A stretch of DNA of 64,000 nucleotides, from positions 372,001 through 436,000 of the forward strand of contig NZ_OX443569.1 in NCBI RefSeq assembly GCF_947539375.1, given 5' to 3'. This stretch comes from Lactobacillus isalae (GTDB taxonomy: Bacteria > Bacillota > Bacilli > Lactobacillales > Lactobacillaceae). The notes under the pieces were generated by a model, which was not told where the DNA came from, did no database searches, and was given only the letters and a program-made list of their open reading frames with translations. Made by a program: the position numbers and the translations under genes. This document shows, piece by piece, positions 1 through 64,000 of this stretch; position 1 is the first letter of the stretch, and every line of letters begins with the position of its first letter.

Positions 1-1163
1 CTCAATGGATGGATCAAACGGGTTTAACACGTTTTTGGAATCAAGCCTATAATGCTTCATTTGGGATTGTTGCAGTTTTTGCTGTAGTTGGGATTGCCTA
101 CACTTGGGCTAAGAATGATAAAGTGGACCCGTTACCAGCAGGAATGACTGCATTTGTTGGCTTTTTGATTATTATGAATCCTACTACAGCGGTAATGGAT
201 GGTAGTAAGACAATTATTTCTTCAGCTAAAGCACCTAGTTTATTAAGTGGCTTTATAGATCGTACATGGTTAGGCGGTCAAGGAATGATCGCAGCTATTA
301 TCATTGGTATGATTACAGGGTGGATCTATTCCTGGTTCGTTAAAAATAAGATTACTATTAAGTTGCCAGATCAAGTTCCACCAGCTGTAGCAGGATCATT
401 TGTAGCTTTAATTCCTGCAGCTGTTTTAACGACTCTTTGGCTAGCTGTGTATGCATTCTTTGATAAAGTAGCTGGAACTACACTTACAGAGTGGATTTAC
501 CATACTATTCAGACCCCATTGCAAGGATTATCTGACTCATTTGGTGGAATTTTAATAATGACGCTCTTAGTGCCATTTTTCTGGTTCTTTGGTGTTCATG
601 GCTCAACCTTGGTTGGTGGAATAGTTGGACCAATCTTAAGTGCAAATGCATTACAAAATGCAGCTATTTTCAAAAAATATGGTTATGTAGATGCTGCTCA
701 TGGTGGTCATATTGTTATTCAGGGATTGTTTGATCAGTTTTCAACTGTAACTGGTGCAGGCATGACAATTGGCTTGGTAGTGTTTATGACTTTCTTTGCT
801 AAATCCCAACAAATGAAAGGAATAGGTAAGTTAGCATTGGTACCGGGAATATTTAATATTAATGAACCTGTGCTATTTGGTGTTCCGCTTGTATTGAATC
901 CTTTATTAGCAGTACCATTCTTTATTATGCCGCCTTTGTCTGCTGGTTCGACATATTTATTAATTAAAGCAGGAATATTGCCATATTTGAATGGTGTACA
1001 AGTACCTTGGACGACTCCTCCAGTAATATCTGGATTCTTAATTGGAGGATGGAAAGTAGCTATTTGGCAAGCAATAATTTTGATTGTTAGTTTCTTTTTA
1101 TATTTACCATTTGCCCGTAAATATGACAACATGCTTTATGCACAAGAACAAAGTAAAAAATAA
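1..1163 (+). CDS. PTS sugar transporter EIIC, lactose/cellobiose family (5' end outside window)
   Basis: This is the membrane channel subunit of a phosphotransferase system that imports and phosphorylates a sugar, probably a beta-glucoside or diglucoside. The frame is open to the left edge (a Trp codon directly precedes the first ATG at 9), so the gene is cut. Family EIICs run about 430-450 residues against roughly 385 seen, so some 50-60 N-terminal residues are missing. Around eight to nine hydrophobic segments are visible. Two signature loops of the Lac family are present: FFGVHGSTLVGG near residue 195 and INEPVLFGVPLVLNP near residue 280. A terminator follows 27 bases after the stop. The adjacent ROK kinase gene fits a sugar-use role, but the exact substrate cannot be read from the sequence. 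Confidence 0.9.
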   Translation, partial: QWMDQTGLTRFWNQAYNASFGIVAVFAVVGIAYTWAKNDKVDPLPAGMTAFVGFLIIMNPTTAVMDGSKTIISSAKAPSLLSGFIDRTWLGGQGMIAAIIIGMITGWIYSWFVKNKITIKLPDQVPPAVAGSFVALIPAAVLTTLWLAVYAFFDKVAGTTLTEWIYHTIQTPLQGLSDSFGGILIMTLLVPFFWFFGVHGSTLVGGIVGPILSANALQNAAIFKKYGYVDAAHGGHIVIQGLFDQFSTVTGAGMTIGLVVFMTFFAKSQQMKGIGKLALVPGIFNINEPVLFGVPLVLNPLLAVPFFIMPPLSAGSTYLLIKAGILPYLNGVQVPWTTPPVISGFLIGGWKVAIWQAIILIVSFFLYLPFARKYDNMLYAQEQSKK

Positions 1164-1189
1164 GTTTTAATCATTTAGTTGAATATTAG

Positions 1190-1230
1190 AGAGTTCATTA
1201 ATAAGCAAAAACATTAATGGACTCTTTCTA
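1190..1230 (+). terminator. Rho-independent terminator after the EIIC gene
   Basis: A 13-bp stem (arms 1190-1202 and 1213-1225, one G-T pair) with a 10-base loop is followed by a short T-rich stretch. It ends the PTS transcript before the ROK kinase promoter. Confidence 0.75.
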
Positions 1231-1266
1231 TATCAATATCTAACTTAAAAAATGTCAATAAGTGAC

Positions 1267-1295
1267 TTGTTTCATAAATAAATACACCATAAAAT
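1267..1295 (+). promoter_or_regulatory. Promoter of the ROK kinase / AraC genes
   Basis: TTGTTT at 1267-1272, a 17-base spacer and TAAAAT at 1290-1295 form a SigA-type promoter 40 bases upstream of the ROK kinase start. Confidence 0.55.
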
Positions 1296-1301
1296 ATCTT
1301 T

Positions 1302-1316
1302 TGTAAGCGCTAAACA
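1302..1316 (+). promoter_or_regulatory. cre-like site (probable CcpA operator)
   Basis: TGTAAGCGCTAAACA resembles the cre consensus TGWAANCGNTNWCA, with one extra base in the right half. It lies just downstream of the -10 box, where CcpA binding would block initiation. This suggests carbon catabolite repression of the ROK kinase operon. Confidence 0.5.
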
Positions 1317-1334
1317 TTAGAAGAAAGGATAATA

Positions 1335-2240
1335 ATGAAAAAGAATTATTTGAGCATTGATATTGGTGGAACTAACGTAAAATATGCAGAACTTGATAAT
1401 GCAGGAAATATTCTTGAACAAGGCAAAATCAAGACATCACATAATAAAGAACAATTTTTAAAAAATATTGATCAGATTGTAGATAAATATGTCAGGAAGG
1501 GGGTTAAAGGATTAGCTTTTTGTGCGCCAGGAAAAATCGCTCATACTAAAATTCATTTTGGTGGAGCACTTCCTTTTCTTGATGGAATTGATTTTGCGGA
1601 AAGGTATAAAAAATATGGTCTACCAGTTGCAGTAATTAATGATGGTAAAGCTAGCGCCTTAGCAGAGAACTGGCTTGGTAGCTTGAAAGATATGAAAAAT
1701 TGTGCTGCGATTACTTTAGGTACTGGAGTTGGCGGAGGAATAATTGTTAACGGTCAACTTTTAAACGGGGCGCACTTTCAAGCAGGTGAATTAAGTTTCT
1801 TGCAGCTTAATATGAAAGAACCAGGATTTGACGGATTTGCTGGTGGTTATGCTTCGGCTGTACAAATGATCAAGAATGTTAATAAAGCAATTGAGAATGA
1901 TGATGAAACTGATGGGTTAGCTGCCTTTGATGCAATTAATAATGAAGATAAAAATGCGAAGAATATTTTTGATGAGTATTGTAAGAGAATTGCTGCTATT
2001 ATCATTGATATTCAAGCAGTCGTTGATTTAGATGCAATTGCAATTGGTGGCGGTATTTCTGCTCAGCCAATTGTTGTTCAGGGAATTAATCAAGCTTATG
2101 ATGAAGTTTTAGCAGCTAATAAAATAATTAGAGATACTTTTACTCGTCCAAAGATAGTTGAAGCTAAATTTAAGAATGGAGCTAATCTTTACGGTGCTCT
2201 GTATAATCTCTTTATCCGTGTAAATGGCGAAAAATTATAA
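1335..2240 (+). CDS. ROK-family sugar kinase without the zinc motif
   Basis: A ROK (repressor/ORF/kinase) protein of 301 residues, predicted to phosphorylate a sugar or glycoside with ATP in the cytosol. The phosphate-binding motif DIGGT is at residues 9-13, the catalytic Asp sits in NDGKAS near residue 103, and the second ATP motif LGTGVGGG is at 128-135. There is no N-terminal DNA-binding helix-turn-helix, so it is a kinase and not a repressor. The usual zinc-binding CxCGxxGC segment expected after GELS (151-154) is absent, as in some beta-glucoside kinases. A good RBS (AGAAAGGA) precedes the ATG. The stop overlaps the start of the next gene by one base, so the two are translationally coupled. 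The upstream EIIC fits intracellular processing of an imported glycoside, but that is inference. Confidence 0.85.
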   Translation: MKKNYLSIDIGGTNVKYAELDNAGNILEQGKIKTSHNKEQFLKNIDQIVDKYVRKGVKGLAFCAPGKIAHTKIHFGGALPFLDGIDFAERYKKYGLPVAVINDGKASALAENWLGSLKDMKNCAAITLGTGVGGGIIVNGQLLNGAHFQAGELSFLQLNMKEPGFDGFAGGYASAVQMIKNVNKAIENDDETDGLAAFDAINNEDKNAKNIFDEYCKRIAAIIIDIQAVVDLDAIAIGGGISAQPIVVQGINQAYDEVLAANKIIRDTFTRPKIVEAKFKNGANLYGALYNLFIRVNGEKL

Positions 2241-3127
2241 TGACATATGGTAAAAAAATCAAGCAACATGAAATTGTAGTTCCAACTGATCCATTGCCTG
2301 TTTGGTATTTTGTCTTTCATGATAATAATTCCGAAAAATATATTGCCCCACATTGGCATCGCGGAATTGAATTAAGTTATGTTGAAAATGGCAGAATAGA
2401 TGATTTTTTGATCAATAAAAAGCATTATTCTTCAAAATCTGGAACAATTTTGGTAGTAAATACGCAAGAAATTCATAGTATTCATAATTTTAAAAATAAG
2501 GATTCTTTAGCTTTATCGATTATTTTTCCATATGATTATCTTATAAATTTATATCCAGATATTGCGCACCAGATTATTAAGATTAATGATCCAGCTAATT
2601 TTAGTAATGAGCAGAAACTAGCTTATTCTCATCTGCAAGGGTTGCTTGGTCAATTTATTAAAGTTAGTTTTTTAGAAGTTCCAACTAAACATTTAGAACA
2701 GCAGCGTTTAATTGATGAGATTTTATGCTTGCTTTTGACTAATTTTACTGAAGATAAAAAAGATCAAAAGCAGATTAGTGATCGCAAAGCTTATATCATC
2801 AATCGACTGCAATATATTACACAATATGTAAATAACCATTATCAAGAAGAGCTTAATCTAGCTCTTATTGCAAATAAATGTAATATTTCTAAAGAATATT
2901 TAGCACGTTTTTTTAAAAAAGAAATGGAACTCACAGTCGAAACATACATTAATAATGTTAGGGCTGAACATGCTTATAAGGAGTTGAAAAGTCGAAAAAA
3001 GAACCTTACGCAGATTGCCATTGACAATGGTTTTTCTAGCATTAGGACAATGAACCGCGCCTTTGACAAGCTATATGGCCAAAGTGCATCAAAAATGAAG
3101 AAAAATTTAGTGAAAGAGGTCAATTAA
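2240..3127 (+). CDS. AraC-family transcriptional regulator with cupin-like N-terminus
   Basis: A 295-residue regulator. The N-terminal ~100 residues carry a cupin-like ligand-binding pattern (PHWHRGIELSYVENG near residues 35-50). The C-terminal ~100 residues form the two helix-turn-helix motifs of AraC/XylS proteins (ALIANKCNISKEYLARFFKK and, later, LTQIAIDNGFSSIRTMNRAF). It is coupled to the ROK kinase (TAATG overlap) and followed by a terminator. The likely role is a sugar-sensing activator of the neighbouring PTS, kinase or esterase/MFS genes. The effector is unknown. Confidence 0.88.
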   Translation: MTYGKKIKQHEIVVPTDPLPVWYFVFHDNNSEKYIAPHWHRGIELSYVENGRIDDFLINKKHYSSKSGTILVVNTQEIHSIHNFKNKDSLALSIIFPYDYLINLYPDIAHQIIKINDPANFSNEQKLAYSHLQGLLGQFIKVSFLEVPTKHLEQQRLIDEILCLLLTNFTEDKKDQKQISDRKAYIINRLQYITQYVNNHYQEELNLALIANKCNISKEYLARFFKKEMELTVETYINNVRAEHAYKELKSRKKNLTQIAIDNGFSSIRTMNRAFDKLYGQSASKMKKNLVKEVN

Positions 3128-3160
3128 AGCCAATTAATGGTTAAGATTGACCTATTTTTT
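3117..3160 (+). terminator. Terminator overlapping the end of the AraC gene
   Basis: Arms AGGTCAAT (3117-3124) and ATTGACCT (3146-3153), with extra pairing inside, are followed by ATTTTTTG. The left arm lies in the last codons of the AraC gene. Confidence 0.65.
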
Positions 3161-3180
3161 GTATTAATTTTTAGTTATTA

Positions 3181-3194
3181 TGTAAGCGAATTCA
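3181..3194 (+). promoter_or_regulatory. cre-like site upstream of the esterase/MFS pair
   Basis: TGTAAGCGAATTCA matches TGWAANCGNTNWCA at 13 of 14 positions. It abuts a possible -10 (TATTAT, 3176-3181) and lies directly before the esterase RBS, a suitable position for CcpA repression. No good -35 was seen for that -10. Confidence 0.55.
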
Positions 3195-3212
3195 ATGAGA
3201 GAGGGAAATATG

Positions 3213-4112
3213 ATGAAAGATCAAAATATTTTAGAGGCAGTTGAAAAAATGCGTACGGACTGGAAGAAAAATGATGATAAAAGAGATGGCGGATTGCCAC
3301 ATGATATTCCAGAAGTTACGCGCATAAACGACATTCAATATGGTGAAGATCCAAAGTGGAACTTATTAGACTTATATTTACCAAACAATGTTAAAGGGAA
3401 AATTCCTGTCATTATTAATATTCATGGCGGTGGTTGGGTTTATGGAACGAAAGAAACATATCAATTTTATGGTTTAGGGATGGCTAAGAGAGGATTTGCT
3501 TTTGTTAATCCAAACTATAAATTAGGTCCAGAAGTAAAGTTTCCTAAAGAGCTTGACCAAGTAAATGAATATATTCATTGGGTAGCAGACCATGCTGATG
3601 AATATAATCTTGATAAAAATAATGTTTTCTTAGTGGGAGATTCGGCTGGAGGCCAGATGGCAGAACAATATACTGCTATTTTAACTAATCCAGAATATCG
3701 TGAAAAATTTGGCTATAAATTAACGGATTTGAAATTTAGAGCAGTTGCTTTGAACTCTCCAGCTACATTCATGAAGGATCCAGGTATGATGATGGAAGCC
3801 ACTTTAGCTTACTTTGATCCTGAAGTAATGAAAGATTCTAAGAATCAAGATTTAATTAATGTTGAAAAATATATCACTAAAGATTTTTTACCAACTTTTA
3901 TTTCAACAGCTAATGAAGATTTTATCCATGACTGTGCTGTTAGATTAGATGGTTTCCTAAGAGCAAAGGGAGTAGAAGTAATTCAAAAATCCTGGGGAGA
4001 TGAAAAACATCCCGAACCACATGTTTTTTTAATTAATCAAAAAGATGAATTAGCTAAAAAAGCTAATGACGAAGAAGCAGAATTTTTTAGAAAGCATATT
4101 GTTAAAGATTAA
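3213..4112 (+). CDS. Alpha/beta-hydrolase, esterase/lipase-like (HGGGW type)
   Basis: A 299-residue serine hydrolase of the esterase/BD-FAE-like alpha/beta fold. From the chosen start, the oxyanion-hole motif HGGGW is at residues 71-75 and the nucleophile elbow GDSAGG is near 142-147 (Ser144). A C-terminal His in EPHVFLI completes a plausible triad. There is no signal peptide, so it acts inside the cell, probably de-acylating an imported sugar ester or small ester. Three in-frame ATGs exist (3195, 3210, 3213). The GAGAGGG ribosome site lies between the first and second, so 3213 (7-base spacing) or 3210 is the true start. It is followed 25 bases later by the MFS transporter, likely in one transcript under the cre-like site. 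Confidence 0.85.
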   Translation: MKDQNILEAVEKMRTDWKKNDDKRDGGLPHDIPEVTRINDIQYGEDPKWNLLDLYLPNNVKGKIPVIINIHGGGWVYGTKETYQFYGLGMAKRGFAFVNPNYKLGPEVKFPKELDQVNEYIHWVADHADEYNLDKNNVFLVGDSAGGQMAEQYTAILTNPEYREKFGYKLTDLKFRAVALNSPATFMKDPGMMMEATLAYFDPEVMKDSKNQDLINVEKYITKDFLPTFISTANEDFIHDCAVRLDGFLRAKGVEVIQKSWGDEKHPEPHVFLINQKDELAKKANDEEAEFFRKHIVKD

Positions 4113-4137
4113 GTATAAGTAAAATGGGGTAAATAAG

Positions 4138-5328
4138 ATGAAAGAAAAGAATCCGCAAGATCATTTGATCTTTAAAATATCACTGCTATCGATTTCGATT
4201 TTTTTGATGATGGCACCTGCCATTGCTCCAGCTTTACCGTTGATGTATCATGCGTTTCCAGGTGTGGATAGGGCCGGAGTAGAGATGTTATCAACAATTC
4301 CAAATATCGGAATTGTAATTGGATTATTAATTAGTCCATTTTTAATTAAATTAATAGGAGAAAAACCAACCATTCTTACTGGGTTGGTGATAACATTATT
4401 AGCTGGTACTTTTCCGATGTATGCGACTGCTTATACTCCAATTTTAATTTCAAGATTTTTAATTGGTGCAGGTATTGGCTTGTTTAATTCGCTTGCTGTC
4501 AGTTTAATTCCGCAGTTTTATAGCAGTAATGAAGAAAAATTAGCTACAATGGTTGGTTATCAAAATGTAATGGGAAGTTTGGGAGCTGCACTTGCGTCAT
4601 TTTTAATTAGCTGGCTTTTAACCATCTCATGGCATGCAGCCTTTGCAATTTACTTCTTAGTAATTCCTGTTTTGATTTTATTCATTCTCTTTGTTCCACT
4701 TCCTTCATCAAAACAGACAAAGAATAATGTGGCAAAGAAAGCAAAAGAAAAGCAAACAATTAACGGTAAGGTTGTTTTAATTTCAATTTTAATGTTCTTT
4801 ATTTTCTTGTTTTATATGCCAATGAGTTTTAAGATTCCTGCTTTAGTTGTTCAAGAAAAATTAGGAACAGTTAGCGAAGTTTCAGCTTTAACTGGGGTTT
4901 TAAACCTAGTAGGAATTCCAATTGGTGCTTCATTTGGCTTCTTCTTTAAAAAGTTACATGACAAGATCTTTCCACTGGGCTTTAGCTTAGTAGCAATCGG
5001 TTTCTTCTTAATTGCTTTAGCAAGTAACTTTATTATACTAAGTTTAGGATGCTTGATTTTAGGAATTGGTTTTGGGCTCGGCGTTCCATATATGTACAAT
5101 TGGCTTGATTGGTCGGCTCCTGCTAATTCGATTAACTTAGCAACAACGATTGTCTTAGTTTTAGTCAATGTTGGTTGCGCAATTTCACCGATGATTATTA
5201 ATGCAATTAGCTCAAGTGCTAGAACAGGATTATTAATATCCGCAATTTTCTTTACTTGCTTTTCTATTTATGCAGTTTGTCACTATCTAAGAGTTCATAA
5301 GAAACAGAGTATTACTGCTCAAAATTAA
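4138..5328 (+). CDS. MFS transporter, 12 membrane segments
   Basis: A 396-residue major facilitator protein with about twelve hydrophobic helices and a positively charged central loop near residues 196-210 (KQTKNNVAKKAKEKQ), as usual between the two six-helix halves. The pattern ISRFLIGAGIGLFNSLAVSL near residue 105 resembles the motif around helix 4-5 of CynX/NimT-like and drug/metabolite MFS proteins. It sits directly behind the esterase, so import of that enzyme's substrate or export of its product is possible. The substrate is not readable. Confidence 0.85.
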   Translation: MKEKNPQDHLIFKISLLSISIFLMMAPAIAPALPLMYHAFPGVDRAGVEMLSTIPNIGIVIGLLISPFLIKLIGEKPTILTGLVITLLAGTFPMYATAYTPILISRFLIGAGIGLFNSLAVSLIPQFYSSNEEKLATMVGYQNVMGSLGAALASFLISWLLTISWHAAFAIYFLVIPVLILFILFVPLPSSKQTKNNVAKKAKEKQTINGKVVLISILMFFIFLFYMPMSFKIPALVVQEKLGTVSEVSALTGVLNLVGIPIGASFGFFFKKLHDKIFPLGFSLVAIGFFLIALASNFIILSLGCLILGIGFGLGVPYMYNWLDWSAPANSINLATTIVLVLVNVGCAISPMIINAISSSARTGLLISAIFFTCFSIYAVCHYLRVHKKQSITAQN

Positions 5329-5341
5329 ATATTTTGTTAAT

Positions 5342-5373
5342 AAGCGCTGGAAATAAAATCTAGCGCTTTTTTC
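5342..5373 (+). terminator. Terminator after the MFS gene
   Basis: Arms AAGCGCT (5342-5348) and AGCGCTT (5362-5368), with the stem extended inward by three further pairs, followed by six T. Confidence 0.85.
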
Positions 5374-5424
5374 GTATATTAAGTTATAATTAAGCAAAAA
5401 CTCACTTTTATTTGCGAGGGACTT

Positions 5425-7221
5425 ATGAAAAAATTTTTTTACTTAATAATCGAGACGTTAATATTAGTAATTTCGATTATTTTCTTTACTAAACCAGCTT
5501 TAGCTGACGTAGATTACAATATTACGAATGTCGATGTTACTGCTCGCGTTAATCCTAATGGGTCGCTTACAATGGAAAGACGGATTACTTATGATTTTGA
5601 CGATGATGCACATGGTGTTTTTTATCAGCAAAATCTGGCAGAGAATCAAGAATTAAAAAATCCGCAAGTTAGGATTGTTTCTGAGAAAAACTCGCAACCG
5701 GTTTTAGCAAATAATAATCATGAAAATAATACATATGAGTTAAGTCATAGCGATCATGGCTATCGTTTTAAAGTTTGGCATAATGTGAGTGATGGCGATA
5801 AATTTACGGTGATTTATACTTATGAAATTACCAATGCAATTATTAACTGGAAAGATACAGCTGAACTTAATTTTAAAATTATTGGCAATGGCTGGGATAC
5901 AGATCTTGATAATGTACGTGCAGAAGTGATTTTTCCTGGACCGGTTAAAGATTTGAAAGCTTGGGCCCATGGAGATTTGTCTGGACAAATTTCAGTTAAT
6001 CCTGAAAAAGGTAATATTATTATGACGGCTAGCGATGTTAGCGGAGATGAAGGAATCGAAGTTCATAGTATTTTTCCAAATGAAGTGACTAATCAAAATA
6101 AAAATATTAGAACACAAAATCATCGAAATTACGTTCTAGAGCAAGAAGCAAGACTTGCGCGTGAGGCTAATGAGCGTCGTCAAAGAAGTAAGATTCTGGG
6201 TTTAGGGGCTTTGATATTTTCGGGTTTGTTGTCCGTATTAGTTATAATTAGAAGTCTTACTTTAAAAAACTCAGGCGTTAAACCAGAAAAAGAAAAACAA
6301 TTGCCAAGAATTTATGATATTCCTGCTGTTTCACCTGTGATTGCTGAAATTTTAGATATAGATGATAAACCAAGTTCTAAAGCTTTAACTGCTTACTTAA
6401 TGGAATTAGCTGTTCAAAAGAAAATAAAGATTGATCCTGTTAAAGTAAGAAGAAAAACGTATTACGAAATTTCTTTGCTTGATAAAAATATATTAGATTC
6501 CAATTCTTTATTGAAGTATCTATTTGATAATGTTGGTGATGGTCAAAGTTTTACAACTTATAAGCTTAAAAAACACCGATCTTCTAAATTAGGTAAGATT
6601 TTTGCTAAATGGCAAAAAGAGAAAGTTCAAGAAGCAGATCAAGCTGGCTTTTTTGACAAAAAAATTGAGTCAAAAAAGAGCAATAATTTAATCTTGATGA
6701 TTATCTTGCTTGTACTTAGTGGTATTGGAATAGTTGGAGCTTTCTTCTCAAGTGAAGGAACAGCAAGCTTATTTGTAGTAGCTATAATTTTATTAGGACT
6801 AGCGGTAATGCTTGCGATCTATAGCAATCAAAAATTGTCACCGTATACCGCTAAAGGAGCAGAAGAAACAAATAAAGTACGTGGCTTTAAGAAAATGCTT
6901 GATGAAATCGGTAATTTTAAGATGCGTGAAGTGGGAGAACTAGCTTTGTGGGAAGAAATTATGCCATATGCAGTTGCTTTAGGCGTCTCAAAGAAAGTAT
7001 TAAGACAGCTAAAGCTAGAGTTTGCGGATGAAATTGACGATACTAATCTTATCTTCTGGGGAACTTTTTATAGCAATGGTAGAGATGGTTTTGCAAATAA
7101 CTTTAATTCTAGTTTTGATTCAGGAGCTAACTTAAATTCATCTGTTTCTGGTGGTTCAGGTGGTTTTTCAGGTGGATCGTCTGGCGGCTTTGGTGGCGGC
7201 AGCGGTGGAGGAGCTTTTTGA
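5425..7221 (+). CDS. DUF2207-family membrane protein with Gly/Ser-rich tail
   Basis: A 598-residue cell-envelope protein. Residues 1-27 form a signal peptide (hydrophobic stretch ending KPALA). The extracytoplasmic N-terminal half (about 28-240) matches the DUF2207 beta-rich pattern (VTARVNPNGSLTMERRITYDF). A membrane segment follows at about 255-277, then a cytoplasmic region and two more membrane segments near 420-460. The last 35 residues are an almost pure Gly/Ser/Phe tail, typical of this family. The function of the family is unknown. A TATAAT at 5385-5390 may be the -10. The GNAT gene overlaps its end. Confidence 0.88.
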   Translation: MKKFFYLIIETLILVISIIFFTKPALADVDYNITNVDVTARVNPNGSLTMERRITYDFDDDAHGVFYQQNLAENQELKNPQVRIVSEKNSQPVLANNNHENNTYELSHSDHGYRFKVWHNVSDGDKFTVIYTYEITNAIINWKDTAELNFKIIGNGWDTDLDNVRAEVIFPGPVKDLKAWAHGDLSGQISVNPEKGNIIMTASDVSGDEGIEVHSIFPNEVTNQNKNIRTQNHRNYVLEQEARLAREANERRQRSKILGLGALIFSGLLSVLVIIRSLTLKNSGVKPEKEKQLPRIYDIPAVSPVIAEILDIDDKPSSKALTAYLMELAVQKKIKIDPVKVRRKTYYEISLLDKNILDSNSLLKYLFDNVGDGQSFTTYKLKKHRSSKLGKIFAKWQKEKVQEADQAGFFDKKIESKKSNNLILMIILLVLSGIGIVGAFFSSEGTASLFVVAIILLGLAVMLAIYSNQKLSPYTAKGAEETNKVRGFKKMLDEIGNFKMREVGELALWEEIMPYAVALGVSKKVLRQLKLEFADEIDDTNLIFWGTFYSNGRDGFANNFNSSFDSGANLNSSVSGGSGGFSGGSSGGFGGGSGGGAF

Positions 7222-7223
7222 TT

Positions 7224-7676
7224 ATGAGTAAAATAAAGATTAGAGAATATCAAAAAAGTGACTTCAATGATTTATGTGTAATTCACGATCAAGCAAGAAA
7301 ACAAGAATTAGCGGCTGCTAACTTAAAGGCTGCTTTTAAGCCTTTGAAGATCGCGACAATTGAAGAGGATTTATTTTCATATAATATTTATGTGGCAGAG
7401 ACGAAAGAAAAAGTTGTTGGTTTTGTCGCATTTAGTGATGATGAGCTTGCGTGGCTTTATGTAGATCCTAGTTTTCAAAAACAAGGGATTGGAAGTAAGT
7501 TAATTGAATTTTCGTTAACTAAAATGAAGCGACCAGCTTATTTAGAAGTATTAACGGGTAATCCTGCCAAAAATTTATATGTACATAAGGGATTTGAATT
7601 CTTAAAACATGAATCGGGAAAAATGCCAGGAAACGAGGCATTTCATGTTGAAGTAGATTTATTAGCTTATAAATAG
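7224..7676 (+). CDS. GNAT-family N-acetyltransferase
   Basis: A 150-residue acetyltransferase that transfers acetyl from acetyl-CoA to an amine of unknown identity. The acetyl-CoA-binding loop is visible as VDPSFQKQGIGSKLI around residues 78-92. The C-terminal half keeps the beta4-alpha4 pattern LEVLTGNPAKNLYVHKGF. Two starts are possible: a TTG at 7218 and an ATG at 7224. The GGAGGAG at 7207-7213, inside the end of the DUF2207 gene, favours the ATG (10-base spacing against 4). The arrangement suggests translation coupled to the upstream gene. Confidence 0.85.
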   Translation: MSKIKIREYQKSDFNDLCVIHDQARKQELAAANLKAAFKPLKIATIEEDLFSYNIYVAETKEKVVGFVAFSDDELAWLYVDPSFQKQGIGSKLIEFSLTKMKRPAYLEVLTGNPAKNLYVHKGFEFLKHESGKMPGNEAFHVEVDLLAYK

Positions 7677-7684
7677 GATAAAAA

Positions 7685-7738
7685 ATGACAGTTTTAACTG
7701 ATAAAATGTACTGGATTTTCGATCAAGAAGGATTTTAA
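7685..7738 (+). CDS. Possible 17-residue peptide between GNAT and the next gene
   Basis: A short frame with an AGGATAAAAA-type upstream stretch encodes MTVLTDKMYWIFDQEGF and stops two bases before the next ATG. Its spacing fits a leader peptide or the remnant of a longer gene. No family is recognised and it may be chance. Confidence 0.25.
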   Translation: MTVLTDKMYWIFDQEGF

Positions 7739-7740
7739 TT

Positions 7741-8241
7741 ATGCAAAAATTACAATTAAACGTTTCTGTTAGTAAAGAAAATCTTCAAGGATTAAATCAA
7801 ATTGTTCAATTAGATAATTATCGTGATTTAAATGATTATCTTGAAAAAATGCTAATTCAAATTTTTTCAGAACACTATACTAATTTGCCAAACCCTCACG
7901 CCAAATATTGGTTAAAAGGCAATAAACTTATTGAAGAATTAAATGGCAGTATTGTCGATCCAATACCGCCGTTTGCCTCAACTAAATTTATCTTAACTTT
8001 ACATGATCCGCTTTTTAACAATGAATCAATTTTAATGTCAATCCAAGAAGCGTTTGGTACATTATCTTATTGGGATTTAAATCGAATTGTTGACTATTTA
8101 TTAACTAACTTACTAAAAGATGGTAACGAAAAATTTGATATGCCTTTTAATAAAACCGCTAAACTAGCCTGTGGCGATCTTCATTCAGACATTGAATTGG
8201 CGTTAACATTTGCGCAAGCTGGTGACGATGATGACGAATAA
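7741..8241 (+). CDS. Hypothetical protein, 166 residues, acidic C-terminus
   Basis: I do not recognise this protein. It begins with a beta-strand-like stretch (KLQLNVSVSKE) followed by amphipathic helices. It has an aromatic/proline-rich middle (NPHAKYWLKG, PIPPFAST) and ends in a run of acidic residues. No membrane segment or signal peptide is visible. The RBS AAGAAGGA at 7727-7734 is well placed. The next gene starts inside its 3' end (ATG at 8231, 11-base overlap), so the two are coupled. It belongs to a run of unassigned genes (7.7-9.2 kb) upstream of the vitamin B6 genes. Confidence 0.7.
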   Translation: MQKLQLNVSVSKENLQGLNQIVQLDNYRDLNDYLEKMLIQIFSEHYTNLPNPHAKYWLKGNKLIEELNGSIVDPIPPFASTKFILTLHDPLFNNESILMSIQEAFGTLSYWDLNRIVDYLLTNLLKDGNEKFDMPFNKTAKLACGDLHSDIELALTFAQAGDDDDE

Positions 8242-8753
8242 AGCTAAAAAATTATCGACCCGTGTTTTAAAAAAATATGACATTATCTATTACCCTGCCA
8301 GACAACCTGGTGAGGATGTAAAAAATCGACCATTTTTTGGCTAGCTATCGTTTGAATTCATTAGCTGACTGTAATCCTTGCATTGGGGTTATGCTTGATA
8401 AAAAGCAATTGCAGGTCTACTTAATGTTTCAATATTACAAGAGTGATCAGCGTGAAGGAACGGCGAGCCAGTATAATAAACTGCTAGATGATATACCAGC
8501 TTGGAGTGCCGATTTAGATTTGTCTAATTGGTATCTTTGGGATAAAAATGAAATGGAATTTGCGGATCATTTAAGCTTAAGCGAGTATTTGAATGATCCG
8601 ATTAAGAAAGAACAATTTAATAAAGAAGCTAATCAAAGTAGCTTTTTATTAGGAAAATTTACATTTCGTAATCATGACGAAGTTAAAAATATGGAGAAAT
8701 TCATTCAAGAGGGAATTGAAGTCTTAATTCCTTTGTATGAAAAACTAAGTTAA
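8231..8753 (+). pseudogene. Hypothetical gene split by a frameshift in a T6 tract
   Basis: Two frames look like one gene. The first (ATG 8231, overlapping the upstream stop) encodes 36 residues to PFFG and stops at 8344. The second, from about 8337, encodes 138 residues without an ATG or good RBS (only TTG at 8337). The T6 run at 8333-8338 lies at the junction. Reading one T fewer joins them as RPFLASYRLNSLADCNP, giving a 173-residue protein. I do not recognise the family; it has an alternating hydrophobic core (GVMLDKKQLQVYLMFQYY) and no membrane segment. Possible readings are a real frameshift, a sequencing error in a homopolymer, or slippage-based expression. Confidence 0.6.
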
Positions 8754-8776
8754 GTAATAAAAAAGTTGGGGAAAAT

Positions 8777-9238
8777 TTGCGAAAAAGACAAGAATATATT
8801 TGGTGTTTAATTGAACTTTCTAATGGTAATAAAGAATGGTATTGCTTGAGTAAGGTGTTAAGACGGGCACTTTTTATTGAAAAGAAACACAATAAATTTT
8901 GGAAACAAACTATGATTGGTAACTATATTACTGTTGCTAGAAGTAAGTACATTAAAGGGCGAGCTAGGTTAACAGTTGGTCGAATTGAAAAGATTAGAAT
9001 TCATAAAAAAGGGGCTGCTGATTGGCACTGGAGCCGAAATCAATTTGTTACGGCAGAACATTTGCTTGATTTAAAGGATTCATATAATTACTTAAGACAC
9101 GACTATTGTTGGTACAATCGTTTAGCAATCAAAGTGTCGTTAATCTATTGGCATAATAAACTAATTCAAATTAGATTGAATTCAAAACGCTATACTCTTA
9201 AAAAGAAACGTCTTAAGTTAGAAAGAATAGTGAAATGA
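8777..9238 (+). CDS. Hypothetical basic protein, 153 residues
   Basis: This protein is not recognised. It is strongly basic and aromatic, with a compact N-terminal beta-rich part (QEYIWCLIELSNGNKEWYCL) and a Lys/Arg-rich C-terminal helix (KRYTLKKKRLKLERIVK). It starts with TTG at 8777 behind a TTGGGG element at 8766-8771. Its stop overlaps the next start (ATGA at 9235-9238), linking it to the pyridoxal kinase gene. The charge suggests nucleic-acid contact, but this is only inference. Confidence 0.65.
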   Translation: MRKRQEYIWCLIELSNGNKEWYCLSKVLRRALFIEKKHNKFWKQTMIGNYITVARSKYIKGRARLTVGRIEKIRIHKKGAADWHWSRNQFVTAEHLLDLKDSYNYLRHDYCWYNRLAIKVSLIYWHNKLIQIRLNSKRYTLKKKRLKLERIVK

Positions 9239-10065
9239 ACGAAAAACTTTTAATTAGTCAAGATCTTTCCTGCCTTGGTCAAGTTTCTCTAAGCGTTGCT
9301 CTTCCAATTTTGGGAGCGTGTGGCTATCAACCAGATGTATTGCCAACGGCAATTTTGTCTACGCATACTGGTGGTTTTGGTGATAATACTTTTTTAAGTC
9401 TAAATAGTGAAATGAATAAAATTATTGCTCACTGGCAGGAGCAGAATATTTATTTTGAAAACTTATATTTAGGTTATTTGGGCAAAGGTGCCATTGATTT
9501 TTGGTTGCAGCATATTTCTACTTTTAAGAATAGTAAAGTATTATTTGATCCGGCAATGGCAGATTCAGGCAAGCTATATCGCGGATTAGATGCAGATTAT
9601 GTGATAAAAATGCGTATGCTTGCTAATTTCGTGACGATTTTGACGCCTAATTTAACTGAAGCTTGCTTGTTATTGGATAAGAAGTATCGAAATTTTTCGA
9701 TTAATGAGATTAAAGAGCTAAGTTTAGAATTAAAGAAAAAATTTGATCTAAATGAAGTATTAATTACTGGAATTTCAATGCAGGACAAAATTAAAATTGT
9801 TGGAGTTTCATCCAATGATAAAACTTTTGTAATAGAAACTGCTAAAGTTGAACGTTCATTTTTTGGTACAGGCGATATGTTTGCAAGCAGCTTATTAGCA
9901 GCAATTTTAGCTGGTTATTCTCTAAAGGAGAGTTCGCAGGTGGCAGCGACTTTTGTTAAAATGGCAATTAAAGCAACTGATTTAACTCAAGATAAACGGT
10001 TAGGGCCTAATTATGCAGGTGCCTTATCTTGGTTAATGAAGAAAGTAGAGGAGAAAAAAGGTTAG
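9235..10065 (+). CDS. Pyridoxal/pyridoxamine kinase-like protein
   Basis: A 276-residue ribokinase-fold kinase that probably phosphorylates pyridoxal, pyridoxine or pyridoxamine with ATP to make the B6 cofactor. Visible family features are the N-terminal QDLSCLGQVSLSVALPIL, the substrate loop THTGGFGD near residues 44-51, NLTEACLLL near 142 and the ATP/anion-hole motif FFGTGDMFASSLLAA near 212-226, which contains the catalytic Asp. It is coupled to the upstream gene by an ATGA overlap. The next gene, an ECF S component, starts three bases after its stop, so uptake and trapping of vitamin B6 is the natural reading. A hydroxymethylpyrimidine kinase role is less likely but possible. Confidence 0.8.
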   Translation: MNEKLLISQDLSCLGQVSLSVALPILGACGYQPDVLPTAILSTHTGGFGDNTFLSLNSEMNKIIAHWQEQNIYFENLYLGYLGKGAIDFWLQHISTFKNSKVLFDPAMADSGKLYRGLDADYVIKMRMLANFVTILTPNLTEACLLLDKKYRNFSINEIKELSLELKKKFDLNEVLITGISMQDKIKIVGVSSNDKTFVIETAKVERSFFGTGDMFASSLLAAILAGYSLKESSQVAATFVKMAIKATDLTQDKRLGPNYAGALSWLMKKVEEKKG

Positions 10066-10067
10066 GA

Positions 10068-10625
10068 ATGCGAACAAAAGAAAACTCATTAGTTTCAATA
10101 ATTATGACTGGTTTATTTGCGGCGATAATTTATCTAGGAGTCTGGGTCTTACGAATCCCGGTGCCCGCTTTAGTTGGTCGTCCCTTTATCCATTTTGGTA
10201 ATACTTTAACTGCTGTTGCAATTTTGTATCTGGGATATAGAAATGGAATGCTAGCAGGAATTATTGGCTTGGGCGGTTTTGATTTACTTAATGGTTATGC
10301 CGCAACATCTTGGTTAACAATGCTTGAAGTAGTGGTAGTTGCAAGTGTTTTGACGGCGGTCTATAAAGGAATGCACTATCAGGATAGTAAAAGAAATATT
10401 ATTATTTTGGGAATCATTGCTGGAGTAACTAAGATTTTTACTACTTACTGCGTTTCGATTGTAGAGGCTTTAATGGTAGGAACTAGTTTGAATGTGGCTT
10501 TAGTGAGCTCTTTTGTTAGTTTACCAGCAACAGTCATCAATTCGATTTCTACAGCAATCTGTACTCCAATCCTATATTTTGCAGTCCGTGATGGCGCAAG
10601 GAGAATTTTAAGAAGGACTGCTTAA
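10068..10625 (+). CDS. ECF transporter S component, probably for vitamin B6 or a pyrimidine precursor
   Basis: A 185-residue integral membrane protein with about six helices, the substrate-binding subunit of an energy-coupling-factor importer. It would use a shared EcfA/A'/T module encoded elsewhere. The N-terminal pattern (MTGLFAAIIYLGVWVLRIPVP, RPFIHFGNTLTAVAILYLG) matches HmpT-like S components of lactobacilli. An earlier in-frame start at 10029 lies within the kinase gene; the ATG at 10068, three bases after the kinase stop and behind AGGAGAAAAAAGG, is preferred. The adjacent kinase suggests pyridoxine as the ligand. Confidence 0.78.
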   Translation: MRTKENSLVSIIMTGLFAAIIYLGVWVLRIPVPALVGRPFIHFGNTLTAVAILYLGYRNGMLAGIIGLGGFDLLNGYAATSWLTMLEVVVVASVLTAVYKGMHYQDSKRNIIILGIIAGVTKIFTTYCVSIVEALMVGTSLNVALVSSFVSLPATVINSISTAICTPILYFAVRDGARRILRRTA

Positions 10626-10637
10626 TTAAAATAGATT

Positions 10638-10646
10638 TGTTATAAT
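10638..10646 (+). promoter_or_regulatory. Extended -10 promoter of the tautomerase gene
   Basis: TGTTATAAT is an extended -10 element (TG-N-TATAAT) lying 32 bases before the tautomerase start. The -35 region is poor. Confidence 0.4.
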
Positions 10647-10677
10647 TTTGATTAAAGATAAAAAGGAGGAATTTTAA

Positions 10678-10857
10678 ATGCCATTTGTACATGTAGAACT
10701 AATTAAGGGTAGAAGCGATGAACAACTTACTCAAATGATGAAAGATATCACCGAAGCTGTTCATAAGAATACTGGTGCTCCAAAAGAACATATTCATGTA
10801 ATTATTAATGAACTTGATAAACATACTTATGGTCAAGGCGGGGAATGGAGGGCTTAA
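10678..10857 (+). CDS. 4-oxalocrotonate tautomerase-family protein, 59 residues
   Basis: A complete small gene with an AAAAGGAGG ribosome site. The mature protein would start at Pro2 ([13 protein letters not shown]), the catalytic N-terminal proline of this superfamily, and its 59 residues match the usual 60-65. The middle keeps the family pattern [21 protein letters not shown]. It is predicted to form hexamers and catalyse keto-enol tautomerisation; the natural substrate in lactobacilli is unknown. The next gene starts two bases after its stop. Confidence 0.85.
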
Positions 10858-10859
10858 AA

Positions 10860-11261
10860 ATGAAAAAGTTTTCTATTAATCGCTTAATAAAGTTGGGGCT
10901 AAGTTTTAGCGTAGTCTGGTTTGTTTATTTTTTGTTTTTTAGCTTTAAAAGTCCAACTGATTTTTCAAACCTAAACACCTTACCGACAGCTAGAATAATT
11001 AGTCTATTTGTAATTCTTATCGTTATAAGCTTATTTTTAGGTTTTATTTTAGCTGGTGTTTGGCTTAGTATAGATCAACCAAAATTTAAGTTTAAGTGGG
11101 AGTATCTATATAAAGGAATTCTTGTTGGAATAGTGTGGGCAGCTGTTGATATGTTTATGGTTAGTTCAGGAAAGTTTATGATTATTCCAGTAATTATTGA
11201 CTTAATTATAGGTACTTTAATTGGAATGTTGCTTTTTAGTCGAAGAGCGTCCAAAAAATAA
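10860..11261 (+). CDS. Small membrane protein, four predicted helices
   Basis: A 133-residue integral membrane protein of unknown function. Four hydrophobic segments are visible at about 12-30, 42-70, 80-98 and 103-125, and the C-terminus is short and basic (RRASKK). The upstream in-frame ATG at 10845 lies inside the tautomerase gene. The ATG at 10860 is preferred because GGAGGG at 10847-10852 is 7 bases away. It is probably co-transcribed with the tautomerase gene and ends at a strong bidirectional terminator. Confidence 0.7.
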   Translation: MKKFSINRLIKLGLSFSVVWFVYFLFFSFKSPTDFSNLNTLPTARIISLFVILIVISLFLGFILAGVWLSIDQPKFKFKWEYLYKGILVGIVWAAVDMFMVSSGKFMIIPVIIDLIIGTLIGMLLFSRRASKK

Positions 11262-11263
11262 AT

Positions 11264-11303
11264 AAAAAATCGTGATTAGCAATTAACTAATCACGATTTT
11301 TTT
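11264..11303. terminator. Bidirectional terminator between convergent genes
   Basis: A long stem (11264-11279 with 11287-11302) and seven-base loop, with A-tract and T-tract on the two sides. It serves the membrane-protein gene on + and the 37-codon gene on -. Confidence 0.9.
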
Positions 11304-11310
11304 GTTTAGT

Positions 11311-11424
11311 CTAATCTTCTTTTTTTGCTTCTTCTAAAGCCTTCATGATTGAAGGATTCTTTGAATGACAATCTTTTAACATTTGGTAATCTTCTTCAGA
11401 TAATGTAACAGTGTACTTAGTCAT
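11311..11424 (-). CDS. Small 37-residue protein, unknown
   Basis: Read on the minus strand from the ATG complementary to 11422-11424, the frame gives a 37-residue peptide beginning MTKYTVTLSEEDYQMLK and ending in Glu/Lys/Asp-rich residues. A good RBS (GTGAGGAAAA) lies 4-8 bases upstream. A bidirectional terminator lies 8 bases past its stop, and a TATATT is present upstream. The N-terminal strand followed by a helix (YTVTLSEEDYQML) resembles the beginning of ribbon-helix-helix or antitoxin-like proteins. No partner gene is adjacent, so function is unassigned. Confidence 0.6.
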   Translation of the reverse strand: MTKYTVTLSEEDYQMLKDCHSKNPSIMKALEEAKKED

Positions 11425-11492
11425 GATTTTTCCTCACTTTTTATTTTTTACCTTTAATATATCACTTTATTGATAGAATTGATAAAGAAATT

Positions 11493-11522
11493 TTGAATTG
11501 AATATTGTTAAATAGCTATAAT
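11493..11522 (+). promoter_or_regulatory. Promoter of the DUF2325 gene
   Basis: TTGAAT (11493-11498), an 18-base spacer and TATAAT (11517-11522), 30 bases upstream of the ATG. Confidence 0.5.
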
Positions 11523-11552
11523 AGATAAAAAGTAAGTAAGAAAGTGGTTAAA

Positions 11553-12875
11553 ATGTTTGACTATCGAAATAATTTAAAAAGAATATTAAATAATACAGAA
11601 GGCGACGAAAAAAGCCTGAAAAATAGCTTGAATGCAATTAAGTTGGTATTAGGAATGACCGGAGAGAGTAGTGAAAATGGAGCTGATGGTGAACTTGATC
11701 CCAAAGTTATTGCACAAATAAATACTTTTTTACGGGGAATAACTAAATTAATTGAGCGTCCTGGTAATAAAGATGCTAAAAAGACAGCTTTAGGAGCACT
11801 ACATAAATTAACTTTTGATCAAAATATTACTGCCAATTTTGGAAAACAATTAGGACAGCTGGATCAAGCAATTCAATCATCTGAGGAAACAAGTAGTGCA
11901 GTAAATAGAAAAATTTTTGAAGAGGCATTAAAGCCTAAAAAAGAAAAAGTACGTGACTATCGAAAGGGAAGACGTTATACAGTTATTCGTGCATTGAAGG
12001 GTGCAGATCTAATCAATGATAATGGAGAAGTGGTTTTTGAAGTTAATGAAAGTCAAATACACGATTTAAACCTAAAGAGTGGCGATATTGTTGAAGCTAT
12101 ACCTGTATCAGATGGATTAAATGAAGCTGAAGTTTTACGAGTTGTCGGCTATAGAAAATTGCGCAGTCGTGATTATGACAAAATAGAAGATTTTAAGTAT
12201 GGTGTAGTACAAGGAACCCTTGGAAATCTAAGCGTTTCGCGTAATATTCACGGAGAAAGGTTAACAATTAATCATAAGCCGGTGATTGTTGCCCTTGATT
12301 CTAGTTATTATCAAAATGGAAGTGTGCATCTAGAAGATGGTTCAATTGTTGACTTGGCTTGGTATACCGGTGACGTAAGACTCAAAAAAGATCCAGCTAG
12401 TGCTGTTCAAATTCGATGGATCTATGAAACGGAGCAGCCAAAGCGAGTTTCTAAAACTAAGAAAGAAAAGACAAAATCGACAGTAAATACTCAAGAATTA
12501 TCAAAATTAGATATGAATTTGCATTATCAAAGAGTAGGCATCGCAGTTGGTGATAATCAAAATGAGGCGATATTAGAAGGAATTGTTAATCGCTATAACG
12601 GTATTCCTATCCCGATTGATGCATTTGAGGGAAAGAAAAAAATAATTGAAAATCAAATTAAGGATTTGGATATTGTGATTTTGGTTACTGCATTTGCAGC
12701 CCATGATAGTACTTGGAATATTAGGGAATTTGCAAGCAAGTATCATGTGAAATTTGCTGTCAGCTCAAGCAAGGGATACCAAGCGTTTGAACGAGCATTA
12801 TATCGAGCAGAAAATGGAATGCCTGCTTATGAAGGTAATCAACAATTAGAATATAAAATGTTAAAAAACAATTAG
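11553..12875 (+). CDS. DUF2325 domain-containing protein
   Basis: A 440-residue cytoplasmic protein. The N-terminal ~150 residues are helical and charged, and the middle (about 150-310) is beta-rich. The C-terminal ~105 residues form the DUF2325 domain, recognisable by VGIAVGDNQNEAILEGIV, the LDIVILVTAFAAHDSTWNIREFA segment and KFAVSSSKGYQAFERAL. Function is unknown. A GTG at 11544 could extend it by three residues; the ATG is taken because no better RBS favours the GTG. It has its own promoter and stands alone. Confidence 0.75.
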   Translation: MFDYRNNLKRILNNTEGDEKSLKNSLNAIKLVLGMTGESSENGADGELDPKVIAQINTFLRGITKLIERPGNKDAKKTALGALHKLTFDQNITANFGKQLGQLDQAIQSSEETSSAVNRKIFEEALKPKKEKVRDYRKGRRYTVIRALKGADLINDNGEVVFEVNESQIHDLNLKSGDIVEAIPVSDGLNEAEVLRVVGYRKLRSRDYDKIEDFKYGVVQGTLGNLSVSRNIHGERLTINHKPVIVALDSSYYQNGSVHLEDGSIVDLAWYTGDVRLKKDPASAVQIRWIYETEQPKRVSKTKKEKTKSTVNTQELSKLDMNLHYQRVGIAVGDNQNEAILEGIVNRYNGIPIPIDAFEGKKKIIENQIKDLDIVILVTAFAAHDSTWNIREFASKYHVKFAVSSSKGYQAFERALYRAENGMPAYEGNQQLEYKMLKNN

Positions 12876-12952
12876 GAATAACATCACTAGCTGACAGGAT
12901 GGATGAGAATCGGATAAAATATTAATAACTTATTTTTAGGAAGGATGACGAA

Positions 12953-13792
12953 ATGACAAAAAACATCAAAAAGAAATCTTGGATGCGTTGGCTAGTCTTT
13001 TTAGCTGGCTTAGAAATTATCGCCATTTCTATTAATTTCTTCTATGGTCCAATTAATATTGCAGCTGGTGGCTCAACTGGTATTTCAATTTTAGTTGATG
13101 CAGTATGGGGTATTAATCGTTCAATTACAGTTTTAATTGTTAATATTTTAATGCTCATTCTTGCAGCAATTTTTTTAGGAAAAAAGACAACGAAAAACGT
13201 TGCCTTAGGTAGTTTATTGCTTCCTGTTTTAATGGAAATTACGCCTAGTTTTAAAATCACTAATAATCAATTGCTAGCAGTGATCTATGGTGGTGCTTTA
13301 ATGGGGCTGGGAGTGTCATTGCTTTATCGCGTTAATGCATCAAGTGGTGGAACGACAATTCCACCAATGATTTTAAAGAAATATTTTTATATTAATCCAG
13401 CCGTTGGCTTGCTTGCGATTGATATGATTATCATTTTTCTTAATATATTTGTGGATGGTTGGAACGCCTTTTTATTAGCCGCACTTTCTCAAGTAGTGAC
13501 AGCAATGACTATGAATTATGCAGAAGCCGGCTTTGACCGCAAATATCAAGTGAGAATTATGAGCAATGAACATTTTGATGAATTAAAATCCATGCTGCTT
13601 GATAATTACAACGGTTTAACAATTTACGATGTTGTTGGTGGCTATAGTGATGACGACAAAAAGCAACTATTATTAGTAGTTGATACCCGTGAATATGGCC
13701 CTTTGATCAGTAAAATCCACGATATTGATCCCGAAGCATTTATTATTACTGATACGGTAGCCAGAGTTCATGGTGGCCAATGGGGACTATAG
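12953..13792 (+). CDS. YitT-family membrane protein (DUF161/DUF2179)
   Basis: A 279-residue protein with five to six membrane helices in the first ~190 residues and a soluble C-terminal domain (about 200-279, YQVRIMSNEHFDELKSMLL to VHGGQWGL) typical of DUF2179. The NIAAGGSTGISILVDAVWG motif near residues 30-48 is characteristic. It is likely a transporter-like protein of unknown substrate. The RBS AGGAAGGATG is good. Its 3' end overlaps by six bases the stop of the convergent ArsC/Spx-like gene. Confidence 0.85.
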   Translation: MTKNIKKKSWMRWLVFLAGLEIIAISINFFYGPINIAAGGSTGISILVDAVWGINRSITVLIVNILMLILAAIFLGKKTTKNVALGSLLLPVLMEITPSFKITNNQLLAVIYGGALMGLGVSLLYRVNASSGGTTIPPMILKKYFYINPAVGLLAIDMIIIFLNIFVDGWNAFLLAALSQVVTAMTMNYAEAGFDRKYQVRIMSNEHFDELKSMLLDNYNGLTIYDVVGGYSDDDKKQLLLVVDTREYGPLISKIHDIDPEAFIITDTVARVHGGQWGL

Positions 13793-14143
13793 CCATGTAT
13801 TTTTGTACAGGTCTTCTTTAAAGCCACAAGTTAAATTTTCACCATCAGTGACTAAAGGTCTTTTGATTAATTTGCCGTTTTGAGAAAGTAGTTTGCTGGC
13901 CTCTTCAATAGACATTTCCCCGATTTTATCTTTTAGTTGCATCTGGCGATATACTTGTCCCGAAGTATTAAAAAAGTATCTCAATCTACGATCTTGAAAC
14001 TTAGTTAGCCACTTAAGCAAGTCTTCTTGTTTAGGTGGCTTTTCTACTAAATCTTGATACTGATAAGCAATCTGGTGATCATCTAGCCATTTCTGAGCTT
14101 TTTTTGAAGTTGAACAACGTTTATAACCATAAAATTTAAGCAT
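13787..14143 (-). CDS. ArsC/Spx-family protein
   Basis: A 118-residue thioredoxin-fold protein of the ArsC/Spx/MgsR family. The N-terminal active-site motif is CSTS (Cys10 with no second Cys at position 13), which argues against the CxxC redox switch of classic Spx. The C-terminal half has the family pattern LIKRPLVTDGENLTCGFKEDLY. It could act as a stress regulator binding RNA polymerase or as a reductase-like protein; the sequence does not decide. RBS AGGAGAAAAATT precedes the ATG. It is convergent with yitT and the two genes overlap by six bases. Confidence 0.8.
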   Translation of the reverse strand: MLKFYGYKRCSTSKKAQKWLDDHQIAYQYQDLVEKPPKQEDLLKWLTKFQDRRLRYFFNTSGQVYRQMQLKDKIGEMSIEEASKLLSQNGKLIKRPLVTDGENLTCGFKEDLYKNTWL

Positions 14144-14214
14144 AATTTTTCTCCTCTTTTTAAAAACATCTACTAGATTTATTCTATTATTTTTTTAGAA
14201 ATTTTGATATTGAA

Positions 14215-14243
14215 TTGCTTTAAAAGAGGGATGAGAGTATACT
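14215..14243 (+). promoter_or_regulatory. Promoter of rplU-rpmA
   Basis: TTGCTT (14215-14220), 17-base spacer, TATACT (14238-14243), placed just before the L21 leader. Confidence 0.7.
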
Positions 14244-14246
14244 GTA

Positions 14247-14355
14247 AGAGTTGTATTTGTGGAAACCTCACATCTGCAACCGCACGTTTATGGGGTTAGA
14301 AGAGAATTAACGTTAATTCCACCTCACACGGCGAGTCTAAGTATTTTTTCGGAGG
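14247..14355 (+). ncRNA. Ribosomal protein L21 leader (autoregulatory mRNA structure)
   Basis: The roughly 110-base transcribed leader has the layout of the Firmicute L21 leader family: several short complementary segments (AGAGAATTAACG and CGTTAATTCC around 14300-14322), conserved GC-rich patches, and GGAGGTG at its end acting as the rplU ribosome site. It is thought to bind a ribosomal protein and control L21/L27 synthesis. Placement directly between promoter and rplU supports the call; boundaries are approximate. Confidence 0.65.
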
Positions 14356-14362
14356 TGTACAA

Positions 14363-14674
14363 ATGTACGCAGTTATTAAAACCGGTGGTAAGCAATACAA
14401 GGTTGCTAAAGGCGACAGCGTTTTTGTTGAAAAGCTTGAAGTTAAGCCTGGCGACGAAGTAACTTTTGATGAAGTTATTCTTGTAAACGATGGTAAGTCA
14501 ACTAAGATTGGTACTCCAGTAGTTGAAGGTGCTAAAGTTGTTGCTAAAGTTGAAAAGCAAGGTAAGGAAAAGAAAGTTGTTACTTTCAAGTACAAGCCTA
14601 AGAAGCACTCACACACTAAGTACGGTCACCGTCAACCTTACACTAAAGTAACTATCGAAAGCATTGAAGCTTAA
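14363..14674 (+). CDS. rplU: 50S ribosomal protein L21
   Basis: The 103-residue protein begins [18 protein letters not shown], the standard L21 start, and ends [15 protein letters not shown]. It binds 23S rRNA in the large subunit. Codon use is biased toward highly expressed lactobacillus codons (GGT, GTT, AAG). It is the first gene of a short transcript with rpmA. In most Firmicutes a small protease gene (prp) lies between rplU and rpmA; here only 16 bases separate L21's stop from the L27 ATG. Confidence 0.98.
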
Positions 14675-14690
14675 TTAAGGGGTGAAACAA

Positions 14691-14990
14691 ATGATGATTA
14701 ATAATCTTGAAGCACTTAAATTATTTGCCCACCACAAGGGTGGTGGTTCAACTGCTAACGGTCGTAACTCAGCTGGTCGTCGTTTAGGCGCAAAGCGTGC
14801 TGATGGTCAAAAGATCAACGCAGGTTCAATCATTTTCCGTCAACGCGGTACTAAGATCCACCCAGGTAAGAACGTTGGTATCGGTGGCGACGACACTTTG
14901 TTTGCTTTAACTAGTGGCGTTGTTAAATTCGAACGTTTGGGCAGAGATCGTAAACAAGTTTCTGTTTACCCAGTTGAAGAAGCAAAATAA
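14691..14990 (+). CDS. rpmA: 50S ribosomal protein L27 with N-terminal extension
   Basis: The protein has 99 residues from the ATG at 14691. The core [20 protein letters not shown] is standard L27, whose N-terminal tail reaches the peptidyl-transferase centre. It carries the Firmicute extension before the core ([13 protein letters not shown]), which ends in the LxxFA-H pattern normally cut by the Prp protease. The AAGGGGTG ribosome site at 14677-14684 puts the start at 14691 or 14694, not the GTG at 14682. A strong terminator follows. Confidence 0.97.
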
Positions 14991-15001
14991 TTCTTTTTTG
15001 C

Positions 15002-15038
15002 AGACTGGACGTCCCTAAGGAACGTTCAGTCTTTTTTT
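15002..15038 (+). terminator. Terminator after rpmA
   Basis: An 11-bp stem with one G-T pair (15002-15012 with 15022-15032) and a seven-T tail. Confidence 0.9.
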
Positions 15039-15060
15039 ATCTACTCGGGAGGTAGGGCAT

Positions 15061-16170
15061 ATGTCTTCAGACCAAGAGTTGCTAACTTTAATTAATAATC
15101 GAATTAATAAAACTACTAAGTTGATTAAAGAAGAACAAGCTGATGCATTGGTTATTTTTAATCAGGCTAATTATCGTTTCTTGACTAATTTTTCTGGTGA
15201 AGAAGCAGAACTTATTTTAACTGCCAATGGAGATCGAGTTTTATTATCCGATTCACGTTTTAAAGATCAGATTCGTCATCAAGCCCCTGGCGAGATGAAA
15301 GTAGTTATGCAAACAATGGACGTGGTGCAAGAAATTGCTAAGCAATTGAAACAGTTAGATGTAAAAAATGTTTTAGTTGAAGGTGAATTTATTTCGGCAA
15401 CACAGTTTGAAGCTCTAAAGTTGTCTTGCCCTGACCTTAATTTTATTTTAAGTGCTGAATTAGTAGAAAAAGTTCGTAATGTAAAAGATGAACTTGAACT
15501 AGCAACTTTGCAAAAGGCAATTGATATCTCTGCGCAGAGCTTTAAAGAAATTTTGCCCTTGATTAAGCCAGGTGTTAGTGAGCGAGCTATCGGCGCAAAA
15601 TTAGACTACTTATTTAAGATGAATGGTGGGAATGGTCCGTCATTTGAAACAATTGTTGCGTCTGGATACCGTGGAAGTTGGGCACATGGAGTAGCTAGCG
15701 ATAAGAAAATTGAGTCAGGTGAATTAATCGTAATTGACTTTGGTAGTTTTTATCATGGCTATACAGCTGATATCACTAGAACTGTAGCTTTAGGACAAGT
15801 AGAGCCAGAATTAGAAAAAATATACTATATTGTACTTGAAGCTCAAAAACGGGGGATTGCTGCAGCAGTTGCTGGAAACACTGGCCAAGATATTGATCGT
15901 GCTGGTAGAAATTATATTAAAGAACAAGGCTACGGGGAATACTTTGGTCACGGAATTGGCCATGGGATTGGCCTTGAAGTACATGAACTTTGCACTCCAG
16001 CAATGCCATATGGTAAAGAAGTTATGAAAAACAATATGGCAATTACGGTTGAGCCTGGTATTTACTTGCCAGATCGTGGCGGTGTTAGAATTGAAGATGA
16101 TGTCTTGATTAAGGACAATCATCCTTATGTAATGTCACAGTTACCAAAAGATGAGCTTTTAATTCTATAA
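15061..16170 (+). CDS. pepP: Xaa-Pro aminopeptidase (M24 metallopeptidase)
   Basis: A 369-residue cytosolic metallopeptidase removing an N-terminal residue next to proline. The N-terminal ~135 residues form the creatinase-like domain and the rest the pita-bread catalytic domain. The five metal ligands are visible: two Asp in VIDFGSFYHGYTADITRT, His in GHGIGHGIGLEVHE, Glu in VEPGIYLP and Glu in GVRIEDDVLI. Lactobacilli rely on such enzymes to use proline-rich casein peptides. It sits upstream of efp, a common pairing in Firmicutes. PepQ-type prolidase activity cannot be excluded by sequence alone. Confidence 0.88.
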   Translation: MSSDQELLTLINNRINKTTKLIKEEQADALVIFNQANYRFLTNFSGEEAELILTANGDRVLLSDSRFKDQIRHQAPGEMKVVMQTMDVVQEIAKQLKQLDVKNVLVEGEFISATQFEALKLSCPDLNFILSAELVEKVRNVKDELELATLQKAIDISAQSFKEILPLIKPGVSERAIGAKLDYLFKMNGGNGPSFETIVASGYRGSWAHGVASDKKIESGELIVIDFGSFYHGYTADITRTVALGQVEPELEKIYYIVLEAQKRGIAAAVAGNTGQDIDRAGRNYIKEQGYGEYFGHGIGHGIGLEVHELCTPAMPYGKEVMKNNMAITVEPGIYLPDRGGVRIEDDVLIKDNHPYVMSQLPKDELLIL

Positions 16171-16254
16171 ATTCGTGTAATTATGCGGTTAATGTTGCGA
16201 AACAATAGATAAGATTGGTAAGATAAGTAAGTGTAGAAATGAGGTAATTTTACT

Positions 16255-16824
16255 ATGACAATGATCTCAGTTAATGAATTTAAAAATGGATTAACTATTG
16301 AATATAACAACGATTTATGGCGTATTGTTGAATTCCAACACGTTAAGCCAGGTAAAGGTAGTGCCTTTGTTCGTTCAAAGCTTAAGAGTTTAAGAACTGG
16401 TGCAGTTCAAGAATATACTTTCCGTTCAACAGCTAAGGTTAACACTGCTGATATTCAAACTAAAGCAATGCAATACTTATACAATGATGGTACAAGTTTT
16501 GTATTTATGGATACTACTACTTATGAACAACTTGAAATTCCAGAAGCTCAAGTTGAAAGAGAATCTAAATTCTTGAAAGAAAACATGGTAGTTAACGTAA
16601 TTATGCACGAAGGTGAAACTTTAGGTGTTGACTTGCCAAATACAGTTGATCTTGAAGTTGCTGAAACTGAACCAAACATCAAAGGGGACACTTCTTCCGG
16701 TGGTGGTAAGCCTGCAACTATGGAAACTGGTTTAGTAGTTAACGTACCATTCTTTATTAATCAAGGTGATGTATTAACTATTAATACTGCTGATGGTACA
16801 TACGTTTCTCGTGCAAATAAATAA
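16255..16824 (+). CDS. efp: Elongation factor P
   Basis: The 189-residue three-domain protein helps ribosomes make bonds at polyproline stretches. The tip loop KPGKGSAF places the modifiable Lys at about residue 34. The OB-fold C-terminal region reads [37 protein letters not shown] precedes the ATG; the second ATG at 16261 is two codons in. It precedes an Asp23 gene and nusB in an apparent operon. Confidence 0.97.
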
Positions 16825-16841
16825 TTTTTGAGGTAAAAAAT

Positions 16842-17288
16842 ATGGCTGATAATTCAACGATTCTTTTATCAAGCAATGACAAAGGCGATGAAACCCGAGT
16901 TGACCTTGGTGTTTTAGAAGTTATTCTAGGAATTGCTGCCAGAAAAGTCGATGGCGTCAGCGAAATGCGTGGGACGCTAAAAACTGGCATCAATACTCTT
17001 TTTGGTCGTTCTAATCAAGGTAAGGGTGTTTCCTTAAGTGTTGAAGATGATAAGTTAACTGCTGATGTTTATGCTTATCTTGACTATGGTGTAAATGTGC
17101 CAAAAGTATGCGTCGAACTGCAAAAAAACTTAACTTTGCAATTAAAGCAAATGACAGATTTAGATTTAACTCAAATTAATATTCATGTAGTTGGCTTAGT
17201 TTCAGAAACAGAAGATACTGAATCTGAAGTTAAAGCTGATACAGAAGCACTTTTCCCAGATGATAAAGAGGACGAGGCTAACGACTAA
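16842..17288 (+). CDS. Asp23/Gls24 envelope stress-response family protein
   Basis: A 148-residue small cytoplasmic protein of the Asp23 family, equivalent by position to B. subtilis YqhY. The core contains ILGIAARKVDGVSEMRG and a valine-rich strand followed by YGVNVPKVCVELQKNL. The C-terminus is very acidic. Family members are linked to cell-envelope homeostasis and, for YqhY, to control of fatty-acid precursor supply. It lies between efp and nusB and abuts nusB with no gap. A second family member is at 35005-35367. Confidence 0.88.
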   Translation: MADNSTILLSSNDKGDETRVDLGVLEVILGIAARKVDGVSEMRGTLKTGINTLFGRSNQGKGVSLSVEDDKLTADVYAYLDYGVNVPKVCVELQKNLTLQLKQMTDLDLTQINIHVVGLVSETEDTESEVKADTEALFPDDKEDEAND

Positions 17289-17690
17289 ATGACACAGCAT
17301 GAAATGAGAAGAATTGCGATGCAAGCAATTTATTTGGCTAATCAAGGTAAATTAACTGATGCAGAAGAAGTTTGTCAAAAAGCTTTAAAGGCTTTAGAAC
17401 TTAAGGATTTTCCGGATTATTCTGCTGAATTAGTAAACGGTGTTTTAGCAAATAAAGAAGAACTTGATGCGCAATTAAGTAAATATTTAAAAAAGGGTTG
17501 GCGTCTTAATAGAATTAACGAAATAGATTTGGCAATTCTAGAAGTAGCTCTTTATGAAATGCAAAATAGCAAAGTAATTGATCCAGTAGCTGCTTTAAAT
17601 GAAGCACTAAATTTATGTGATGAATTTAGCTCTAAGGAATCTAAAAAATTTATTAATGGTCTCTTGGCCAATTTCATTAAGAAAGACTAA
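17289..17690 (+). CDS. nusB: Transcription antitermination factor NusB
   Basis: A 133-residue all-helical protein that binds boxA RNA with S10 and prevents termination in rRNA operons. The typical C-terminal pattern RINEIDLAILEVALYEM and KVIDPVAALNEALNLCDEFSSKESKKFINGLLANF is present. The start ATG directly follows the Asp23 stop. A terminator follows at once, separating it from folD. Confidence 0.95.
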   Translation: MTQHEMRRIAMQAIYLANQGKLTDAEEVCQKALKALELKDFPDYSAELVNGVLANKEELDAQLSKYLKKGWRLNRINEIDLAILEVALYEMQNSKVIDPVAALNEALNLCDEFSSKESKKFINGLLANFIKKD

Positions 17691-17696
17691 CTAATG

Positions 17697-17723
17697 AGTC
17701 GGCTCGTTGAGCCGACTTTTTTT
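17697..17723 (+). terminator. Terminator between nusB and folD
   Basis: A perfect 9-bp stem (AGTCGGCTC / GAGCCGACT) with a three-base loop and seven T. Confidence 0.9.
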
Positions 17724-17737
17724 GATGAGGTGATTAA

Positions 17738-18586
17738 GTGAAAAAATTACTAGAAGGAAAAACTCCTGCAAATGAAATTACAGAGAATTTGAAAAAAGAA
17801 ATAAAAAATTTGAAAAATGACGGAATAAATCCAACTTTGTGCGTAATAGAAGTTGGAGACGATCCTGCAAGTAAAATTTATTTGCGAGTTAAAAGAAATT
17901 TAGCTAAGAAAGTCGGAATAAATGAAGTAGGACTGCATTTTCCAGCTGATACTTCTCAAGCTGAACTTCTAGAAAAAATTGAAGAGCTTAATCAGGATCC
18001 AAGTATTAATGGAATTATGGTTCAATTACCAGTACCTCCGCAAATTGATCCAAGAGCAATTTTTGAAACAATTGCTCCTGAAAAAGATGCAGATGGATTT
18101 TCTCCACTTAATTTAGGGCGACTATGGGAAGGTCAAAGTGATATTGTCCCAGCAACAGTTCGTAGTATTTTAACTTTGATTGATTATTACGGTATTGAGA
18201 TGGCTGGTAAAAATACAGTCATTATTGGCCGTAGCGTTATTGTTGGAAAACCACTAGCTGCTGTTTTACTTGGACGAGATGCAACTGTTACAATTGCTCA
18301 CTCGAAGACTAAGAATTTAGCTGAATTAACTAAAAATGCCGATGTAATCATTTCTGATGTCGGAAAAGCTCATTTGGTGACAGAAGATATGGTAAAAGAT
18401 GGGGCAGTTTTGATCGACGTTGGAATGAACCGTGAAAATGGCAAGTTAATGGGTGATATAGATTTTGATACTGTTGCGCCAAAAGCTGAAGCAATTACTC
18501 CAGTTCCGGGCGGTGTTGGTCCATTAACAGTTGCTAGTTTAATGAAGCAAACAGTTATATTAACGAGGAAGCAACATGGCAGATAA
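17738..18586 (+). CDS. folD: Methylenetetrahydrofolate dehydrogenase/cyclohydrolase
   Basis: The 282-residue bifunctional enzyme interconverts 5,10-methylene-, methenyl- and 10-formyl-tetrahydrofolate for purine synthesis and initiator-tRNA formylation. The substrate-site Lys is in SKIYLRVKRN (about residues 45-54). PVPPQIDPRAIFETIAPEKDADGF and VIIGRSVIVGKPLA are signature motifs, and TPVPGGVGPLTVASLM is near the C-terminus. It starts with GTG behind GAGGTGATTAA. Its end overlaps xseA by 11 bases. Confidence 0.97.
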   Translation: MKKLLEGKTPANEITENLKKEIKNLKNDGINPTLCVIEVGDDPASKIYLRVKRNLAKKVGINEVGLHFPADTSQAELLEKIEELNQDPSINGIMVQLPVPPQIDPRAIFETIAPEKDADGFSPLNLGRLWEGQSDIVPATVRSILTLIDYYGIEMAGKNTVIIGRSVIVGKPLAAVLLGRDATVTIAHSKTKNLAELTKNADVIISDVGKAHLVTEDMVKDGAVLIDVGMNRENGKLMGDIDFDTVAPKAEAITPVPGGVGPLTVASLMKQTVILTRKQHGR

Positions 18587-19946
18587 TCCAATTTATCTTT
18601 CTGTTAGTGATTTAAATTTCTACATCTCACAAAAGTTTAAAAACGATCCTTATTTGCATAAAGTTTTTTTGCAGGGAGAGTTATCTAATTTTAGGTTTAG
18701 AATGCATTCTCACCAATATTTTTCATTAAAAGACGAAAAGTCAAAGATTAATGTAGTGATGTTTCGGTCATTTTTTGAAAAATTAAAGTTCAAACCCGAA
18801 GAGGGAATGAAGGTTTATGTAAGTGGCTATGTAGATGTTTATGGACCACAAGGATCATATCAATTTTATGCTCAAACGATGGAACCGGCTGGCTTAGGTG
18901 CTTTATATGAGCAACTAAGACAATTGCAAGAAAAGCTTGCAAAAGAAGGGCTATTCAATGAAGAACATAAAAAAAGAATACCCCTTTTCCCAGATCGAAT
19001 TGCAGTTGTGACAAGTGCTTCAGGTGCAGTTATTCACGATATTATGGTAACTGCCAATCGGCGTTTCCCACATGCAGAAATTGATTTATACCCAGCTAAA
19101 GTCCAAGGAGACGATGCAGCTGATACAATTGTTTCTTCTTTGCAGCAAATCCAAGCACAAGACAATAAATATGATGTAGTAATTATTGGTCGTGGTGGAG
19201 GATCTTTAGAAGATTTATGGCCTTTTAATGAAGAAAAGGTTGTAAGGCAAATCTACGCAATGCAGATGCCAGTTATTAGCTCAGTAGGGCATGAAACTGA
19301 TACAACATTGGCTGACTTGGTAGCAGATGCTCGAGCAGCTACTCCAACAGCGGCTGCAGAGTATGCAACGCCTAATTTGGTTGATGTATTAACACAAATT
19401 GCGCAATTGCGTGCAAGACTATATGCGGCTGTCCAGACTAATATTCATACAAAGCGCCAAATTTTAGAGCGTTTAAAAAATGCGCCAGTCTTAAGAGAGC
19501 CTACTAGAATTTATGATCAGCAGATTCAACAAGTTGATATGCTTACCCATCGTCTTGATCAGGCAATGAATAATCAACTTAAACAAGATCAATCAAATTT
19601 ACGTTTACTTCAAGAACGTTTGAAGTCGTTAAATCCTAGTCGAAAATTGGAACAGATTGAGAGGGAAAGAACTTTCATAACTTCAAATCTTGTTTCAGCA
19701 ATGGCTACCTATCTGAAAGATCAAAGAAACAGATTAAATCGGACAATGCAGCAATTGGATGATATTAGTCCGTTAAAGACAATTAGTCGTGGATATGTTT
19801 ATACTACTGATCAAAAGGGCAATACTGTTACTTCAGTTGATATGTTGAAGATTGATGAAAAATTGAAATTGCATTTCAAGGATGGTCAAGTGCAGGTTAA
19901 TGTAGAAGATATTCGGAGAGAAAAAGATGGCAACCAAGAAAAATAA
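18576..19946 (+). CDS. xseA: Exodeoxyribonuclease VII large subunit
   Basis: The 456-residue subunit of the nuclease degrades single-stranded DNA to short oligonucleotides. An OB-fold occupies about 5-105, then the catalytic core with TSASGAVIHDI, VIIGRGGGSLEDLWPFNEE and SSVGHETDTTLADLVADARAATPTAAAE, then a long coiled-coil region (260-390) and a C-terminal RGYVYTTD segment. It overlaps folD by 11 bases and xseB by 20 bases, so the subunits are made together. Confidence 0.97.
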   Translation: MADNPIYLSVSDLNFYISQKFKNDPYLHKVFLQGELSNFRFRMHSHQYFSLKDEKSKINVVMFRSFFEKLKFKPEEGMKVYVSGYVDVYGPQGSYQFYAQTMEPAGLGALYEQLRQLQEKLAKEGLFNEEHKKRIPLFPDRIAVVTSASGAVIHDIMVTANRRFPHAEIDLYPAKVQGDDAADTIVSSLQQIQAQDNKYDVVIIGRGGGSLEDLWPFNEEKVVRQIYAMQMPVISSVGHETDTTLADLVADARAATPTAAAEYATPNLVDVLTQIAQLRARLYAAVQTNIHTKRQILERLKNAPVLREPTRIYDQQIQQVDMLTHRLDQAMNNQLKQDQSNLRLLQERLKSLNPSRKLEQIERERTFITSNLVSAMATYLKDQRNRLNRTMQQLDDISPLKTISRGYVYTTDQKGNTVTSVDMLKIDEKLKLHFKDGQVQVNVEDIRREKDGNQEK

Positions 19947-20172
19947 TTTTGAAGAGCAATTAAATGAATTGCAAGAAATCGTGAATAAGCTGGAAAGTGG
20001 CAATGTACCGCTTGAAGATGCTCTAAGTGAGTTTCAAGCGGGAGTTAAGTTAAGTCGTGAGTTAGAAAAGAAACTTAACGATGCTGAACAAACAGTTGCC
20101 AAGTTAGTTGATAAAGATGGAAACGAAAAGAACTTAGATCCCCAAAATGCGTCTGCTCCTGAGGAAGAATAA
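19927..20172 (+). CDS. xseB: Exodeoxyribonuclease VII small subunit
   Basis: The 81-residue helical-hairpin partner of XseA shows the family pattern FEEQLNELQEIVNKLESG and PLEDALSEFQAGVKLSRELEKKL. It begins inside the end of xseA, and the ispA ATG directly follows its stop, a tightly coupled arrangement. Confidence 0.96.
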   Translation: MATKKNNFEEQLNELQEIVNKLESGNVPLEDALSEFQAGVKLSRELEKKLNDAEQTVAKLVDKDGNEKNLDPQNASAPEEE

Positions 20173-21039
20173 ATGGAATTAAAAGATTTTCAAGAAAAAT
20201 ATACACCTCAAATTGATAGCTATTTAGAGGAACACTTAAAGACTGAAGTAGATAATCCAGTTTTTAGTAAGATTATGTCTTATTCCGTTATGGCAGGAGG
20301 TAAAAGATTACGTCCTTTGCTATTTTTGTCAACGCTTAAGACTCTCAATCATGAAATTGGAGAATCAGAATTAAGGATTGCGTGTGGGATTGAATTAATT
20401 CATACCTATTCTTTAATTCATGATGACTTACCGGCTATGGATAATGACGATTATCGTCGTGGTAAGCTTACTTCTCATAAAAAATGGGGAGAAGCTGAAG
20501 CAATTTTAGCTGGGGATGCCTTACTTCCTTTAGGTATTCAATGGATCACAGAAGGCAGTAATTCAGCTGCCCTAGCGATAATTATTTCTCAAGCAGTTGG
20601 CCCTAACGGAATGGTAGGAGGCCAATATTTAGATATTGACTCTACTAATAATGATTCAGTCAGAGAAAATGCTAAGTTAATCAACCAAATGGAATGGTTA
20701 AAAACAGGCTGCTTAATTGAGGCTAGTGTGAAAATGGCTGCAGTTTATGCCAAAGCAAGTGCCGATGAACTAGAAAGACTAGATAAGTTTAGTAAAGAAT
20801 TTGGTCGGTCATATCAGATTTATGATGATTTGGTTGATATAGTAGAAACGGCTAAAGAAGCAGGCAAGGCTACGCATAAAGATGCTGATGAGGGAAAGAA
20901 TAATACTCTTACTCTCTTAGGGATTGACGCTAGTCGTAAAGAACTATCATCGATGATAGTAGCTGGAAAAGAAGCTATAGCAATTTTTAATGAGCCTTTA
21001 TTAGGTGAATTCTTTAATTTATATCAGAAGGTATTGTAG
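20173..21039 (+). CDS. ispA: Polyprenyl (farnesyl/geranyl) diphosphate synthase
   Basis: A 288-residue all-helical prenyl transferase condensing IPP with allylic diphosphates. GGKRLRPLL near residue 42 is the IPP-binding site. The first Asp-rich motif is DDLPAMDNDDYRRGK near 81-95 and the second YDDLVDIVE near 217-225. The product feeds undecaprenyl diphosphate for cell-wall synthesis. In Bacillus, dxs follows; here tlyA follows after three bases, consistent with a mevalonate route for IPP in this organism. Confidence 0.93.
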   Translation: MELKDFQEKYTPQIDSYLEEHLKTEVDNPVFSKIMSYSVMAGGKRLRPLLFLSTLKTLNHEIGESELRIACGIELIHTYSLIHDDLPAMDNDDYRRGKLTSHKKWGEAEAILAGDALLPLGIQWITEGSNSAALAIIISQAVGPNGMVGGQYLDIDSTNNDSVRENAKLINQMEWLKTGCLIEASVKMAAVYAKASADELERLDKFSKEFGRSYQIYDDLVDIVETAKEAGKATHKDADEGKNNTLTLLGIDASRKELSSMIVAGKEAIAIFNEPLLGEFFNLYQKVL

Positions 21040-21042
21040 TAA

Positions 21043-21855
21043 ATGGTTAAAAAGCGTGCAGATGTTTTATTGTTTGAACAAGGTCTTTTTAATTCTCGTA
21101 GTCAAGCACAACGAGCTATTATGGCTGGATTAGTTAACGATCACAACCATCAAAGAATCGATAAGAGTGGCGAAAAATTTCCAGAAGATGAAATATTTCA
21201 CATTAAAGATGATGGTAAGAAGTATGTTTCTCGTGGCGGTTTTAAATTAGAAAAGGCATTACAAGTCTTCGATATTAATTTAAAAGATAAAATTTGTTTA
21301 GATATTGGTGCTTCAACGGGTGGATTTACTGATGTTGCTTTGCAAAATGGCGCTAAATTAGTCTATGCCTTGGATGTGGGCTATAATCAGCTTGCTTGGA
21401 AATTACGTGACAATCCGCAAGTTGTAGTGATGGAAAAACAAAATTTCCGCTATAGTAAACCAGCCGATTTTACTGATGGTTTACCTGATTTTGCGATGAC
21501 AGATGTTTCCTTTATTTCATTAGATCTTATTATGCCGCCAATGTATGAAATTCTAAAAGATAAGTGTGACGCTGTATGTTTGATTAAGCCGCAGTTTGAA
21601 GCTGGCCCTGAAAATGTTGGTAAGCATGGTATTGTTCATGACCACGAAGTCCATGCAAGTGTTATTAAACATACAATGCAGATGGCTCAAAAAATTGGGT
21701 TTAATATTTTAGGAGTAGATTATTCACCAATTAAAGGCGGCAAAGGAAATATTGAATTTTTGATTCATTTAGGTAAAGACCTGGAAAATCCAGGTCAAGA
21801 CTTATGGAAAGGCAATCCAGTAGACGTAGTTCAACGTGCAGTTAATGGTCTTTAG
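21043..21855 (+). CDS. tlyA: TlyA-family rRNA methyltransferase (YqxC)
   Basis: The 270-residue protein has an N-terminal S4 RNA-binding domain (residues 1-60, RADVLLFEQGLFNSRSQAQRAI) and a Rossmann SAM-dependent methyltransferase domain (CLDIGASTGGFTDVALQNGA near 86-105, DVSFISLDLI near 154). Family members 2'-O-methylate rRNA; hemolysin annotations are historical. It sits between ispA and recN as in other Firmicutes, but the argR gene usual between tlyA and recN is absent. Confidence 0.9.
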   Translation: MVKKRADVLLFEQGLFNSRSQAQRAIMAGLVNDHNHQRIDKSGEKFPEDEIFHIKDDGKKYVSRGGFKLEKALQVFDINLKDKICLDIGASTGGFTDVALQNGAKLVYALDVGYNQLAWKLRDNPQVVVMEKQNFRYSKPADFTDGLPDFAMTDVSFISLDLIMPPMYEILKDKCDAVCLIKPQFEAGPENVGKHGIVHDHEVHASVIKHTMQMAQKIGFNILGVDYSPIKGGKGNIEFLIHLGKDLENPGQDLWKGNPVDVVQRAVNGL

Positions 21856-21865
21856 GTGAGATAAA

Positions 21866-23545
21866 ATGTTAGTTGAATTAGATATTAAAAACTTTGCAAT
21901 TATTAAAACGCTAAAAGTCCGTTTTCAGGAAAAAATGACCGTTTTAATTGGGGAAACGGGTGCTGGAAAATCAATTATTATTGATGCTGTTTCACTTTTA
22001 TTAGGTAGCCGGGCGCAAAGTGAAATGATCCGTTCGGGTGAAGAAAAAGCAGTGATCACAGGCTTATTTGTATTAAGCGAACAAAAGGAAATCATTGAAA
22101 GCTTGTGTGAGAAATACGGACTTCCTTTTGAAGATGATCAATTAATAATTAGTCGTGAATTGACACATAAGGGAAGAAACGTCGTTAGAATTAACGGGCA
22201 GCTAACTACGATTAACGTTTTACGCGAAATTGGTAAAAACTTAGTTGATATTCATGGTCAAAACGATCAGCAAATTCTAATGGATCAAGATCGACAAATC
22301 GATTTAATTGATAATTATGCTAAGCCTGAATTTAAAGAAGAACTGCAAAGTTATACAGCTGATTTTGAAAAATGGCGGCATCTTACTTCACAATTACGTA
22401 AACTAAGAGAAGATGCACAGGAGATTGCTCAAAAGCAAGATATTTTAGAATTTCAAAATAATGAACTCGAAAGCGCAGACCTAACTGATCCAAATGAAGA
22501 TGAAAAATTGGAAGAAGAGTTTAATGAGCTAAATAATTATCAAAAAATTGCAGATACAGCCAATTATTTTATGCAGCTGTACGACGATGATGAACATGGC
22601 TTGGCTACTTTACTTGGGGATGCTCAAAATGCGGCAGAGGACTTAAGTAATTATGGTAAAAAGTTTGAAAATTTTGCGACTAGCTTTAACGACGGAATTT
22701 ATTCTTTAAATGATGCTCGTAGTGAATTATCTTCTTTAATGGATCAAATGGATTTTGATGAAGAACGCTATCAATATGTTTCGAGTCGTCTAGATACTTT
22801 GAATACTCTTAAAAAGAAGTATGGCCCAACTTTAGAAGATGTCTTTAAATTTGCTCAAAAAGTTAAAAGTGAGTTAGGTAAATTTGAAACCGGTGATTTG
22901 GACGAAGAAAAGATTCAGAAAGAATTAGCAATTGTTGAAAAGAGCCTTAGTCAAAAGGCTCAAAAATTGCATGTTCAAAGAGAAAAAATTGCTCGTGATC
23001 TTGAAGCGAAAATCAAAAAAGAATTAGCCGACCTATATATGGAAAAAGCGCGCTTTTCTATTCGAATTAATGAAACTAATTCATTTACTAAACTTGGAAC
23101 CGATGAAGTTATTTTTATGATTGCACCTAACCCTGGTGAGTCATTAATGCCTCTAGTTAAAATTGTATCTGGAGGGGAACAGTCTAGATTGATTTTAGCT
23201 TTGAAGGCAATCTTTAGTAGAGTAGAGCCTGTTGGAACGATGATCTTTGATGAAATTGATACTGGTGTTTCTGGTCGAGTTTCTGCAGCTATTGGTAAGA
23301 AAATGCACGCGATTGGGCAAGAAAAGCAAGTTATTACTATTACTCACTCGCCGCAAGTTGCTGCTGCTGGAGATCAACGGTATTCAGTTGTGAAACAAGT
23401 TAAAGATGGAGCTACTTATACTCAAGTAGGTCCGCTTACTCAAGAAGAAGCAATTACTGCAATTGCGCAAATGATGGCAGGATCAGATGTGACAGATGCG
23501 GCAAAAAGAAATGCTGCTGACCTGATGGAGAGCTTTAAAAAATAA
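21866..23545 (+). CDS. recN: DNA repair protein RecN
   Basis: This 559-residue SMC-like ATPase acts early in double-strand-break repair. Walker A GETGAGKSIIIDA is near residues 29-41 and the Q-loop DIHGQNDQQILMDQ near 130. Two coiled-coil arms span about 150-370. The signature VSGGEQSRLILALK and Walker B TMIFDEIDTGVSG are near 435-475, with ITHSPQVAA after them. RBS AGGTGAGATAAA. No LexA box precedes it, since it is transcribed with tlyA. Confidence 0.97.
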   Translation: MLVELDIKNFAIIKTLKVRFQEKMTVLIGETGAGKSIIIDAVSLLLGSRAQSEMIRSGEEKAVITGLFVLSEQKEIIESLCEKYGLPFEDDQLIISRELTHKGRNVVRINGQLTTINVLREIGKNLVDIHGQNDQQILMDQDRQIDLIDNYAKPEFKEELQSYTADFEKWRHLTSQLRKLREDAQEIAQKQDILEFQNNELESADLTDPNEDEKLEEEFNELNNYQKIADTANYFMQLYDDDEHGLATLLGDAQNAAEDLSNYGKKFENFATSFNDGIYSLNDARSELSSLMDQMDFDEERYQYVSSRLDTLNTLKKKYGPTLEDVFKFAQKVKSELGKFETGDLDEEKIQKELAIVEKSLSQKAQKLHVQREKIARDLEAKIKKELADLYMEKARFSIRINETNSFTKLGTDEVIFMIAPNPGESLMPLVKIVSGGEQSRLILALKAIFSRVEPVGTMIFDEIDTGVSGRVSAAIGKKMHAIGQEKQVITITHSPQVAAAGDQRYSVVKQVKDGATYTQVGPLTQEEAITAIAQMMAGSDVTDAAKRNAADLMESFKK

Positions 23546-23549
23546 ATTA

Positions 23550-23610
23550 AAAAGGACTTTTCAGACTGGTGCAATGTTAATTAGCACTATGTTGAAAAGT
23601 CCTTTTATTT
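23550..23610. terminator. Bidirectional terminator between recN and the reverse small gene
   Basis: The 14-bp arms AAAAGGACTTTTCA and TGAAAAGTCCTTTT enclose a smaller GTGC/GCAC hairpin, with A- and T-rich flanks. It ends recN on + and the SOS-type gene on -. Confidence 0.85.
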
Positions 23611-23904
23611 TTATGCAGCTTCGACATTAAAAATATCGTTTAAATCAATAATTCTTACTATATTGTTATCGTAGCTATCTAATACAAAGCGACCTGCAGA
23701 TGTTCGCTTTATTAATTGCCCAATTTCTGTTTTTCCGTTTTGATAAGTAAGTAGAATGTATTCTTTATGAAAGAGCGCGTGCTCTAGAATTCGAATAATT
23801 TTGCCTGGATCTTGAGCAAAGGTAGTAAGCTTATTAATATTATAGGTAAAGAAATAATTATAGATTTGCTTACTATAATTATTAAGCGACTTTAAAAAAT
23901 TCAT
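23611..23904 (-). CDS. Small LexA-controlled protein, YolD-like C-terminal half (tentative)
   Basis: A 97-residue protein transcribed from its own promoter. The N-terminal half is helical (LKSLNNYSKQIYNYFF). The C-terminal half has the strand pattern of small Sm-like/YolD domains: HKEYILLTYQNGKTEIGQLI, then RFVLDSYDN and RIIDLNDIFNVE. YolD proteins in Bacillus are encoded next to LexA-regulated Y-family polymerases. Here no polymerase is adjacent, but the promoter carries a LexA box that matches the Gram-positive consensus almost perfectly. RBS AGAGGA lies 7 bases from the ATG. The family call is by eye; the regulation is well supported by the sequence. Confidence 0.65.
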   Translation of the reverse strand: MNFLKSLNNYSKQIYNYFFTYNINKLTTFAQDPGKIIRILEHALFHKEYILLTYQNGKTEIGQLIKRTSAGRFVLDSYDNNIVRIIDLNDIFNVEAA

Positions 23905-23947
23905 ATCTCATTCCTCTATATATCCCGAACTTGCGTTTGCACTATGT

Positions 23948-23976
23948 ATTATACGAACAAATGTTTTTAATTGCAA
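23948..23976 (-). promoter_or_regulatory. LexA (SOS) operator inside a promoter for the reverse small gene
   Basis: On the minus strand TTGCAA (-35, 23976-23971), a 17-base spacer and TATAAT (-10, 23953-23948) form a near-consensus promoter. The spacer contains CGAACAAATGTTTT (plus-strand 23954-23967), which fits the Gram-positive SOS box CGAACRNRYGTTYC at 13 of 14 positions. LexA bound there would sit between the -35 and -10 boxes. Confidence 0.75.
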
Positions 23977-24064
23977 GTAGAATTTATATCTCTTTGCGAA
24001 ACTCTTGAAATTACTCGCTTTTTAGTGCAATATATTCTTGTTACTATAATTTTTAGGAGCGAAA

Positions 24065-24679
24065 ATGGCACATCAAGGTTTATTATTAGTTTTATCTGGT
24101 CCTTCTGGCGTTGGTAAGGGGACCGTTAAGAGTGCAATGGTTAAGCAAAAAGCTTTTTCATTTGAATATTCTGTTTCAATGACGACACGTAAGCCTCGCC
24201 CAGGTGAAGTTGATGGCAAGGATTACTACTTTGTTTCAGAAGATCGTTTTCAAGAAGCAATTAAAGGTAATGAGCTTTTGGAATATAATGAATATGTGGG
24301 TAATCATTATGGCACCCCTCTCGCACCTGTACAAAAAATGCTCAAAGAAGGTAAAGATGTTTTACTTGAAATTGATGTCAATGGAGCAAAACAGGTGCGC
24401 AAGTTAATGCCAGACGGTGTATTTATCTTTTTGACACCACCAGATTTGCACGAATTAAAACATCGAATTGTTAATCGCGGGACTGATTCTGACAAAGTAA
24501 TTGCAATGAGAATGAAGCAGGCGCGTAAGGAAATCTTAATGATGGAAGATTATGATTACGCTGTTGTTAATGACACAGTTGCTAATGCAGTTGATCATAT
24601 TAAGTCTATTGTTGAAGCTGAACACGTGCGTGTACCGCGAGTAATTAATGATTACCGAAACATGGTTAAGGAGGATTAA
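24065..24679 (+). CDS. gmk: Guanylate kinase
   Basis: A 204-residue enzyme phosphorylating GMP to GDP with ATP. The P-loop is LSGPSGVGKGT near residues 9-19, the GMP-binding region is SVSMTTRKPRPGEVDGKDYYFV, and the LID/Arg residues lie near IVNRGTDSDKVIAMRM. A TATAAT at 24045-24050 with a weak -35 is a likely promoter. RpoZ follows after three bases, the classic gmk-rpoZ-priA order. Confidence 0.97.
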   Translation: MAHQGLLLVLSGPSGVGKGTVKSAMVKQKAFSFEYSVSMTTRKPRPGEVDGKDYYFVSEDRFQEAIKGNELLEYNEYVGNHYGTPLAPVQKMLKEGKDVLLEIDVNGAKQVRKLMPDGVFIFLTPPDLHELKHRIVNRGTDSDKVIAMRMKQARKEILMMEDYDYAVVNDTVANAVDHIKSIVEAEHVRVPRVINDYRNMVKED

Positions 24680-24682
24680 CAG

Positions 24683-24901
24683 ATGAAAATTACATACCCA
24701 TCTATTGATAAATTGCTGTCTCGAGTAAACTCTCGTTATTCTCTTTCAGTTTTAGCTGCTAAAAGAGCTCATGAGATTCAAGCAGGTGCTCCATTAGCTT
24801 TAAAGCATTATAAGTCTGATAAAGCAGTGGGCGAAGCACTTGAAGAAATTGCTGCTGGTAAAGTTACAATTGACCCTGAACATCGTGAAGATATTGGCTA
24901 G
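24683..24901 (+). CDS. rpoZ: RNA polymerase omega subunit
   Basis: The 72-residue omega subunit supports RNA polymerase assembly. The conserved region [15 protein letters not shown], with the following small-residue stretch and [17 protein letters not shown], is clear. RBS AAGGAGGA overlaps the end of gmk. A terminator lies between it and priA. Confidence 0.95.
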
Positions 24902-24909
24902 AATCTTTT

Positions 24910-24938
24910 CCTTCATTGTTAAGCAATGAAGGTTTTTT
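24910..24938 (+). terminator. Terminator after rpoZ
   Basis: A perfect 9-bp stem (CCTTCATTG / CAATGAAGG), five-base loop and six T. Confidence 0.85.
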
Positions 24939-24955
24939 AGTAGGTGATAAGATAG

Positions 24956-27352
24956 ATGATTGCGCAAGTTATTGTAGATGTAGCTGCCAAACAAACTGAT
25001 CGAGTGTTTGAATATCATATTCCAGAAGAATTGACTGATGTAGCTGTTGGCTCAAGAGTGATCGTTCCTTTTGGACGACGAAAGGTACAAGGATTTGTTG
25101 TTGGAATTAGCCCAACAACCTCCTTTACGGGTAAATTAAAAGATTTACTTGTTGTAGTTGATGAGTTGCCACCACTTACACCAGAATTAGTCGCTTTATC
25201 CAAGACTTTAGCTGATAAGATTTTTGCGTATCGGATAACTATTCTGCAATCGATGCTGCCAAGAGTAATGAGAGCGAATTATCGCAAAATTTTAGTTCCG
25301 CTTACTGAACAAGCAAAGAGTCTTGCTATTTTTAAAGGTGAACCTCTTGATTTAAATGAAGTTTCAGATCTCCAAGAAATTATACAAATCAAAAAATTAA
25401 TAAAAGATAATCAGGCTAAAATTGAATATCTTGTTGAAAATCAGGCTAAGAAAAAGCAAGTAGCTGCTTATTTATTAACCAAAACCAAGTTAGAATATCA
25501 AAAAATTCTGAAAGAGATAAGAAAAACAGCTAAAAATCAACGGGCATTGCTTGAAAATATTGTTGAAAAATATAATGATTATCCTAAGTTAGGGTCAAAA
25601 ATTGAATCAGAATTAGGTGTTTCTAGTTCTGTCTTGCGAACTGCAGTTAAAAAAGGCTGGCTTGTAAAAAAAGAACAGGAAATTTATCGGGATCCCTTAA
25701 AAGATTTTGATTCCGATAAGAAGAAAAGCCAGGTTAAGTTAAATTCAGAACAGTCGCATGCTCTAAATTCAATTGGAAAAAGCATCAAAGAAAAAGAAGC
25801 AAAAACTTTTCTTCTTGAAGGAATTACCGGTAGCGGCAAGACAGAAGTGTATCTTCATGCCATCAGTATTGCTCTTCAGCAGAAGCGAAATGCTTTGATG
25901 TTAGTTCCAGAAATTTCTTTAACTCCGCAAATGGTGAAGCAAGTAAAGGAACGCTTTGGTAATAATGTTGCAGTTTTACATAGTGGTCTATCTGAAGGTG
26001 AAAAATATGATGAGTGGCGCAGAATTCGTCGCGGAGAAGCTCAAGTTGTAGTAGGAGCTAGAAGTGCAATTTTTGCGCCCTTAAAAAACATTGGCTTAAT
26101 AGTAATAGATGAGGAACACGAATCTTCATATAAGCAAAATGATACTCCTCGTTATCATGCTAGAGATGTTGCTTTATTAAGAAGTAAGTTTCATCATTGC
26201 CCAGTAGTTTTGGGGAGTGCAACGCCTTCTTTAGCAAGCCGTGCGCGTGCACAAAAGGGGAGATATGAGTTACTGCTGTTAACTAAACGTGCTAATCAAA
26301 AATCTCTTCCTAAGGTCGATTTAATTGATTTAAAGACAGTTGAATTTGCTGGTGCACAATTTGATTTATCAGTTCCATTAGTTGATGCAATTAAAGAGAA
26401 GATAGCAAAAAAAGAGCAAGTCATTTTATTGCTTAACAGGCGCGGTTTTGCTAGTTTTATGCTTTGCCGTAATTGTGGTTTTGTCTTAAAATGTCCGAAT
26501 TGCGATATTTCTTTGACCCTTCATAAAGATACTCAACAAATGCAGTGCCATTATTGCGGACATAAAGAACCAATTCCAAGAAAATGTCCAAATTGTCAAA
26601 GCGAAAAAATAAGATTTTTAGGTACTGGAACGCAAAAAGTACAAGAAGAGCTTGAAACTTTACTTCCAGAAGCTAAAATTTTGAGAATGGATGTTGATAC
26701 AACAAGGCGCAAGGGTAGCTATAAGAAGATTTTAGATAGTTTTGGCAATCATCAAGCTGATATTTTGTTAGGAACGCAAATGATTGCTAAGGGGCTAGAT
26801 TTTCCAAATGTAACTTTAGTTGGTGTAATTAATGCTGATACCGCCCTTTCTCTTCCAGATTTTAATTCTTCAGAAAAAACTTTCGATTTACTAACGCAAG
26901 TATCAGGAAGAGCTGGAAGAGCAGAAAAGACTGGTAGAGTTATGATTCAAACTTATAATCCTGAAAATTATGCAATAAAACTTGCTCAAGACCAGGATTA
27001 TGAAGGATTTTATCAAAAAGAAATGCAGGTTAGATTTCAAGGAAACTATCCGCCATTTTTCTACACTACATTAATTACAATTACGTCAAAAAATGAACAA
27101 TCAGCTGCCAAAGAAGCATTTGTAATAAAGAGAAAACTAATGCATCATTTGCATGCTCCAACAATTATTTTAGGACCAACGCCAAGCAGTATAGCTAAAA
27201 TTAAAAATCAATATTATTATCAAATCTTGGTAAAATATAAGTATGAGCCAAAATTGCATGATTTGCTTCATCAAATCCAAGATGATGCACAATTAGCGCA
27301 AAAACGTGGTTTGAATATCTATATTGATAATGAACCAGAAAGAATTATGTAA
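24956..27352 (+). CDS. priA: Primosomal replication-restart helicase PriA
   Basis: A 798-residue 3'-to-5' helicase that reloads the replicative helicase at stalled forks. It has an N-terminal 3'-DNA-binding domain (1-105) and a linker, then Walker A ITGSGKTEVY near 290, a DEEH box (IVIDEEHESSYKQ), and a zinc-binding insert with eight Cys (CRNCGFVLKCPNC, CHYCG, CPNC). The C-terminal helicase half includes QVSGRAGRAEKTGRV. It is first in a run with fmt, rsmB, stp, prkC, rsgA, rpe and thiN. Confidence 0.97.
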   Translation: MIAQVIVDVAAKQTDRVFEYHIPEELTDVAVGSRVIVPFGRRKVQGFVVGISPTTSFTGKLKDLLVVVDELPPLTPELVALSKTLADKIFAYRITILQSMLPRVMRANYRKILVPLTEQAKSLAIFKGEPLDLNEVSDLQEIIQIKKLIKDNQAKIEYLVENQAKKKQVAAYLLTKTKLEYQKILKEIRKTAKNQRALLENIVEKYNDYPKLGSKIESELGVSSSVLRTAVKKGWLVKKEQEIYRDPLKDFDSDKKKSQVKLNSEQSHALNSIGKSIKEKEAKTFLLEGITGSGKTEVYLHAISIALQQKRNALMLVPEISLTPQMVKQVKERFGNNVAVLHSGLSEGEKYDEWRRIRRGEAQVVVGARSAIFAPLKNIGLIVIDEEHESSYKQNDTPRYHARDVALLRSKFHHCPVVLGSATPSLASRARAQKGRYELLLLTKRANQKSLPKVDLIDLKTVEFAGAQFDLSVPLVDAIKEKIAKKEQVILLLNRRGFASFMLCRNCGFVLKCPNCDISLTLHKDTQQMQCHYCGHKEPIPRKCPNCQSEKIRFLGTGTQKVQEELETLLPEAKILRMDVDTTRRKGSYKKILDSFGNHQADILLGTQMIAKGLDFPNVTLVGVINADTALSLPDFNSSEKTFDLLTQVSGRAGRAEKTGRVMIQTYNPENYAIKLAQDQDYEGFYQKEMQVRFQGNYPPFFYTTLITITSKNEQSAAKEAFVIKRKLMHHLHAPTIILGPTPSSIAKIKNQYYYQILVKYKYEPKLHDLLHQIQDDAQLAQKRGLNIYIDNEPERIM

Positions 27353-27372
27353 TTAAGAAAGAAGTTGAATCT

Positions 27373-28317
27373 ATGTCATCAGTTATTTTTTTAGGAACTC
27401 CAAATTTTGGTAGCGTAGTTTTACAAGGATTAATTGATCAAGGATATGATATTAAGGCTGTTGTTACTCAACCTGATAAAAAAGTTGGCCGTAAGCAAGT
27501 AGTTCATCAATCAGCTGTTAAAGAAACTGCTTTGAAAAACAATTTACCTGTTTATCAACCAGCTAAATTATCTGGATCAGATGAGTTAGCAGAATTAATG
27601 AAGATTGAACCAGATTTTATTGTAACCGCTGCTTATGGACAATTTTTACCAACTAAGTTTTTGAAGTCAGCTAAAATTGCTCCTGTTAATGTTCATGGTT
27701 CTCTTTTGCCGAAATATCGTGGTGGTGCTCCAATTCAATACTCTGTTTTAAATGGAGATAAGGAAACTGGGGTTACTATCATGGAAATGGTAAAGAAAAT
27801 GGATGCCGGAGACATTTTCTCTCAAAAAGCTTTACCAATTGAAAATGATGATACTAGCGGTAGTTTGTTTGAAAAACTAAGTATTTTAGGAAGAGATTTA
27901 CTTTTAGAAACTTTACCTAAATTTATTGATGGAACAATTACGCGCACTGCTCAAGATGAGGATAAGGTTGTCTTTTCACCAAATATTTCTAAAGAGCAAG
28001 AACAAATTAAGTTATCAATGACGGCAGAAGAAGCTAATAACTTAATTCGCGCACTTAATCCAGATCCTGGTGCATACTTTATGCTTGATGGGAAGAGATT
28101 TAAGGTTTGGAAGGCGATGCCATTAGCTGAAAAAACTAGTTTTCCAGCTGGTACTTTAGTCACTAATAAGAAAAAATTTGTAATTAGTATGGCGAATGGT
28201 ACTGAATTAGAGTTACTTGAAGTTCAACCAACTGGTAAAAAGAAAATGAATATTAAAGATTATTTGAATGGTCAAGGAAGTCATTTTACAAGTGGAGAAA
28301 AGATAATTGATGATTAA
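27373..28317 (+). CDS. fmt: Methionyl-tRNA formyltransferase
   Basis: A 314-residue enzyme that formylates initiator Met-tRNA using 10-formyl-THF (supplied by FolD). Catalytic residues lie in NVHGSLLPKYRGGAPIQ (about residues 106-122) and the following Asp region MDAGDIFSQ. The C-terminal OB-like domain is present to VQPTGKKKMNIKDY. Its stop overlaps the rsmB start by eight bases. Confidence 0.97.
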   Translation: MSSVIFLGTPNFGSVVLQGLIDQGYDIKAVVTQPDKKVGRKQVVHQSAVKETALKNNLPVYQPAKLSGSDELAELMKIEPDFIVTAAYGQFLPTKFLKSAKIAPVNVHGSLLPKYRGGAPIQYSVLNGDKETGVTIMEMVKKMDAGDIFSQKALPIENDDTSGSLFEKLSILGRDLLLETLPKFIDGTITRTAQDEDKVVFSPNISKEQEQIKLSMTAEEANNLIRALNPDPGAYFMLDGKRFKVWKAMPLAEKTSFPAGTLVTNKKKFVISMANGTELELLEVQPTGKKKMNIKDYLNGQGSHFTSGEKIIDD

Positions 28318-29626
28318 TGCAAGAACAGTTGCTTTAGAAACTTTGATCAAGGTTTTTAATCAAAAAAGCTATTCTAATATTGCTTTGAATAATGAATTGA
28401 TGAAACATGATTTAAAGCCAGCTGATAAGGCTTTGGCTACAAGAATTGTTTATGGAACAATTCAATATAAAATATTTTTGGAATACCAATTAAAACCACT
28501 GATTAAAACAAAATTGCGTGAGAAGTTTTTAATGCCACTACTTTTAATGTCCGCATATCAATATTTTTTTCTGGAAAAAGTGCCTGCAAATACAATTTTT
28601 GACGAAGCTAATAAGCTTGCTAAACAATATGGAAAGAAAAATAGTGGCAGTTATAAGTTAGTCAACGGAATCTTACGTGCGTTAGAGCGGCGAGGAAAGA
28701 TTCTTCCAGCTACTGATGATATAGTTGATTATTTGAGCATTAAGGAAAGCTTTCCTAAATGGCTAGTTGAATACTTATTGGATCATTTTGGTGAAGAAAA
28801 AACCACGGAAATCTTAGAACAGAGTAATCAACCAGCAGCTAATTCAATTAGAATGACTGTAAAGGAAGCAGATTTTGAAAAAATCAAAAAAGCTTTAAAA
28901 AAAGATGATTTTGAATTTGAAGAATCTAGCTTAACAGCTCATAATTTGAATTTAAATAAAGGCGGAGTAGCTCAGACAGATCTATTTAAGAGCGGGAAAA
29001 TCACCATCCAAGATGCTGCTGCTTCGCTTGCAGTTGATGCTTTTGATTTTAAGGGAGATGAGCAGGTATTAGATGCTTGTAGTGCTCCTGGTGGAAAGAC
29101 AGTTCAAATTGCGGAGAATTTAACAACTGGTAGTGTAGTTGCCTTAGACATTCATGAAAACAAGTTAAAACTTGTACAAAATGCAGCCAAGAGACTTCAT
29201 GTTAGTGATAAAGTAAAAACAAAGTCCTTAGATGCGAGAAAGGCAAAAGATTATTTTGGTGCTGGACAATTTGATAAAATTCTAGTAGATGCACCTTGTT
29301 CTGGCCTGGGCTTGATTAGACGAAAGCCAGAAATTAGATATGAAAAGTCATTGAGCGATATTAAAAATTTAGCTAAAATTCAGTTAGCTATTTTAGAAAA
29401 TGTGAAAGATCTGTTATCTACAGGCGGAGAGCTGATTTATTCAACTTGTACAATTAGCTATGAAGAAGATGAGGGAGTAATTAAGCAATTTTTGAAATTG
29501 CATCCTGATTTTGAGCTTTTACCAGTTCAAGTGGGAAAACTCCCTAAACAAGAAATGGTACGTATTTTTCCAAGCGATGACGGCAGTGATGGATTTTTTA
29601 TTGCAAAATTGAAAAAACGAGGGTAA
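28310..29626 (+). CDS. rsmB: 16S rRNA (cytosine-967-C5) methyltransferase RsmB
   Basis: The 438-residue protein has an N-terminal NusB-like helical domain (1-140) and a C-terminal Rossmann methyltransferase. SAM motif LDACSAPGGKTVQIAE is followed by DAPCSGLGLIRRKPEIRY and YSTCTISYEEDE, which contain the two catalytic cysteines. A TTG at 28307 precedes the ATG; the ATG is taken because GTGGAGAAAAG is then well spaced. The start lies inside fmt. Confidence 0.95.
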   Translation: MINARTVALETLIKVFNQKSYSNIALNNELMKHDLKPADKALATRIVYGTIQYKIFLEYQLKPLIKTKLREKFLMPLLLMSAYQYFFLEKVPANTIFDEANKLAKQYGKKNSGSYKLVNGILRALERRGKILPATDDIVDYLSIKESFPKWLVEYLLDHFGEEKTTEILEQSNQPAANSIRMTVKEADFEKIKKALKKDDFEFEESSLTAHNLNLNKGGVAQTDLFKSGKITIQDAAASLAVDAFDFKGDEQVLDACSAPGGKTVQIAENLTTGSVVALDIHENKLKLVQNAAKRLHVSDKVKTKSLDARKAKDYFGAGQFDKILVDAPCSGLGLIRRKPEIRYEKSLSDIKNLAKIQLAILENVKDLLSTGGELIYSTCTISYEEDEGVIKQFLKLHPDFELLPVQVGKLPKQEMVRIFPSDDGSDGFFIAKLKKRG

Positions 29627-29632
29627 GTAATT

Positions 29633-30385
29633 TTGATTAAAACAGCGTTTGCTTCAAGTATTGGTAGAGTCCGAGAAACTAATCAGGACTTTGTAAAGGT
29701 ATTTAAAAATCAAAATAATATTATTATGGGGATCGTTTGTGACGGCATGGGCGGTCATCAAGGTGGTGACGTTGCTTCAACAATGGCGGTGAGCCATTTA
29801 GGTCATAACTTTGAAAAAACAGATTTTACCGATCCTGATCTAGCTCAAAAGTGGCTTACAGTACAATTAAGACTAGAAAATGAGACTATTTTAAGTACAG
29901 CAGACCGCTTTGCAGACTTAAATGGAATGGGCACTACGATTGTATTGGCAATCGCGTTTACAGAAAAAATTTTAATTGCTCACCTGGGAGACTCACGTTG
30001 CTATTTGTATGGCGGAAATGAATTTAAACAGATTACTGAGGATCATTCTTTGGTTCATGAATTAGTTAAGATGGGGCAAATTACTGAACAACAAGCTAGG
30101 AACCATCCTCAAAAAAATATCATTACTGAAACATTGGGCGTTTCAAGCACTGTAAATCCTGAGTTTGATGTGCTTGAAGTACATGCTGGCGATATTTTTC
30201 TTCTTTGTACAGATGGATTAACAAATTCGTTAACTGATCCTCAAATTCAACAAATTCTTGCTACTAAAAACTTAAGTTTAAAAGAACGCTGCAATAAGCT
30301 AATTAACGAAGCTAATCGTTTAGGCGGCGGAGATAATATTACTGTTTGCTTACTTGCCTACGTAGAAAAGGATGGTGACAAATAG
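29633..30385 (+). CDS. stp: PP2C-type Ser/Thr protein phosphatase
   Basis: A 250-residue metal-dependent phosphatase (PrpC/Stp) that reverses PrkC phosphorylation. Metal-binding motifs are VCDGMGGHQGGDVAS near residues 36-50, AHLGDSRCYLY near 115, LCTDGLTNSL near 192 and GGGDNITV near 232. It starts with TTG behind a GAGGGTAAG stretch. Three bases separate it from the kinase gene, the conserved phosphatase-kinase pair. Confidence 0.94.
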   Translation: MIKTAFASSIGRVRETNQDFVKVFKNQNNIIMGIVCDGMGGHQGGDVASTMAVSHLGHNFEKTDFTDPDLAQKWLTVQLRLENETILSTADRFADLNGMGTTIVLAIAFTEKILIAHLGDSRCYLYGGNEFKQITEDHSLVHELVKMGQITEQQARNHPQKNIITETLGVSSTVNPEFDVLEVHAGDIFLLCTDGLTNSLTDPQIQQILATKNLSLKERCNKLINEANRLGGGDNITVCLLAYVEKDGDK

Positions 30386-30387
30386 GA

Positions 30388-32382
30388 ATGGAAAAGGGCC
30401 ATTTGCTAGGTGGTCGCTATAAAATTATCTCTGTTTTAGGTGAAGGCGGGATGGCTAATGTTTATTTAGCCGAAGATATTATTTTGCAAAGAAAAGTTGC
30501 TGTTAAAGTTTTACGACTTGATTTGCAAAAAGATCCTCAGACTATTCAACGTTTCCAAAGAGAGGCACTTTCTACTAGTGAATTAAGTCATCCTCATATT
30601 GTTTCTATTCTTGATGTCGGAACCGAGGGAGATCGACATTATCTGGTAATGGATTATGTTGATGGACCTGATTTAGAAAAATATATTCAACAAAATAATC
30701 CAATCCCTTTACCTAAAGTTATTGATATCATGGATCAAATTTTGAGTGCTGTAGCATTAGCACACAAACATAATGTGATCCATCGCGACCTAAAACCGCA
30801 AAATATTTTAATGGATAAAAAGGGCAATATTAAAATTGTGGATTTTGGTATTGCAATTGCACTTAATCAAAGTACGATGACGCAGACTAATACTGCAATG
30901 GGATCTGTTCACTATATGTCCCCTGAACAAGCTCGGGGCAGTATGGCTACTAAGCAGTCTGATATCTATTCTTTAGGAATAATTTTATATAAATTGTTAA
31001 CTGGGACTGTACCTTTTACCGGAGAAAACGCAGTTGCAGTTGCTTTGAAGCATTTTCAAGAAAAGACGCCGTCTTTAAGAGATAAAAATCCTGCAATTCC
31101 GCAAGCTTTGGAAAACGTAGTATTTAAAGCTACGGCAAAGGATCCAAGAGATCGTTATAAGTCTGTCTTAGAAATGAAAGAAGATTTAGATACTTGTTTA
31201 GATCCAAAACGAAAAGATGAGCCTGTCTACCAACCTCAACATGATCCTTCAGCAGATGAAACGATTGTTGTGCCGCCACTAGAAGGTAGCGTTCATAATA
31301 AGGATCATGAGAAGCAGGAAAAATCAGAGCCTGAAGAAGAAAAAAAGAACCTCTTAGAAAATTTAAAGGGTCATAAATGGTGGTGGCTTGGTGCTGCGGT
31401 AGCTTTTTGTGTGATTATGATAATTTTATTTTTTGCTTTAGGCAGAAAAGATATGGTGGATATTCCAAACCTGAATAAAATGACGCAAACGCAAGCACGT
31501 AACTCATTAACTTCTTCTGGTTTGAAAGTTGGAAAAATAAGCTATGAATATTCTGATACTGTTCCAAAAGGAGAAGTTATTAGAACAGAGCCACCAATTG
31601 GATCGCAAATAAAGGATGGGCAAAAAGTAAATCTTGTTATTTCACGTGGTGCACACCTTGTTGAAATGCCAAATGTGATTGGTGAATCTTATTCAGTTGC
31701 AAGAAGGAAACTAGTTAAATTAGGTTTTACGGTAACTAAAACTGAAGAATATTCAACAAGTCCTAAAAATCAGGTTAATGCTCAAGATATTGAACCAGGG
31801 CAAGAAGTAAATCCTAATAAGTCAACTGTAACTCTCTTAGTATCAAAAGGTGCTACATCGGCGAGTAGTCCCAGATCAAGATCCCGAAGAGATACAATAA
31901 AATTAAGAGATATTGTGGGGTATTCTTTGAAAGGTGCACAGGATTATGCCAAAGAACACCATTTATCACTTAAAGTTGAAGAAGAGGATTCAGACGATAA
32001 GAATGATGGAACAGTTTTGCGTCAATCACCGGAAGCAGGCAGTAATGTTAGTTCCGGCTCAACGTTAGTTGTTGTGGTAGCTAAAGCTAAGGGACAAGAC
32101 TCAAGTAGCACTTCAAGCACTTCTACAACCACAACTACTGTTACTAAGTCATATACTATTAATTATCCAGCAAATTCTGGTCAGAGTGGTTCACAAAAAA
32201 CACCAGATCATATTCAAGTCTATGTTTCTGATGATGATCATTCAATTAATAATATTTATCGTGATATGAATATTACTTCTGAACAAAGTTTTACTGTTCC
32301 TTTTAAATTAACTAAGAAAAATGGTCATATAAAAATTCTTAGAAATGGTGAAACAATTTTAGACGAGGACGTTAATAAATAA
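30388..32382 (+). CDS. prkC: PASTA-domain Ser/Thr protein kinase
   Basis: A 664-residue membrane kinase that senses muropeptides or lipid II. The cytoplasmic kinase domain (about 10-270) has the glycine loop [14 protein letters not shown], catalytic Lys40, HRDLKPQN (132-139) and DFG. A charged linker follows, then one membrane helix near 329-350 and three PASTA repeats (about 354-424, 425-490 and 506-570). The tail has a Ser/Thr run (about 572-588) and a short extra C-terminal domain. It is adjacent to stp and rsgA as in other Firmicutes. Confidence 0.95.
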
Positions 32383-33275
32383 TGAAAAAAGAACAAGGAA
32401 CAATTATTGGAGCTATTTCTGGCTATTATGATGTAGAAATTGGTAGTGAAGTAGTTAGGACTAGAGCACGTGGAGTGTTTAGAGATCGCAAGCAAAAGCC
32501 TTTAGTGGGAGATAGAGTGGTAGTCCAATTAGACGATCAAGGGATGAACTATTTAATTGAAATTCTGCCACGTACGAATGAAATTGGTCGTCCTGCGGTA
32601 GCTAACGTATCAAAAGTGCTATTAGTAATTTCTGCAGTTGAGCCAGATTTTTCACTCGAACTCTTAGACCGATATTTAACTTTCTTTGCTTGGAAAAATG
32701 TTGGAGTAGTCATTTATTTATCAAAATCTGACATTACGTCTTCTGAAAGATTAAAAGATATTCAAAATAAATTAAATTACTATCAAAGTATTGGCTATCC
32801 AATTTTTACAGATGCGGAAAAATTAGAAAATGAGCTACCTAAGATGATTCAAAAAGATCAGATTTGGACTTTGGCCGGCCAATCTGGTGCTGGGAAGTCA
32901 ACGCTACTAAATAAATTGGAGAGTGAAGCTAATCAAGCTACTGGTGCAATTTCAACTGCTTTAAATCGTGGAAAACATACAACAAGACAAGTGAAATTGT
33001 TTAAGTATGGTGAAGGATTTATAGCAGACACTCCTGGTTTTTCAGCCATTGATTTATTCAAAATTAAAGTTGATGACCTTGGAAACTATTTTTATGATTT
33101 AAAAGAAGCGAGTGTTAAGTGCAAGTTTAGACGTTGCCAGCACATTAAAGAGCCGGGATGTGAAGTTAAAAAGCTTGTTGAAGAAGGAAAAATAGCTCAA
33201 AGTCGCTATGATTCTTATTTAAAAATTAGACAGGAAATTTCTGACAATAGAATGCCAGAGTATTTAAAGAAATAG
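32382..33275 (+). CDS. rsgA: Ribosome small-subunit-dependent GTPase A
   Basis: A 297-residue circularly permuted GTPase that helps mature the 30S subunit. It has an N-terminal OB-fold, G4 motif LSKSD near residue 111, G1 [13 protein letters not shown] near 165-177, G3 DTPGFS near 217, and a C-terminal zinc knuckle ([16 protein letters not shown]). It overlaps prkC by one base (TAATG). Confidence 0.96.
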
Positions 33276-33283
33276 GTGAAAAT

Positions 33284-33934
33284 ATGATAGCACCATCAAT
33301 CTTGAATGCTGATAATATGCATTTAAGTCGTGATATTAAGGCTGCCATTGAAAGTGGGATTACAAGATTTCATATTGATATTATGGACGGCCATTTTGTT
33401 CCCAATTTGTCATATGGACCAGAATTGGTGAAGGATTTTAAGCGTTCTTTCCCATTGACAGAAGCAGAGATCCATTTAATGAGTAATAATTTGGATACGA
33501 CTTTGCCTTTGTTTGTGGAAGCTGGATGCGATATTCTAGAATTTCATTATGAAGCTACGGATAAACCAGAATACTGGTTAAAGTATTTGAAAGATCAGAA
33601 TGTTCGACGGGGAATGGCAATTAATCCCTCAACGCCAGTAGAAGAAATAAAACCATTTTTAAAGGATTTAGATCAGGTTCTCTTAATGACAGTTAAACCT
33701 GGATTTGGTGGCCAAAAATTTGAAGAAAAATCAGTTGAGCGTTTAGTTGAGCTGAAAAATTTGATTAAATCTGAAGGCTTAAACTTACCAATTGAGGTTG
33801 ATGGTGGAATTAACCATGAAACTTTTAAACTTGCTCGCAACGCCGGTGCAACGATTTTGGTTGCAGGATCATATATTTTTAAAAATGGCAGTATCGAAGA
33901 TCAAGTGATGAAGTTGAAAAAAGAAGACAAATGA
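33284..33934 (+). CDS. rpe: Ribulose-phosphate 3-epimerase
   Basis: A 216-residue TIM barrel interconverting ribulose-5-P and xylulose-5-P. Active-site strands include FHIDIMDGHFVPNLSYGP (residues 29-46), MTVKPGFGGQKF and EVDGGINHET. It ends overlapping thiN by four bases. Confidence 0.96.
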   Translation: MIAPSILNADNMHLSRDIKAAIESGITRFHIDIMDGHFVPNLSYGPELVKDFKRSFPLTEAEIHLMSNNLDTTLPLFVEAGCDILEFHYEATDKPEYWLKYLKDQNVRRGMAINPSTPVEEIKPFLKDLDQVLLMTVKPGFGGQKFEEKSVERLVELKNLIKSEGLNLPIEVDGGINHETFKLARNAGATILVAGSYIFKNGSIEDQVMKLKKEDK

Positions 33935-34599
33935 AAGCAATCGCATTATTAGGTGGCCCGCAAGAAGAATGGCCACAAACTTTAGCAGCCAATATTAAAA
34001 AAGCACACAAAAAAGGCGCCCTAATTATGGCTAGTGATCGGGGCAGCCTTTTTTTATTGGAATTAGGAATTATTCCTGATGTCGCTTTAGGAGATTATGA
34101 TTCATTATCTGATAGTGAAAGGCAGAGGGTTGAAAAAGAAGTTAAAGATATGCGTTATTCGAATCCAATTAAAGATTTTACGGATTCAGAAATGCTATTT
34201 TACGCGGCCTTTATCGATTACAAGGTTGATACTTTAACAGTATATGGAGCGACAGGCGGAAGATTAGATCATTTTTTAGTTAATATGTATGCAGTTTTGA
34301 AAGCCCCCTTTAATCGCTTTAAAGAACGAATAGAGTTTATTGATAACCAGAATATTGTGCGATTTTTTGGAAGCGGAAAACATTTAATTCCTTATAATGC
34401 TGAATATAAATATTTGGGAATTGGCACTTTAACAGCGGCAAAGGATTTCAGTATTAAAAATGCTAGATATGATTTAGCACCAGTTAATTTATCTGTACCA
34501 ACGATGTATTCATCTAATGAATATTTTAATAAGCAAGATATAGAAGTTTCTTGTAGTGTGGGTACATTGATTGTGATAAATAGTCGAGATAAAAAATAA
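33931..34599 (+). CDS. thiN: Thiamine pyrophosphokinase
   Basis: A 222-residue enzyme converting thiamine and ATP to thiamine diphosphate. The substrate-site motifs SDRGSLFLLELGIIPDVALG (about 34-53), DYDSLS, the acidic KDFTDSEMLFYAAF and GATGGRLDHFLVNM are all present. The stop is followed by a bidirectional terminator, ending the priA-to-thiN run. Confidence 0.93.
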   Translation: MKAIALLGGPQEEWPQTLAANIKKAHKKGALIMASDRGSLFLLELGIIPDVALGDYDSLSDSERQRVEKEVKDMRYSNPIKDFTDSEMLFYAAFIDYKVDTLTVYGATGGRLDHFLVNMYAVLKAPFNRFKERIEFIDNQNIVRFFGSGKHLIPYNAEYKYLGIGTLTAAKDFSIKNARYDLAPVNLSVPTMYSSNEYFNKQDIEVSCSVGTLIVINSRDKK

Positions 34600-34637
34600 A
34601 AGGGATCAAGAAAAAATCTTGATCCCTTTTATTTTTT
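34598..34637. terminator. Bidirectional terminator between thiN and rpmB
   Basis: A 13-bp perfect stem (34598-34610 with 34618-34630), seven-base loop, and A/T tails on both sides. Confidence 0.9.
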
Positions 34638-34647
34638 TACTTCTTAA

Positions 34648-34833
34648 TTAGGCACGTTTAACCTTACCGGATTTCAAAGCGCGAGCAGATACCCAAACAC
34701 GCTTTGGCTTACCGTCAACAAGGATGCGAACTTTTTGAAGGTTTGGCTTCCATGAACGCCGCACGGAGTTCAAAGCCTTTGAACGCTTGTTACCAAAGAC
34801 CGTCTTGCGGCCAGTAATAATGTCTTTTGCCAT
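34648..34833 (-). CDS. rpmB: 50S ribosomal protein L28
   Basis: The 61-residue protein begins [20 protein letters not shown] and is typical of Firmicute L28. It is transcribed opposite to its neighbours, behind GGAGGG and its own promoter. The [19 protein letters not shown] core is standard. No zinc-binding cysteines are present, so this is the zinc-free form. Confidence 0.97.
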
Positions 34834-34874
34834 TTGTGCTAAACCCTCCTTTATTTGTGTTGTAGTACTTATCT

Positions 34875-34903
34875 AATTTATCACAGCTTGCAAAAATGTG
34901 CAA
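34875..34903 (-). promoter_or_regulatory. Promoter of rpmB
   Basis: On the minus strand TTGCAC (34903-34898), 17-base spacer, TAAATT (34880-34875), about 42 bases upstream of the L28 start. Confidence 0.55.
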
Positions 34904-34936
34904 TATTGTCTTTTCATTTTCTTGAAACTAACATTG

Positions 34937-34964
34937 TTGATATAAAAACGTGCTGTGTTAAAAT
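34937..34964 (+). promoter_or_regulatory. Promoter of the asp23-fakA-recG run
   Basis: TTGATA (34937-34942), 16-base spacer, TAAAAT (34959-34964), 40 bases before the Asp23 start and divergent from the rpmB promoter. Confidence 0.55.
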
Positions 34965-35004
34965 AAATTGAGAAAAAATTGTTCTTCGTTAATGGAGGAA
35001 TACG

Positions 35005-35367
35005 ATGGCTGTTAAAATTAAAACAAAATATGGCTTAATTGATATTTCAAATAGTGTAATTGCTACTGTCGTTGGCGGTGCAGCAACTTCTAATTACGGT
35101 GTAGTTGGAATGGCTTCAAAGAATGCCTTGCGGGATGGTGCTTACACTATTTTAAATCGTGAAAACTATCGACGCGGTGTTGTAATTAAAACTAACGATA
35201 ATCAAATCGTTGTTGATGTATACATTATTGTGGGTTATGGTCTAAAAATTTCGGAAGTAAGTCACAATGTCCAAGATAGTGTAAAATACAATCTTGAAAA
35301 TCTTTTAGGCATTAAGACTAAATCTGTTAACGTTATTGTTCAAGGCGTAAAGATTTTAGACGATTAA
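35005..35367 (+). CDS. Asp23/Gls24 family protein (YloU type)
   Basis: A 120-residue small protein of the Asp23 family, at the YloU position in front of the DAK2-domain gene. The family pattern GVVGMASKNALRDG and the strand VDVYIIVGYGLKISEVSHNVQDSVKYNLEN are visible. It is likely involved in envelope/lipid homeostasis with its neighbour. RBS GGAGGAATACG. It is paralogous to the protein at 16842-17288. Confidence 0.9.
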   Translation: MAVKIKTKYGLIDISNSVIATVVGGAATSNYGVVGMASKNALRDGAYTILNRENYRRGVVIKTNDNQIVVDVYIIVGYGLKISEVSHNVQDSVKYNLENLLGIKTKSVNVIVQGVKILDD

Positions 35368-35388
35368 TGCAATCTGGAGGAGTTAACT

Positions 35389-37053
35389 GTGGTTTTAACT
35401 GAAATTAATAGTGATCAATTCAGAGATATGGTTCGTGCAGCAACTCATCGCATGAGCAAGAACGCTGAATTTGTAAATAAACTAAATGTTTTCCCAGTAC
35501 CTGATGGCGATACGGGAACTAATATGAATTTGACCATCGAAAGCGGTGCAAAAGCCGTTAATGAAAACCTTAGCGAATCTGTTGGTGACTTAACAGAAAG
35601 TCTTTCAAAAGGAATGCTAATGGGTGCTCGTGGTAACAGTGGTGTTATTACTTCTCAACTCTTTAGAGGCTTTTATAAGGCTACTGAAGGTAAAGATACT
35701 CTTAGTGCTCAAGATCTAGCTGATGCCTTTGCAAATGGTGTAGCAACTGCTTATAAGGCAGTTATGAAGCCAGTTGAAGGAACTATCTTAACTGTTGCTC
35801 GTGTTGCTGCAGAAGAAGGTAAAAATAAAGCTAACGAAACTGATGATGTTAGTGAAGTAATGAGAGCAGTAGTTGATGGTGCTAAGAAAGCATTGAAGAC
35901 TACGCCAGATTTATTGCCAGTTTTAAAGCAAGTTGGTGTAGTTGATTCAGGTGGTCAAGGATTGGTATTTATTTATCAAGGTTTCTTAGAAGGAGTTCTT
36001 GGTGAAAAAGATGATGACGATTATCAACTTGATGAAGGTGAAATGGATGAATTAATCAATGCAGCTCACCATCAAGCTGAATCTGCACAAGTTCAACTTT
36101 CTACTAGTGACATCAAGAACGGTTACTGTACTGAAATTATGGTTGACTTGACTGCTGATGTTCCAAATAAAGAAGAATTTGACCTTGATCAATTTAGAGA
36201 ACATCTTTCTAATTTAGGTGATTCACTCTTAGCTGTTTCAGATGGTGAAGTTGCTAAAGTCCACGTCCACACTGAACATCCAGGAGACGTTTTTACTTAT
36301 GGTAAGAAATTTGGTCAACTTGGTAAGATTAAGATCGATAATATGCGTATTCAACACGAAACTATCTTAGAAAATAACGAAGAGCAAGAAGAAAGTGTTG
36401 ATTTTGCAGTTATTGCAGTTGCTTCTGGCCACGGAATCCGTGAATTGTTTAAGAGTGAGGGCGTAAATAGAATTATTTCTGGTGGACAAACTATGAATCC
36501 ATCTACGAAGGATATTATGGACGCAATCACTAAGTCAGGCGCTAAGAAAGCTATTATTTTGCCAAATAACGGTAATATTATTATGGCTGCTAAGCAGGCT
36601 GCTGAAGTTAGTGATATTCCAGTTGGAATTGTTCCAACTAAGACAATTTCTCAAGGATTGACTGCGATGTTGTCCTTTGATCCAGATGCTTCAGTAGAAG
36701 AAAACGTTGAAGCAATGTCTGAAGACTTAGATACTGTTAAATCTGGTGAAGTGACTAAGGCTATTCGTGATACCAAGATTGATGATATTCAAGTTAAGAA
36801 GGATGATTATCTTGGAATCGTTGATGGCACAATTAAGGTTGATAATCCTGACTTAGTTGATACCACTGTGTCTATGATTGAAAAGATGTTAGACGAAGAT
36901 AGTGAGATTATCACTATTATGTACGGTAGTGACGCTACCAGAGAAGAAGCCGATGCAGTAGTTAAAAAGCTTGAGGCTGATCATGATGATTTGGAATTTG
37001 AAATTCATGATGGTGGCCAACCAGTTTACTACTTCTTGGTATCTGTGGAATAA
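35389..37053 (+). CDS. fakA: DAK2/DegV-associated fatty acid kinase-like protein (YloV/FakA)
   Basis: This 554-residue protein has an N-terminal DhaL/DAK2 ATP-binding domain with NVFPVPDGDTGTNMNLT (residues 28-44, Mg-binding Asp cluster) and GMLMGARGNSGVITSQLFRG near 82-101. A middle domain and a C-terminal DegV-like region follow. FakA phosphorylates fatty acids held by FakB so they can enter phospholipid synthesis, which fits plsX downstream. It starts with GTG behind TGGAGGAGTTAACT. The fakA symbol rests on family resemblance. Confidence 0.88.
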   Translation: MVLTEINSDQFRDMVRAATHRMSKNAEFVNKLNVFPVPDGDTGTNMNLTIESGAKAVNENLSESVGDLTESLSKGMLMGARGNSGVITSQLFRGFYKATEGKDTLSAQDLADAFANGVATAYKAVMKPVEGTILTVARVAAEEGKNKANETDDVSEVMRAVVDGAKKALKTTPDLLPVLKQVGVVDSGGQGLVFIYQGFLEGVLGEKDDDDYQLDEGEMDELINAAHHQAESAQVQLSTSDIKNGYCTEIMVDLTADVPNKEEFDLDQFREHLSNLGDSLLAVSDGEVAKVHVHTEHPGDVFTYGKKFGQLGKIKIDNMRIQHETILENNEEQEESVDFAVIAVASGHGIRELFKSEGVNRIISGGQTMNPSTKDIMDAITKSGAKKAIILPNNGNIIMAAKQAAEVSDIPVGIVPTKTISQGLTAMLSFDPDASVEENVEAMSEDLDTVKSGEVTKAIRDTKIDDIQVKKDDYLGIVDGTIKVDNPDLVDTTVSMIEKMLDEDSEIITIMYGSDATREEADAVVKKLEADHDDLEFEIHDGGQPVYYFLVSVE

Positions 37054-37055
37054 AT

Positions 37056-39095
37056 ATGAATAATAAGCAGAGTAAGTTATTTGAACCAGTAACTGAGCTA
37101 AAGGGAGTAGGAGGAAAAACTGCTGCAGCTTTAGCTAGTCTTGGCATTAATACAATTTATGATTTACTATTTTATTTTCCTTTTAGATATGATGATTTAG
37201 AGACAATCCCTCTTGATCAAATTGATGACGGGCAAAAAGTCTTATTAAAGGGAATAGTGGTAACAGATCCATTTGTTAGCCGATTTGGTTATCGAAAAAC
37301 AAGGCTCAGCTTTAAAATGAAAATTGATCATGACGTAATCATGGTCAATTTTTTTAATCAGCCCTGGTTAAAGGATAAAGTTGAATCAGGCAAGGAAATT
37401 GCAGTTTATGGTAAGTATCAGGTAGCCAGACAGTCATTAAGTGGATTTAAGCTAGTAGCTGAAAAGCAAGATTCAGGTTTTGCACCGATCTATTCTGTTA
37501 ATAGGCATCTAAAGCAAAATAAACTTCAAAAATTAATTGATCTTGCTTTAGAGGAAGCTTTACCTGAAGTTGGAGAAGTCGTTCCAGCTGCTTTAAGAGA
37601 AAAATATCGTCTGCTTTCTGATCAAGTTTTAATTGAGAAGATGCACCATCCTAAAAATGGTACAGAAGCAAAAATAGCCCGTAGAAGTGCAATTTTTAGA
37701 GAATTTTTTCTATTTCAAGTCCAACTTGCCCAATTACTTTCTCAAAGAGATGAGGATGTTCCTGGTGTAGAAAAGAAATATGATCTAACTGCTGTAAAAG
37801 AATTAATTCAAGCCATTCCGTTTGAATTATCTGATGATCAAAAAAAGGTTGTTAATGAAATATTTGCTGATCTGCACTCGCCACGACAAATGAGAAGATT
37901 GCTTCAAGGAGATGTGGGCAGCGGTAAAACAGTTGTAGCAGTTTTTGCAATTTACGCAGCTATTACTGCTGGCTATCAAGCTGCTTTAATGGTTCCAACA
38001 GAAATCTTAGCTCAGCAGCATTTTGATAAGGTAGATGAATTACTGCGACCTCTTGGAGTTAGAGTAGCCTTATTGACGGGGGATACCAAGGACTTAGAAA
38101 AGAAAGAGATTTATCGTGAATTAGCTGATGGAACAATCAATGTAGTAATTGGTACACATGCTTTGATTCAAAAAGACGTTAATTTTAAGAAACTTGGTTT
38201 GGTAATAATTGATGAGCAGCACCGTTTTGGTGTTAATCAAAGAAACACCTTAATTAAAAAGGGTGATGCACCAGATGTTTTGGCAATGACAGCAACACCA
38301 ATTCCGCGTACATTGGCTTTAACTGTCTATGGCGATATGGCAGTTTCAGAGATTCGTCATCTACCTAAAGGGCGTAAGCCTATAGTTTCTTCATGGGCGA
38401 CATCTAGCAAGTTAAAAGAAGTGCTTGAATTGATGCGTTCTCAGCTTGATAAAGGATTTCAAATTTATGTTGTGACCCCTTTAATTAGTGAGTCTGAAAA
38501 AAGCGATCTGAAAAATGCAGAAGATCTGCAAGAGAGACTGGCACAATATTTTAAAGATGAAAATGTAGTTTTACTTCATGGACAAATGAAGGGCGATCAA
38601 AAAAATGAAATTATGGATAGCTTTGCGGCTGGAAAGATCGATGTTTTAGTTACTACTAGTGTAATTGAAGTTGGAGTCGATGTTCCAAATGCCAACATGA
38701 TGGTGATTTTTAATGCCGATCGCTTTGGATTAAGCCAACTGCATCAACTACGCGGACGAATTGGTCGTGGTCAAACGCAAAGTTTCTGTGTATTTGTGAG
38801 TGATCCAAAGACAGAAATCGGTAAAAAAAGAATGAACATTATTACGTCTACTAGCAATGGCTTTAAGTTAGCCGAAGAAGATTTAAAATTGCGCGGTGAA
38901 GGGGACGTTTTTGGTAAGGCTCAGTCGGGTTTGCCACAGTTTCAGGTGGGGGATGTAGTAAATGATTACAATACCTTGGTTACAGCCCAAAAAGAGGCGC
39001 GTACGCTAATTAAAGCTGATCCAAACTTAGATAGTTCAGAAAATAAATTTTTACAAGAAGTGCTAAAATATAAGAAAGATTTGAATAATAACTAG
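37056..39095 (+). CDS. recG: ATP-dependent DNA helicase RecG
   Basis: A 679-residue helicase that remodels stalled forks and branched DNA. The N-terminal wedge/OB domain (about 50-150) is followed by Walker A GDVGSGKTVVA near 287, the DEQH box VIIDEQHRFGVNQR, motif III AMTATPIPRTLA and the C-terminal QLHQLRGRIGRGQ motif near 565. It begins two bases after fakA and is followed by plsX. Confidence 0.97.
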   Translation: MNNKQSKLFEPVTELKGVGGKTAAALASLGINTIYDLLFYFPFRYDDLETIPLDQIDDGQKVLLKGIVVTDPFVSRFGYRKTRLSFKMKIDHDVIMVNFFNQPWLKDKVESGKEIAVYGKYQVARQSLSGFKLVAEKQDSGFAPIYSVNRHLKQNKLQKLIDLALEEALPEVGEVVPAALREKYRLLSDQVLIEKMHHPKNGTEAKIARRSAIFREFFLFQVQLAQLLSQRDEDVPGVEKKYDLTAVKELIQAIPFELSDDQKKVVNEIFADLHSPRQMRRLLQGDVGSGKTVVAVFAIYAAITAGYQAALMVPTEILAQQHFDKVDELLRPLGVRVALLTGDTKDLEKKEIYRELADGTINVVIGTHALIQKDVNFKKLGLVIIDEQHRFGVNQRNTLIKKGDAPDVLAMTATPIPRTLALTVYGDMAVSEIRHLPKGRKPIVSSWATSSKLKEVLELMRSQLDKGFQIYVVTPLISESEKSDLKNAEDLQERLAQYFKDENVVLLHGQMKGDQKNEIMDSFAAGKIDVLVTTSVIEVGVDVPNANMMVIFNADRFGLSQLHQLRGRIGRGQTQSFCVFVSDPKTEIGKKRMNIITSTSNGFKLAEEDLKLRGEGDVFGKAQSGLPQFQVGDVVNDYNTLVTAQKEARTLIKADPNLDSSENKFLQEVLKYKKDLNNN

Positions 39096-39112
39096 AAGTA
39101 AACGGAGTAAAT

Positions 39113-40114
39113 ATGAAAACAATTGCAATTGATGCGATGGGCGGAGAAAATGCCCCTAAGGCTATTGTAGATGCCGTTTTAAAAGCAAAGCCTAAGCTAA
39201 AAGAGACAAAATTTGTTTTATTTGGGGATGAAGAAAAAATTAAGCAATTAATCCCTGATGATCAAAAAGAACGAATTGAAGTTGTTGCAACTAGTGAAGT
39301 TATTGTTGATAGCGACGAGCCAGTTAGAGCGATTAGACGTAAGAAAGATTCTTCAATGGTCGTTGCGGCAAATTTTGTTAAGGCAGGCAAAGCAGACGCA
39401 TTATTTTCATTAGGAAATACTGGGGCATTGTTAGCTGCCGGAATTTTTATTATTGGCCGTATTAAAGGGGTTGAGCGTCCAGCCTTAATGCCAACTCTTC
39501 CTAGTGCTAAGAGTGAGCAAGGGTTTAATATTATTGATGTTGGCGCAAATGCTCAGAGTAAACCAGAATATTTGGTTCAGTGGGCTCAAATGGCTAATTT
39601 CTATGCTCAAAAAGTTAGAAATATTAAAAATCCTACGGTTGCTCTACTAAATAATGGGGCAGAAGATGATAAAGGAGATCCACTCCACCAAGAAGCTTAT
39701 AAACTCTTAAAAGAAACTAAGCTTAACTTTATCGGCAATGTTGAAGGAAATGATTTGATGGAAGGTAAAGCAGATGTGATTGTGACTGATGGCTTTACTG
39801 GAAATGCTACGCTTAAGGCGATTGAGGGAACAGCTAGCGTAATTTTACGCCTGCTTAAAGATTCGCTCTTAAATAATGGCTTACGTCCTAAAGTTGGTGC
39901 TTTACTAGCAAAACCTGGTCTTACTGCCTTAAAAAAGAGATTTGATACGGCAAGATATGGCGGAGCTGTTTTATTAGGTGTTAATGCTCCGGTAGTTAAA
40001 ACTCATGGTAGGTCTAATATTCGCCCAATTTACTATACTTTGTTGCAAATTGATAAAATGTTAAGCCAAGATTTGGTGGGAGAATATAAAAAATACTTCA
40101 GTGAATCTCGCTAG
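39113..40114 (+). CDS. plsX: Phosphate acyltransferase PlsX
   Basis: A 333-residue enzyme making acyl-phosphate from acyl-ACP for phosphatidic acid synthesis. It begins MKTIAIDAMGGENAPKAIVDA, with SLGNTGALLAAGIFIIGRIKG near 100-120 and VTDGFTGNATLKAIEG near 223, all typical. FapR, fabD and fabG, which flank plsX in Bacillus, are not present here; acpP follows. Confidence 0.96.
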   Translation: MKTIAIDAMGGENAPKAIVDAVLKAKPKLKETKFVLFGDEEKIKQLIPDDQKERIEVVATSEVIVDSDEPVRAIRRKKDSSMVVAANFVKAGKADALFSLGNTGALLAAGIFIIGRIKGVERPALMPTLPSAKSEQGFNIIDVGANAQSKPEYLVQWAQMANFYAQKVRNIKNPTVALLNNGAEDDKGDPLHQEAYKLLKETKLNFIGNVEGNDLMEGKADVIVTDGFTGNATLKAIEGTASVILRLLKDSLLNNGLRPKVGALLAKPGLTALKKRFDTARYGGAVLLGVNAPVVKTHGRSNIRPIYYTLLQIDKMLSQDLVGEYKKYFSESR

Positions 40115-40169
40115 ACTTTAATATAAAAATGCCTTAAAATTAAACTAAACTTTTTTGGAGGTTAAAGAA

Positions 40170-40412
40170 ATGACCGAAGAGGAAATTTTTAATAAAATTG
40201 CTGATATGATTTCAGAACGCTTTAGCATTGATCGTGATAAGATTACTAAAGATTTAAATTTTCAGAATGATTTAGATGCAGATTCAATTGATTTCGTTGA
40301 GTTAGTAATGGATCTTGAGGATACATTTGGAGCAGAAATTCCAGATGATGACGCAGAAAAATTACAAACTGTTGGTGAAGCAGTAGAGTACATTAAGAGT
40401 CACCAAAATTAA
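40170..40412 (+). CDS. acpP: Acyl carrier protein
   Basis: The 80-residue acidic helical protein carries fatty acyl chains. The phosphopantetheine-attachment Ser39 lies in the DLDADSIDFVELVM motif. The in-frame TTG at 40155 overlaps the GGAGG ribosome site, so the ATG at 40170 is the start. The plsX-acpP order suggests it serves phospholipid initiation; a second ACP probably exists with the fab cluster elsewhere. Confidence 0.95.
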   Translation: MTEEEIFNKIADMISERFSIDRDKITKDLNFQNDLDADSIDFVELVMDLEDTFGAEIPDDDAEKLQTVGEAVEYIKSHQN

Positions 40413-40435
40413 AATTTTAATCATTGAAATTTCAG

Positions 40436-40494
40436 AAGATACTGTCATTTTTCATTTACTTTTATAAAAGTTATTGAAATAGCAGTATCTTTTG
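40436..40494 (+). terminator. Long imperfect hairpin terminator after acpP
   Basis: Outer arms AAGATACTG (40436-40444) and CAGTATCTT (40483-40491) enclose further imperfect pairing (CTTTTATAAAAG at the centre) and lead into TTTTGTTT. Confidence 0.65.
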
Positions 40495-40502
40495 TTTATA
40501 AT
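40474..40502 (+). promoter_or_regulatory. Promoter of the opp operon, embedded in the acpP terminator
   Basis: TTGAAA (40474-40479), 17-base spacer and TATAAT (40497-40502). The -35 box lies inside the terminator hairpin. Transcription would start near 40509, giving a leader of about 60 bases before oppD. Confidence 0.65.
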
Positions 40503-40569
40503 AATGACATTAAATTGAAAATCTAATTGACTTTTAATAATGTCGTAAGGTTTGAGAGGAGAATGGCCT

Positions 40570-41580
40570 TTGGAAAAGCAAAGTGATCTTTTATTAGATA
40601 TCGAACACTTGCACACCGCATATCGTTTGCACGGTAAGTTTTATGATGCCGCTGATGACATTAACTTAACCTTGAAACGAAATGAGATTTTGGCAGTTGT
40701 TGGTGAATCTGGTTGTGGTAAAAGTACAATTGCTTCAAGCATTATTGGTTTATATGACCACAAGAATACTAGAGTAACCGGAGATATCTTATACAATGAA
40801 TTAAACTTAGTTAACTTGAATGAATCATTGTTTAACAAAATTCGTGGAAACAATATTGGAATGATTTTCCAAGATCCATTGGCATCTCTTAATCCATTGA
40901 TGAAGGTTGGAGATCAAGTTGCTGAGACACTTTACTACCATACAGATATGGATGAAAAGGCACGCCATGCGCGAGTAATTGAACTCTTTAACCAAGTTGG
41001 TATGCCTCGTCCAGAAGAAATGTATGAGATGTACCCACATGAATTATCTGGCGGTTTGCGTCAACGTGTAGTAATTGCGATTGCAATTGCATGTAAACCA
41101 GAAATTATTATTGCTGATGAACCTACTACGGCTTTGGACGTTACGATTCAAGCGCAAATCTTAGATTTACTTAAAGAAATTCAAAAAGAATCTCATTCAG
41201 GAATTGTCTTGATTACTCACGACTTAGGTGTGGTTGCTGAAACAGCTGATCAAGTAGCAGTTATGTATGCTGGACAAATTGTTGAAAAAGCAGACGTTAA
41301 GACAATTTTTGAAAATCCACTTCATCCATATACGCGTTCACTTCTTCATTCAATGCCACAAACAGATGATGAAAGCCAAGATCTTCACGTAATTCATGGA
41401 ACAGTTCCTTCGCTAATTAACATGCCAAGAACTGGTGATAGATTTGCTGCAAGAATTCCTTGGATTCCTGCAAGTGCTCATGAAGAAAATCCTAAGATTC
41501 ATGAAGTTGAACCTGGGCACTTTGTAAGATGTACTTGCTGGCAAAGCTTCCATTTCCAAGATGAAGAAAAGAAAGGATAG
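40570..41580 (+). CDS. oppD: Oligopeptide ABC transporter ATP-binding protein OppD
   Basis: A 336-residue ATPase of the peptide importer. Walker A GESGCGKST is near residue 43, the signature LSGGLRQRVVIA and Walker B IIIADEPTTALD are near 160-185, and the C-terminal OppD/F extension has a late Cys-containing segment (GHFVRCTC). Start choice: GAGAGGAGA at 40554-40562 fits the TTG at 40570 (7 bases); the TTG at 40552 lies before that RBS. The GGL in place of GGQ in the signature loop is common in OppD. Confidence 0.95.
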   Translation: MEKQSDLLLDIEHLHTAYRLHGKFYDAADDINLTLKRNEILAVVGESGCGKSTIASSIIGLYDHKNTRVTGDILYNELNLVNLNESLFNKIRGNNIGMIFQDPLASLNPLMKVGDQVAETLYYHTDMDEKARHARVIELFNQVGMPRPEEMYEMYPHELSGGLRQRVVIAIAIACKPEIIIADEPTTALDVTIQAQILDLLKEIQKESHSGIVLITHDLGVVAETADQVAVMYAGQIVEKADVKTIFENPLHPYTRSLLHSMPQTDDESQDLHVIHGTVPSLINMPRTGDRFAARIPWIPASAHEENPKIHEVEPGHFVRCTCWQSFHFQDEEKKG

Positions 41581-41586
41581 GAAATT

Positions 41587-42555
41587 ATGGCCGATGAAAT
41601 AATCGAAATAAAAAATTTAAAAGTTCACTATCCAATTCGTTCTGGCTTCTGGAATAGAGTTACTGGATATGTTAAGGCCGTTGATGGAATTAATCTTTCT
41701 ATCAAAGAAGGAGAAACCTACGGTTTAATTGGTGAATCAGGTTCAGGTAAGTCAACTACTGGTAAAGCAATTGTTGGTGTTGAAAAAGTAACTAGTGGAC
41801 AAATTTTGTACAAAGGCGTTGACGTAACTAAGGCATCTAACCGTAAAAAGCTTAACTACAATAAAGATGTTCAGATGATTTTCCAGGATTCAATGTCTAG
41901 TTTGAACCCTAGAAAACGTATTGAAGATATCATCGCTGAACCAATTAGAAACTTTGAAAATTTAACTACCGATGAGGAAAGAAAAAGAGTTCAAGAACTC
42001 TTAGATATTGTTGGAATGCCTAGTGATGCGATTTACAAGTATCCACACGAGTTCTCTGGTGGTCAACGTCAAAGAATTGGTGTGGCTCGTGCGGTTGCTA
42101 CCCATCCAAAATTAATTGTAGCTGACGAACCAACATCAGCTTTAGACTTATCAGTTCAAGCTCAAGTTTTGAACTTTATGAAACATATTCAGCAAGAATA
42201 TAACATTGCCTACCTCTTTATTTCACACGATTTAGGTGTTGTAAAGCACATGTCAGAAGACATTGCGATTATGCACCGTGGACGTTTTGTAGAAATTGGT
42301 AAACGTGATCAAATTTATAAGAATCCAATGCATATTTATACTAAGCGTCTACTTTCTGCAATTCCGGTTGTTGATGTTGAAAATAGAGAACAACATAAGG
42401 AAGAGCGTCAACGTGTAGAAAAAGAATTCTTGCAAGATCAAGACAAGTGGTACGAAAAAGATGGTCGTGTATTGCCACTACAAAAAGTTGGCGATCGTCA
42501 TTTCGTTGCATTGCCTAAAGATATGATTCAGCAAGAATTGAAGGAGGGAGAATAG
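41587..42555 (+). CDS. oppF: Oligopeptide ABC transporter ATP-binding protein OppF
   Basis: The 322-residue second ATPase has Walker A GESGSGKSTTGKAI near residues 50-63, signature FSGGQRQRIGVARAV near 153, Walker B LIVADEPTSALD, and the H-loop FISHDLGVVKHM. The OppD/F C-terminal region (HIYTKRLLSAIPVVD) follows. Six bases separate it from oppD, and it runs into oppB after two bases. Confidence 0.96.
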   Translation: MADEIIEIKNLKVHYPIRSGFWNRVTGYVKAVDGINLSIKEGETYGLIGESGSGKSTTGKAIVGVEKVTSGQILYKGVDVTKASNRKKLNYNKDVQMIFQDSMSSLNPRKRIEDIIAEPIRNFENLTTDEERKRVQELLDIVGMPSDAIYKYPHEFSGGQRQRIGVARAVATHPKLIVADEPTSALDLSVQAQVLNFMKHIQQEYNIAYLFISHDLGVVKHMSEDIAIMHRGRFVEIGKRDQIYKNPMHIYTKRLLSAIPVVDVENREQHKEERQRVEKEFLQDQDKWYEKDGRVLPLQKVGDRHFVALPKDMIQQELKEGE

Positions 42556-42557
42556 GT

Positions 42558-43520
42558 ATGTGGAAAACGGTTTTACGTCGAATCCTGATTATGATCCCCC
42601 AGTTACTTATCTTGAGTTTACTAGTCTTTATTTTGGCTAAAATGATGCCTGGTGACCCATTTACTGGAATGATCAATCCGAATTCAGACCCTAAGGAAAT
42701 TGCAAGATTAAGACAAGAATATGGATTAAATGATCCAGTATGGGTTCAATATACTCGCTGGCTTGGAAACATGTTCCATGGTGATTTAGGCCAATCATAT
42801 ATTCAAAAGGTTCCAGTAACTTCTTTGATCTGGGATCGTGCGGTTAACACTTTCTGGTTGTCTTTGATGACTGTTGTTTTAACTTACTTAATTGCAATTC
42901 CATTAGGTGTAACAGCAGGTCGTCACCAAGATGAATGGCAAGATCACGGAGTACAAATATTTAACTATATTACTTATGCTGTACCTCCATTTGTTTTCTA
43001 TATTTTAGGTATTTGGCTATTTGGATTCACTCTAGGTTGGTTTCCAATCTCTGGTTCAGTAAGTGCAGATGTTAACCCAGGCACTTTTGCTTACTTCTGG
43101 AGTAGATTCTATCACTTAATATTGCCGTCAATTCTTTGTGCTTTAATTTCTACTACTGCAATTGTTCAATACTTAAGAACTGGTATTGTTGATAATAAGG
43201 TTGAAGATTATGTAAGAACTGCACGTAGTAAAGGTGTTCCCGAAAATGTTGTTTTCCATAAACATATTTTGAGAAACTCACTTTTACCAATTGCAGCATT
43301 CTTCGGTAATACTATTACTGGTTTACTTTCAGGTTCAATGGTTATTGAATCAGTCTTCAGTTATCCTGGTATGGGTAAATTATTCCTTGATTCTATTGGT
43401 CAACGTGATTACACTACTTTAACTGCCTTGATTTTGTTATTTGGTGTATTAACTTTAATTGGTAACTTGTTGTCTGATATTATCATGAGTATTATTGACC
43501 CAAGAATTCGGATTAAGTAG
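42558..43520 (+). CDS. oppB: Oligopeptide ABC transporter permease OppB
   Basis: A 320-residue membrane permease with six helices. The N-terminal signature RILIMIPQLLILSLLVFILAKMMPGDPF is that of OppB/DppB. The EAA-like coupling loop DYVRTARSKGVPENVVFHKHILRNSLLP lies near residues 217-244. It transports peptides with OppC. Confidence 0.96.
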   Translation: MWKTVLRRILIMIPQLLILSLLVFILAKMMPGDPFTGMINPNSDPKEIARLRQEYGLNDPVWVQYTRWLGNMFHGDLGQSYIQKVPVTSLIWDRAVNTFWLSLMTVVLTYLIAIPLGVTAGRHQDEWQDHGVQIFNYITYAVPPFVFYILGIWLFGFTLGWFPISGSVSADVNPGTFAYFWSRFYHLILPSILCALISTTAIVQYLRTGIVDNKVEDYVRTARSKGVPENVVFHKHILRNSLLPIAAFFGNTITGLLSGSMVIESVFSYPGMGKLFLDSIGQRDYTTLTALILLFGVLTLIGNLLSDIIMSIIDPRIRIK

Positions 43521-43536
43521 GGAGGAGTAGAAAATT

Positions 43537-44451
43537 ATGGCTAAAGATAAAAATACATCAAAAAAAGATCAAAATGCTAAAACCTCTCTACCACCATCTG
43601 GATTTAAGATTATCGTACGTGAGGTTTGGCGTGATAAGGTAGCATTTGTTTCGTTCTGTATTATTGTTGCTATCTTGTTATTCACATTTGTTGGCTCCTT
43701 ATTCTTAAATAAGAGTCAAGTAACAGAAATTAACATTGCTGAAGCTTATTATGCTTGGGGTGAATCTGGTCACGTCTTTGGTACTGACGACGGTGGTCGT
43801 GATATTCTGAAGTTGTTAATGATGGGTGGCCGTAACTCTATTCTAATTGGTCTATCTGTTACTGTTCTTTGTGAAGGTGTTGGACTTTTAGTTGGATTAT
43901 TCTCTGGATATTTTGGCGGAGTTACAGACGCAATTATCATGCGTATAGTGGACTTCATCCAAATTTTACCGCAATTCCCAATTATCATTGTTTTAACTAC
44001 TGTTATTCCTAACTACAATGCTGGAACTTTGGTATTATTAATTTCAATGTTTGGATGGACAACAACTGCCAGATACTTCCGTGCCTTTGTTCTGTCGCAG
44101 AGAGAGCGTGAATATGTTTTGGCATCAAAGACTTCGGGTTCGTCTAATTTAACGATTATCTTCCGTGAAGTTTTACCTAACATTACTTCTGCTTTGGTTA
44201 TTGATGTAGTATTGATGATTGCCGGAAACATTGGTATTGAAACTACCTTATCCTTCTTGGGATATGGATTACCAACAACTACACCATCTCTTGGTACTTT
44301 AATTGGATTTGCTAATGACCCAGTTAACGTTACTACTCGTCCATGGTTGTGGTTACCAGCAACAATTTTATTATTAATCATCTCATTAAGTATTAACTAT
44401 GTTGGTCGTGCTCTTCAAAGAGCTGGAGACGCTCGTCAACGTGAAAATTAA
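43537..44451 (+). CDS. oppC: Oligopeptide ABC transporter permease OppC
   Basis: A 304-residue permease with a charged cytosolic N-terminus (about 20 residues), an OppC N-terminal helix, the FGTDDGGRDI signature near residue 82, and the coupling loop YVLASKTSGSSNLTIIFREVLPNI near 190-213. The operon ends here with a strong terminator; the binding-protein genes have separate promoters. Confidence 0.96.
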   Translation: MAKDKNTSKKDQNAKTSLPPSGFKIIVREVWRDKVAFVSFCIIVAILLFTFVGSLFLNKSQVTEINIAEAYYAWGESGHVFGTDDGGRDILKLLMMGGRNSILIGLSVTVLCEGVGLLVGLFSGYFGGVTDAIIMRIVDFIQILPQFPIIIVLTTVIPNYNAGTLVLLISMFGWTTTARYFRAFVLSQREREYVLASKTSGSSNLTIIFREVLPNITSALVIDVVLMIAGNIGIETTLSFLGYGLPTTTPSLGTLIGFANDPVNVTTRPWLWLPATILLLIISLSINYVGRALQRAGDARQREN

Positions 44452-44470
44452 ATTTAATTGTATAAATATT

Positions 44471-44501
44471 AAAAAGCAACTCATAATTGAGTTGCTTTTT
44501 T
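44471..44501 (+). terminator. Terminator after oppC
   Basis: A 12-bp stem (AAAAAGCAACTC with GAGTTGCTTTTT), six-base loop and T tail. Confidence 0.9.
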
Positions 44502-44717
44502 GTATATATTGCCCAAAATACAGCTGATATATTAATTTTATTTGTTTAATAATGGGAATAAATTTAATTTTTGCTCTACTGAAATAAGTTTTTTATGGCA
44601 ATTAAAAAGCTCTAATGTAGGCTGTAATTCAACTTCTATAGCTCTATATAATAAATTAATATGAAAGAATATTAAAATTAATTGAGCAAAAGCGTTGTAT
44701 TATGAGTTTGATGATGA
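44502..44717 (+). other. AT-rich intergenic stretch before oppA
   Basis: The gap between oppC and the first oppA is 313 bases. After the terminator it holds about 215 very AT-rich bases with no convincing gene, then the oppA promoter and leader. I see no RNA family I can name in it. Confidence 0.5.
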
Positions 44718-44741
44718 TACTATTAAATCATCAACTTGTCC
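44695..44741 (+). promoter_or_regulatory. Promoter and conserved 5' element of the first oppA
   Basis: TTGTAT (44695-44700), 17-base spacer, TACTAT (44718-44723). Six bases later, at the predicted transcript start, lies ATCAACTTGTCC (44730-44741), followed after 8 bases by TGGAGGA (44750-44756). The same element with the same spacing precedes the second oppA. Confidence 0.55.
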
Positions 44742-44764
44742 CAAATAGATGGAGGAATATAACT

Positions 44765-46519
44765 ATGAAGAAAGCCAAACTATTTGGAAGTTTAACTTTA
44801 CTTTCTGGTGTTGCTTTAACATTAGCAGCATGTGGTAACAATTCAAATTCAAAAGTAGATAACCCAACTAAAAGCTTTAAAGAAGCTACTCCTAAGAAAG
44901 CTGTTAAAAAGGGCGGTACCGTTAGTGTAGCTCTTGAAACTGATACTCCAATTACTGGTGTATTTTTAAACGAACTTTCAGATACTCAAAATGACTCCGA
45001 TGCAATGGCTCCAGGTAACGAAGCATTATTTGATACTGATGATACTTATCAAATTAATGACAAGGGTCCTGCAACCTTAAAATTAGATAATAAAAATAAA
45101 ACAGCTACTATTACTGTTAAAAAAGGCGTTAAGTGGTCTGATGGTAAGCAAGTAACTGCTAAGGATATTGAATATTCTTACGAAATTATTGCTAATAAAG
45201 CTACGAAATCTTCTCGTTATACTGAATCACTTCAAAATATCGTTGGCTTAAGTGAATATCATGATGGAAAATCTAATACCATTTCAGGTATTGAAATGCC
45301 AGATGGTGAAAATGGTAGAACTGTAGTACTTCACTTTAAAGAAATGAAACCTGGTATGAAATTTAGTGGTAATGGTTACTTCTGGGAAACTGCAGCTCCA
45401 TACCACTACTTAAAGGATGTTCCATTTAATAAGTTACAATCCTCTGACCAAGTAAGAAAGAATCCGTTATTCTTTGGTCCTTACAAGATGAGTAAAGTGG
45501 TTCGTGGTCAAGCCGTAACCTTTGTACCTAACAAGTATTACTGGAGAGGTACTCCCAAGTTAGATAAAGTTACTATTCAAGTTTTGAATCCTAACTCTGC
45601 TTCTCAAGCTATTAAGAGTCACAAGTATGATATTGCTGGTGTTGTTAACTCTCAATGGAAGAATGTTGCTAATACTGACAATGTTAACTGGATCGCAAAT
45701 ATTCCATTGTCTTACAGCTACTTAGGCTTTAAAGTAGGTAAGTGGGATGCTGCAAAGGGCGAAAATGTAATGAACAAGGATGCCAAGATGAATAACAAGG
45801 CATTACGTCAAGCTATTGCATATGGTATGAATATCTCCGCTGTAACTAAGCGTTACACTAACGGTTTAACTTTCCATATTCCAACTTTAATTCCAGAACA
45901 ATTTGGTAAATATTACGACAAGAATGTTAAAGGCTATGACTACAATATCAAGAAGGGTAATGAAATTCTTGACAAGGCGGGATACAAGAAGAAGGGTAAG
46001 TACCGTGTACAACCAAATGGTAAGCCTTTAACTATTCGTTTAGCTGCGATGACTGGTAACTCTACTCAAGAACCAATCATTCAAAACTACATTCAACAAT
46101 GGAAGAAGTTAGGTTTGAATGTTAAGTTAACTGGTGGCCGTTTGATGGAAATGAACTCCTTCTACGACAAGGTTCAAAACGACTCTAAAGATGTTGATAT
46201 GTTCATGGGTGCATGGACATTATCATCAGAACCATCACCAAATGACTTGTACAGTGTAAAGGCTCCTTACAACTTCAGTCGTTTTGTAACTGCTAAGAAT
46301 ACTAAGCTGCTTCAAGAAATGGATTCTGAGAAAGCATTTAATACCAACTATCGTGTCAAGAAATTCCACGAATGGCAAAAGTATATGAATGATGAAGCTT
46401 ATGTTGTTCCTGTATCTAACAATTACAATGTGAATGCTGTTAACAGTAAAATTACTGGCTACTCATTGAAGCCTTCAGCAGCAAACAGCCTTTGGTACAA
46501 CGTTGGAATTGCTAAATAA
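44765..46519 (+). CDS. oppA: Oligopeptide-binding lipoprotein OppA (first copy)
   Basis: A 584-residue extracellular peptide-binding lipoprotein. It has a lipoprotein signal (residues 1-22) with lipobox LAAC and lipidated Cys23, an SBP_bac_5 fold (VKWSDGKQVTAKDIEYSYEII near 115-135) and a C-terminal region ending SLWYNVGIAK. The upstream in-frame ATG at 44702 lies before the promoter -10 and is rejected; the GGAGGA ribosome site fits 44765. Its neighbour at 46645-48405 is a tandem paralog, so the transporter likely uses two receptors with different peptide preferences. Confidence 0.95.
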   Translation: MKKAKLFGSLTLLSGVALTLAACGNNSNSKVDNPTKSFKEATPKKAVKKGGTVSVALETDTPITGVFLNELSDTQNDSDAMAPGNEALFDTDDTYQINDKGPATLKLDNKNKTATITVKKGVKWSDGKQVTAKDIEYSYEIIANKATKSSRYTESLQNIVGLSEYHDGKSNTISGIEMPDGENGRTVVLHFKEMKPGMKFSGNGYFWETAAPYHYLKDVPFNKLQSSDQVRKNPLFFGPYKMSKVVRGQAVTFVPNKYYWRGTPKLDKVTIQVLNPNSASQAIKSHKYDIAGVVNSQWKNVANTDNVNWIANIPLSYSYLGFKVGKWDAAKGENVMNKDAKMNNKALRQAIAYGMNISAVTKRYTNGLTFHIPTLIPEQFGKYYDKNVKGYDYNIKKGNEILDKAGYKKKGKYRVQPNGKPLTIRLAAMTGNSTQEPIIQNYIQQWKKLGLNVKLTGGRLMEMNSFYDKVQNDSKDVDMFMGAWTLSSEPSPNDLYSVKAPYNFSRFVTAKNTKLLQEMDSEKAFNTNYRVKKFHEWQKYMNDEAYVVPVSNNYNVNAVNSKITGYSLKPSAANSLWYNVGIAK

Positions 46520-46540
46520 TAATTTTATGAATTTTTCAGA

Positions 46541-46570
46541 AAAGATCGTCAATTATTGGCGATCTTTTTC
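46541..46570 (+). terminator. Terminator after the first oppA
   Basis: AAAGATCG and CGATCTTT arms, with a further short CAAT/ATTG pair inside, followed by TTTTTC. Confidence 0.75.
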
Positions 46571-46575
46571 GTGAT

Positions 46576-46622
46576 TTGTTTTAATTATTTTCAGTGCTAA
46601 AATTAAATATATCAACTTGTCC
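46576..46622 (+). promoter_or_regulatory. Promoter and conserved 5' element of the second oppA
   Basis: TTGTTT (46576-46581), 16-base spacer, TAAAAT (46598-46603), then ATCAACTTGTCC at 46611-46622 and TGGAGGA at 46631-46637. The 12-base element and its 8-base distance to the ribosome site equal those of the first oppA. Confidence 0.6.
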
Positions 46623-46644
46623 AATGTTATTGGAGGAAAATCTA

Positions 46645-48405
46645 ATGAAGAAAGGCAAATTAATTAGCACATTAACTTTGCTTTCAGGCGTAGCTTTAAC
46701 GCTAGCAGCTTGTGGTAATAATAGCAATAATAACAATAGTCATCCTAACTTTAAGGAGTCTACTCCTAAGAAAACCATTAAAGATGGTGGTAGCGTTAGT
46801 GTTGCTGTAGTTACTGATACACCTTTTACTGGTATTTTTAACGATGAATTATCAACTAATAATACAGACTCAGAAGTTATGCAATATGGTGATGAATCAT
46901 TGTTTGCTACGAATGATACTTATAAGTATGTTAAGGGCGGAGCTGCTGATATTAAAATTAATAAGAATGCAAAAACTGCAACTATTACAATTAATCCTAA
47001 AGTTAAATGGTCAGATGGTCAGCCACTAGTTGCTAAAGATTATGAATATGCCTATGAAATTATTGCTAATAAGGCAACTCATTCTCAACGCTACACTTCA
47101 AGTTTAGCTGAACTTGAAGGATTACAAGAATATCATGATGGAAAATCTGATACTATTTCTGGTATTGAAATGCCAGATGGTGAAAATGGACGTACCGTGG
47201 TACTTCACTTTAAAGAAATGAAGCCCGGTATGAACCAAAGTGGTAACGGTTATATTTGGGAAGCAGCAGCTCCTTACCATTACTTAAAAGATGTTCCGTT
47301 TGATAAACTTATCTCAAGTAATAAGATCCGTAAGAATCCATTATTCTATGGTCCTTACAAAGTAAACAAGGTAGTTCGTGGACAATCTGTTTCATGGGTT
47401 CCAAATAAGTATTACTACAAGGGTAAACCACACTTAAATAAGATTACTGCTTCTGTAATTACACCTGCTTCAGTTGCTCAATCAATTAAGAGCAATAAGT
47501 TTGATGTAACTCAAGTAAGTAACTCACAGTGGCCAAATATCAAGGGAACTAAAGGAGTTAACTTTATTGCTAACATTCCACTTTCATATAGTTACTTGGG
47601 CTTTAAAGTTGGTAAATGGGATGCTGCAAAAGGCGAAAACGTAATGAATAAAGATGCTAAGATGAACAATAAATCATTACGTCAAGCTATTGCTTATGGT
47701 ATGAATGTTGACCAAGTTTATAAGAGATATTCATATGGTCTGTCATTTAGAATTCCAACTTTGATTCCAAAGCAATTTGGAGATTACTTCGATAAAAATG
47801 TTAAAGGCTACACTTATAACATTAAGAAGGGTAATGAATTACTTGATAAAGCTGGCTATAAGAAGAAGGGTACTTATCGTGTACAACCAAATGGTAAACC
47901 TTTAACTATTCGTTTGGCTGCTATGACAGGTAGCAAGGTTCAAGAGCCAATCATTCAAAACTATATCCAGCAGTGGAAGAAGATGGGCTTAAACGTTAAA
48001 TTAACTAGCGGTCGTTTAATGGAAATGAACTCCTTCTACGATAAGGTTCAAAATGATTCTAAAGACGTGGATATGTTTATTGGAGCATGGTCACTTTCAT
48101 CAGAACCTTCACCGCAAGATTTGTACGGTGCTAAAGCTCCATTTAACTACAGTAGATTTGTAACTAAAGAAAACACTGATTTGTTAAATGACATTGATTC
48201 CCAAAAGGCATTTAATAATAGCTACAGAGTTAAGAAGTTCCACCAATGGCAAGCATATATGGACAAAGAAGCTTATGTAGTTCCAGTTGCAAATAGTTAC
48301 AATATTTATGCTATTAACAATAAGTTGACTGGTTACTCGTTAGCTCCATCTAAGAGTATGGGTGGTGGATTCCCTAACTGGTACTATGTTGGTTATGCAA
48401 AATAA
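46645..48405 (+). CDS. oppA: Oligopeptide-binding lipoprotein OppA (second copy)
   Basis: A 586-residue paralog of the preceding gene with the same lipobox (LAAC, Cys23) and fold. Long stretches are identical in protein (for example the IANIPLSYSYLGFKVGKWDA region) while the DNA differs at many third codon positions. The N-terminal spacer after the Cys is Asn-rich (GNNSNNNNSHPN). The C-terminal end differs (GGGFPNWYYVGYAK). It has its own promoter and terminators on both sides, so the two receptors can be regulated separately. Confidence 0.95.
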   Translation: MKKGKLISTLTLLSGVALTLAACGNNSNNNNSHPNFKESTPKKTIKDGGSVSVAVVTDTPFTGIFNDELSTNNTDSEVMQYGDESLFATNDTYKYVKGGAADIKINKNAKTATITINPKVKWSDGQPLVAKDYEYAYEIIANKATHSQRYTSSLAELEGLQEYHDGKSDTISGIEMPDGENGRTVVLHFKEMKPGMNQSGNGYIWEAAAPYHYLKDVPFDKLISSNKIRKNPLFYGPYKVNKVVRGQSVSWVPNKYYYKGKPHLNKITASVITPASVAQSIKSNKFDVTQVSNSQWPNIKGTKGVNFIANIPLSYSYLGFKVGKWDAAKGENVMNKDAKMNNKSLRQAIAYGMNVDQVYKRYSYGLSFRIPTLIPKQFGDYFDKNVKGYTYNIKKGNELLDKAGYKKKGTYRVQPNGKPLTIRLAAMTGSKVQEPIIQNYIQQWKKMGLNVKLTSGRLMEMNSFYDKVQNDSKDVDMFIGAWSLSSEPSPQDLYGAKAPFNYSRFVTKENTDLLNDIDSQKAFNNSYRVKKFHQWQAYMDKEAYVVPVANSYNIYAINNKLTGYSLAPSKSMGGGFPNWYYVGYAK

Positions 48406-48417
48406 ATAAAAACTTTT

Positions 48418-48451
48418 TAAAGTGCGATTTCATAGTAGGTCGCACTTTTTC
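48418..48451 (+). terminator. Terminator after the second oppA
   Basis: AAAGTGCGA and TCGCACTTT arms (48419-48427, 48440-48448), 12-base loop, T tail. Confidence 0.85.
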
Positions 48452-48512
48452 TTTATCTTTTTTTAATGGCAGAAAATAGGTATAATTAAAGGGTTAAAGA
48501 AAGGAAGCAACT

Positions 48513-49193
48513 ATGGTTTCAGTAGCTTTTAAAAAGAATTTAAAAGAAAAATATGGAATAAAATTTAATAATGAAAAATTACTTGAAGATGCATTTACTC
48601 ATTCTTCTTACGCAAATGAACATCCCGGAAGAAAAGACTATGAAAAACTAGAGTTTTTGGGGGATGCTGTTCTTGAATTAGCAGTTTCAGATTATTTATA
48701 CCGTCATTTTCCAAGATTAAACGAAGGTGAATTAACGAGAATGCGTTCAAATATTGTTAGAACAGAAGGATTTTCTGAGTTTGCGATTGAATGCGGATTT
48801 CCAGCAGAAATTAATCTTGGTAAGGGAGAAGAAAAAGCTGGTGCTAGAAAAAGAAAAACACTTCTTGAAGATGTATTTGAAGCCTTCAACGGCGCTCTCT
48901 TCTTAGATCAAGGGATGCCAGCTGTACAGCACTTCTTGCATTTAACGGTTTATCCTTTAATTGCTGAAGGTGACTTTAATGCTTCACGTGACTATAAGAC
49001 TGAACTTCAAGAGCGTTTACAAGTAAATGGACCAGTTAAGATTGAATATCAAGTAATAGCTGAGGATGAATCAAAGCCATCCTTTAAAGTTCAGTTGCTA
49101 GTAAACGGGCAAAAAGTTTCTGAAGGTCAAGGACGTAATAAAAAGGCTGCCGAGCAGCAAGCAGCTCAAGCAGCATTAGATAAAAATAAATAA
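48513..49193 (+). CDS. rnc: Ribonuclease III
   Basis: A 226-residue double-strand-specific RNase that processes rRNA precursors. The catalytic signature LEFLGDAVLELAVSDYL is near residues 47-63. Acidic residues in LLEDVFEAFNGALFLD near 116-131 complete the site. A dsRNA-binding domain occupies about 155-225. A TATAAT lies at 48481-48486, 26 bases before the ATG. It is followed by smc and ftsY as in Bacillus. Confidence 0.97.
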   Translation: MVSVAFKKNLKEKYGIKFNNEKLLEDAFTHSSYANEHPGRKDYEKLEFLGDAVLELAVSDYLYRHFPRLNEGELTRMRSNIVRTEGFSEFAIECGFPAEINLGKGEEKAGARKRKTLLEDVFEAFNGALFLDQGMPAVQHFLHLTVYPLIAEGDFNASRDYKTELQERLQVNGPVKIEYQVIAEDESKPSFKVQLLVNGQKVSEGQGRNKKAAEQQAAQAALDKNK

Positions 49194-49207
49194 GAAAAGG
49201 TGAGTCT

Positions 49208-52200
49208 GTGCCACTACAACAATTAGTTTTAAATGGTTTTAAGTCTTTTGCTGATAAGACGACAATTAGATTTAATAATGGTATTACGGGAATCGTTGGC
49301 CCAAATGGTAGTGGAAAAAGTAACATTACTGAAGCAATTCGCTGGGTAATGGGTGAAGGTTCTGCCAAGTCCTTACGTGGTGAAAATATGAAGGATGTTA
49401 TTTTCGCTGGTAGTCAAATGCGTGCGCCGATGAATCATGCAGAAGTTGAGTTGGTTTTTGATAATCGTGACCACCAACTAGCTTCTGATGATGAGGAAGT
49501 TGTCGTAACAAGAAAAATTTTGCGTAACGGCGAAAGTGACTATCTTTTAAACCACCATCCTGTAAGATTAAAAGATGTTCGTACACTTTTTATAGAATCA
49601 GGGATGTCATCAGACAGCTTGGGCATTATTTCTCAGGGAAAAGTTGATGAAATTCTTAATTCTAAACCGCAGCAACGACGCGGAATTTTTGAAGAAGCTG
49701 CGGGTGTGCTTCATTTTAAGCAACAAAAGGAAATAGCCTTAAAGCAGTTAGACAAGACCAATGCGAACTTAATTAGAATTAATGATCTAGTTAAAGAATT
49801 GGAAGGTAGAATTGAGCCTCTCCATGAGCAAAGTTCTTTAGCGAAGGAATATAAATTTCAAAAAGATCAGCTTGATCATAAGCTTAAGCAACTCTTAGGT
49901 TTAGAAATTGAAAGCTTAAATGAAGAGAAAAAAGCTGTCGCTAAAAAAGCAGCTGCTAATCAAGATATTCTTAATAAGCTGGATGATGAAGTTAAGCAGT
50001 CTCAAGCTGATTTAGAAGAAAAACGTAAGCAGTCAAATGAGCGTCATGCTGAAAAAGACGAAAAACAGCAAGAATTGCTATCTTTAACGCAAAAGATTGC
50101 TGGCTTGACTACTGATCTTCAAATGCATCAGCAGTCTCGAGAATATGATGTTGCTACGCAAAAAGAATATAAGACTCAAGCTGATGAGTTGAAAGAACGT
50201 CAAAAACTATTATTAGATCAACTTGACACTAATCAAAAAGATTTGACTAGTCAGAATAAAGTTCTTGCAGAATTTTTGAAAAAGCAAAAGAATTTAAAGC
50301 AAGAATTAAAACAAGGTCCAGAACAATTAAATAATCAACTTGAAAAGGTCCGCTCTGATTATATTCAAACCTTGCAGGATCAAACTAGCAATAATAATGA
50401 GATTGTTTATTTAAAAAACGAGCTAACTCGAAGTCAAAAATCAAGTGACAATCGACAACAAGAAGTTGAAGGACAGTTAGCAGATGCAGAACAAGTTCTA
50501 GCTGAGTTGAAAAAACAAGGACATGATCTTGTTTTAAAGAGAAAACAATTAAATGAAGAAATCTCAAGTCTTGATCAAAAAATTGCTCAAGAAAGTAATC
50601 TTAAGGATCAAAATGAGCAATCTTACTTAAGAGTCAGAAATAATTTACAACAAATTTCTGCTCAAGTAGAAGGTCTAAGGAGAATTAGAGATCGGCATGA
50701 AGGTTACTACTATGGCGTTAAGTACGTTTTAAACCATCAAAGTGATTTTCATGGAATTGTTGGTGTTATTGGTGAGTTAATTTCGTTCCCAGCCGAATTA
50801 GAAGCTGCTTTGTCGACTGCTCTAGGCGGAGGAGTACAAGATTTAGTAACAATTGATCAAAATAGTGCTAGGGATGCAATTAATTTATTAAAGCGAACTC
50901 GTACAGGTCGAGCTACTTTTTTACCGCTTGATGGATTACGTCATAATGAAATAGCTAGTTCTACCTTGAAGTCACTTCAAAGTATTGAAGGCTTTAAAGG
51001 CGTAGCAGCAGATTTAGTAACTGCCAAGACTGACGTTGACATTTCTAACGCAATTTCGTATCTTTTGGGAAATGTTTTAGTAGTTGATACGATTGATACA
51101 GCTTTGCGAGTACAACGCAGAATTGGTCGTTATTACCGGATTGTTACCTTAGACGGGGATATTATTAGCCCTGGTGGAAGTATGACAGGTGGAACAAGAA
51201 ATACAAGAAATAATTCTCCACTTGCAACTAATGCCGAAATTGATAAACTCACTGCTCAAATCAAGACTGGAAAAAAAGAATTTGATAAGCTGCAGACTGC
51301 GTTAAATGAGTTAAATCAGAAATTAGCTGACTTACAAGCTGATTTAGAAACTAAAAATAATGAATTAACTTCTTTGAATCAAAAGATTAGTGAACAGGCT
51401 ATCAAGTATGAAAACGAAGAAAAAGAAGTAAAGCGTTTGACTCAGTTAAATGATTTGCAGCAAAAAGCTCAGTTAGAAAAGAAGCAGGAAGAGGCTGAAC
51501 TTACTGGACGTCTTGAAAAAGAGCAATCTAAGAAAGATAAGCTAGAAAAGCTTGCTCAAGAACAAAGAGCTAAAATGGATCAATTAAAGACCGATTTAGC
51601 TGATTTTGATGAAGCTTACCAAAAATTGCAAACTGAATTAAGTAACTTGAATTCTGATTTGGCTGTAGTGAAAAATAAACTTGAAAATATTAACGCGAAA
51701 AAGGCTGAATTAGAAGAACAGCTATCAAATACAAATTCTAGACTTAAGGATATTGACGAAAAGATTAAGGCACTTACCTTATCTCAAAATGGACAAAGTG
51801 AATCTGAAATCGAAGAGCAAGTTGCTGAGTTAAGTAAGCAGAAAAAGGAAATGCAAGATGCATTAGCCGAAATAAATAAGGATTTAGGTAAATTTGATGC
51901 TCAAATAAATAATCTTGATCAGGTAGCAACTAGAAACTATAATTTACGCAAAAATACAGCTGCTGAACAAGAGGAATATTCTGCTAAACTTGGAGAATTG
52001 AAATCTCAAATTAATCAAAAACTTGGTACTTTGAGTGAAGAATATTCATTAACTTTTGAAGCAGCCTTGCAATTGTCTAAAGGCCAAAATACAACTGAAT
52101 TGCGCAAAAAGTTAGAGCGTGAAGTTCACTTACATAAGATGTCTCTTGCAGATATCGGAGAAGTAAACTTAAATTCTATTGAAGAATATGAAGACGTAAA

Positions 52201-52768
52201 AACTCGTTATGATTTCTTGAATGGACAGCAGACTGACTTATTAAATGCTAGAAAAGATATTGAAGAATCAATGTCTAAACTTGATGATGAAGTGAAGAGT
52301 CGTTTTAGTGCAACTTTCCATCAGATAGAAAAGAGCTTTGCTAAGATCTTTCCGATTATGTTTGATGGTGGACATGCAAGATTAGAGTTAACCGATCCAA
52401 AGAACTTGCTTGAAACTGGAATTGAAATTATTGCTCAGCCGCCTGGTAAGAAATCGCAAAAATTAACTCTTCTCTCAGGTGGTGAAAGAGCGTTAACTGC
52501 AATTACTTTGCTATTCGCAATGCTTCAAGTTAATCCAGTTCCGTTTTGTATTTTGGATGAGGTAGAGGCCGCTTTAGATGAAACTAATGTTGACCGTTTT
52601 GCACAATTTTTAAATCACTATGACATGAAAACGCAATTTATTGTTATTACTCACCGTCGCGGAACAATGCAAAAAGCAGATAATTTATATGGAATTGTAA
52701 TGCAAGAATCTGGAATTTCGAAAGTTTTATCTGTATCGTTGAATGAAATTAAGAAAGAAGTGAATTAG
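49208..52768 (+). CDS. smc: Chromosome segregation protein SMC
   Basis: A 1186-residue condensin ATPase. Walker A GPNGSGKSNITEAI is near residue 32. Long coiled coils flank a hinge at about 510-640 (HGIVGVIGELISFPAELEAAL), and the C-terminal head has the signature LLSGGERALTAITLL near 1092 and Walker B FCILDEVEAALDE near 1118. It organises and resolves sister chromosomes with ScpAB. GTG start behind AAAAGGTGAG. Two bases separate it from ftsY. Confidence 0.97.
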   Translation: MPLQQLVLNGFKSFADKTTIRFNNGITGIVGPNGSGKSNITEAIRWVMGEGSAKSLRGENMKDVIFAGSQMRAPMNHAEVELVFDNRDHQLASDDEEVVVTRKILRNGESDYLLNHHPVRLKDVRTLFIESGMSSDSLGIISQGKVDEILNSKPQQRRGIFEEAAGVLHFKQQKEIALKQLDKTNANLIRINDLVKELEGRIEPLHEQSSLAKEYKFQKDQLDHKLKQLLGLEIESLNEEKKAVAKKAAANQDILNKLDDEVKQSQADLEEKRKQSNERHAEKDEKQQELLSLTQKIAGLTTDLQMHQQSREYDVATQKEYKTQADELKERQKLLLDQLDTNQKDLTSQNKVLAEFLKKQKNLKQELKQGPEQLNNQLEKVRSDYIQTLQDQTSNNNEIVYLKNELTRSQKSSDNRQQEVEGQLADAEQVLAELKKQGHDLVLKRKQLNEEISSLDQKIAQESNLKDQNEQSYLRVRNNLQQISAQVEGLRRIRDRHEGYYYGVKYVLNHQSDFHGIVGVIGELISFPAELEAALSTALGGGVQDLVTIDQNSARDAINLLKRTRTGRATFLPLDGLRHNEIASSTLKSLQSIEGFKGVAADLVTAKTDVDISNAISYLLGNVLVVDTIDTALRVQRRIGRYYRIVTLDGDIISPGGSMTGGTRNTRNNSPLATNAEIDKLTAQIKTGKKEFDKLQTALNELNQKLADLQADLETKNNELTSLNQKISEQAIKYENEEKEVKRLTQLNDLQQKAQLEKKQEEAELTGRLEKEQSKKDKLEKLAQEQRAKMDQLKTDLADFDEAYQKLQTELSNLNSDLAVVKNKLENINAKKAELEEQLSNTNSRLKDIDEKIKALTLSQNGQSESEIEEQVAELSKQKKEMQDALAEINKDLGKFDAQINNLDQVATRNYNLRKNTAAEQEEYSAKLGELKSQINQKLGTLSEEYSLTFEAALQLSKGQNTTELRKKLEREVHLHKMSLADIGEVNLNSIEEYEDVKTRYDFLNGQQTDLLNARKDIEESMSKLDDEVKSRFSATFHQIEKSFAKIFPIMFDGGHARLELTDPKNLLETGIEIIAQPPGKKSQKLTLLSGGERALTAITLLFAMLQVNPVPFCILDEVEAALDETNVDRFAQFLNHYDMKTQFIVITHRRGTMQKADNLYGIVMQESGISKVLSVSLNEIKKEVN

Positions 52769-52770
52769 TA

Positions 52771-54117
52771 GTGGGATTATTTGATAAAATCAAGAAATCT
52801 CTTTTTGGTCATAAAGACGAAGATCAAGAAGAAAAAGATGAAAATACAGCTGTTGAAGAATCTACTGAAGAAGATCAAAATTCTGAGACAAATATTGAAA
52901 CTGAAGACACAAATGATGAGGCAGAAACTGATCTAACAGATTCAGAAGAAGCTAGCGAAGCTGAAGAAAAAGATAATTCTAATGAAACACCAGGGTGGAA
53001 TGATGCTGGTAGTGCTTTTGAAGAAATTCAAAATGAAGTAGAAGAAAAAACAACTAAATCTGAACTCGAAAATGATCAGCCTGAAGAAGAGCAAGTGGAA
53101 GACCATACTTCTCAAGAAGAAACTGAAGAAGAGGAGAAAGTAGAAGAATCTACTGAAACAGATTCAGAAGAAAGCTCAGACGAAGACGAGCAAGAGCGCT
53201 ATGATAAGGGCTTAGAGAAGACTAACCATTCATTCGGTGCCCGTTTGAATGCATTTTTTGCTAAGTTTAGAACAGTCGATGAGGACTTTTTTGATGATCT
53301 TGAAGACTTGTTAATTGAGTCAGATGTTGGCTTTGAAACTGCTGAACAATTGACTGATTCTTTGAGGGATGAAGCGAAACTTCAAAATGCAAAAAGTCAC
53401 GACGCCTTAAAACAGGTCATTGTCGAAAAACTAGTTGATATTTATGATAAAGGCGGCGAAGGTAAGGATTCAAAATTAGCAGATGATCCGAACGAAAAAC
53501 CCAATGTTTACTTGTTTGTTGGAGTTAACGGTGCAGGTAAAACCACGACAATTGGTAAATTAGCTAAGCGAATCAAAGATTCAGGCAAGTCTGTTATGAT
53601 GGTAGCTGCTGATACCTTTAGAGCTGGGGCTGTAGAGCAACTAGTTGAATGGGGCAGACGTGATGGTGTTGAAGTAGTAACTGGTCCTGAAAAAGCTGAT
53701 CCAGCTTCTGTAGTTTACGATGGTGTTAAAAAGGCTAAGGATAGAGGAATTGATTTCCTATTAGTTGATACTGCTGGTCGTCTTCAAAACAAAGTAAACT
53801 TAATGAGCGAGCTTGATAAGATTAAGCGTACAATAAAGAAAATTTTGCCAGATCAACCTAATGAAGTTCTTTTAGTTCTTGATGGTTCAACTGGTCAAAA
53901 TGCTTTACTTCAGGCAAAGGATTTCGATAAAACTACTAAGCTTACAGGATTAGTTTTAACTAAACTTGATGGCTCCTCTAAAGGTGGAGTGGTTTTAGCA
54001 ATTAGAAATGAAATGGATTTGCCAGTTAAGTTAGTCGGTTTGGGAGAAAAAGTTGATGATTTAGCAAACTTTGATGCAGAAAAATTTGCAATCGGTCTCT
54101 TCCAAGGATTAATCTAA
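52771..54117 (+). CDS. ftsY: Signal recognition particle receptor FtsY
   Basis: A 448-residue GTPase receiving SRP-ribosome complexes at the membrane. The first ~145 residues are a highly acidic, low-complexity region (Glu/Asp/Ser/Thr). The NG domain follows: G1 GVNGAGKTTTIGKLAKR near 250, ADTFRAGAVEQL, DTAGRLQNK and LTKLDGSSKGG near 402. GTG start. The acidic N-terminus is longer than in B. subtilis FtsY and resembles the A domain of E. coli FtsY in composition. Confidence 0.95.
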   Translation: MGLFDKIKKSLFGHKDEDQEEKDENTAVEESTEEDQNSETNIETEDTNDEAETDLTDSEEASEAEEKDNSNETPGWNDAGSAFEEIQNEVEEKTTKSELENDQPEEEQVEDHTSQEETEEEEKVEESTETDSEESSDEDEQERYDKGLEKTNHSFGARLNAFFAKFRTVDEDFFDDLEDLLIESDVGFETAEQLTDSLRDEAKLQNAKSHDALKQVIVEKLVDIYDKGGEGKDSKLADDPNEKPNVYLFVGVNGAGKTTTIGKLAKRIKDSGKSVMMVAADTFRAGAVEQLVEWGRRDGVEVVTGPEKADPASVVYDGVKKAKDRGIDFLLVDTAGRLQNKVNLMSELDKIKRTIKKILPDQPNEVLLVLDGSTGQNALLQAKDFDKTTKLTGLVLTKLDGSSKGGVVLAIRNEMDLPVKLVGLGEKVDDLANFDAEKFAIGLFQGLI

Positions 54118-54156
54118 TAATAGGTGAAGCTACAAGTAATATAAAAGGAGTAAATA

Positions 54157-55581
54157 ATGAAGCATTTAAGTGCATGTACAACTATCCTAGTTGGTAAAAA
54201 AGCCTCAATTGATGGCTCAGTAATGATTTCACGTAATGATGATACAGCTGGTGCAATTACACCACAAAAATTTATTATTGAACCAGCTGCTCATGGTGAA
54301 AAGGGACGTAAAATTAAGTCTTGGCTTAATAAATTTGAAATGGATCTTCCAGAAGATGCTCAAAGAGTACCAGCTGTTCCAAACGTTGACTATAAAAAAT
54401 TAGGTTACTACGACGAAAGTGGTATTAATCAAAAGAATGTTGCAATGTCATGTACTGAATCAACTTATGGTAATGAAAGAACTTTAGCCTTTGATCCATT
54501 AGTTAAAGATGGTTTGGATGAAGATTGTATGCAAACTGTAGTTTTACCATACATTGATTCCGCTAGAGACGGTGTTAAGCGCCTGGGTTCATTGATCAAA
54601 AAATATGGTTCTCCTGCTGGTAACTCGGTTTTATTTGGTGATAAAGATGAAGTTTGGTACATGGAAATTGTTACTGGTCACCACTGGGTTGCTCAACGTA
54701 TTCCTGACGACTGCTATGCAGCAACAGGTAATCGAGTAGCTATTCAACAAGTTAATTTTGATGATCCTGATAACTTTATGTGGAGTGAAGGAATTCAAGA
54801 GTTTGTTGAAGAACATCATTTGAATCCTGACCACGAAGGTTGGAACTTCCGTCACATTTTTGGAACATATACTGAACAAGATCGTCACTATAACACTAGC
54901 CGCCAATGGTATATTCAAAAGCTTTTCAACCCAGAAATTGACCAAGATCCTGAAGATCCAGATATTCCTTTCATTAGAAAGGCTTCTAAGAAATTAGCCA
55001 AAGAAGATATTGAATTTGCACTTGGTTCTCACTATCAAGATACGCCATTTGATCCATTTGGTCATGGAACTGAAGAAGAAAAGCATCGCTATCGTCCAAT
55101 TGGATTAAACAGAACTCAAAACTCGCATATCTTGCAAATTAGAAGCGATGTTCCTGAAGAGATGGCTGGCATTATGTGGTTATGTATTGGTGGACCAACA
55201 TTTACTCCATATATTCCATTCTTTGCTAATATGAATGAAACCGATCCATCATTTAACAACACTTCAATGACTTACAACAAAGAAGATGCTTGGTGGTACT
55301 ACAAGTCTCTTGCTGCTTTAGTTGAAAGTCACTATCCTCAATTTGTTCAACTTGATACCAAGTATCTTGAAGAACTTAACCGTTACTACCGTGGTAGAGT
55401 TGAAGAGATTATTGAAAATGCCAAAGATTTGAGCGGTGAAGAACTAACCGATTACTTAACTCGTGAAAATCAAAAGACTGTTGCTCATACTAAGGAAGAC
55501 AGTGAAGAATTAATGGGTCAGATGTTTACAGACGCAATTAAGATGTCTAAGTTAACATTTAAGATGGACCCAAACTTATAA
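54157..55581 (+). CDS. pepD: C69-family dipeptidase
   Basis: A 474-residue Ntn-hydrolase-type dipeptidase. The nucleophile is the N-terminal-region Cys7 in LSACTTILVGKKASIDG, exposed after removal of a short propeptide. RNDDTAG near 24-30, MSCTESTYGNERTL near 107 and NSVLFGDKDEVWYMEI near 152 are family motifs. It lies downstream of ftsY, outside the usual ftsY-ylxM-ffh order, and has its own GGAG ribosome site and terminator. It would finish breakdown of peptides imported by Opp. Confidence 0.92.
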   Translation: MKHLSACTTILVGKKASIDGSVMISRNDDTAGAITPQKFIIEPAAHGEKGRKIKSWLNKFEMDLPEDAQRVPAVPNVDYKKLGYYDESGINQKNVAMSCTESTYGNERTLAFDPLVKDGLDEDCMQTVVLPYIDSARDGVKRLGSLIKKYGSPAGNSVLFGDKDEVWYMEIVTGHHWVAQRIPDDCYAATGNRVAIQQVNFDDPDNFMWSEGIQEFVEEHHLNPDHEGWNFRHIFGTYTEQDRHYNTSRQWYIQKLFNPEIDQDPEDPDIPFIRKASKKLAKEDIEFALGSHYQDTPFDPFGHGTEEEKHRYRPIGLNRTQNSHILQIRSDVPEEMAGIMWLCIGGPTFTPYIPFFANMNETDPSFNNTSMTYNKEDAWWYYKSLAALVESHYPQFVQLDTKYLEELNRYYRGRVEEIIENAKDLSGEELTDYLTRENQKTVAHTKEDSEELMGQMFTDAIKMSKLTFKMDPNL

Positions 55582-55598
55582 TTTTAGATAATTAGCTG

Positions 55599-55640
55599 AA
55601 GAAGGTTAGGCGATAATAAGTTGCCTAACCTTCTTTTTTT
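55599..55640 (+). terminator. Terminator after pepD
   Basis: A perfect 13-bp stem (AAGAAGGTTAGGC with GCCTAACCTTCTT) and seven T. Confidence 0.92.
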
Positions 55641-55701
55641 AGAAATAAGCTAAAAGTTGATTTAAAAGTACATTGCTTTTATTTTAGAAAGACATTTTTT
55701 T

Positions 55702-55710
55702 TGCTATACT
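55702..55710 (+). promoter_or_regulatory. Extended -10 promoter of ylxM-ffh
   Basis: TGCTATACT is an extended -10 element 18 bases before the ylxM start. The -35 is weak. Confidence 0.4.
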
Positions 55711-55728
55711 TGTTCAAGGTGAGACAAA

Positions 55729-56070
55729 ATGGATGAACTTGAAAGAAATGAAAGATTAGGCGACTTATTTGCTTACTATGGCCCCTTATTAACTAAGGGC
55801 CAGCAAGATTATTTTGAAGATTATTATTATAACGACCTATCTTTAGGTGAAATTGCTGATAATCACCATGTCTCTCGTCAAGCTGTTTATGATAATTTAA
55901 AACGAAGCAGCAAGGCTTTAGAAAAGTATGAAGATAAACTTCATATGAAACGTGATTATACTAAAATAGAAGAAAAAATTACTGAAGCTGTATATGCCCT
56001 TGAACATGGCAAAATTAATCGAGCTCAGATTGAACTTTTAAAATTATTAAGACAAATGGGAGTAGAATAG
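55729..56070 (+). CDS. ylxM: YlxM, helix-turn-helix partner of SRP
   Basis: A 113-residue UPF0122 protein with a sigma-70 region-4-like helix-turn-helix: LSLGEIADNHHVSRQAVYDNLKRS near residues 39-62. It is encoded one base before ffh and is known to associate with the SRP pathway in Gram-positive bacteria. RBS AAGGTGAGACAAA. Confidence 0.92.
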   Translation: MDELERNERLGDLFAYYGPLLTKGQQDYFEDYYYNDLSLGEIADNHHVSRQAVYDNLKRSSKALEKYEDKLHMKRDYTKIEEKITEAVYALEHGKINRAQIELLKLLRQMGVE

Positions 56071-56071
56071 T

Positions 56072-57502
56072 ATGGCTTTTGAAAATTTAAGTGAAAGACT
56101 TCAAAAAGCATTAAAAAATTTAACAGGTAAGGGAAAAATCTCTGAAGCTGATATTAATGACGCAAGTCGCGAGATTCGGTTAGCTTTACTAGAAGCAGAC
56201 GTTAACTTCAAAGTTGTAAAAGACTTTATTAAAAAGATTAAAAAAGAGGCTCTAGGTAAAGAAGTTCAAGAAAGTTTAAACCCAGGCCAACAAATCATTA
56301 AAATCGTTGATGATGAGTTAACGAAGATGATGGGAGAAGAAGCTGTTTCGCTTAATAAGTCTCCTCATATTCCAACAATTATTATGATGGTTGGTTTACA
56401 AGGTACTGGTAAAACTACTACTGTTGGTAAGCTAGCAAATTACTTGATGAAAAATGAAAAAGCTCGTCCTTTGCTAATTGCAGGCGATATTTACCGTCCA
56501 GCTGCCATTGATCAGCTAAAGCAGATTGGTCAACAATTAGATGTACCTGTTTATAGTGAAGACAATCAAGATGTGGCAGAAATTGTAAAACATGGTCTTG
56601 AAGAAGCAGATAAAAATAAGAATGATTATGTCTTAATCGATACAGCTGGTCGTCTAGAAATCGATGAGCAACTGATGGATGAGTTAAAACGCGTAACAGA
56701 GGTTGCTCACCCGGATAATACTTTGCTTGTTGTTGACGCCATGACTGGTCAAGCAGCTACTCAAGTTGCCGAAGGATTTAATAATGATTTAGACTTAACT
56801 GGTATTATTTTAACTAAGCTTGATGGTGATACTCGTGGTGGTGCAGCTCTTTCAATTCGTGCTGTTACCGGTTTACCAATTATCTTTACTGGACAAGGTG
56901 AAAAATTAACCGATCTTTCAACTTTCCATCCTGATAGAATGGCTTCACGTATCCTTGGTATGGGTGATATGTTGACCTTAATTGAAAAGGCACAACAAGA
57001 TTATGATGCCAAAGAAGCCGAAAAAATGGCTGAAAAGATGCGTGAGAATACATTTGATTTCAATGATTTTATTGATCAAATGGATCAAGTACAAAAGATG
57101 GGGCCTTTGGATCAGATTATTAAGATGATTCCTGGTCTAGGAAATAATCCAGCTTTAAAGAATATTCAAATTCCGGAAAAACAAATTGCACATATTAAGG
57201 CGATTGTTTATTCGATGACTCCAGAAGAACGTGAAAATCCTGATATTCTTAACCCATCAAGAAGAAGGAGAATTGCTGCCGGTTCTGGTAGATCGATTGC
57301 TGAAGTTAACCGTATGATTAAGCAGTTCAAGCAATCAAAAGAAATGATGCAAAAGATGACAAAAGGTGATATGGGAGAACTTGCTAATTTGCCAGGAATG
57401 AACTCACCGATGGGTAAGATGGCTATGAGATCGATGAATAAACGTTTCAAGAAAAATAAAAAGAAACGCATGAAGAAGGTCAAGCGTTATCGCTCAAAAT
57501 AA
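56072..57502 (+). CDS. ffh: Signal recognition particle protein Ffh
   Basis: A 476-residue SRP GTPase. It has the N domain, then G1 GLQGTGKTTTVGKLA near 107, AGDIYRPAAIDQL, DTAGRLEIDEQLM and LTKLDGDTRGGAAL near 245. The methionine-rich M domain (about 300-440) binds 4.5S RNA and signal sequences. It ends in a very basic tail (KKNKKKRMKKVKRYRSK). Confidence 0.97.
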   Translation: MAFENLSERLQKALKNLTGKGKISEADINDASREIRLALLEADVNFKVVKDFIKKIKKEALGKEVQESLNPGQQIIKIVDDELTKMMGEEAVSLNKSPHIPTIIMMVGLQGTGKTTTVGKLANYLMKNEKARPLLIAGDIYRPAAIDQLKQIGQQLDVPVYSEDNQDVAEIVKHGLEEADKNKNDYVLIDTAGRLEIDEQLMDELKRVTEVAHPDNTLLVVDAMTGQAATQVAEGFNNDLDLTGIILTKLDGDTRGGAALSIRAVTGLPIIFTGQGEKLTDLSTFHPDRMASRILGMGDMLTLIEKAQQDYDAKEAEKMAEKMRENTFDFNDFIDQMDQVQKMGPLDQIIKMIPGLGNNPALKNIQIPEKQIAHIKAIVYSMTPEERENPDILNPSRRRRIAAGSGRSIAEVNRMIKQFKQSKEMMQKMTKGDMGELANLPGMNSPMGKMAMRSMNKRFKKNKKKRMKKVKRYRSK

Positions 57503-57527
57503 TTTCCTAACTGTTAAGGAAAAACAC

Positions 57528-57556
57528 TTTACACATATTTTACTTTATGCTATATT
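57528..57556 (+). promoter_or_regulatory. Promoter of rpsP
   Basis: TTTACA (57528-57533), 17-base spacer, TATATT (57551-57556), 33 bases before rpsP. A small imperfect hairpin (57503-57522) separates it from ffh. Confidence 0.6.
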
Positions 57557-57589
57557 ATTTAAGTCAAGAAATTTAGGAGGAATTAATTA

Positions 57590-57862
57590 ATGTCTGTTAA
57601 GATTCGTATGCGCCGTATGGGCTCAAAGAGAAAACCTTTTTACCGTATCGTAGTTGCTGATTCACGTATGCCACGTGATGGTCGTTTCATCGAAGAAGTT
57701 GGTTACTACAACCCACTTACTAACCCTGATGAAGTTAAGCTTGAAGAAGACAAGATTTTTGAATGGCTTGAAAAGGGTGCTCAACCATCAGATACTGTAA
57801 GAAGCTTACTTTCAAAAGCTGGTTTGATGACTAGATACCACGACGCAAAGTACGGTAAGTAA
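57590..57862 (+). CDS. rpsP: 30S ribosomal protein S16
   Basis: The 90-residue protein begins [31 protein letters not shown], the S16 signature. It has a strong GGAGGAATT ribosome site, its own promoter and its own terminator, so it is transcribed apart from rimM-trmD. The khpA/ylqC gene usual next in Bacillales is not present before rimM. Confidence 0.97.
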
Positions 57863-57878
57863 TTTACTATTGCAATTA

Positions 57879-57911
57879 GAAGTTTGGGAAAGCTCTTCCC
57901 AAACTTTTTTT
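57879..57911 (+). terminator. Terminator after rpsP
   Basis: An 11-bp stem (AAGTTTGGGAA with TTCCCAAACTT), short loop and seven T. Some read-through to rimM is likely, as no separate rimM promoter was recognised. Confidence 0.88.
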
Positions 57912-57930
57912 ATTAGAAAGAATAAGTACA

Positions 57931-58452
57931 ATGACTGAGTATTTTGAAGTTGGAAAAATATTATCTCCTCACGGCTTAAAAGGAGAAGTTAAGGTAAATG
58001 CAACAACTGACTTTCCAGAGGAAAGATTAGCGTCTGGAAGCAGATTATTCATCAAAAATAATGATCAATACCAAGAGTTAATTGTAGAAGGTGCACGTCG
58101 GCATAAACAATTTTATTTGGTTAAGTTTGAGAAAATTGATGATATTGATCAAGCTGAGAAGATTTGTGGTAAAGAATTGGATGTAGCAGAAACTGATCAG
58201 CAAGAATTACCTGAAGGTAGCTACTATTTTAAAGATATTTTGAATTGTCCAGTCTATGATGCTGAAACTGGTGAAGAATTGGGTGTGTTAGAAAATATTG
58301 AAACACCTGGCGCCAATGATATTTGGGAGATAAAGCCAACACATGGTAAAAGTTTTTGGATTCCAAATATTGAATCAGTAGTCAAAAAAGTTGATCTAGC
58401 TAATAAGAGAATTGAAGTAACATTACTTGAAGGATTAAGAGATGAAAATTAA
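57931..58452 (+). CDS. rimM: Ribosome maturation factor RimM
   Basis: A 173-residue protein that binds S19 and helps assemble the 30S head. GKILSPHGLKGEVKVNATTDFPEE near residues 8-31 is the RimM signature, followed by the PRC-barrel region (YYFKDILNCPVYDAETGEELG). It overlaps trmD by 11 bases. Confidence 0.95.
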   Translation: MTEYFEVGKILSPHGLKGEVKVNATTDFPEERLASGSRLFIKNNDQYQELIVEGARRHKQFYLVKFEKIDDIDQAEKICGKELDVAETDQQELPEGSYYFKDILNCPVYDAETGEELGVLENIETPGANDIWEIKPTHGKSFWIPNIESVVKKVDLANKRIEVTLLEGLRDEN

Positions 58453-59164
58453 TGTTTTGACCCTGTTCCCAGATATGTTTACGCCACTGCAGGTATCAAT
58501 GCTAGGAAGAGGATTAGAAGATAAAAAATGGGAGTTAAATCTAGTTAATTTCCGTGATTTTACCACTGATGTTCACCATCACGTAGATGACACTCCATAT
58601 GGTGGAGGTGCCGGTATGGTTTTACAAATTATGCCAATAAAAAAAGCACTGGATTCGTTAACGAATAAAGGAAAAGTAATTATCACGGCACCACAAGGGA
58701 AGACTTTTAACGAAAAGATGGCACAAGATTGGTCAAAAGAAGAAAATTTAACTTTTATTTGTGGACACTATGAGGGCTTCGATCAGAGGGTATATGATTT
58801 AGCTGATGAAACCGTCTCAATCGGCGATTATGTCCTCACTGGTGGAGAATTGCCAACGATGAGTATGATTGATGCCACAGTTCGTTTATTGCCTGGTATC
58901 TTAGGAAATGCGGCTTCTCCAGTGGAAGAAAGTTTTTCTCACGGTCTCTTAGAATATCCGCAATATACTCGTCCAGCTGATTTTGAGGGGCAAAAGGTAC
59001 CAGAAGTATTAACATCGGGTAATCATCAGAAAATCGCTGAATGGAGACATAAAGAGGCCTTGCGTGCTACTTATCTTCATCGTCCAGATATGCTGGCTAA
59101 GCGCGATTTAACAGGCGAAGAAAAGAAAATGCTAGAAGAAATTAAACTTGAAAAAGAGAATTAG
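58442..59164 (+). CDS. trmD: tRNA (guanine-37-N1) methyltransferase TrmD
   Basis: A 240-residue SPOUT (knotted) enzyme that methylates G37 next to the anticodon and prevents frameshifting. Motifs are DTPYGGGAGMVLQ near 52-64, CGHYEGFDQRV near 110-120 and SIGDYVLTGGELPTM near 129-143. The start lies within rimM. It ends just before the rplS promoter. Confidence 0.97.
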   Translation: MKINVLTLFPDMFTPLQVSMLGRGLEDKKWELNLVNFRDFTTDVHHHVDDTPYGGGAGMVLQIMPIKKALDSLTNKGKVIITAPQGKTFNEKMAQDWSKEENLTFICGHYEGFDQRVYDLADETVSIGDYVLTGGELPTMSMIDATVRLLPGILGNAASPVEESFSHGLLEYPQYTRPADFEGQKVPEVLTSGNHQKIAEWRHKEALRATYLHRPDMLAKRDLTGEEKKMLEEIKLEKEN

Positions 59165-59166
59165 TA

Positions 59167-59195
59167 TTTACAAGCATTTTTTGATTTGGTAAACT
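59167..59195 (+). promoter_or_regulatory. Promoter of rplS
   Basis: TTTACA (59167-59172), 17-base spacer, TAAACT (59190-59195), immediately after trmD. Confidence 0.6.
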
Positions 59196-59199
59196 AGTC

Positions 59200-59277
59200 G
59201 TTGTGGCATAAGCCACTGATTTATGGGTATTCCGCTGGCACTGAGTGTTAATGAATGCCGTAGAAGGAGAGAAAATA
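59200..59277 (+). ncRNA. Ribosomal protein L19 leader
   Basis: The leader of about 75 bases has the paired elements of the Firmicute L19 leader family: GTGGCATAAGCCAC (59211-59224), then GGGTATTCCGCTGGCAC and GAATGCCG pieces before AGAAGGAGAG. Its position between promoter and rplS supports autoregulation of L19. Boundaries are approximate. Confidence 0.6.
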
Positions 59278-59628
59278 ATGGATCCATTAATTCAAGAATT
59301 AACTAAAGAACAATTACGCGATGATATGCCTGACTTCCGTGCAGGTGATACTGTTCGTGTTCACGTACGTGTTGTAGAAGGTACTCACGAACGTATTCAG
59401 ATGTTCGAAGGTGTTGTAATTAAGCGTAAGGGTGCTGGTATCAGCGCAACTTACACTGTACGTAAGATGTCATCTGGTATTGGTGTTGAACGTACTTTCC
59501 CAGTAAACGACCCACGTGTTGCTAAGGTTGATGTTCTTCGTCACGGTCGTGTACGTCGTGCTAAGCTTTACTACTTACGTGAACGTCACGGTAAGGCAGC
59601 TAGAATTGCTGAAAAGCGTCGCGGTTAA
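59278..59628 (+). CDS. rplS: 50S ribosomal protein L19
   Basis: The 116-residue protein contains the typical [31 protein letters not shown] and ends [13 protein letters not shown]. An in-frame ATG at 59245 lies in the leader; the ATG at 59278 behind AGAAGGAGAG is the start. L19 sits at the 30S-50S interface. It completes the rpsP-rimM-trmD-rplS order. Confidence 0.97.
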
Positions 59629-59651
59629 TTCAATTAATCAAGACAGTATTA

Positions 59652-59682
59652 AAAAGCCATCTCGAAAGAGATGGCTTTTTTT
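59652..59682 (+). terminator. Terminator after rplS
   Basis: A 12-bp stem (AAAAGCCATCTC with GAGATGGCTTTT), GAAA loop and T tail. Confidence 0.92.
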
Positions 59683-59688
59683 GTCTAC

Positions 59689-59716
59689 AAAAAAAGAGTT
59701 TCGATTTGAAACTCTT
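59689..59716 (-). terminator. Terminator after lepB (reverse strand)
   Basis: AAGAGTTTC and GAAACTCTT arms, with a run of seven A on + (T on the transcript) at 59689-59695, directly after the reverse-strand lepB. Confidence 0.85.
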
Positions 59717-59722
59717 ATTTAT

Positions 59723-60373
59723 TTAATAAAAAGTAATATGATTTAATGGCCAGTAACGCATCTTAACTACACCAACAATCTTACTTCTTGGAATGGTTCC
59801 TATATATCTACTGTCTTTTGAGACACTTCTATGATCTCCCATGACAAAGTAGGTATTTGCAGGCACCTTATTGGTTTTCTGCATTTCCTTTAACTGCTTT
59901 GAAGTATAGAATTGACGATAGTTTTGAGTCTTTGCTAGAGAACTTAAAGTGAAGTTTTGAGTGTTTGTATATTTAGTTCCAGAGACGCCATCTTCACCAT
60001 TATCAATCAATTTTTGCCCAGCTTTTAACCAAGGTTGGTTAAGCTTTTTACCATTGATATAAATTTGATTATTTTTACTTACAATCGTGTCTCCTGGCAA
60101 TCCAATAACTCTTTTAATATAGAGAGCACCAGGTTCATCTGGTGCATCAACAATTACAATATCGCCTTGCTTAATCTTAGCATGGCGAAGCGCAATTACA
60201 CGATCGTTATTTTCAAAGGTAGGCTGCATTGAAATCCCAGATACTGTTAAATTAGCAAAAACAAATTTATTCAGTACAAAGAAAATACCGAAAAATATTG
60301 CTACTAAAATTAGTACCTGGAGAATCCATTGGCCCCAACTTTCAGCTTGTTCTTGTTTTTTCAATTTTTCCAC
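59723..60373 (-). CDS. lepB: Signal peptidase I
   Basis: A 216-residue membrane protease that removes signal peptides. One N-terminal membrane helix (about 17-37) is followed by the catalytic Ser48 in SGISMQPTF and Lys87 in LYIKRVIGLPGD, and later box E, MGDHRSVSKDSRYIG. An insert of about 40 residues near 110-150 separates the conserved boxes. It stands alone on the reverse strand with a terminator. Confidence 0.94.
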   Translation of the reverse strand: MEKLKKQEQAESWGQWILQVLILVAIFFGIFFVLNKFVFANLTVSGISMQPTFENNDRVIALRHAKIKQGDIVIVDAPDEPGALYIKRVIGLPGDTIVSKNNQIYINGKKLNQPWLKAGQKLIDNGEDGVSGTKYTNTQNFTLSSLAKTQNYRQFYTSKQLKEMQKTNKVPANTYFVMGDHRSVSKDSRYIGTIPRSKIVGVVKMRYWPLNHITFY

Positions 60374-60571
60374 CTTATTTAATCTGTTTCATCATAAAGT
60401 GTAACCTTAAATAATCATTTTGTCGATTAAACAAGAAAAAGAGAAGAATATTTTAATTTTATTTAGATAATTAAAAATTAAGAGATAGTAAGTTTGATTA
60501 CGGCCTGAATATGTAATTTAGCTTATAATAAAAACAAGTAGCAAAAAACATAGAGAGGACGGAATGAAAGG

Positions 60572-60994
60572 ATGCATGAATATTAAGCTGGAAGCATCAT
60601 TTATCGAATTAATAATGAAAATCAAATAGAGTTTTTAATAGTTCAAAGTATGCTTAATCGAACCTGGGGTTTTCCTAAAGGACATCTTGAAAATGATGAA
60701 AATAACATTCAAGCTGCTCAACGAGAAGTTTACGAAGAAGTAGGATTAAAACCAGATTTTGATTTTGGCTTTAAAGAGAGTATTACTTATAAAATCGCTC
60801 GTGATCGTTTAAAGACTGTAACGCTTTTTCTGAGTAAATTTAACCCTAACCAGAAAATCAAATTGCAAGAAAGCGAGATTGGAGCTTCCAAATGGGCAAC
60901 TTTGAAAGAAGCAAACAATTGTCTACACTACGAAGAATTAAAGGAACTTTTGAAGAAGGCGCAGGAATATATCGAAAATGAGATATCCAGATAA
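60572..60994 (+). pseudogene. Nudix hydrolase gene with an in-frame stop at codon 5
   Basis: A single frame from the ATG at 60572 to 60994 encodes a Nudix protein (Ap4A hydrolase-like), but its fifth codon is TAA (60584-60586). The frame reads MHEY, stop, AGSIIYRINNENQIEFL. SAGSIIYR is the usual start of this family, so a TCA-to-TAA change is the simplest explanation. The Nudix box (GHLENDE, seven residues, REVYEEVGL) is intact. Without readthrough the next ATG is at 60650, which would drop the first two strands but keep the box (114 residues). Its end overlaps the UDG-like gene by 17 bases. Confidence 0.6.
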
Positions 60995-61616
60995 GCTATT
61001 AGCAGAGGTAAAGGAAAGATCAAAAGGAATGAAATTAGAAGGCATTAATTTTGGCGCTGGTCCTGTTCATCCTAAATTGATGATTGTCGGTGAAGCACCA
61101 GGCAGAGAAGAAATAGAATCTTTAATTCCTTTTCATGGTGCTTCGGGAAAAGAATTAATGAAGTCCTTAGCTTCAATTGGGCTTAAAAGAGAAGACGTCT
61201 ATATTACTAGTGCAATCAGAAGTCGACCTTACAGTGTTAAACAGGTATTTAGTAAAAAAGAAAATAAAGAGGTAACAAAGTATCCTAACCGAAAACCAAC
61301 TAAAAAAGAGATTTTAGCTCATGCACCTTTATTAGATTATGAAATTAATTATGCTAAACCTGAAATTATTGTAACTGTTGGCACGACAGCCTTGATGCGG
61401 CTGTTAGACAATAAGTATGAAATTAGTAAAGTACACGGTCAAATTATCAAAGATACTCCGATTTTGAAATTAAACGATAAAAAAGATGGCTATGTTTGGT
61501 CTGACGAAAAATATACTGTGATTCCGCAATACCATCCTGCAGCAGTTTTTTATAATAGAAAATTAACTGAGACGATTAAACAGGACTGGTTAAACATAAA
61601 ACCATTGCTTAAGTAA
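60978..61616 (+). CDS. Uracil-DNA glycosylase superfamily protein (family 4-like, no Fe-S cysteines)
   Basis: A 212-residue protein with motif 1 GEAPGREE (residues 38-45) and the C-terminal HPAA (186-189) of family 4/5 uracil-DNA glycosylases. It probably removes uracil or a related damaged base from DNA. Unlike classic family 4 enzymes, which hold a 4Fe-4S cluster with four Cys, this protein has no cysteine at all. The start lies inside the Nudix gene. A bidirectional terminator separates it from lexA. Confidence 0.82.
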   Translation: MRYPDKLLAEVKERSKGMKLEGINFGAGPVHPKLMIVGEAPGREEIESLIPFHGASGKELMKSLASIGLKREDVYITSAIRSRPYSVKQVFSKKENKEVTKYPNRKPTKKEILAHAPLLDYEINYAKPEIIVTVGTTALMRLLDNKYEISKVHGQIIKDTPILKLNDKKDGYVWSDEKYTVIPQYHPAAVFYNRKLTETIKQDWLNIKPLLK

Positions 61617-61619
61617 AAA

Positions 61620-61658
61620 TAAAAACTGGTAGGAAAATATTTTCCTTACCAGTTTTTT
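61620..61658. terminator. Bidirectional terminator between the UDG-like gene and lexA
   Basis: A 16-bp stem (61622-61637 with 61640-61656, one bulged T) with A and T flanks, overlapping the lexA stop. Confidence 0.85.
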
Positions 61659-62280
61659 AGTCGATGTTATTACGATATAGCCCTACGACCTTACCTAAAA
61701 TTTGAACCACAGGTAAAATAATTGGATCCATTGTATCATTCTCAGGTTGCAAGCGATAGTAGCCATCTTCCTTGAAGAATCTCTTAACAGTTGCTTCGTT
61801 ATCTTCAGTCATTGCAACAACAATTTCACCATTGTTTGCGGTAGATTGTTTTCGAACAATAACGTGATCGCCATTCAAAATTCCTGCATTGATCATTGAC
61901 TCACCATGAACACGCAACATGAAAAGTTCACCTGCATCGTTTTCAAGATCAGGCGGAAGTGGGAAATATTCATCGATATCTTGAACCGCTAAAATTGGTT
62001 GACCAGCAGTTACTACGCCAACTACTGGAATATCTTTAGGCTTAATACCTAAAGCTTCTCTTCCTTTTTCAGTTACTTCAATTGCTCGTGGCTTGGTAGC
62101 ATCTTTTAAAATTAGACCTTTCTTTTCAAGACGCGCTAAGTGACCATGAACGGTTGAGGTTGAAGATAAGTCAACTGCGCTACAGATCTCTCGAACTGTA
62201 GGAGGAAAGGCACGTTCCTCAACGGTATCGTATATAAAGCGTAAAATTTCTAATTGTTTACTTGCATGTGGTTCAGTCAT
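61657..62280 (-). CDS. lexA: SOS repressor LexA
   Basis: The 207-residue repressor has an N-terminal winged helix-turn-helix (1-65, [22 protein letters not shown]). The self-cleavage site is Ala92-Gly93 in VTAGQP. The catalytic dyad is Ser128 (HGESMI) and Lys166 (ATVKRF). RBS GGAGAAAAG. Its own promoter overlaps a LexA-like box, implying autoregulation. A second, stronger LexA box in this window is at 23954-23967. Confidence 0.97.
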
Positions 62281-62310
62281 AATCTTTTCTCCATTTAATT
62301 ACTTAATAGT

Positions 62311-62350
62311 ATTCTAACAAAAAAAATCTTTCTCAGCAAACAGGCGTTCT
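62311..62350 (-). promoter_or_regulatory. lexA promoter with overlapping LexA operator
   Basis: On the minus strand TTGCTG (62339-62334), 17-base spacer, TAGAAT (62316-62311). CAAACAGGCGTTCT (plus strand 62337-62350) matches the SOS consensus at 12 of 14 positions and overlaps the -35. Confidence 0.6.
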
Positions 62351-62417
62351 TAAGAGTTGAGCCTTTTTTTATTGCTATAATTAGGGTAAACTAACATTGT
62401 TTAGTGAGGTGTTTATT

Positions 62418-62666
62418 ATGGACAAAAAAGAAGAAGAGAAATTAATTAAACGAATTAATGAATTAACTAAAATTAGTAGAGAACGTGAATTAACTCCTGA
62501 TGAGTTAGAAGAACGTAAGAAATTAAGATCTGCTTTTCTAGAAAACTTCCGTGCTGGTTTTAGACAACAATTAGAAGATACTGTTGTAATTGATAAGGAT
62601 GGTAAAGAAGTAACTTCAGAAAAAGCTAAAGAAGCACAACGTCGTAAAGGATTAAGAAAAGATTAA
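62418..62666 (+). CDS. DUF896 (YnzC) family protein
   Basis: An 82-residue helical-hairpin protein of the YnzC/YnzC-like family. MDKKEEEKLIKRINELTKISRERELTPDELEERKKLR and NFRAGFRQQLEDTVVID are typical. In Bacillus, ynzC lies next to lexA and its relatives, as here, and is expressed in the SOS region. An upstream in-frame start at 62397 precedes the GTGAGGTG ribosome site, so the ATG at 62418 is used. TATAAT at 62376-62381 may be its -10. Confidence 0.9.
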   Translation: MDKKEEEKLIKRINELTKISRERELTPDELEERKKLRSAFLENFRAGFRQQLEDTVVIDKDGKEVTSEKAKEAQRRKGLRKD

Positions 62667-62738
62667 TATTTCACTTTAAAAAATGCTATTTTTTTGGTAT
62701 GCTGAAAAAGTACATTAATTTTCGGAGGTTTTTGGGAA

Positions 62739-62960
62739 ATGAATTTAGGTTTAGCAATTTTTCTTATTATTATCGCATTATTAATCGGTCTTGTTGGCGG
62801 ATTTTATGGTGCTCGCGCATACATGAAGAAGTATTTCCAAGACAATCCTCCTATTAGTGAAGATATGATTGCAGCTATGATGGCGCAAATGGGACAAAAA
62901 CCATCCGCTAAGAAGCTTAATCAAGTTATGAATATGATGAAGCATCAACAACAAAAATAG
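62739..62960 (+). CDS. UPF0154 (YneF) membrane protein
   Basis: A 73-residue protein with one N-terminal membrane helix (residues 4-27, LAIFLIIIALLIGLVGGFYGARAYM) and a soluble tail (NPPISEDMIAAMMAQMGQKPSAKKLNQVMNMM), the exact YneF pattern. Function unknown. RBS CGGAGG. A terminator follows. Confidence 0.92.
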   Translation: MNLGLAIFLIIIALLIGLVGGFYGARAYMKKYFQDNPPISEDMIAAMMAQMGQKPSAKKLNQVMNMMKHQQQK

Positions 62961-62987
62961 TAGCTTACTTTACTAATATTTGGTAGC

Positions 62988-63017
62988 AGACAGAGGATCG
63001 TATTCCTCTGTCTTTTT
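62988..63017 (+). terminator. Terminator after the YneF gene
   Basis: A perfect 10-bp stem (AGACAGAGGA with TCCTCTGTCT), six-base loop and five T. Confidence 0.9.
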
Positions 63018-63036
63018 GTATATGGTGAGGTGAAAG

Positions 63037-64000
63037 ATGAATATTTTTAGCAAATTAGGCTGGTTCTTTAAACAGGAAAAGAAGAGATACATTATTGGAA
63101 TTAGTTTTTTAGCTTTGACCTCAATTGCTAATTTGGTACCTCCTAGAATTTTGGGTTTAATGGCCGATCAGCTAGATAAGGGTTCAATTAGTTGGGGTGA
63201 ATATGGAGCTTTAATTTTAGCAGTAGTTGCGGCTGCCATTGTTTTATATTTACTACGCTACTTTTGGCGTAAACAAATCTGGGGTGGAGCAGCAGAATTA
63301 GAAAAACAGATGCGTTCTCGTCTATTTAAGCACTTCATGATAATGGATCGGACTTTTTATCAAAGGCATCGGACAGGTGACTTAATGGCTCATGCAACTA
63401 ATGATATTAATTCAATTCAAAATGTTGCTGGAGACGGTGTTTTGACCTTAGTTGATTCTTTAGTAACTGGTGGAACAACTATGATTGCGATGATTATCTT
63501 TACAGATTTTCGGCTAACAATTATTGCACTTTTGCCTCTTCCATTTCTTGCTTTAGGTGCATGGAAATTGGGAGATAAGCTGCATTATAGTTTCGATAAG
63601 TCGCAAGCAGCATTTTCACATTTGAACAATAAGACGCAAGAATCAGTTTCTGGAATAAAAGTCCTAAAGGCGTTTGGCGAAAGTGAGCAAGATTCGGCCA
63701 CTTTTAACAAAATGGTAGATGAAACTATTCAAATTAATAAAAAAGTATTTAAATGGGACTCAATGTTTGATCCATTGGGTACATTAATTATTGGTGCAAC
63801 TTACGTAATTACTATTATCTATGGTGGTTTATTAGTAACCAACCATACTTTATCAGTTGGTCAACTAGTTTCATTTATTGCCTATATTTCAAATATGGTT
63901 TGGCCAATGTTTGCAATTGGTTATTTATTCAATATTTTAGAGCGTGGATCGGCATCGTATGATCGTGTTGAGCGTCTTTTATATGAAAGACCACAAATTA
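63037..64000 (+). CDS. ABC exporter, membrane-domain half (continues past the window)
   Basis: The frame from the ATG at 63037, behind GGTGAGGTGAAAG, is open to the right edge (321 codons). It encodes the transmembrane domain of a type I ABC exporter of the YheI/MdlA type. About six helices are visible. Characteristic patterns are FYQRHRTGDLMAHATNDINSIQ (about residues 107-128), the cytoplasmic EQDSATFNKMVDE loop region and FIAYISNMVWPMFAIGYLFN near 285-305. The nucleotide-binding domain must lie beyond 64000. A second half-transporter gene probably follows, forming a heterodimeric drug or lipid exporter. Confidence 0.88.
   Translation, partial: MNIFSKLGWFFKQEKKRYIIGISFLALTSIANLVPPRILGLMADQLDKGSISWGEYGALILAVVAAAIVLYLLRYFWRKQIWGGAAELEKQMRSRLFKHFMIMDRTFYQRHRTGDLMAHATNDINSIQNVAGDGVLTLVDSLVTGGTTMIAMIIFTDFRLTIIALLPLPFLALGAWKLGDKLHYSFDKSQAAFSHLNNKTQESVSGIKVLKAFGESEQDSATFNKMVDETIQINKKVFKWDSMFDPLGTLIIGATYVITIIYGGLLVTNHTLSVGQLVSFIAYISNMVWPMFAIGYLFNILERGSASYDRVERLLYERPQI

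Follow-up and report, generated by a model that had tools for sequence, protein, structure and literature searches.

The closest described counterpart of the gene analyzed here, named X, is lp_1611 of Lactiplantibacillus plantarum WCFS1, a gene opposite the opu genes that encodes a hypothetical protein, carries a LexA/DinR motif, and was 32.9-fold upregulated with peroxide (PMC2174512). In the passages of that report consulted here, lp_1611 figures as an unknown with a motif and as a possible transcription regulator, with no mention of a family, a fold, a second box, or its conservation. Its neighbor by number, lp_1612, is gmk1 according to the relevant passage of PMC8236982. The order gmk, X, opu-like genes (opu recognized by eye) was found at four of our loci (L102, L106, L113, and L138), and since lp_1611 is numbered next to gmk1, it would by position be the orthologue of X. 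Within the terms of our literature search, PMC2174512 was the sole report found on this orthologue. For Lactobacillaceae, 13 LexA operons have been predicted, and, going by the portion of that study consulted, X may already be among its predicted targets (PMC3616900). The newness of the findings below is limited by the published induction of lp_1611 and possibly also by this existing regulon list.

We analyzed X in a window of 64,000 nucleotides from Lactobacillus isalae (contig NZ_OX443569.1, positions 372,001 to 436,000), where it lies between recN and gmk. A sequence-only reading of this window had described a LexA-regulated orphan gene for a stand-alone DNA-damage-response protein. That description was right in substance and is supported with corrections, as there are two boxes, the protein is placed in a sister family of YolD, and the gene is widespread, making the finding broader than one orphan gene.

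Gene X and its promoter in the window

The features of the locus are listed in Table 1. The 97-codon reverse-strand frame and the promoter TTGCAA-17-TATAAT are both present as first described; promoter-like sites by themselves number 5 in that 1.2-kb stretch versus 4.5 expected, which is no excess over chance. A terminator shared with recN had also been proposed. It stands as far as the strong hairpin fold is concerned, with a fold energy of -28.6 kcal/mol and z values of -7.2 on the plus and -5.5 on the minus strand, and not in a simple terminator scan with a loop limit of 8, which found none.

Table 1. Features of the X locus (positions in the window)
Feature	Position	Strand	Basis
T-rich-flanked hairpin, probable bidirectional terminator for recN and X	23550-23606		fold z
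Gene X (97 codons)	23611-23904	-	ORF with ATG start, homologues
AGAGGA, putative ribosome-binding site 7 nt ahead of the X start codon	23912-23917	-	read from sequence
LexA-type box 2, CGAACTTGCGTTTG on +, perfect	23926-23939		motif scan; relatives
-10 hexamer TATAAT	23948-23953	-	promoter scan
LexA-type box 1, CGAACAAATGTTTT on +, in the promoter spacer	23954-23967		motif scan
-35 hexamer TTGCAA	23971-23976	-	promoter scan

The SOS-type box recognized earlier, CGAACAAATGTTTT, departs from the motif CGAACNNNNGTTYG at one of its ten specified positions. A second box, CGAACTTGCGTTTG, lies 28 bp from it, matches perfectly, and had been missed. Given a start 7 nt after the -10 hexamer, box 2 would occupy transcript positions +2 to +15 or so; as the -10 lies between the boxes, LexA would cover the -35/-10 spacer as well as the expected start region. 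The first box had been rated a better match than the one at lexA, which does not hold, since box 1 and the lexA-side box (62337-62350) have one mismatch each; it is the second box that has none.

Could such boxes be chance matches, with X outside LexA control? Taken singly, near-matches abound in this AT-rich window (44 boxes with up to two mismatches versus 56 expected; not significant), and the motif is not enriched genome-wide, with 3 exact sites versus 5 in the reversed control and 7 sites of RAACNNNNGTTCG versus 28. Two of these seven sites are the X box pair, and a third is located some 70 bp upstream of what by eye is a recA-like gene in the same genome. The pair, however, is rare: when the window was dinucleotide-shuffled 100 times, a pair with up to two mismatches in each box appeared in a single shuffle (strand counted) and a pair with the real total of at most three mismatches in none. 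Throughout the genome of the window, the tandem pattern is seen a single time.

Further boxes were seen in this genome. An exact CGAACGTAGGTTTG box (G000:C1:714294-714307; L127) stands just before a 356-codon gene judged by eye to be tyrosine-recombinase-like, and GAACATACGTTCG (G000:C1:855835-855847; L129) directly precedes the TATAAT of a 381-codon gene, which is a candidate LexA target. Another exact box (G000:C1:726420-726433; L128) lies between two convergent genes, with no obvious promoter.

Conservation of X and the twin boxes in Lactobacillaceae

A single-sequence search with X matched 40 of 397 Lactobacillaceae genomes, and a 24-row profile matched 186 of them, in 20 of 40 genera, so that X is not the local orphan it had been taken for. 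The tandem-box pattern alone was found in 209 of the 397 genomes, with 3 reversed-control sites among the matches listed. About half of the sampled genomes carry X or the tandem-box promoter; if our reading is true, common food and gut bacteria share a widespread part of the DNA-damage response that has received very little study.

For a closer comparison, 69 loci, one per genome, were chosen by protein match, and boxes were counted afterwards. They comprise 29 loci from the single-sequence search (L011 to L039; L040, a fragment with stops, was dropped) and 40 hand-picked for diversity from the profile matches (L085 to L124). Two boxes were present at 66 of the 69 loci and one box at the other three (L022, L025, and L124), compared with 0 of 1,171 other stretches of the same loci that passed the two-box test; the box is thus conserved across relatives, and as a tandem. 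The spacing in the 66 two-box loci is 27 bp in 39, 28 bp in 17, and 25 to 34 bp in the remaining ten, with TATAAT or TATACT between the boxes in 63. X itself diverges fast, with identities down to 13%, and the proteins form 29 clusters at 50% identity. Since 28 of these clusters include a two-box member, kinship does not explain the conservation of the boxes.

Twenty further regions were fetched mostly from the tandem-site list and are separate from the above count. Eighteen adjoin gmk, 16 of them with an intact X-like frame, one with a frame interrupted by a stop (L146), and one cut by a contig end (L143); L144 and L145 have tandem boxes and neither X nor gmk. A stricter tandem pattern, which does not match the window's own X promoter, was found in 55 of 128 genomes. 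Many of its sites lie away from X and without TATAAT, so other genes also have twin boxes.

Genomes without X bear on whether the boxes regulate gmk rather than X. No X match was obtained in 8 of 25 sampled Lactobacillus genomes. All eight have gmk, and the recN-gmk gap is readable in six; four of these gaps are short and without X, and two (L257 and L258, in G359 and G192) hold a different forward frame of 145 to 146 codons. None of the six contains a box with up to two mismatches, which means that boxes and gene are absent together there, where gmk stays. Conversely, twin boxes are kept at X in L177 to L179, with no gmk found in the fetched 5.3 kb. The box-free gaps rule out boxes belonging to gmk, and the shuffles together with the counts of 66/69 versus 0/1,171 rule out chance boxes; the probability that X is not under LexA control on either ground is practically negligible.

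X is very probably regulated through a double LexA operator. The LexA control proposed earlier gains from the conserved tandem boxes and from the motif and peroxide induction published for lp_1611 (consulted passages of PMC2174512), from which we infer LexA dependence of X.

Fold and family of the X protein

Database searches with the protein of the window gave little. Pfam yielded no family up to an E value of 10, NCBIfam and PADLOC assigned no family, and a phmmer search of the single protein against PDB had no match. The sole PHROGs match, phrog_33703 (endolysin; E = 0.044), was discarded as not significant. The structural model (mean pLDDT, 81.8) shows an N-terminal helix followed by a helix and a five-stranded Sm/WYL-like barrel, and among solved structures it comes closest to WYL domains, Sm proteins, and Hfq.

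These neighbors could suggest that X is an Hfq-like RNA-binding protein that would adjust mRNAs in the SOS response. Hfq is indeed the top Foldseek match of the model (E = 1.7e-3) and the top sequence-profile match in PDB (E = 0.08, not significant), and Hfq/Sm proteins likewise have a helix and then a five-stranded barrel. With a second aligner, however, WYL domains score at least as high as Hfq (many folds have no VIA-align entry, and such an absence is uninformative), and X differs from Hfq/Sm proteins in its nonsignificant profile match and its SOS-type promoter. We consider such a role very unlikely. The WYL domains of PafBC, DriD, CapW, and BrxR have the WYL fold in common with the X model; the short X protein could not accommodate their DNA-binding domains, is not matched by the WYL Pfam model, and shares 10 to 15% identity with them.

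Resemblance of the C-terminal half to YolD had been suspected from the sequence, and both profile comparison and structure prediction bear this out, as homology over that half and as a predicted Sm/SH3-like or WYL-like barrel. In hhalign, the C-terminal half reached a probability of 96% and a score of 52.9, compared with at most 20.4 in 40 column shuffles; the 96% refers to alignment A7, with YolDs found by PF08863, and alignment A6, which includes YolDs found with the X profile, gives 97%. YolD proteins (PF08863; YolD, YqjX, and Staphylococcus aureus SACOL1986) have the same C-terminal helix-plus-barrel, a similar predicted topology (compared with a weak YolD model, mean pLDDT 68), and LexA control. 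X differs from them in several respects. A motif of DR, 1 to 3 residues, and KW, read from alignments A6 and A7, is present at the N terminus of 12 of 13 YolDs and in 0 of 48 X-type members, as well as 0 of 17 and 0 of 14 proteins of two groups outside the family. PF08863 does not match the X of the window and is not among the 25 families listed, of 26, for the 48 members. X lacks an adjacent Y-family polymerase and is mostly basic, unlike YolD, for which 6 of 8 compared proteins are not above pI 8. Across 201 genomes, the PF08863 search gave no match above the cut-off and 14 weak ones: 11 that adjoin a match to a Y-family polymerase, one (L079; E = 0.0036) that is itself an X, and two that are neither. 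X as a canonical YolD was therefore rejected for want of the motif and of a PF08863 match above the cut-off, and for the same two reasons it is placed in a sister family. In our reading, X makes up a stand-alone family of its own within the YolD/WYL superfamily, to which it very probably belongs.

In agreement with the earlier description, no polymerase gene adjoins X in the window; the genome has one Y-family match, a 378-residue frame far away (G000:C1:72812). An obligate UmuC partner was rejected on these grounds. X might nevertheless be a UmuD/YolD-like subunit of this single, distantly encoded polymerase, as part of a split mutasome. The C-terminal homology to YolD fits this idea, as do the X of L079 that is itself a weak, below-cut-off PF08863 match and the Y-family polymerase found in 31 of 31 Lactobacillus genomes examined, whereas the missing N-terminal YolD motif in all 48 members does not, nor does the fetched 3.5-kb locus of the polymerase, which has no box with up to two mismatches. 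The portion of PMC6511836 consulted cuts both ways: it argues that YolD is the UmuD counterpart and describes S. aureus YolD as encoded apart from the polymerase, both being LexA controlled, and it reports that YolD is not enriched beside YqjH-type polymerases. In genome G124, X occurs together with a second Y-family gene elsewhere that is followed by a YolD-type gene, and a box pair lies about 60 to 100 bp before this second polymerase match. X is thus an addition there and not a displaced YolD, nor is it the sole YolD-like partner of the second polymerase. On balance, a split mutasome appears unlikely.

Homologues in other Lactobacillales and a proposed role

A 48-row X profile matched 173 of 295 Lactobacillales genomes, in 49 of 74 genera. 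In a sample of the class, 7 of 131 genomes matched, all of them Lactobacillales, with a profile built from one family. From the 173 matched genomes, 40 loci outside the family were hand-picked, comprising 20 X-type, 14 box-poor, and 6 YolD-type loci. The X-type loci (f2, f5, and f7) stand alone and, scored with a slightly looser pattern, have two boxes in 15 cases, one in 4, and none in 1. The box-poor group (f3, f4, and f9) has no box at 13 loci and a single box at 1, and its profile-profile probability against X is 97.95%.

A ydbC-like gene was found in the fetched stretch of 12 of the 14 box-poor loci, divergent from the X homologue and either adjoining it (six loci) or about 2 kb away (six loci). 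Among the 69 Lactobacillaceae loci, 8 likewise have ydbC, again divergent, between gmk and X, and this shared position links the box-poor group to X. Wherever both genes were found, they are divergent and adjacent or about 2 kb apart (20 of 20 loci: L186 to L192, L194, L239 to L241, L243, L095 to L097, L108 to L110, L112, and L114). No ydbC match was obtained in the window's genome or in 11 further genomes, which is weak evidence of absence. The ydbC product matches PC4 (PF02229) and PDB entries including YdbC of Lactococcus. The Lactococcus protein has, by the title of a reference, reportedly been solved bound to single-stranded DNA.

From these observations, we propose that RecA on single-stranded DNA would lead to LexA self-cleavage and thereby to strong induction of X. 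With one LexA operator in the promoter spacer and the other immediately past the expected start, X would be tightly off beforehand. The small, soluble, usually basic product, with its N-terminal helix and a YolD/WYL/Sm-type helix-plus-barrel domain, would go to single-stranded DNA or stalled forks and aid repair or bypass there, acting without a polymerase of its own. We put the probability that X is such an SOS-induced, stand-alone nucleic-acid-binding damage-tolerance factor at somewhat below one half (about 45%). Its fold class and regulation are well supported; its action on nucleic acid we infer from the fold relatives, the charge, the regulation, and the ydbC neighborhood. More tentatively, X could found a distinct Lactobacillales SOS effector family, a free-standing YolD/WYL-type barrel that is uncoupled from translesion polymerases, stands under a conserved double LexA operator, and recognizes single-stranded nucleic acid, either jointly with the PC4-type YdbC or in its place; the ydbC gene is close to the locus in several families. 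If our reading of X is true, YolD-like barrels have a role that needs no mutagenic polymerase next door. Presence, loss, and box-free states among relatives make the question directly testable.

Division inhibitors of the YneA/SosA type have a membrane-spanning segment, and in Bacillus the SOS division inhibitor gene yneA stands beside lexA. In the window, a DUF896 gene is divergent from lexA (61657-62666), and the space between the two is too small for a yneA-like gene, so that an SOS division inhibitor is not at the Bacillus position here. X might then be a brake on cell division or the cell cycle, a functional stand-in for YneA, SosA, or SulA, and its double operator, its fast divergence, and the strong induction published for lp_1611 (consulted passages of PMC2174512) would suit such a role. 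The highest 18-residue mean hydrophobicity in any of the 48 members, however, is 0.58 (mean, 0.33), under the rule-of-thumb limit of 0.6 for a membrane segment, and the lack of a box at 13 of the 14 loci in the box-poor group would be odd for a brake. Moreover, we know of no division inhibitor with a YolD/WYL-type barrel. A division brake is quite unlikely, and the stand-alone damage-tolerance factor remains our preferred reading.

Among the six YolD-type loci outside the family, five have a Y-family polymerase match nearby. At L231, a YolD-type gene is accompanied by a LexA-type box, and the fetched 5.2 kb contain no match to a Y-family polymerase. In another Lactobacillales family, loci of two genomes (G447 and G480) display symmetrical twin boxes, present on both strands.
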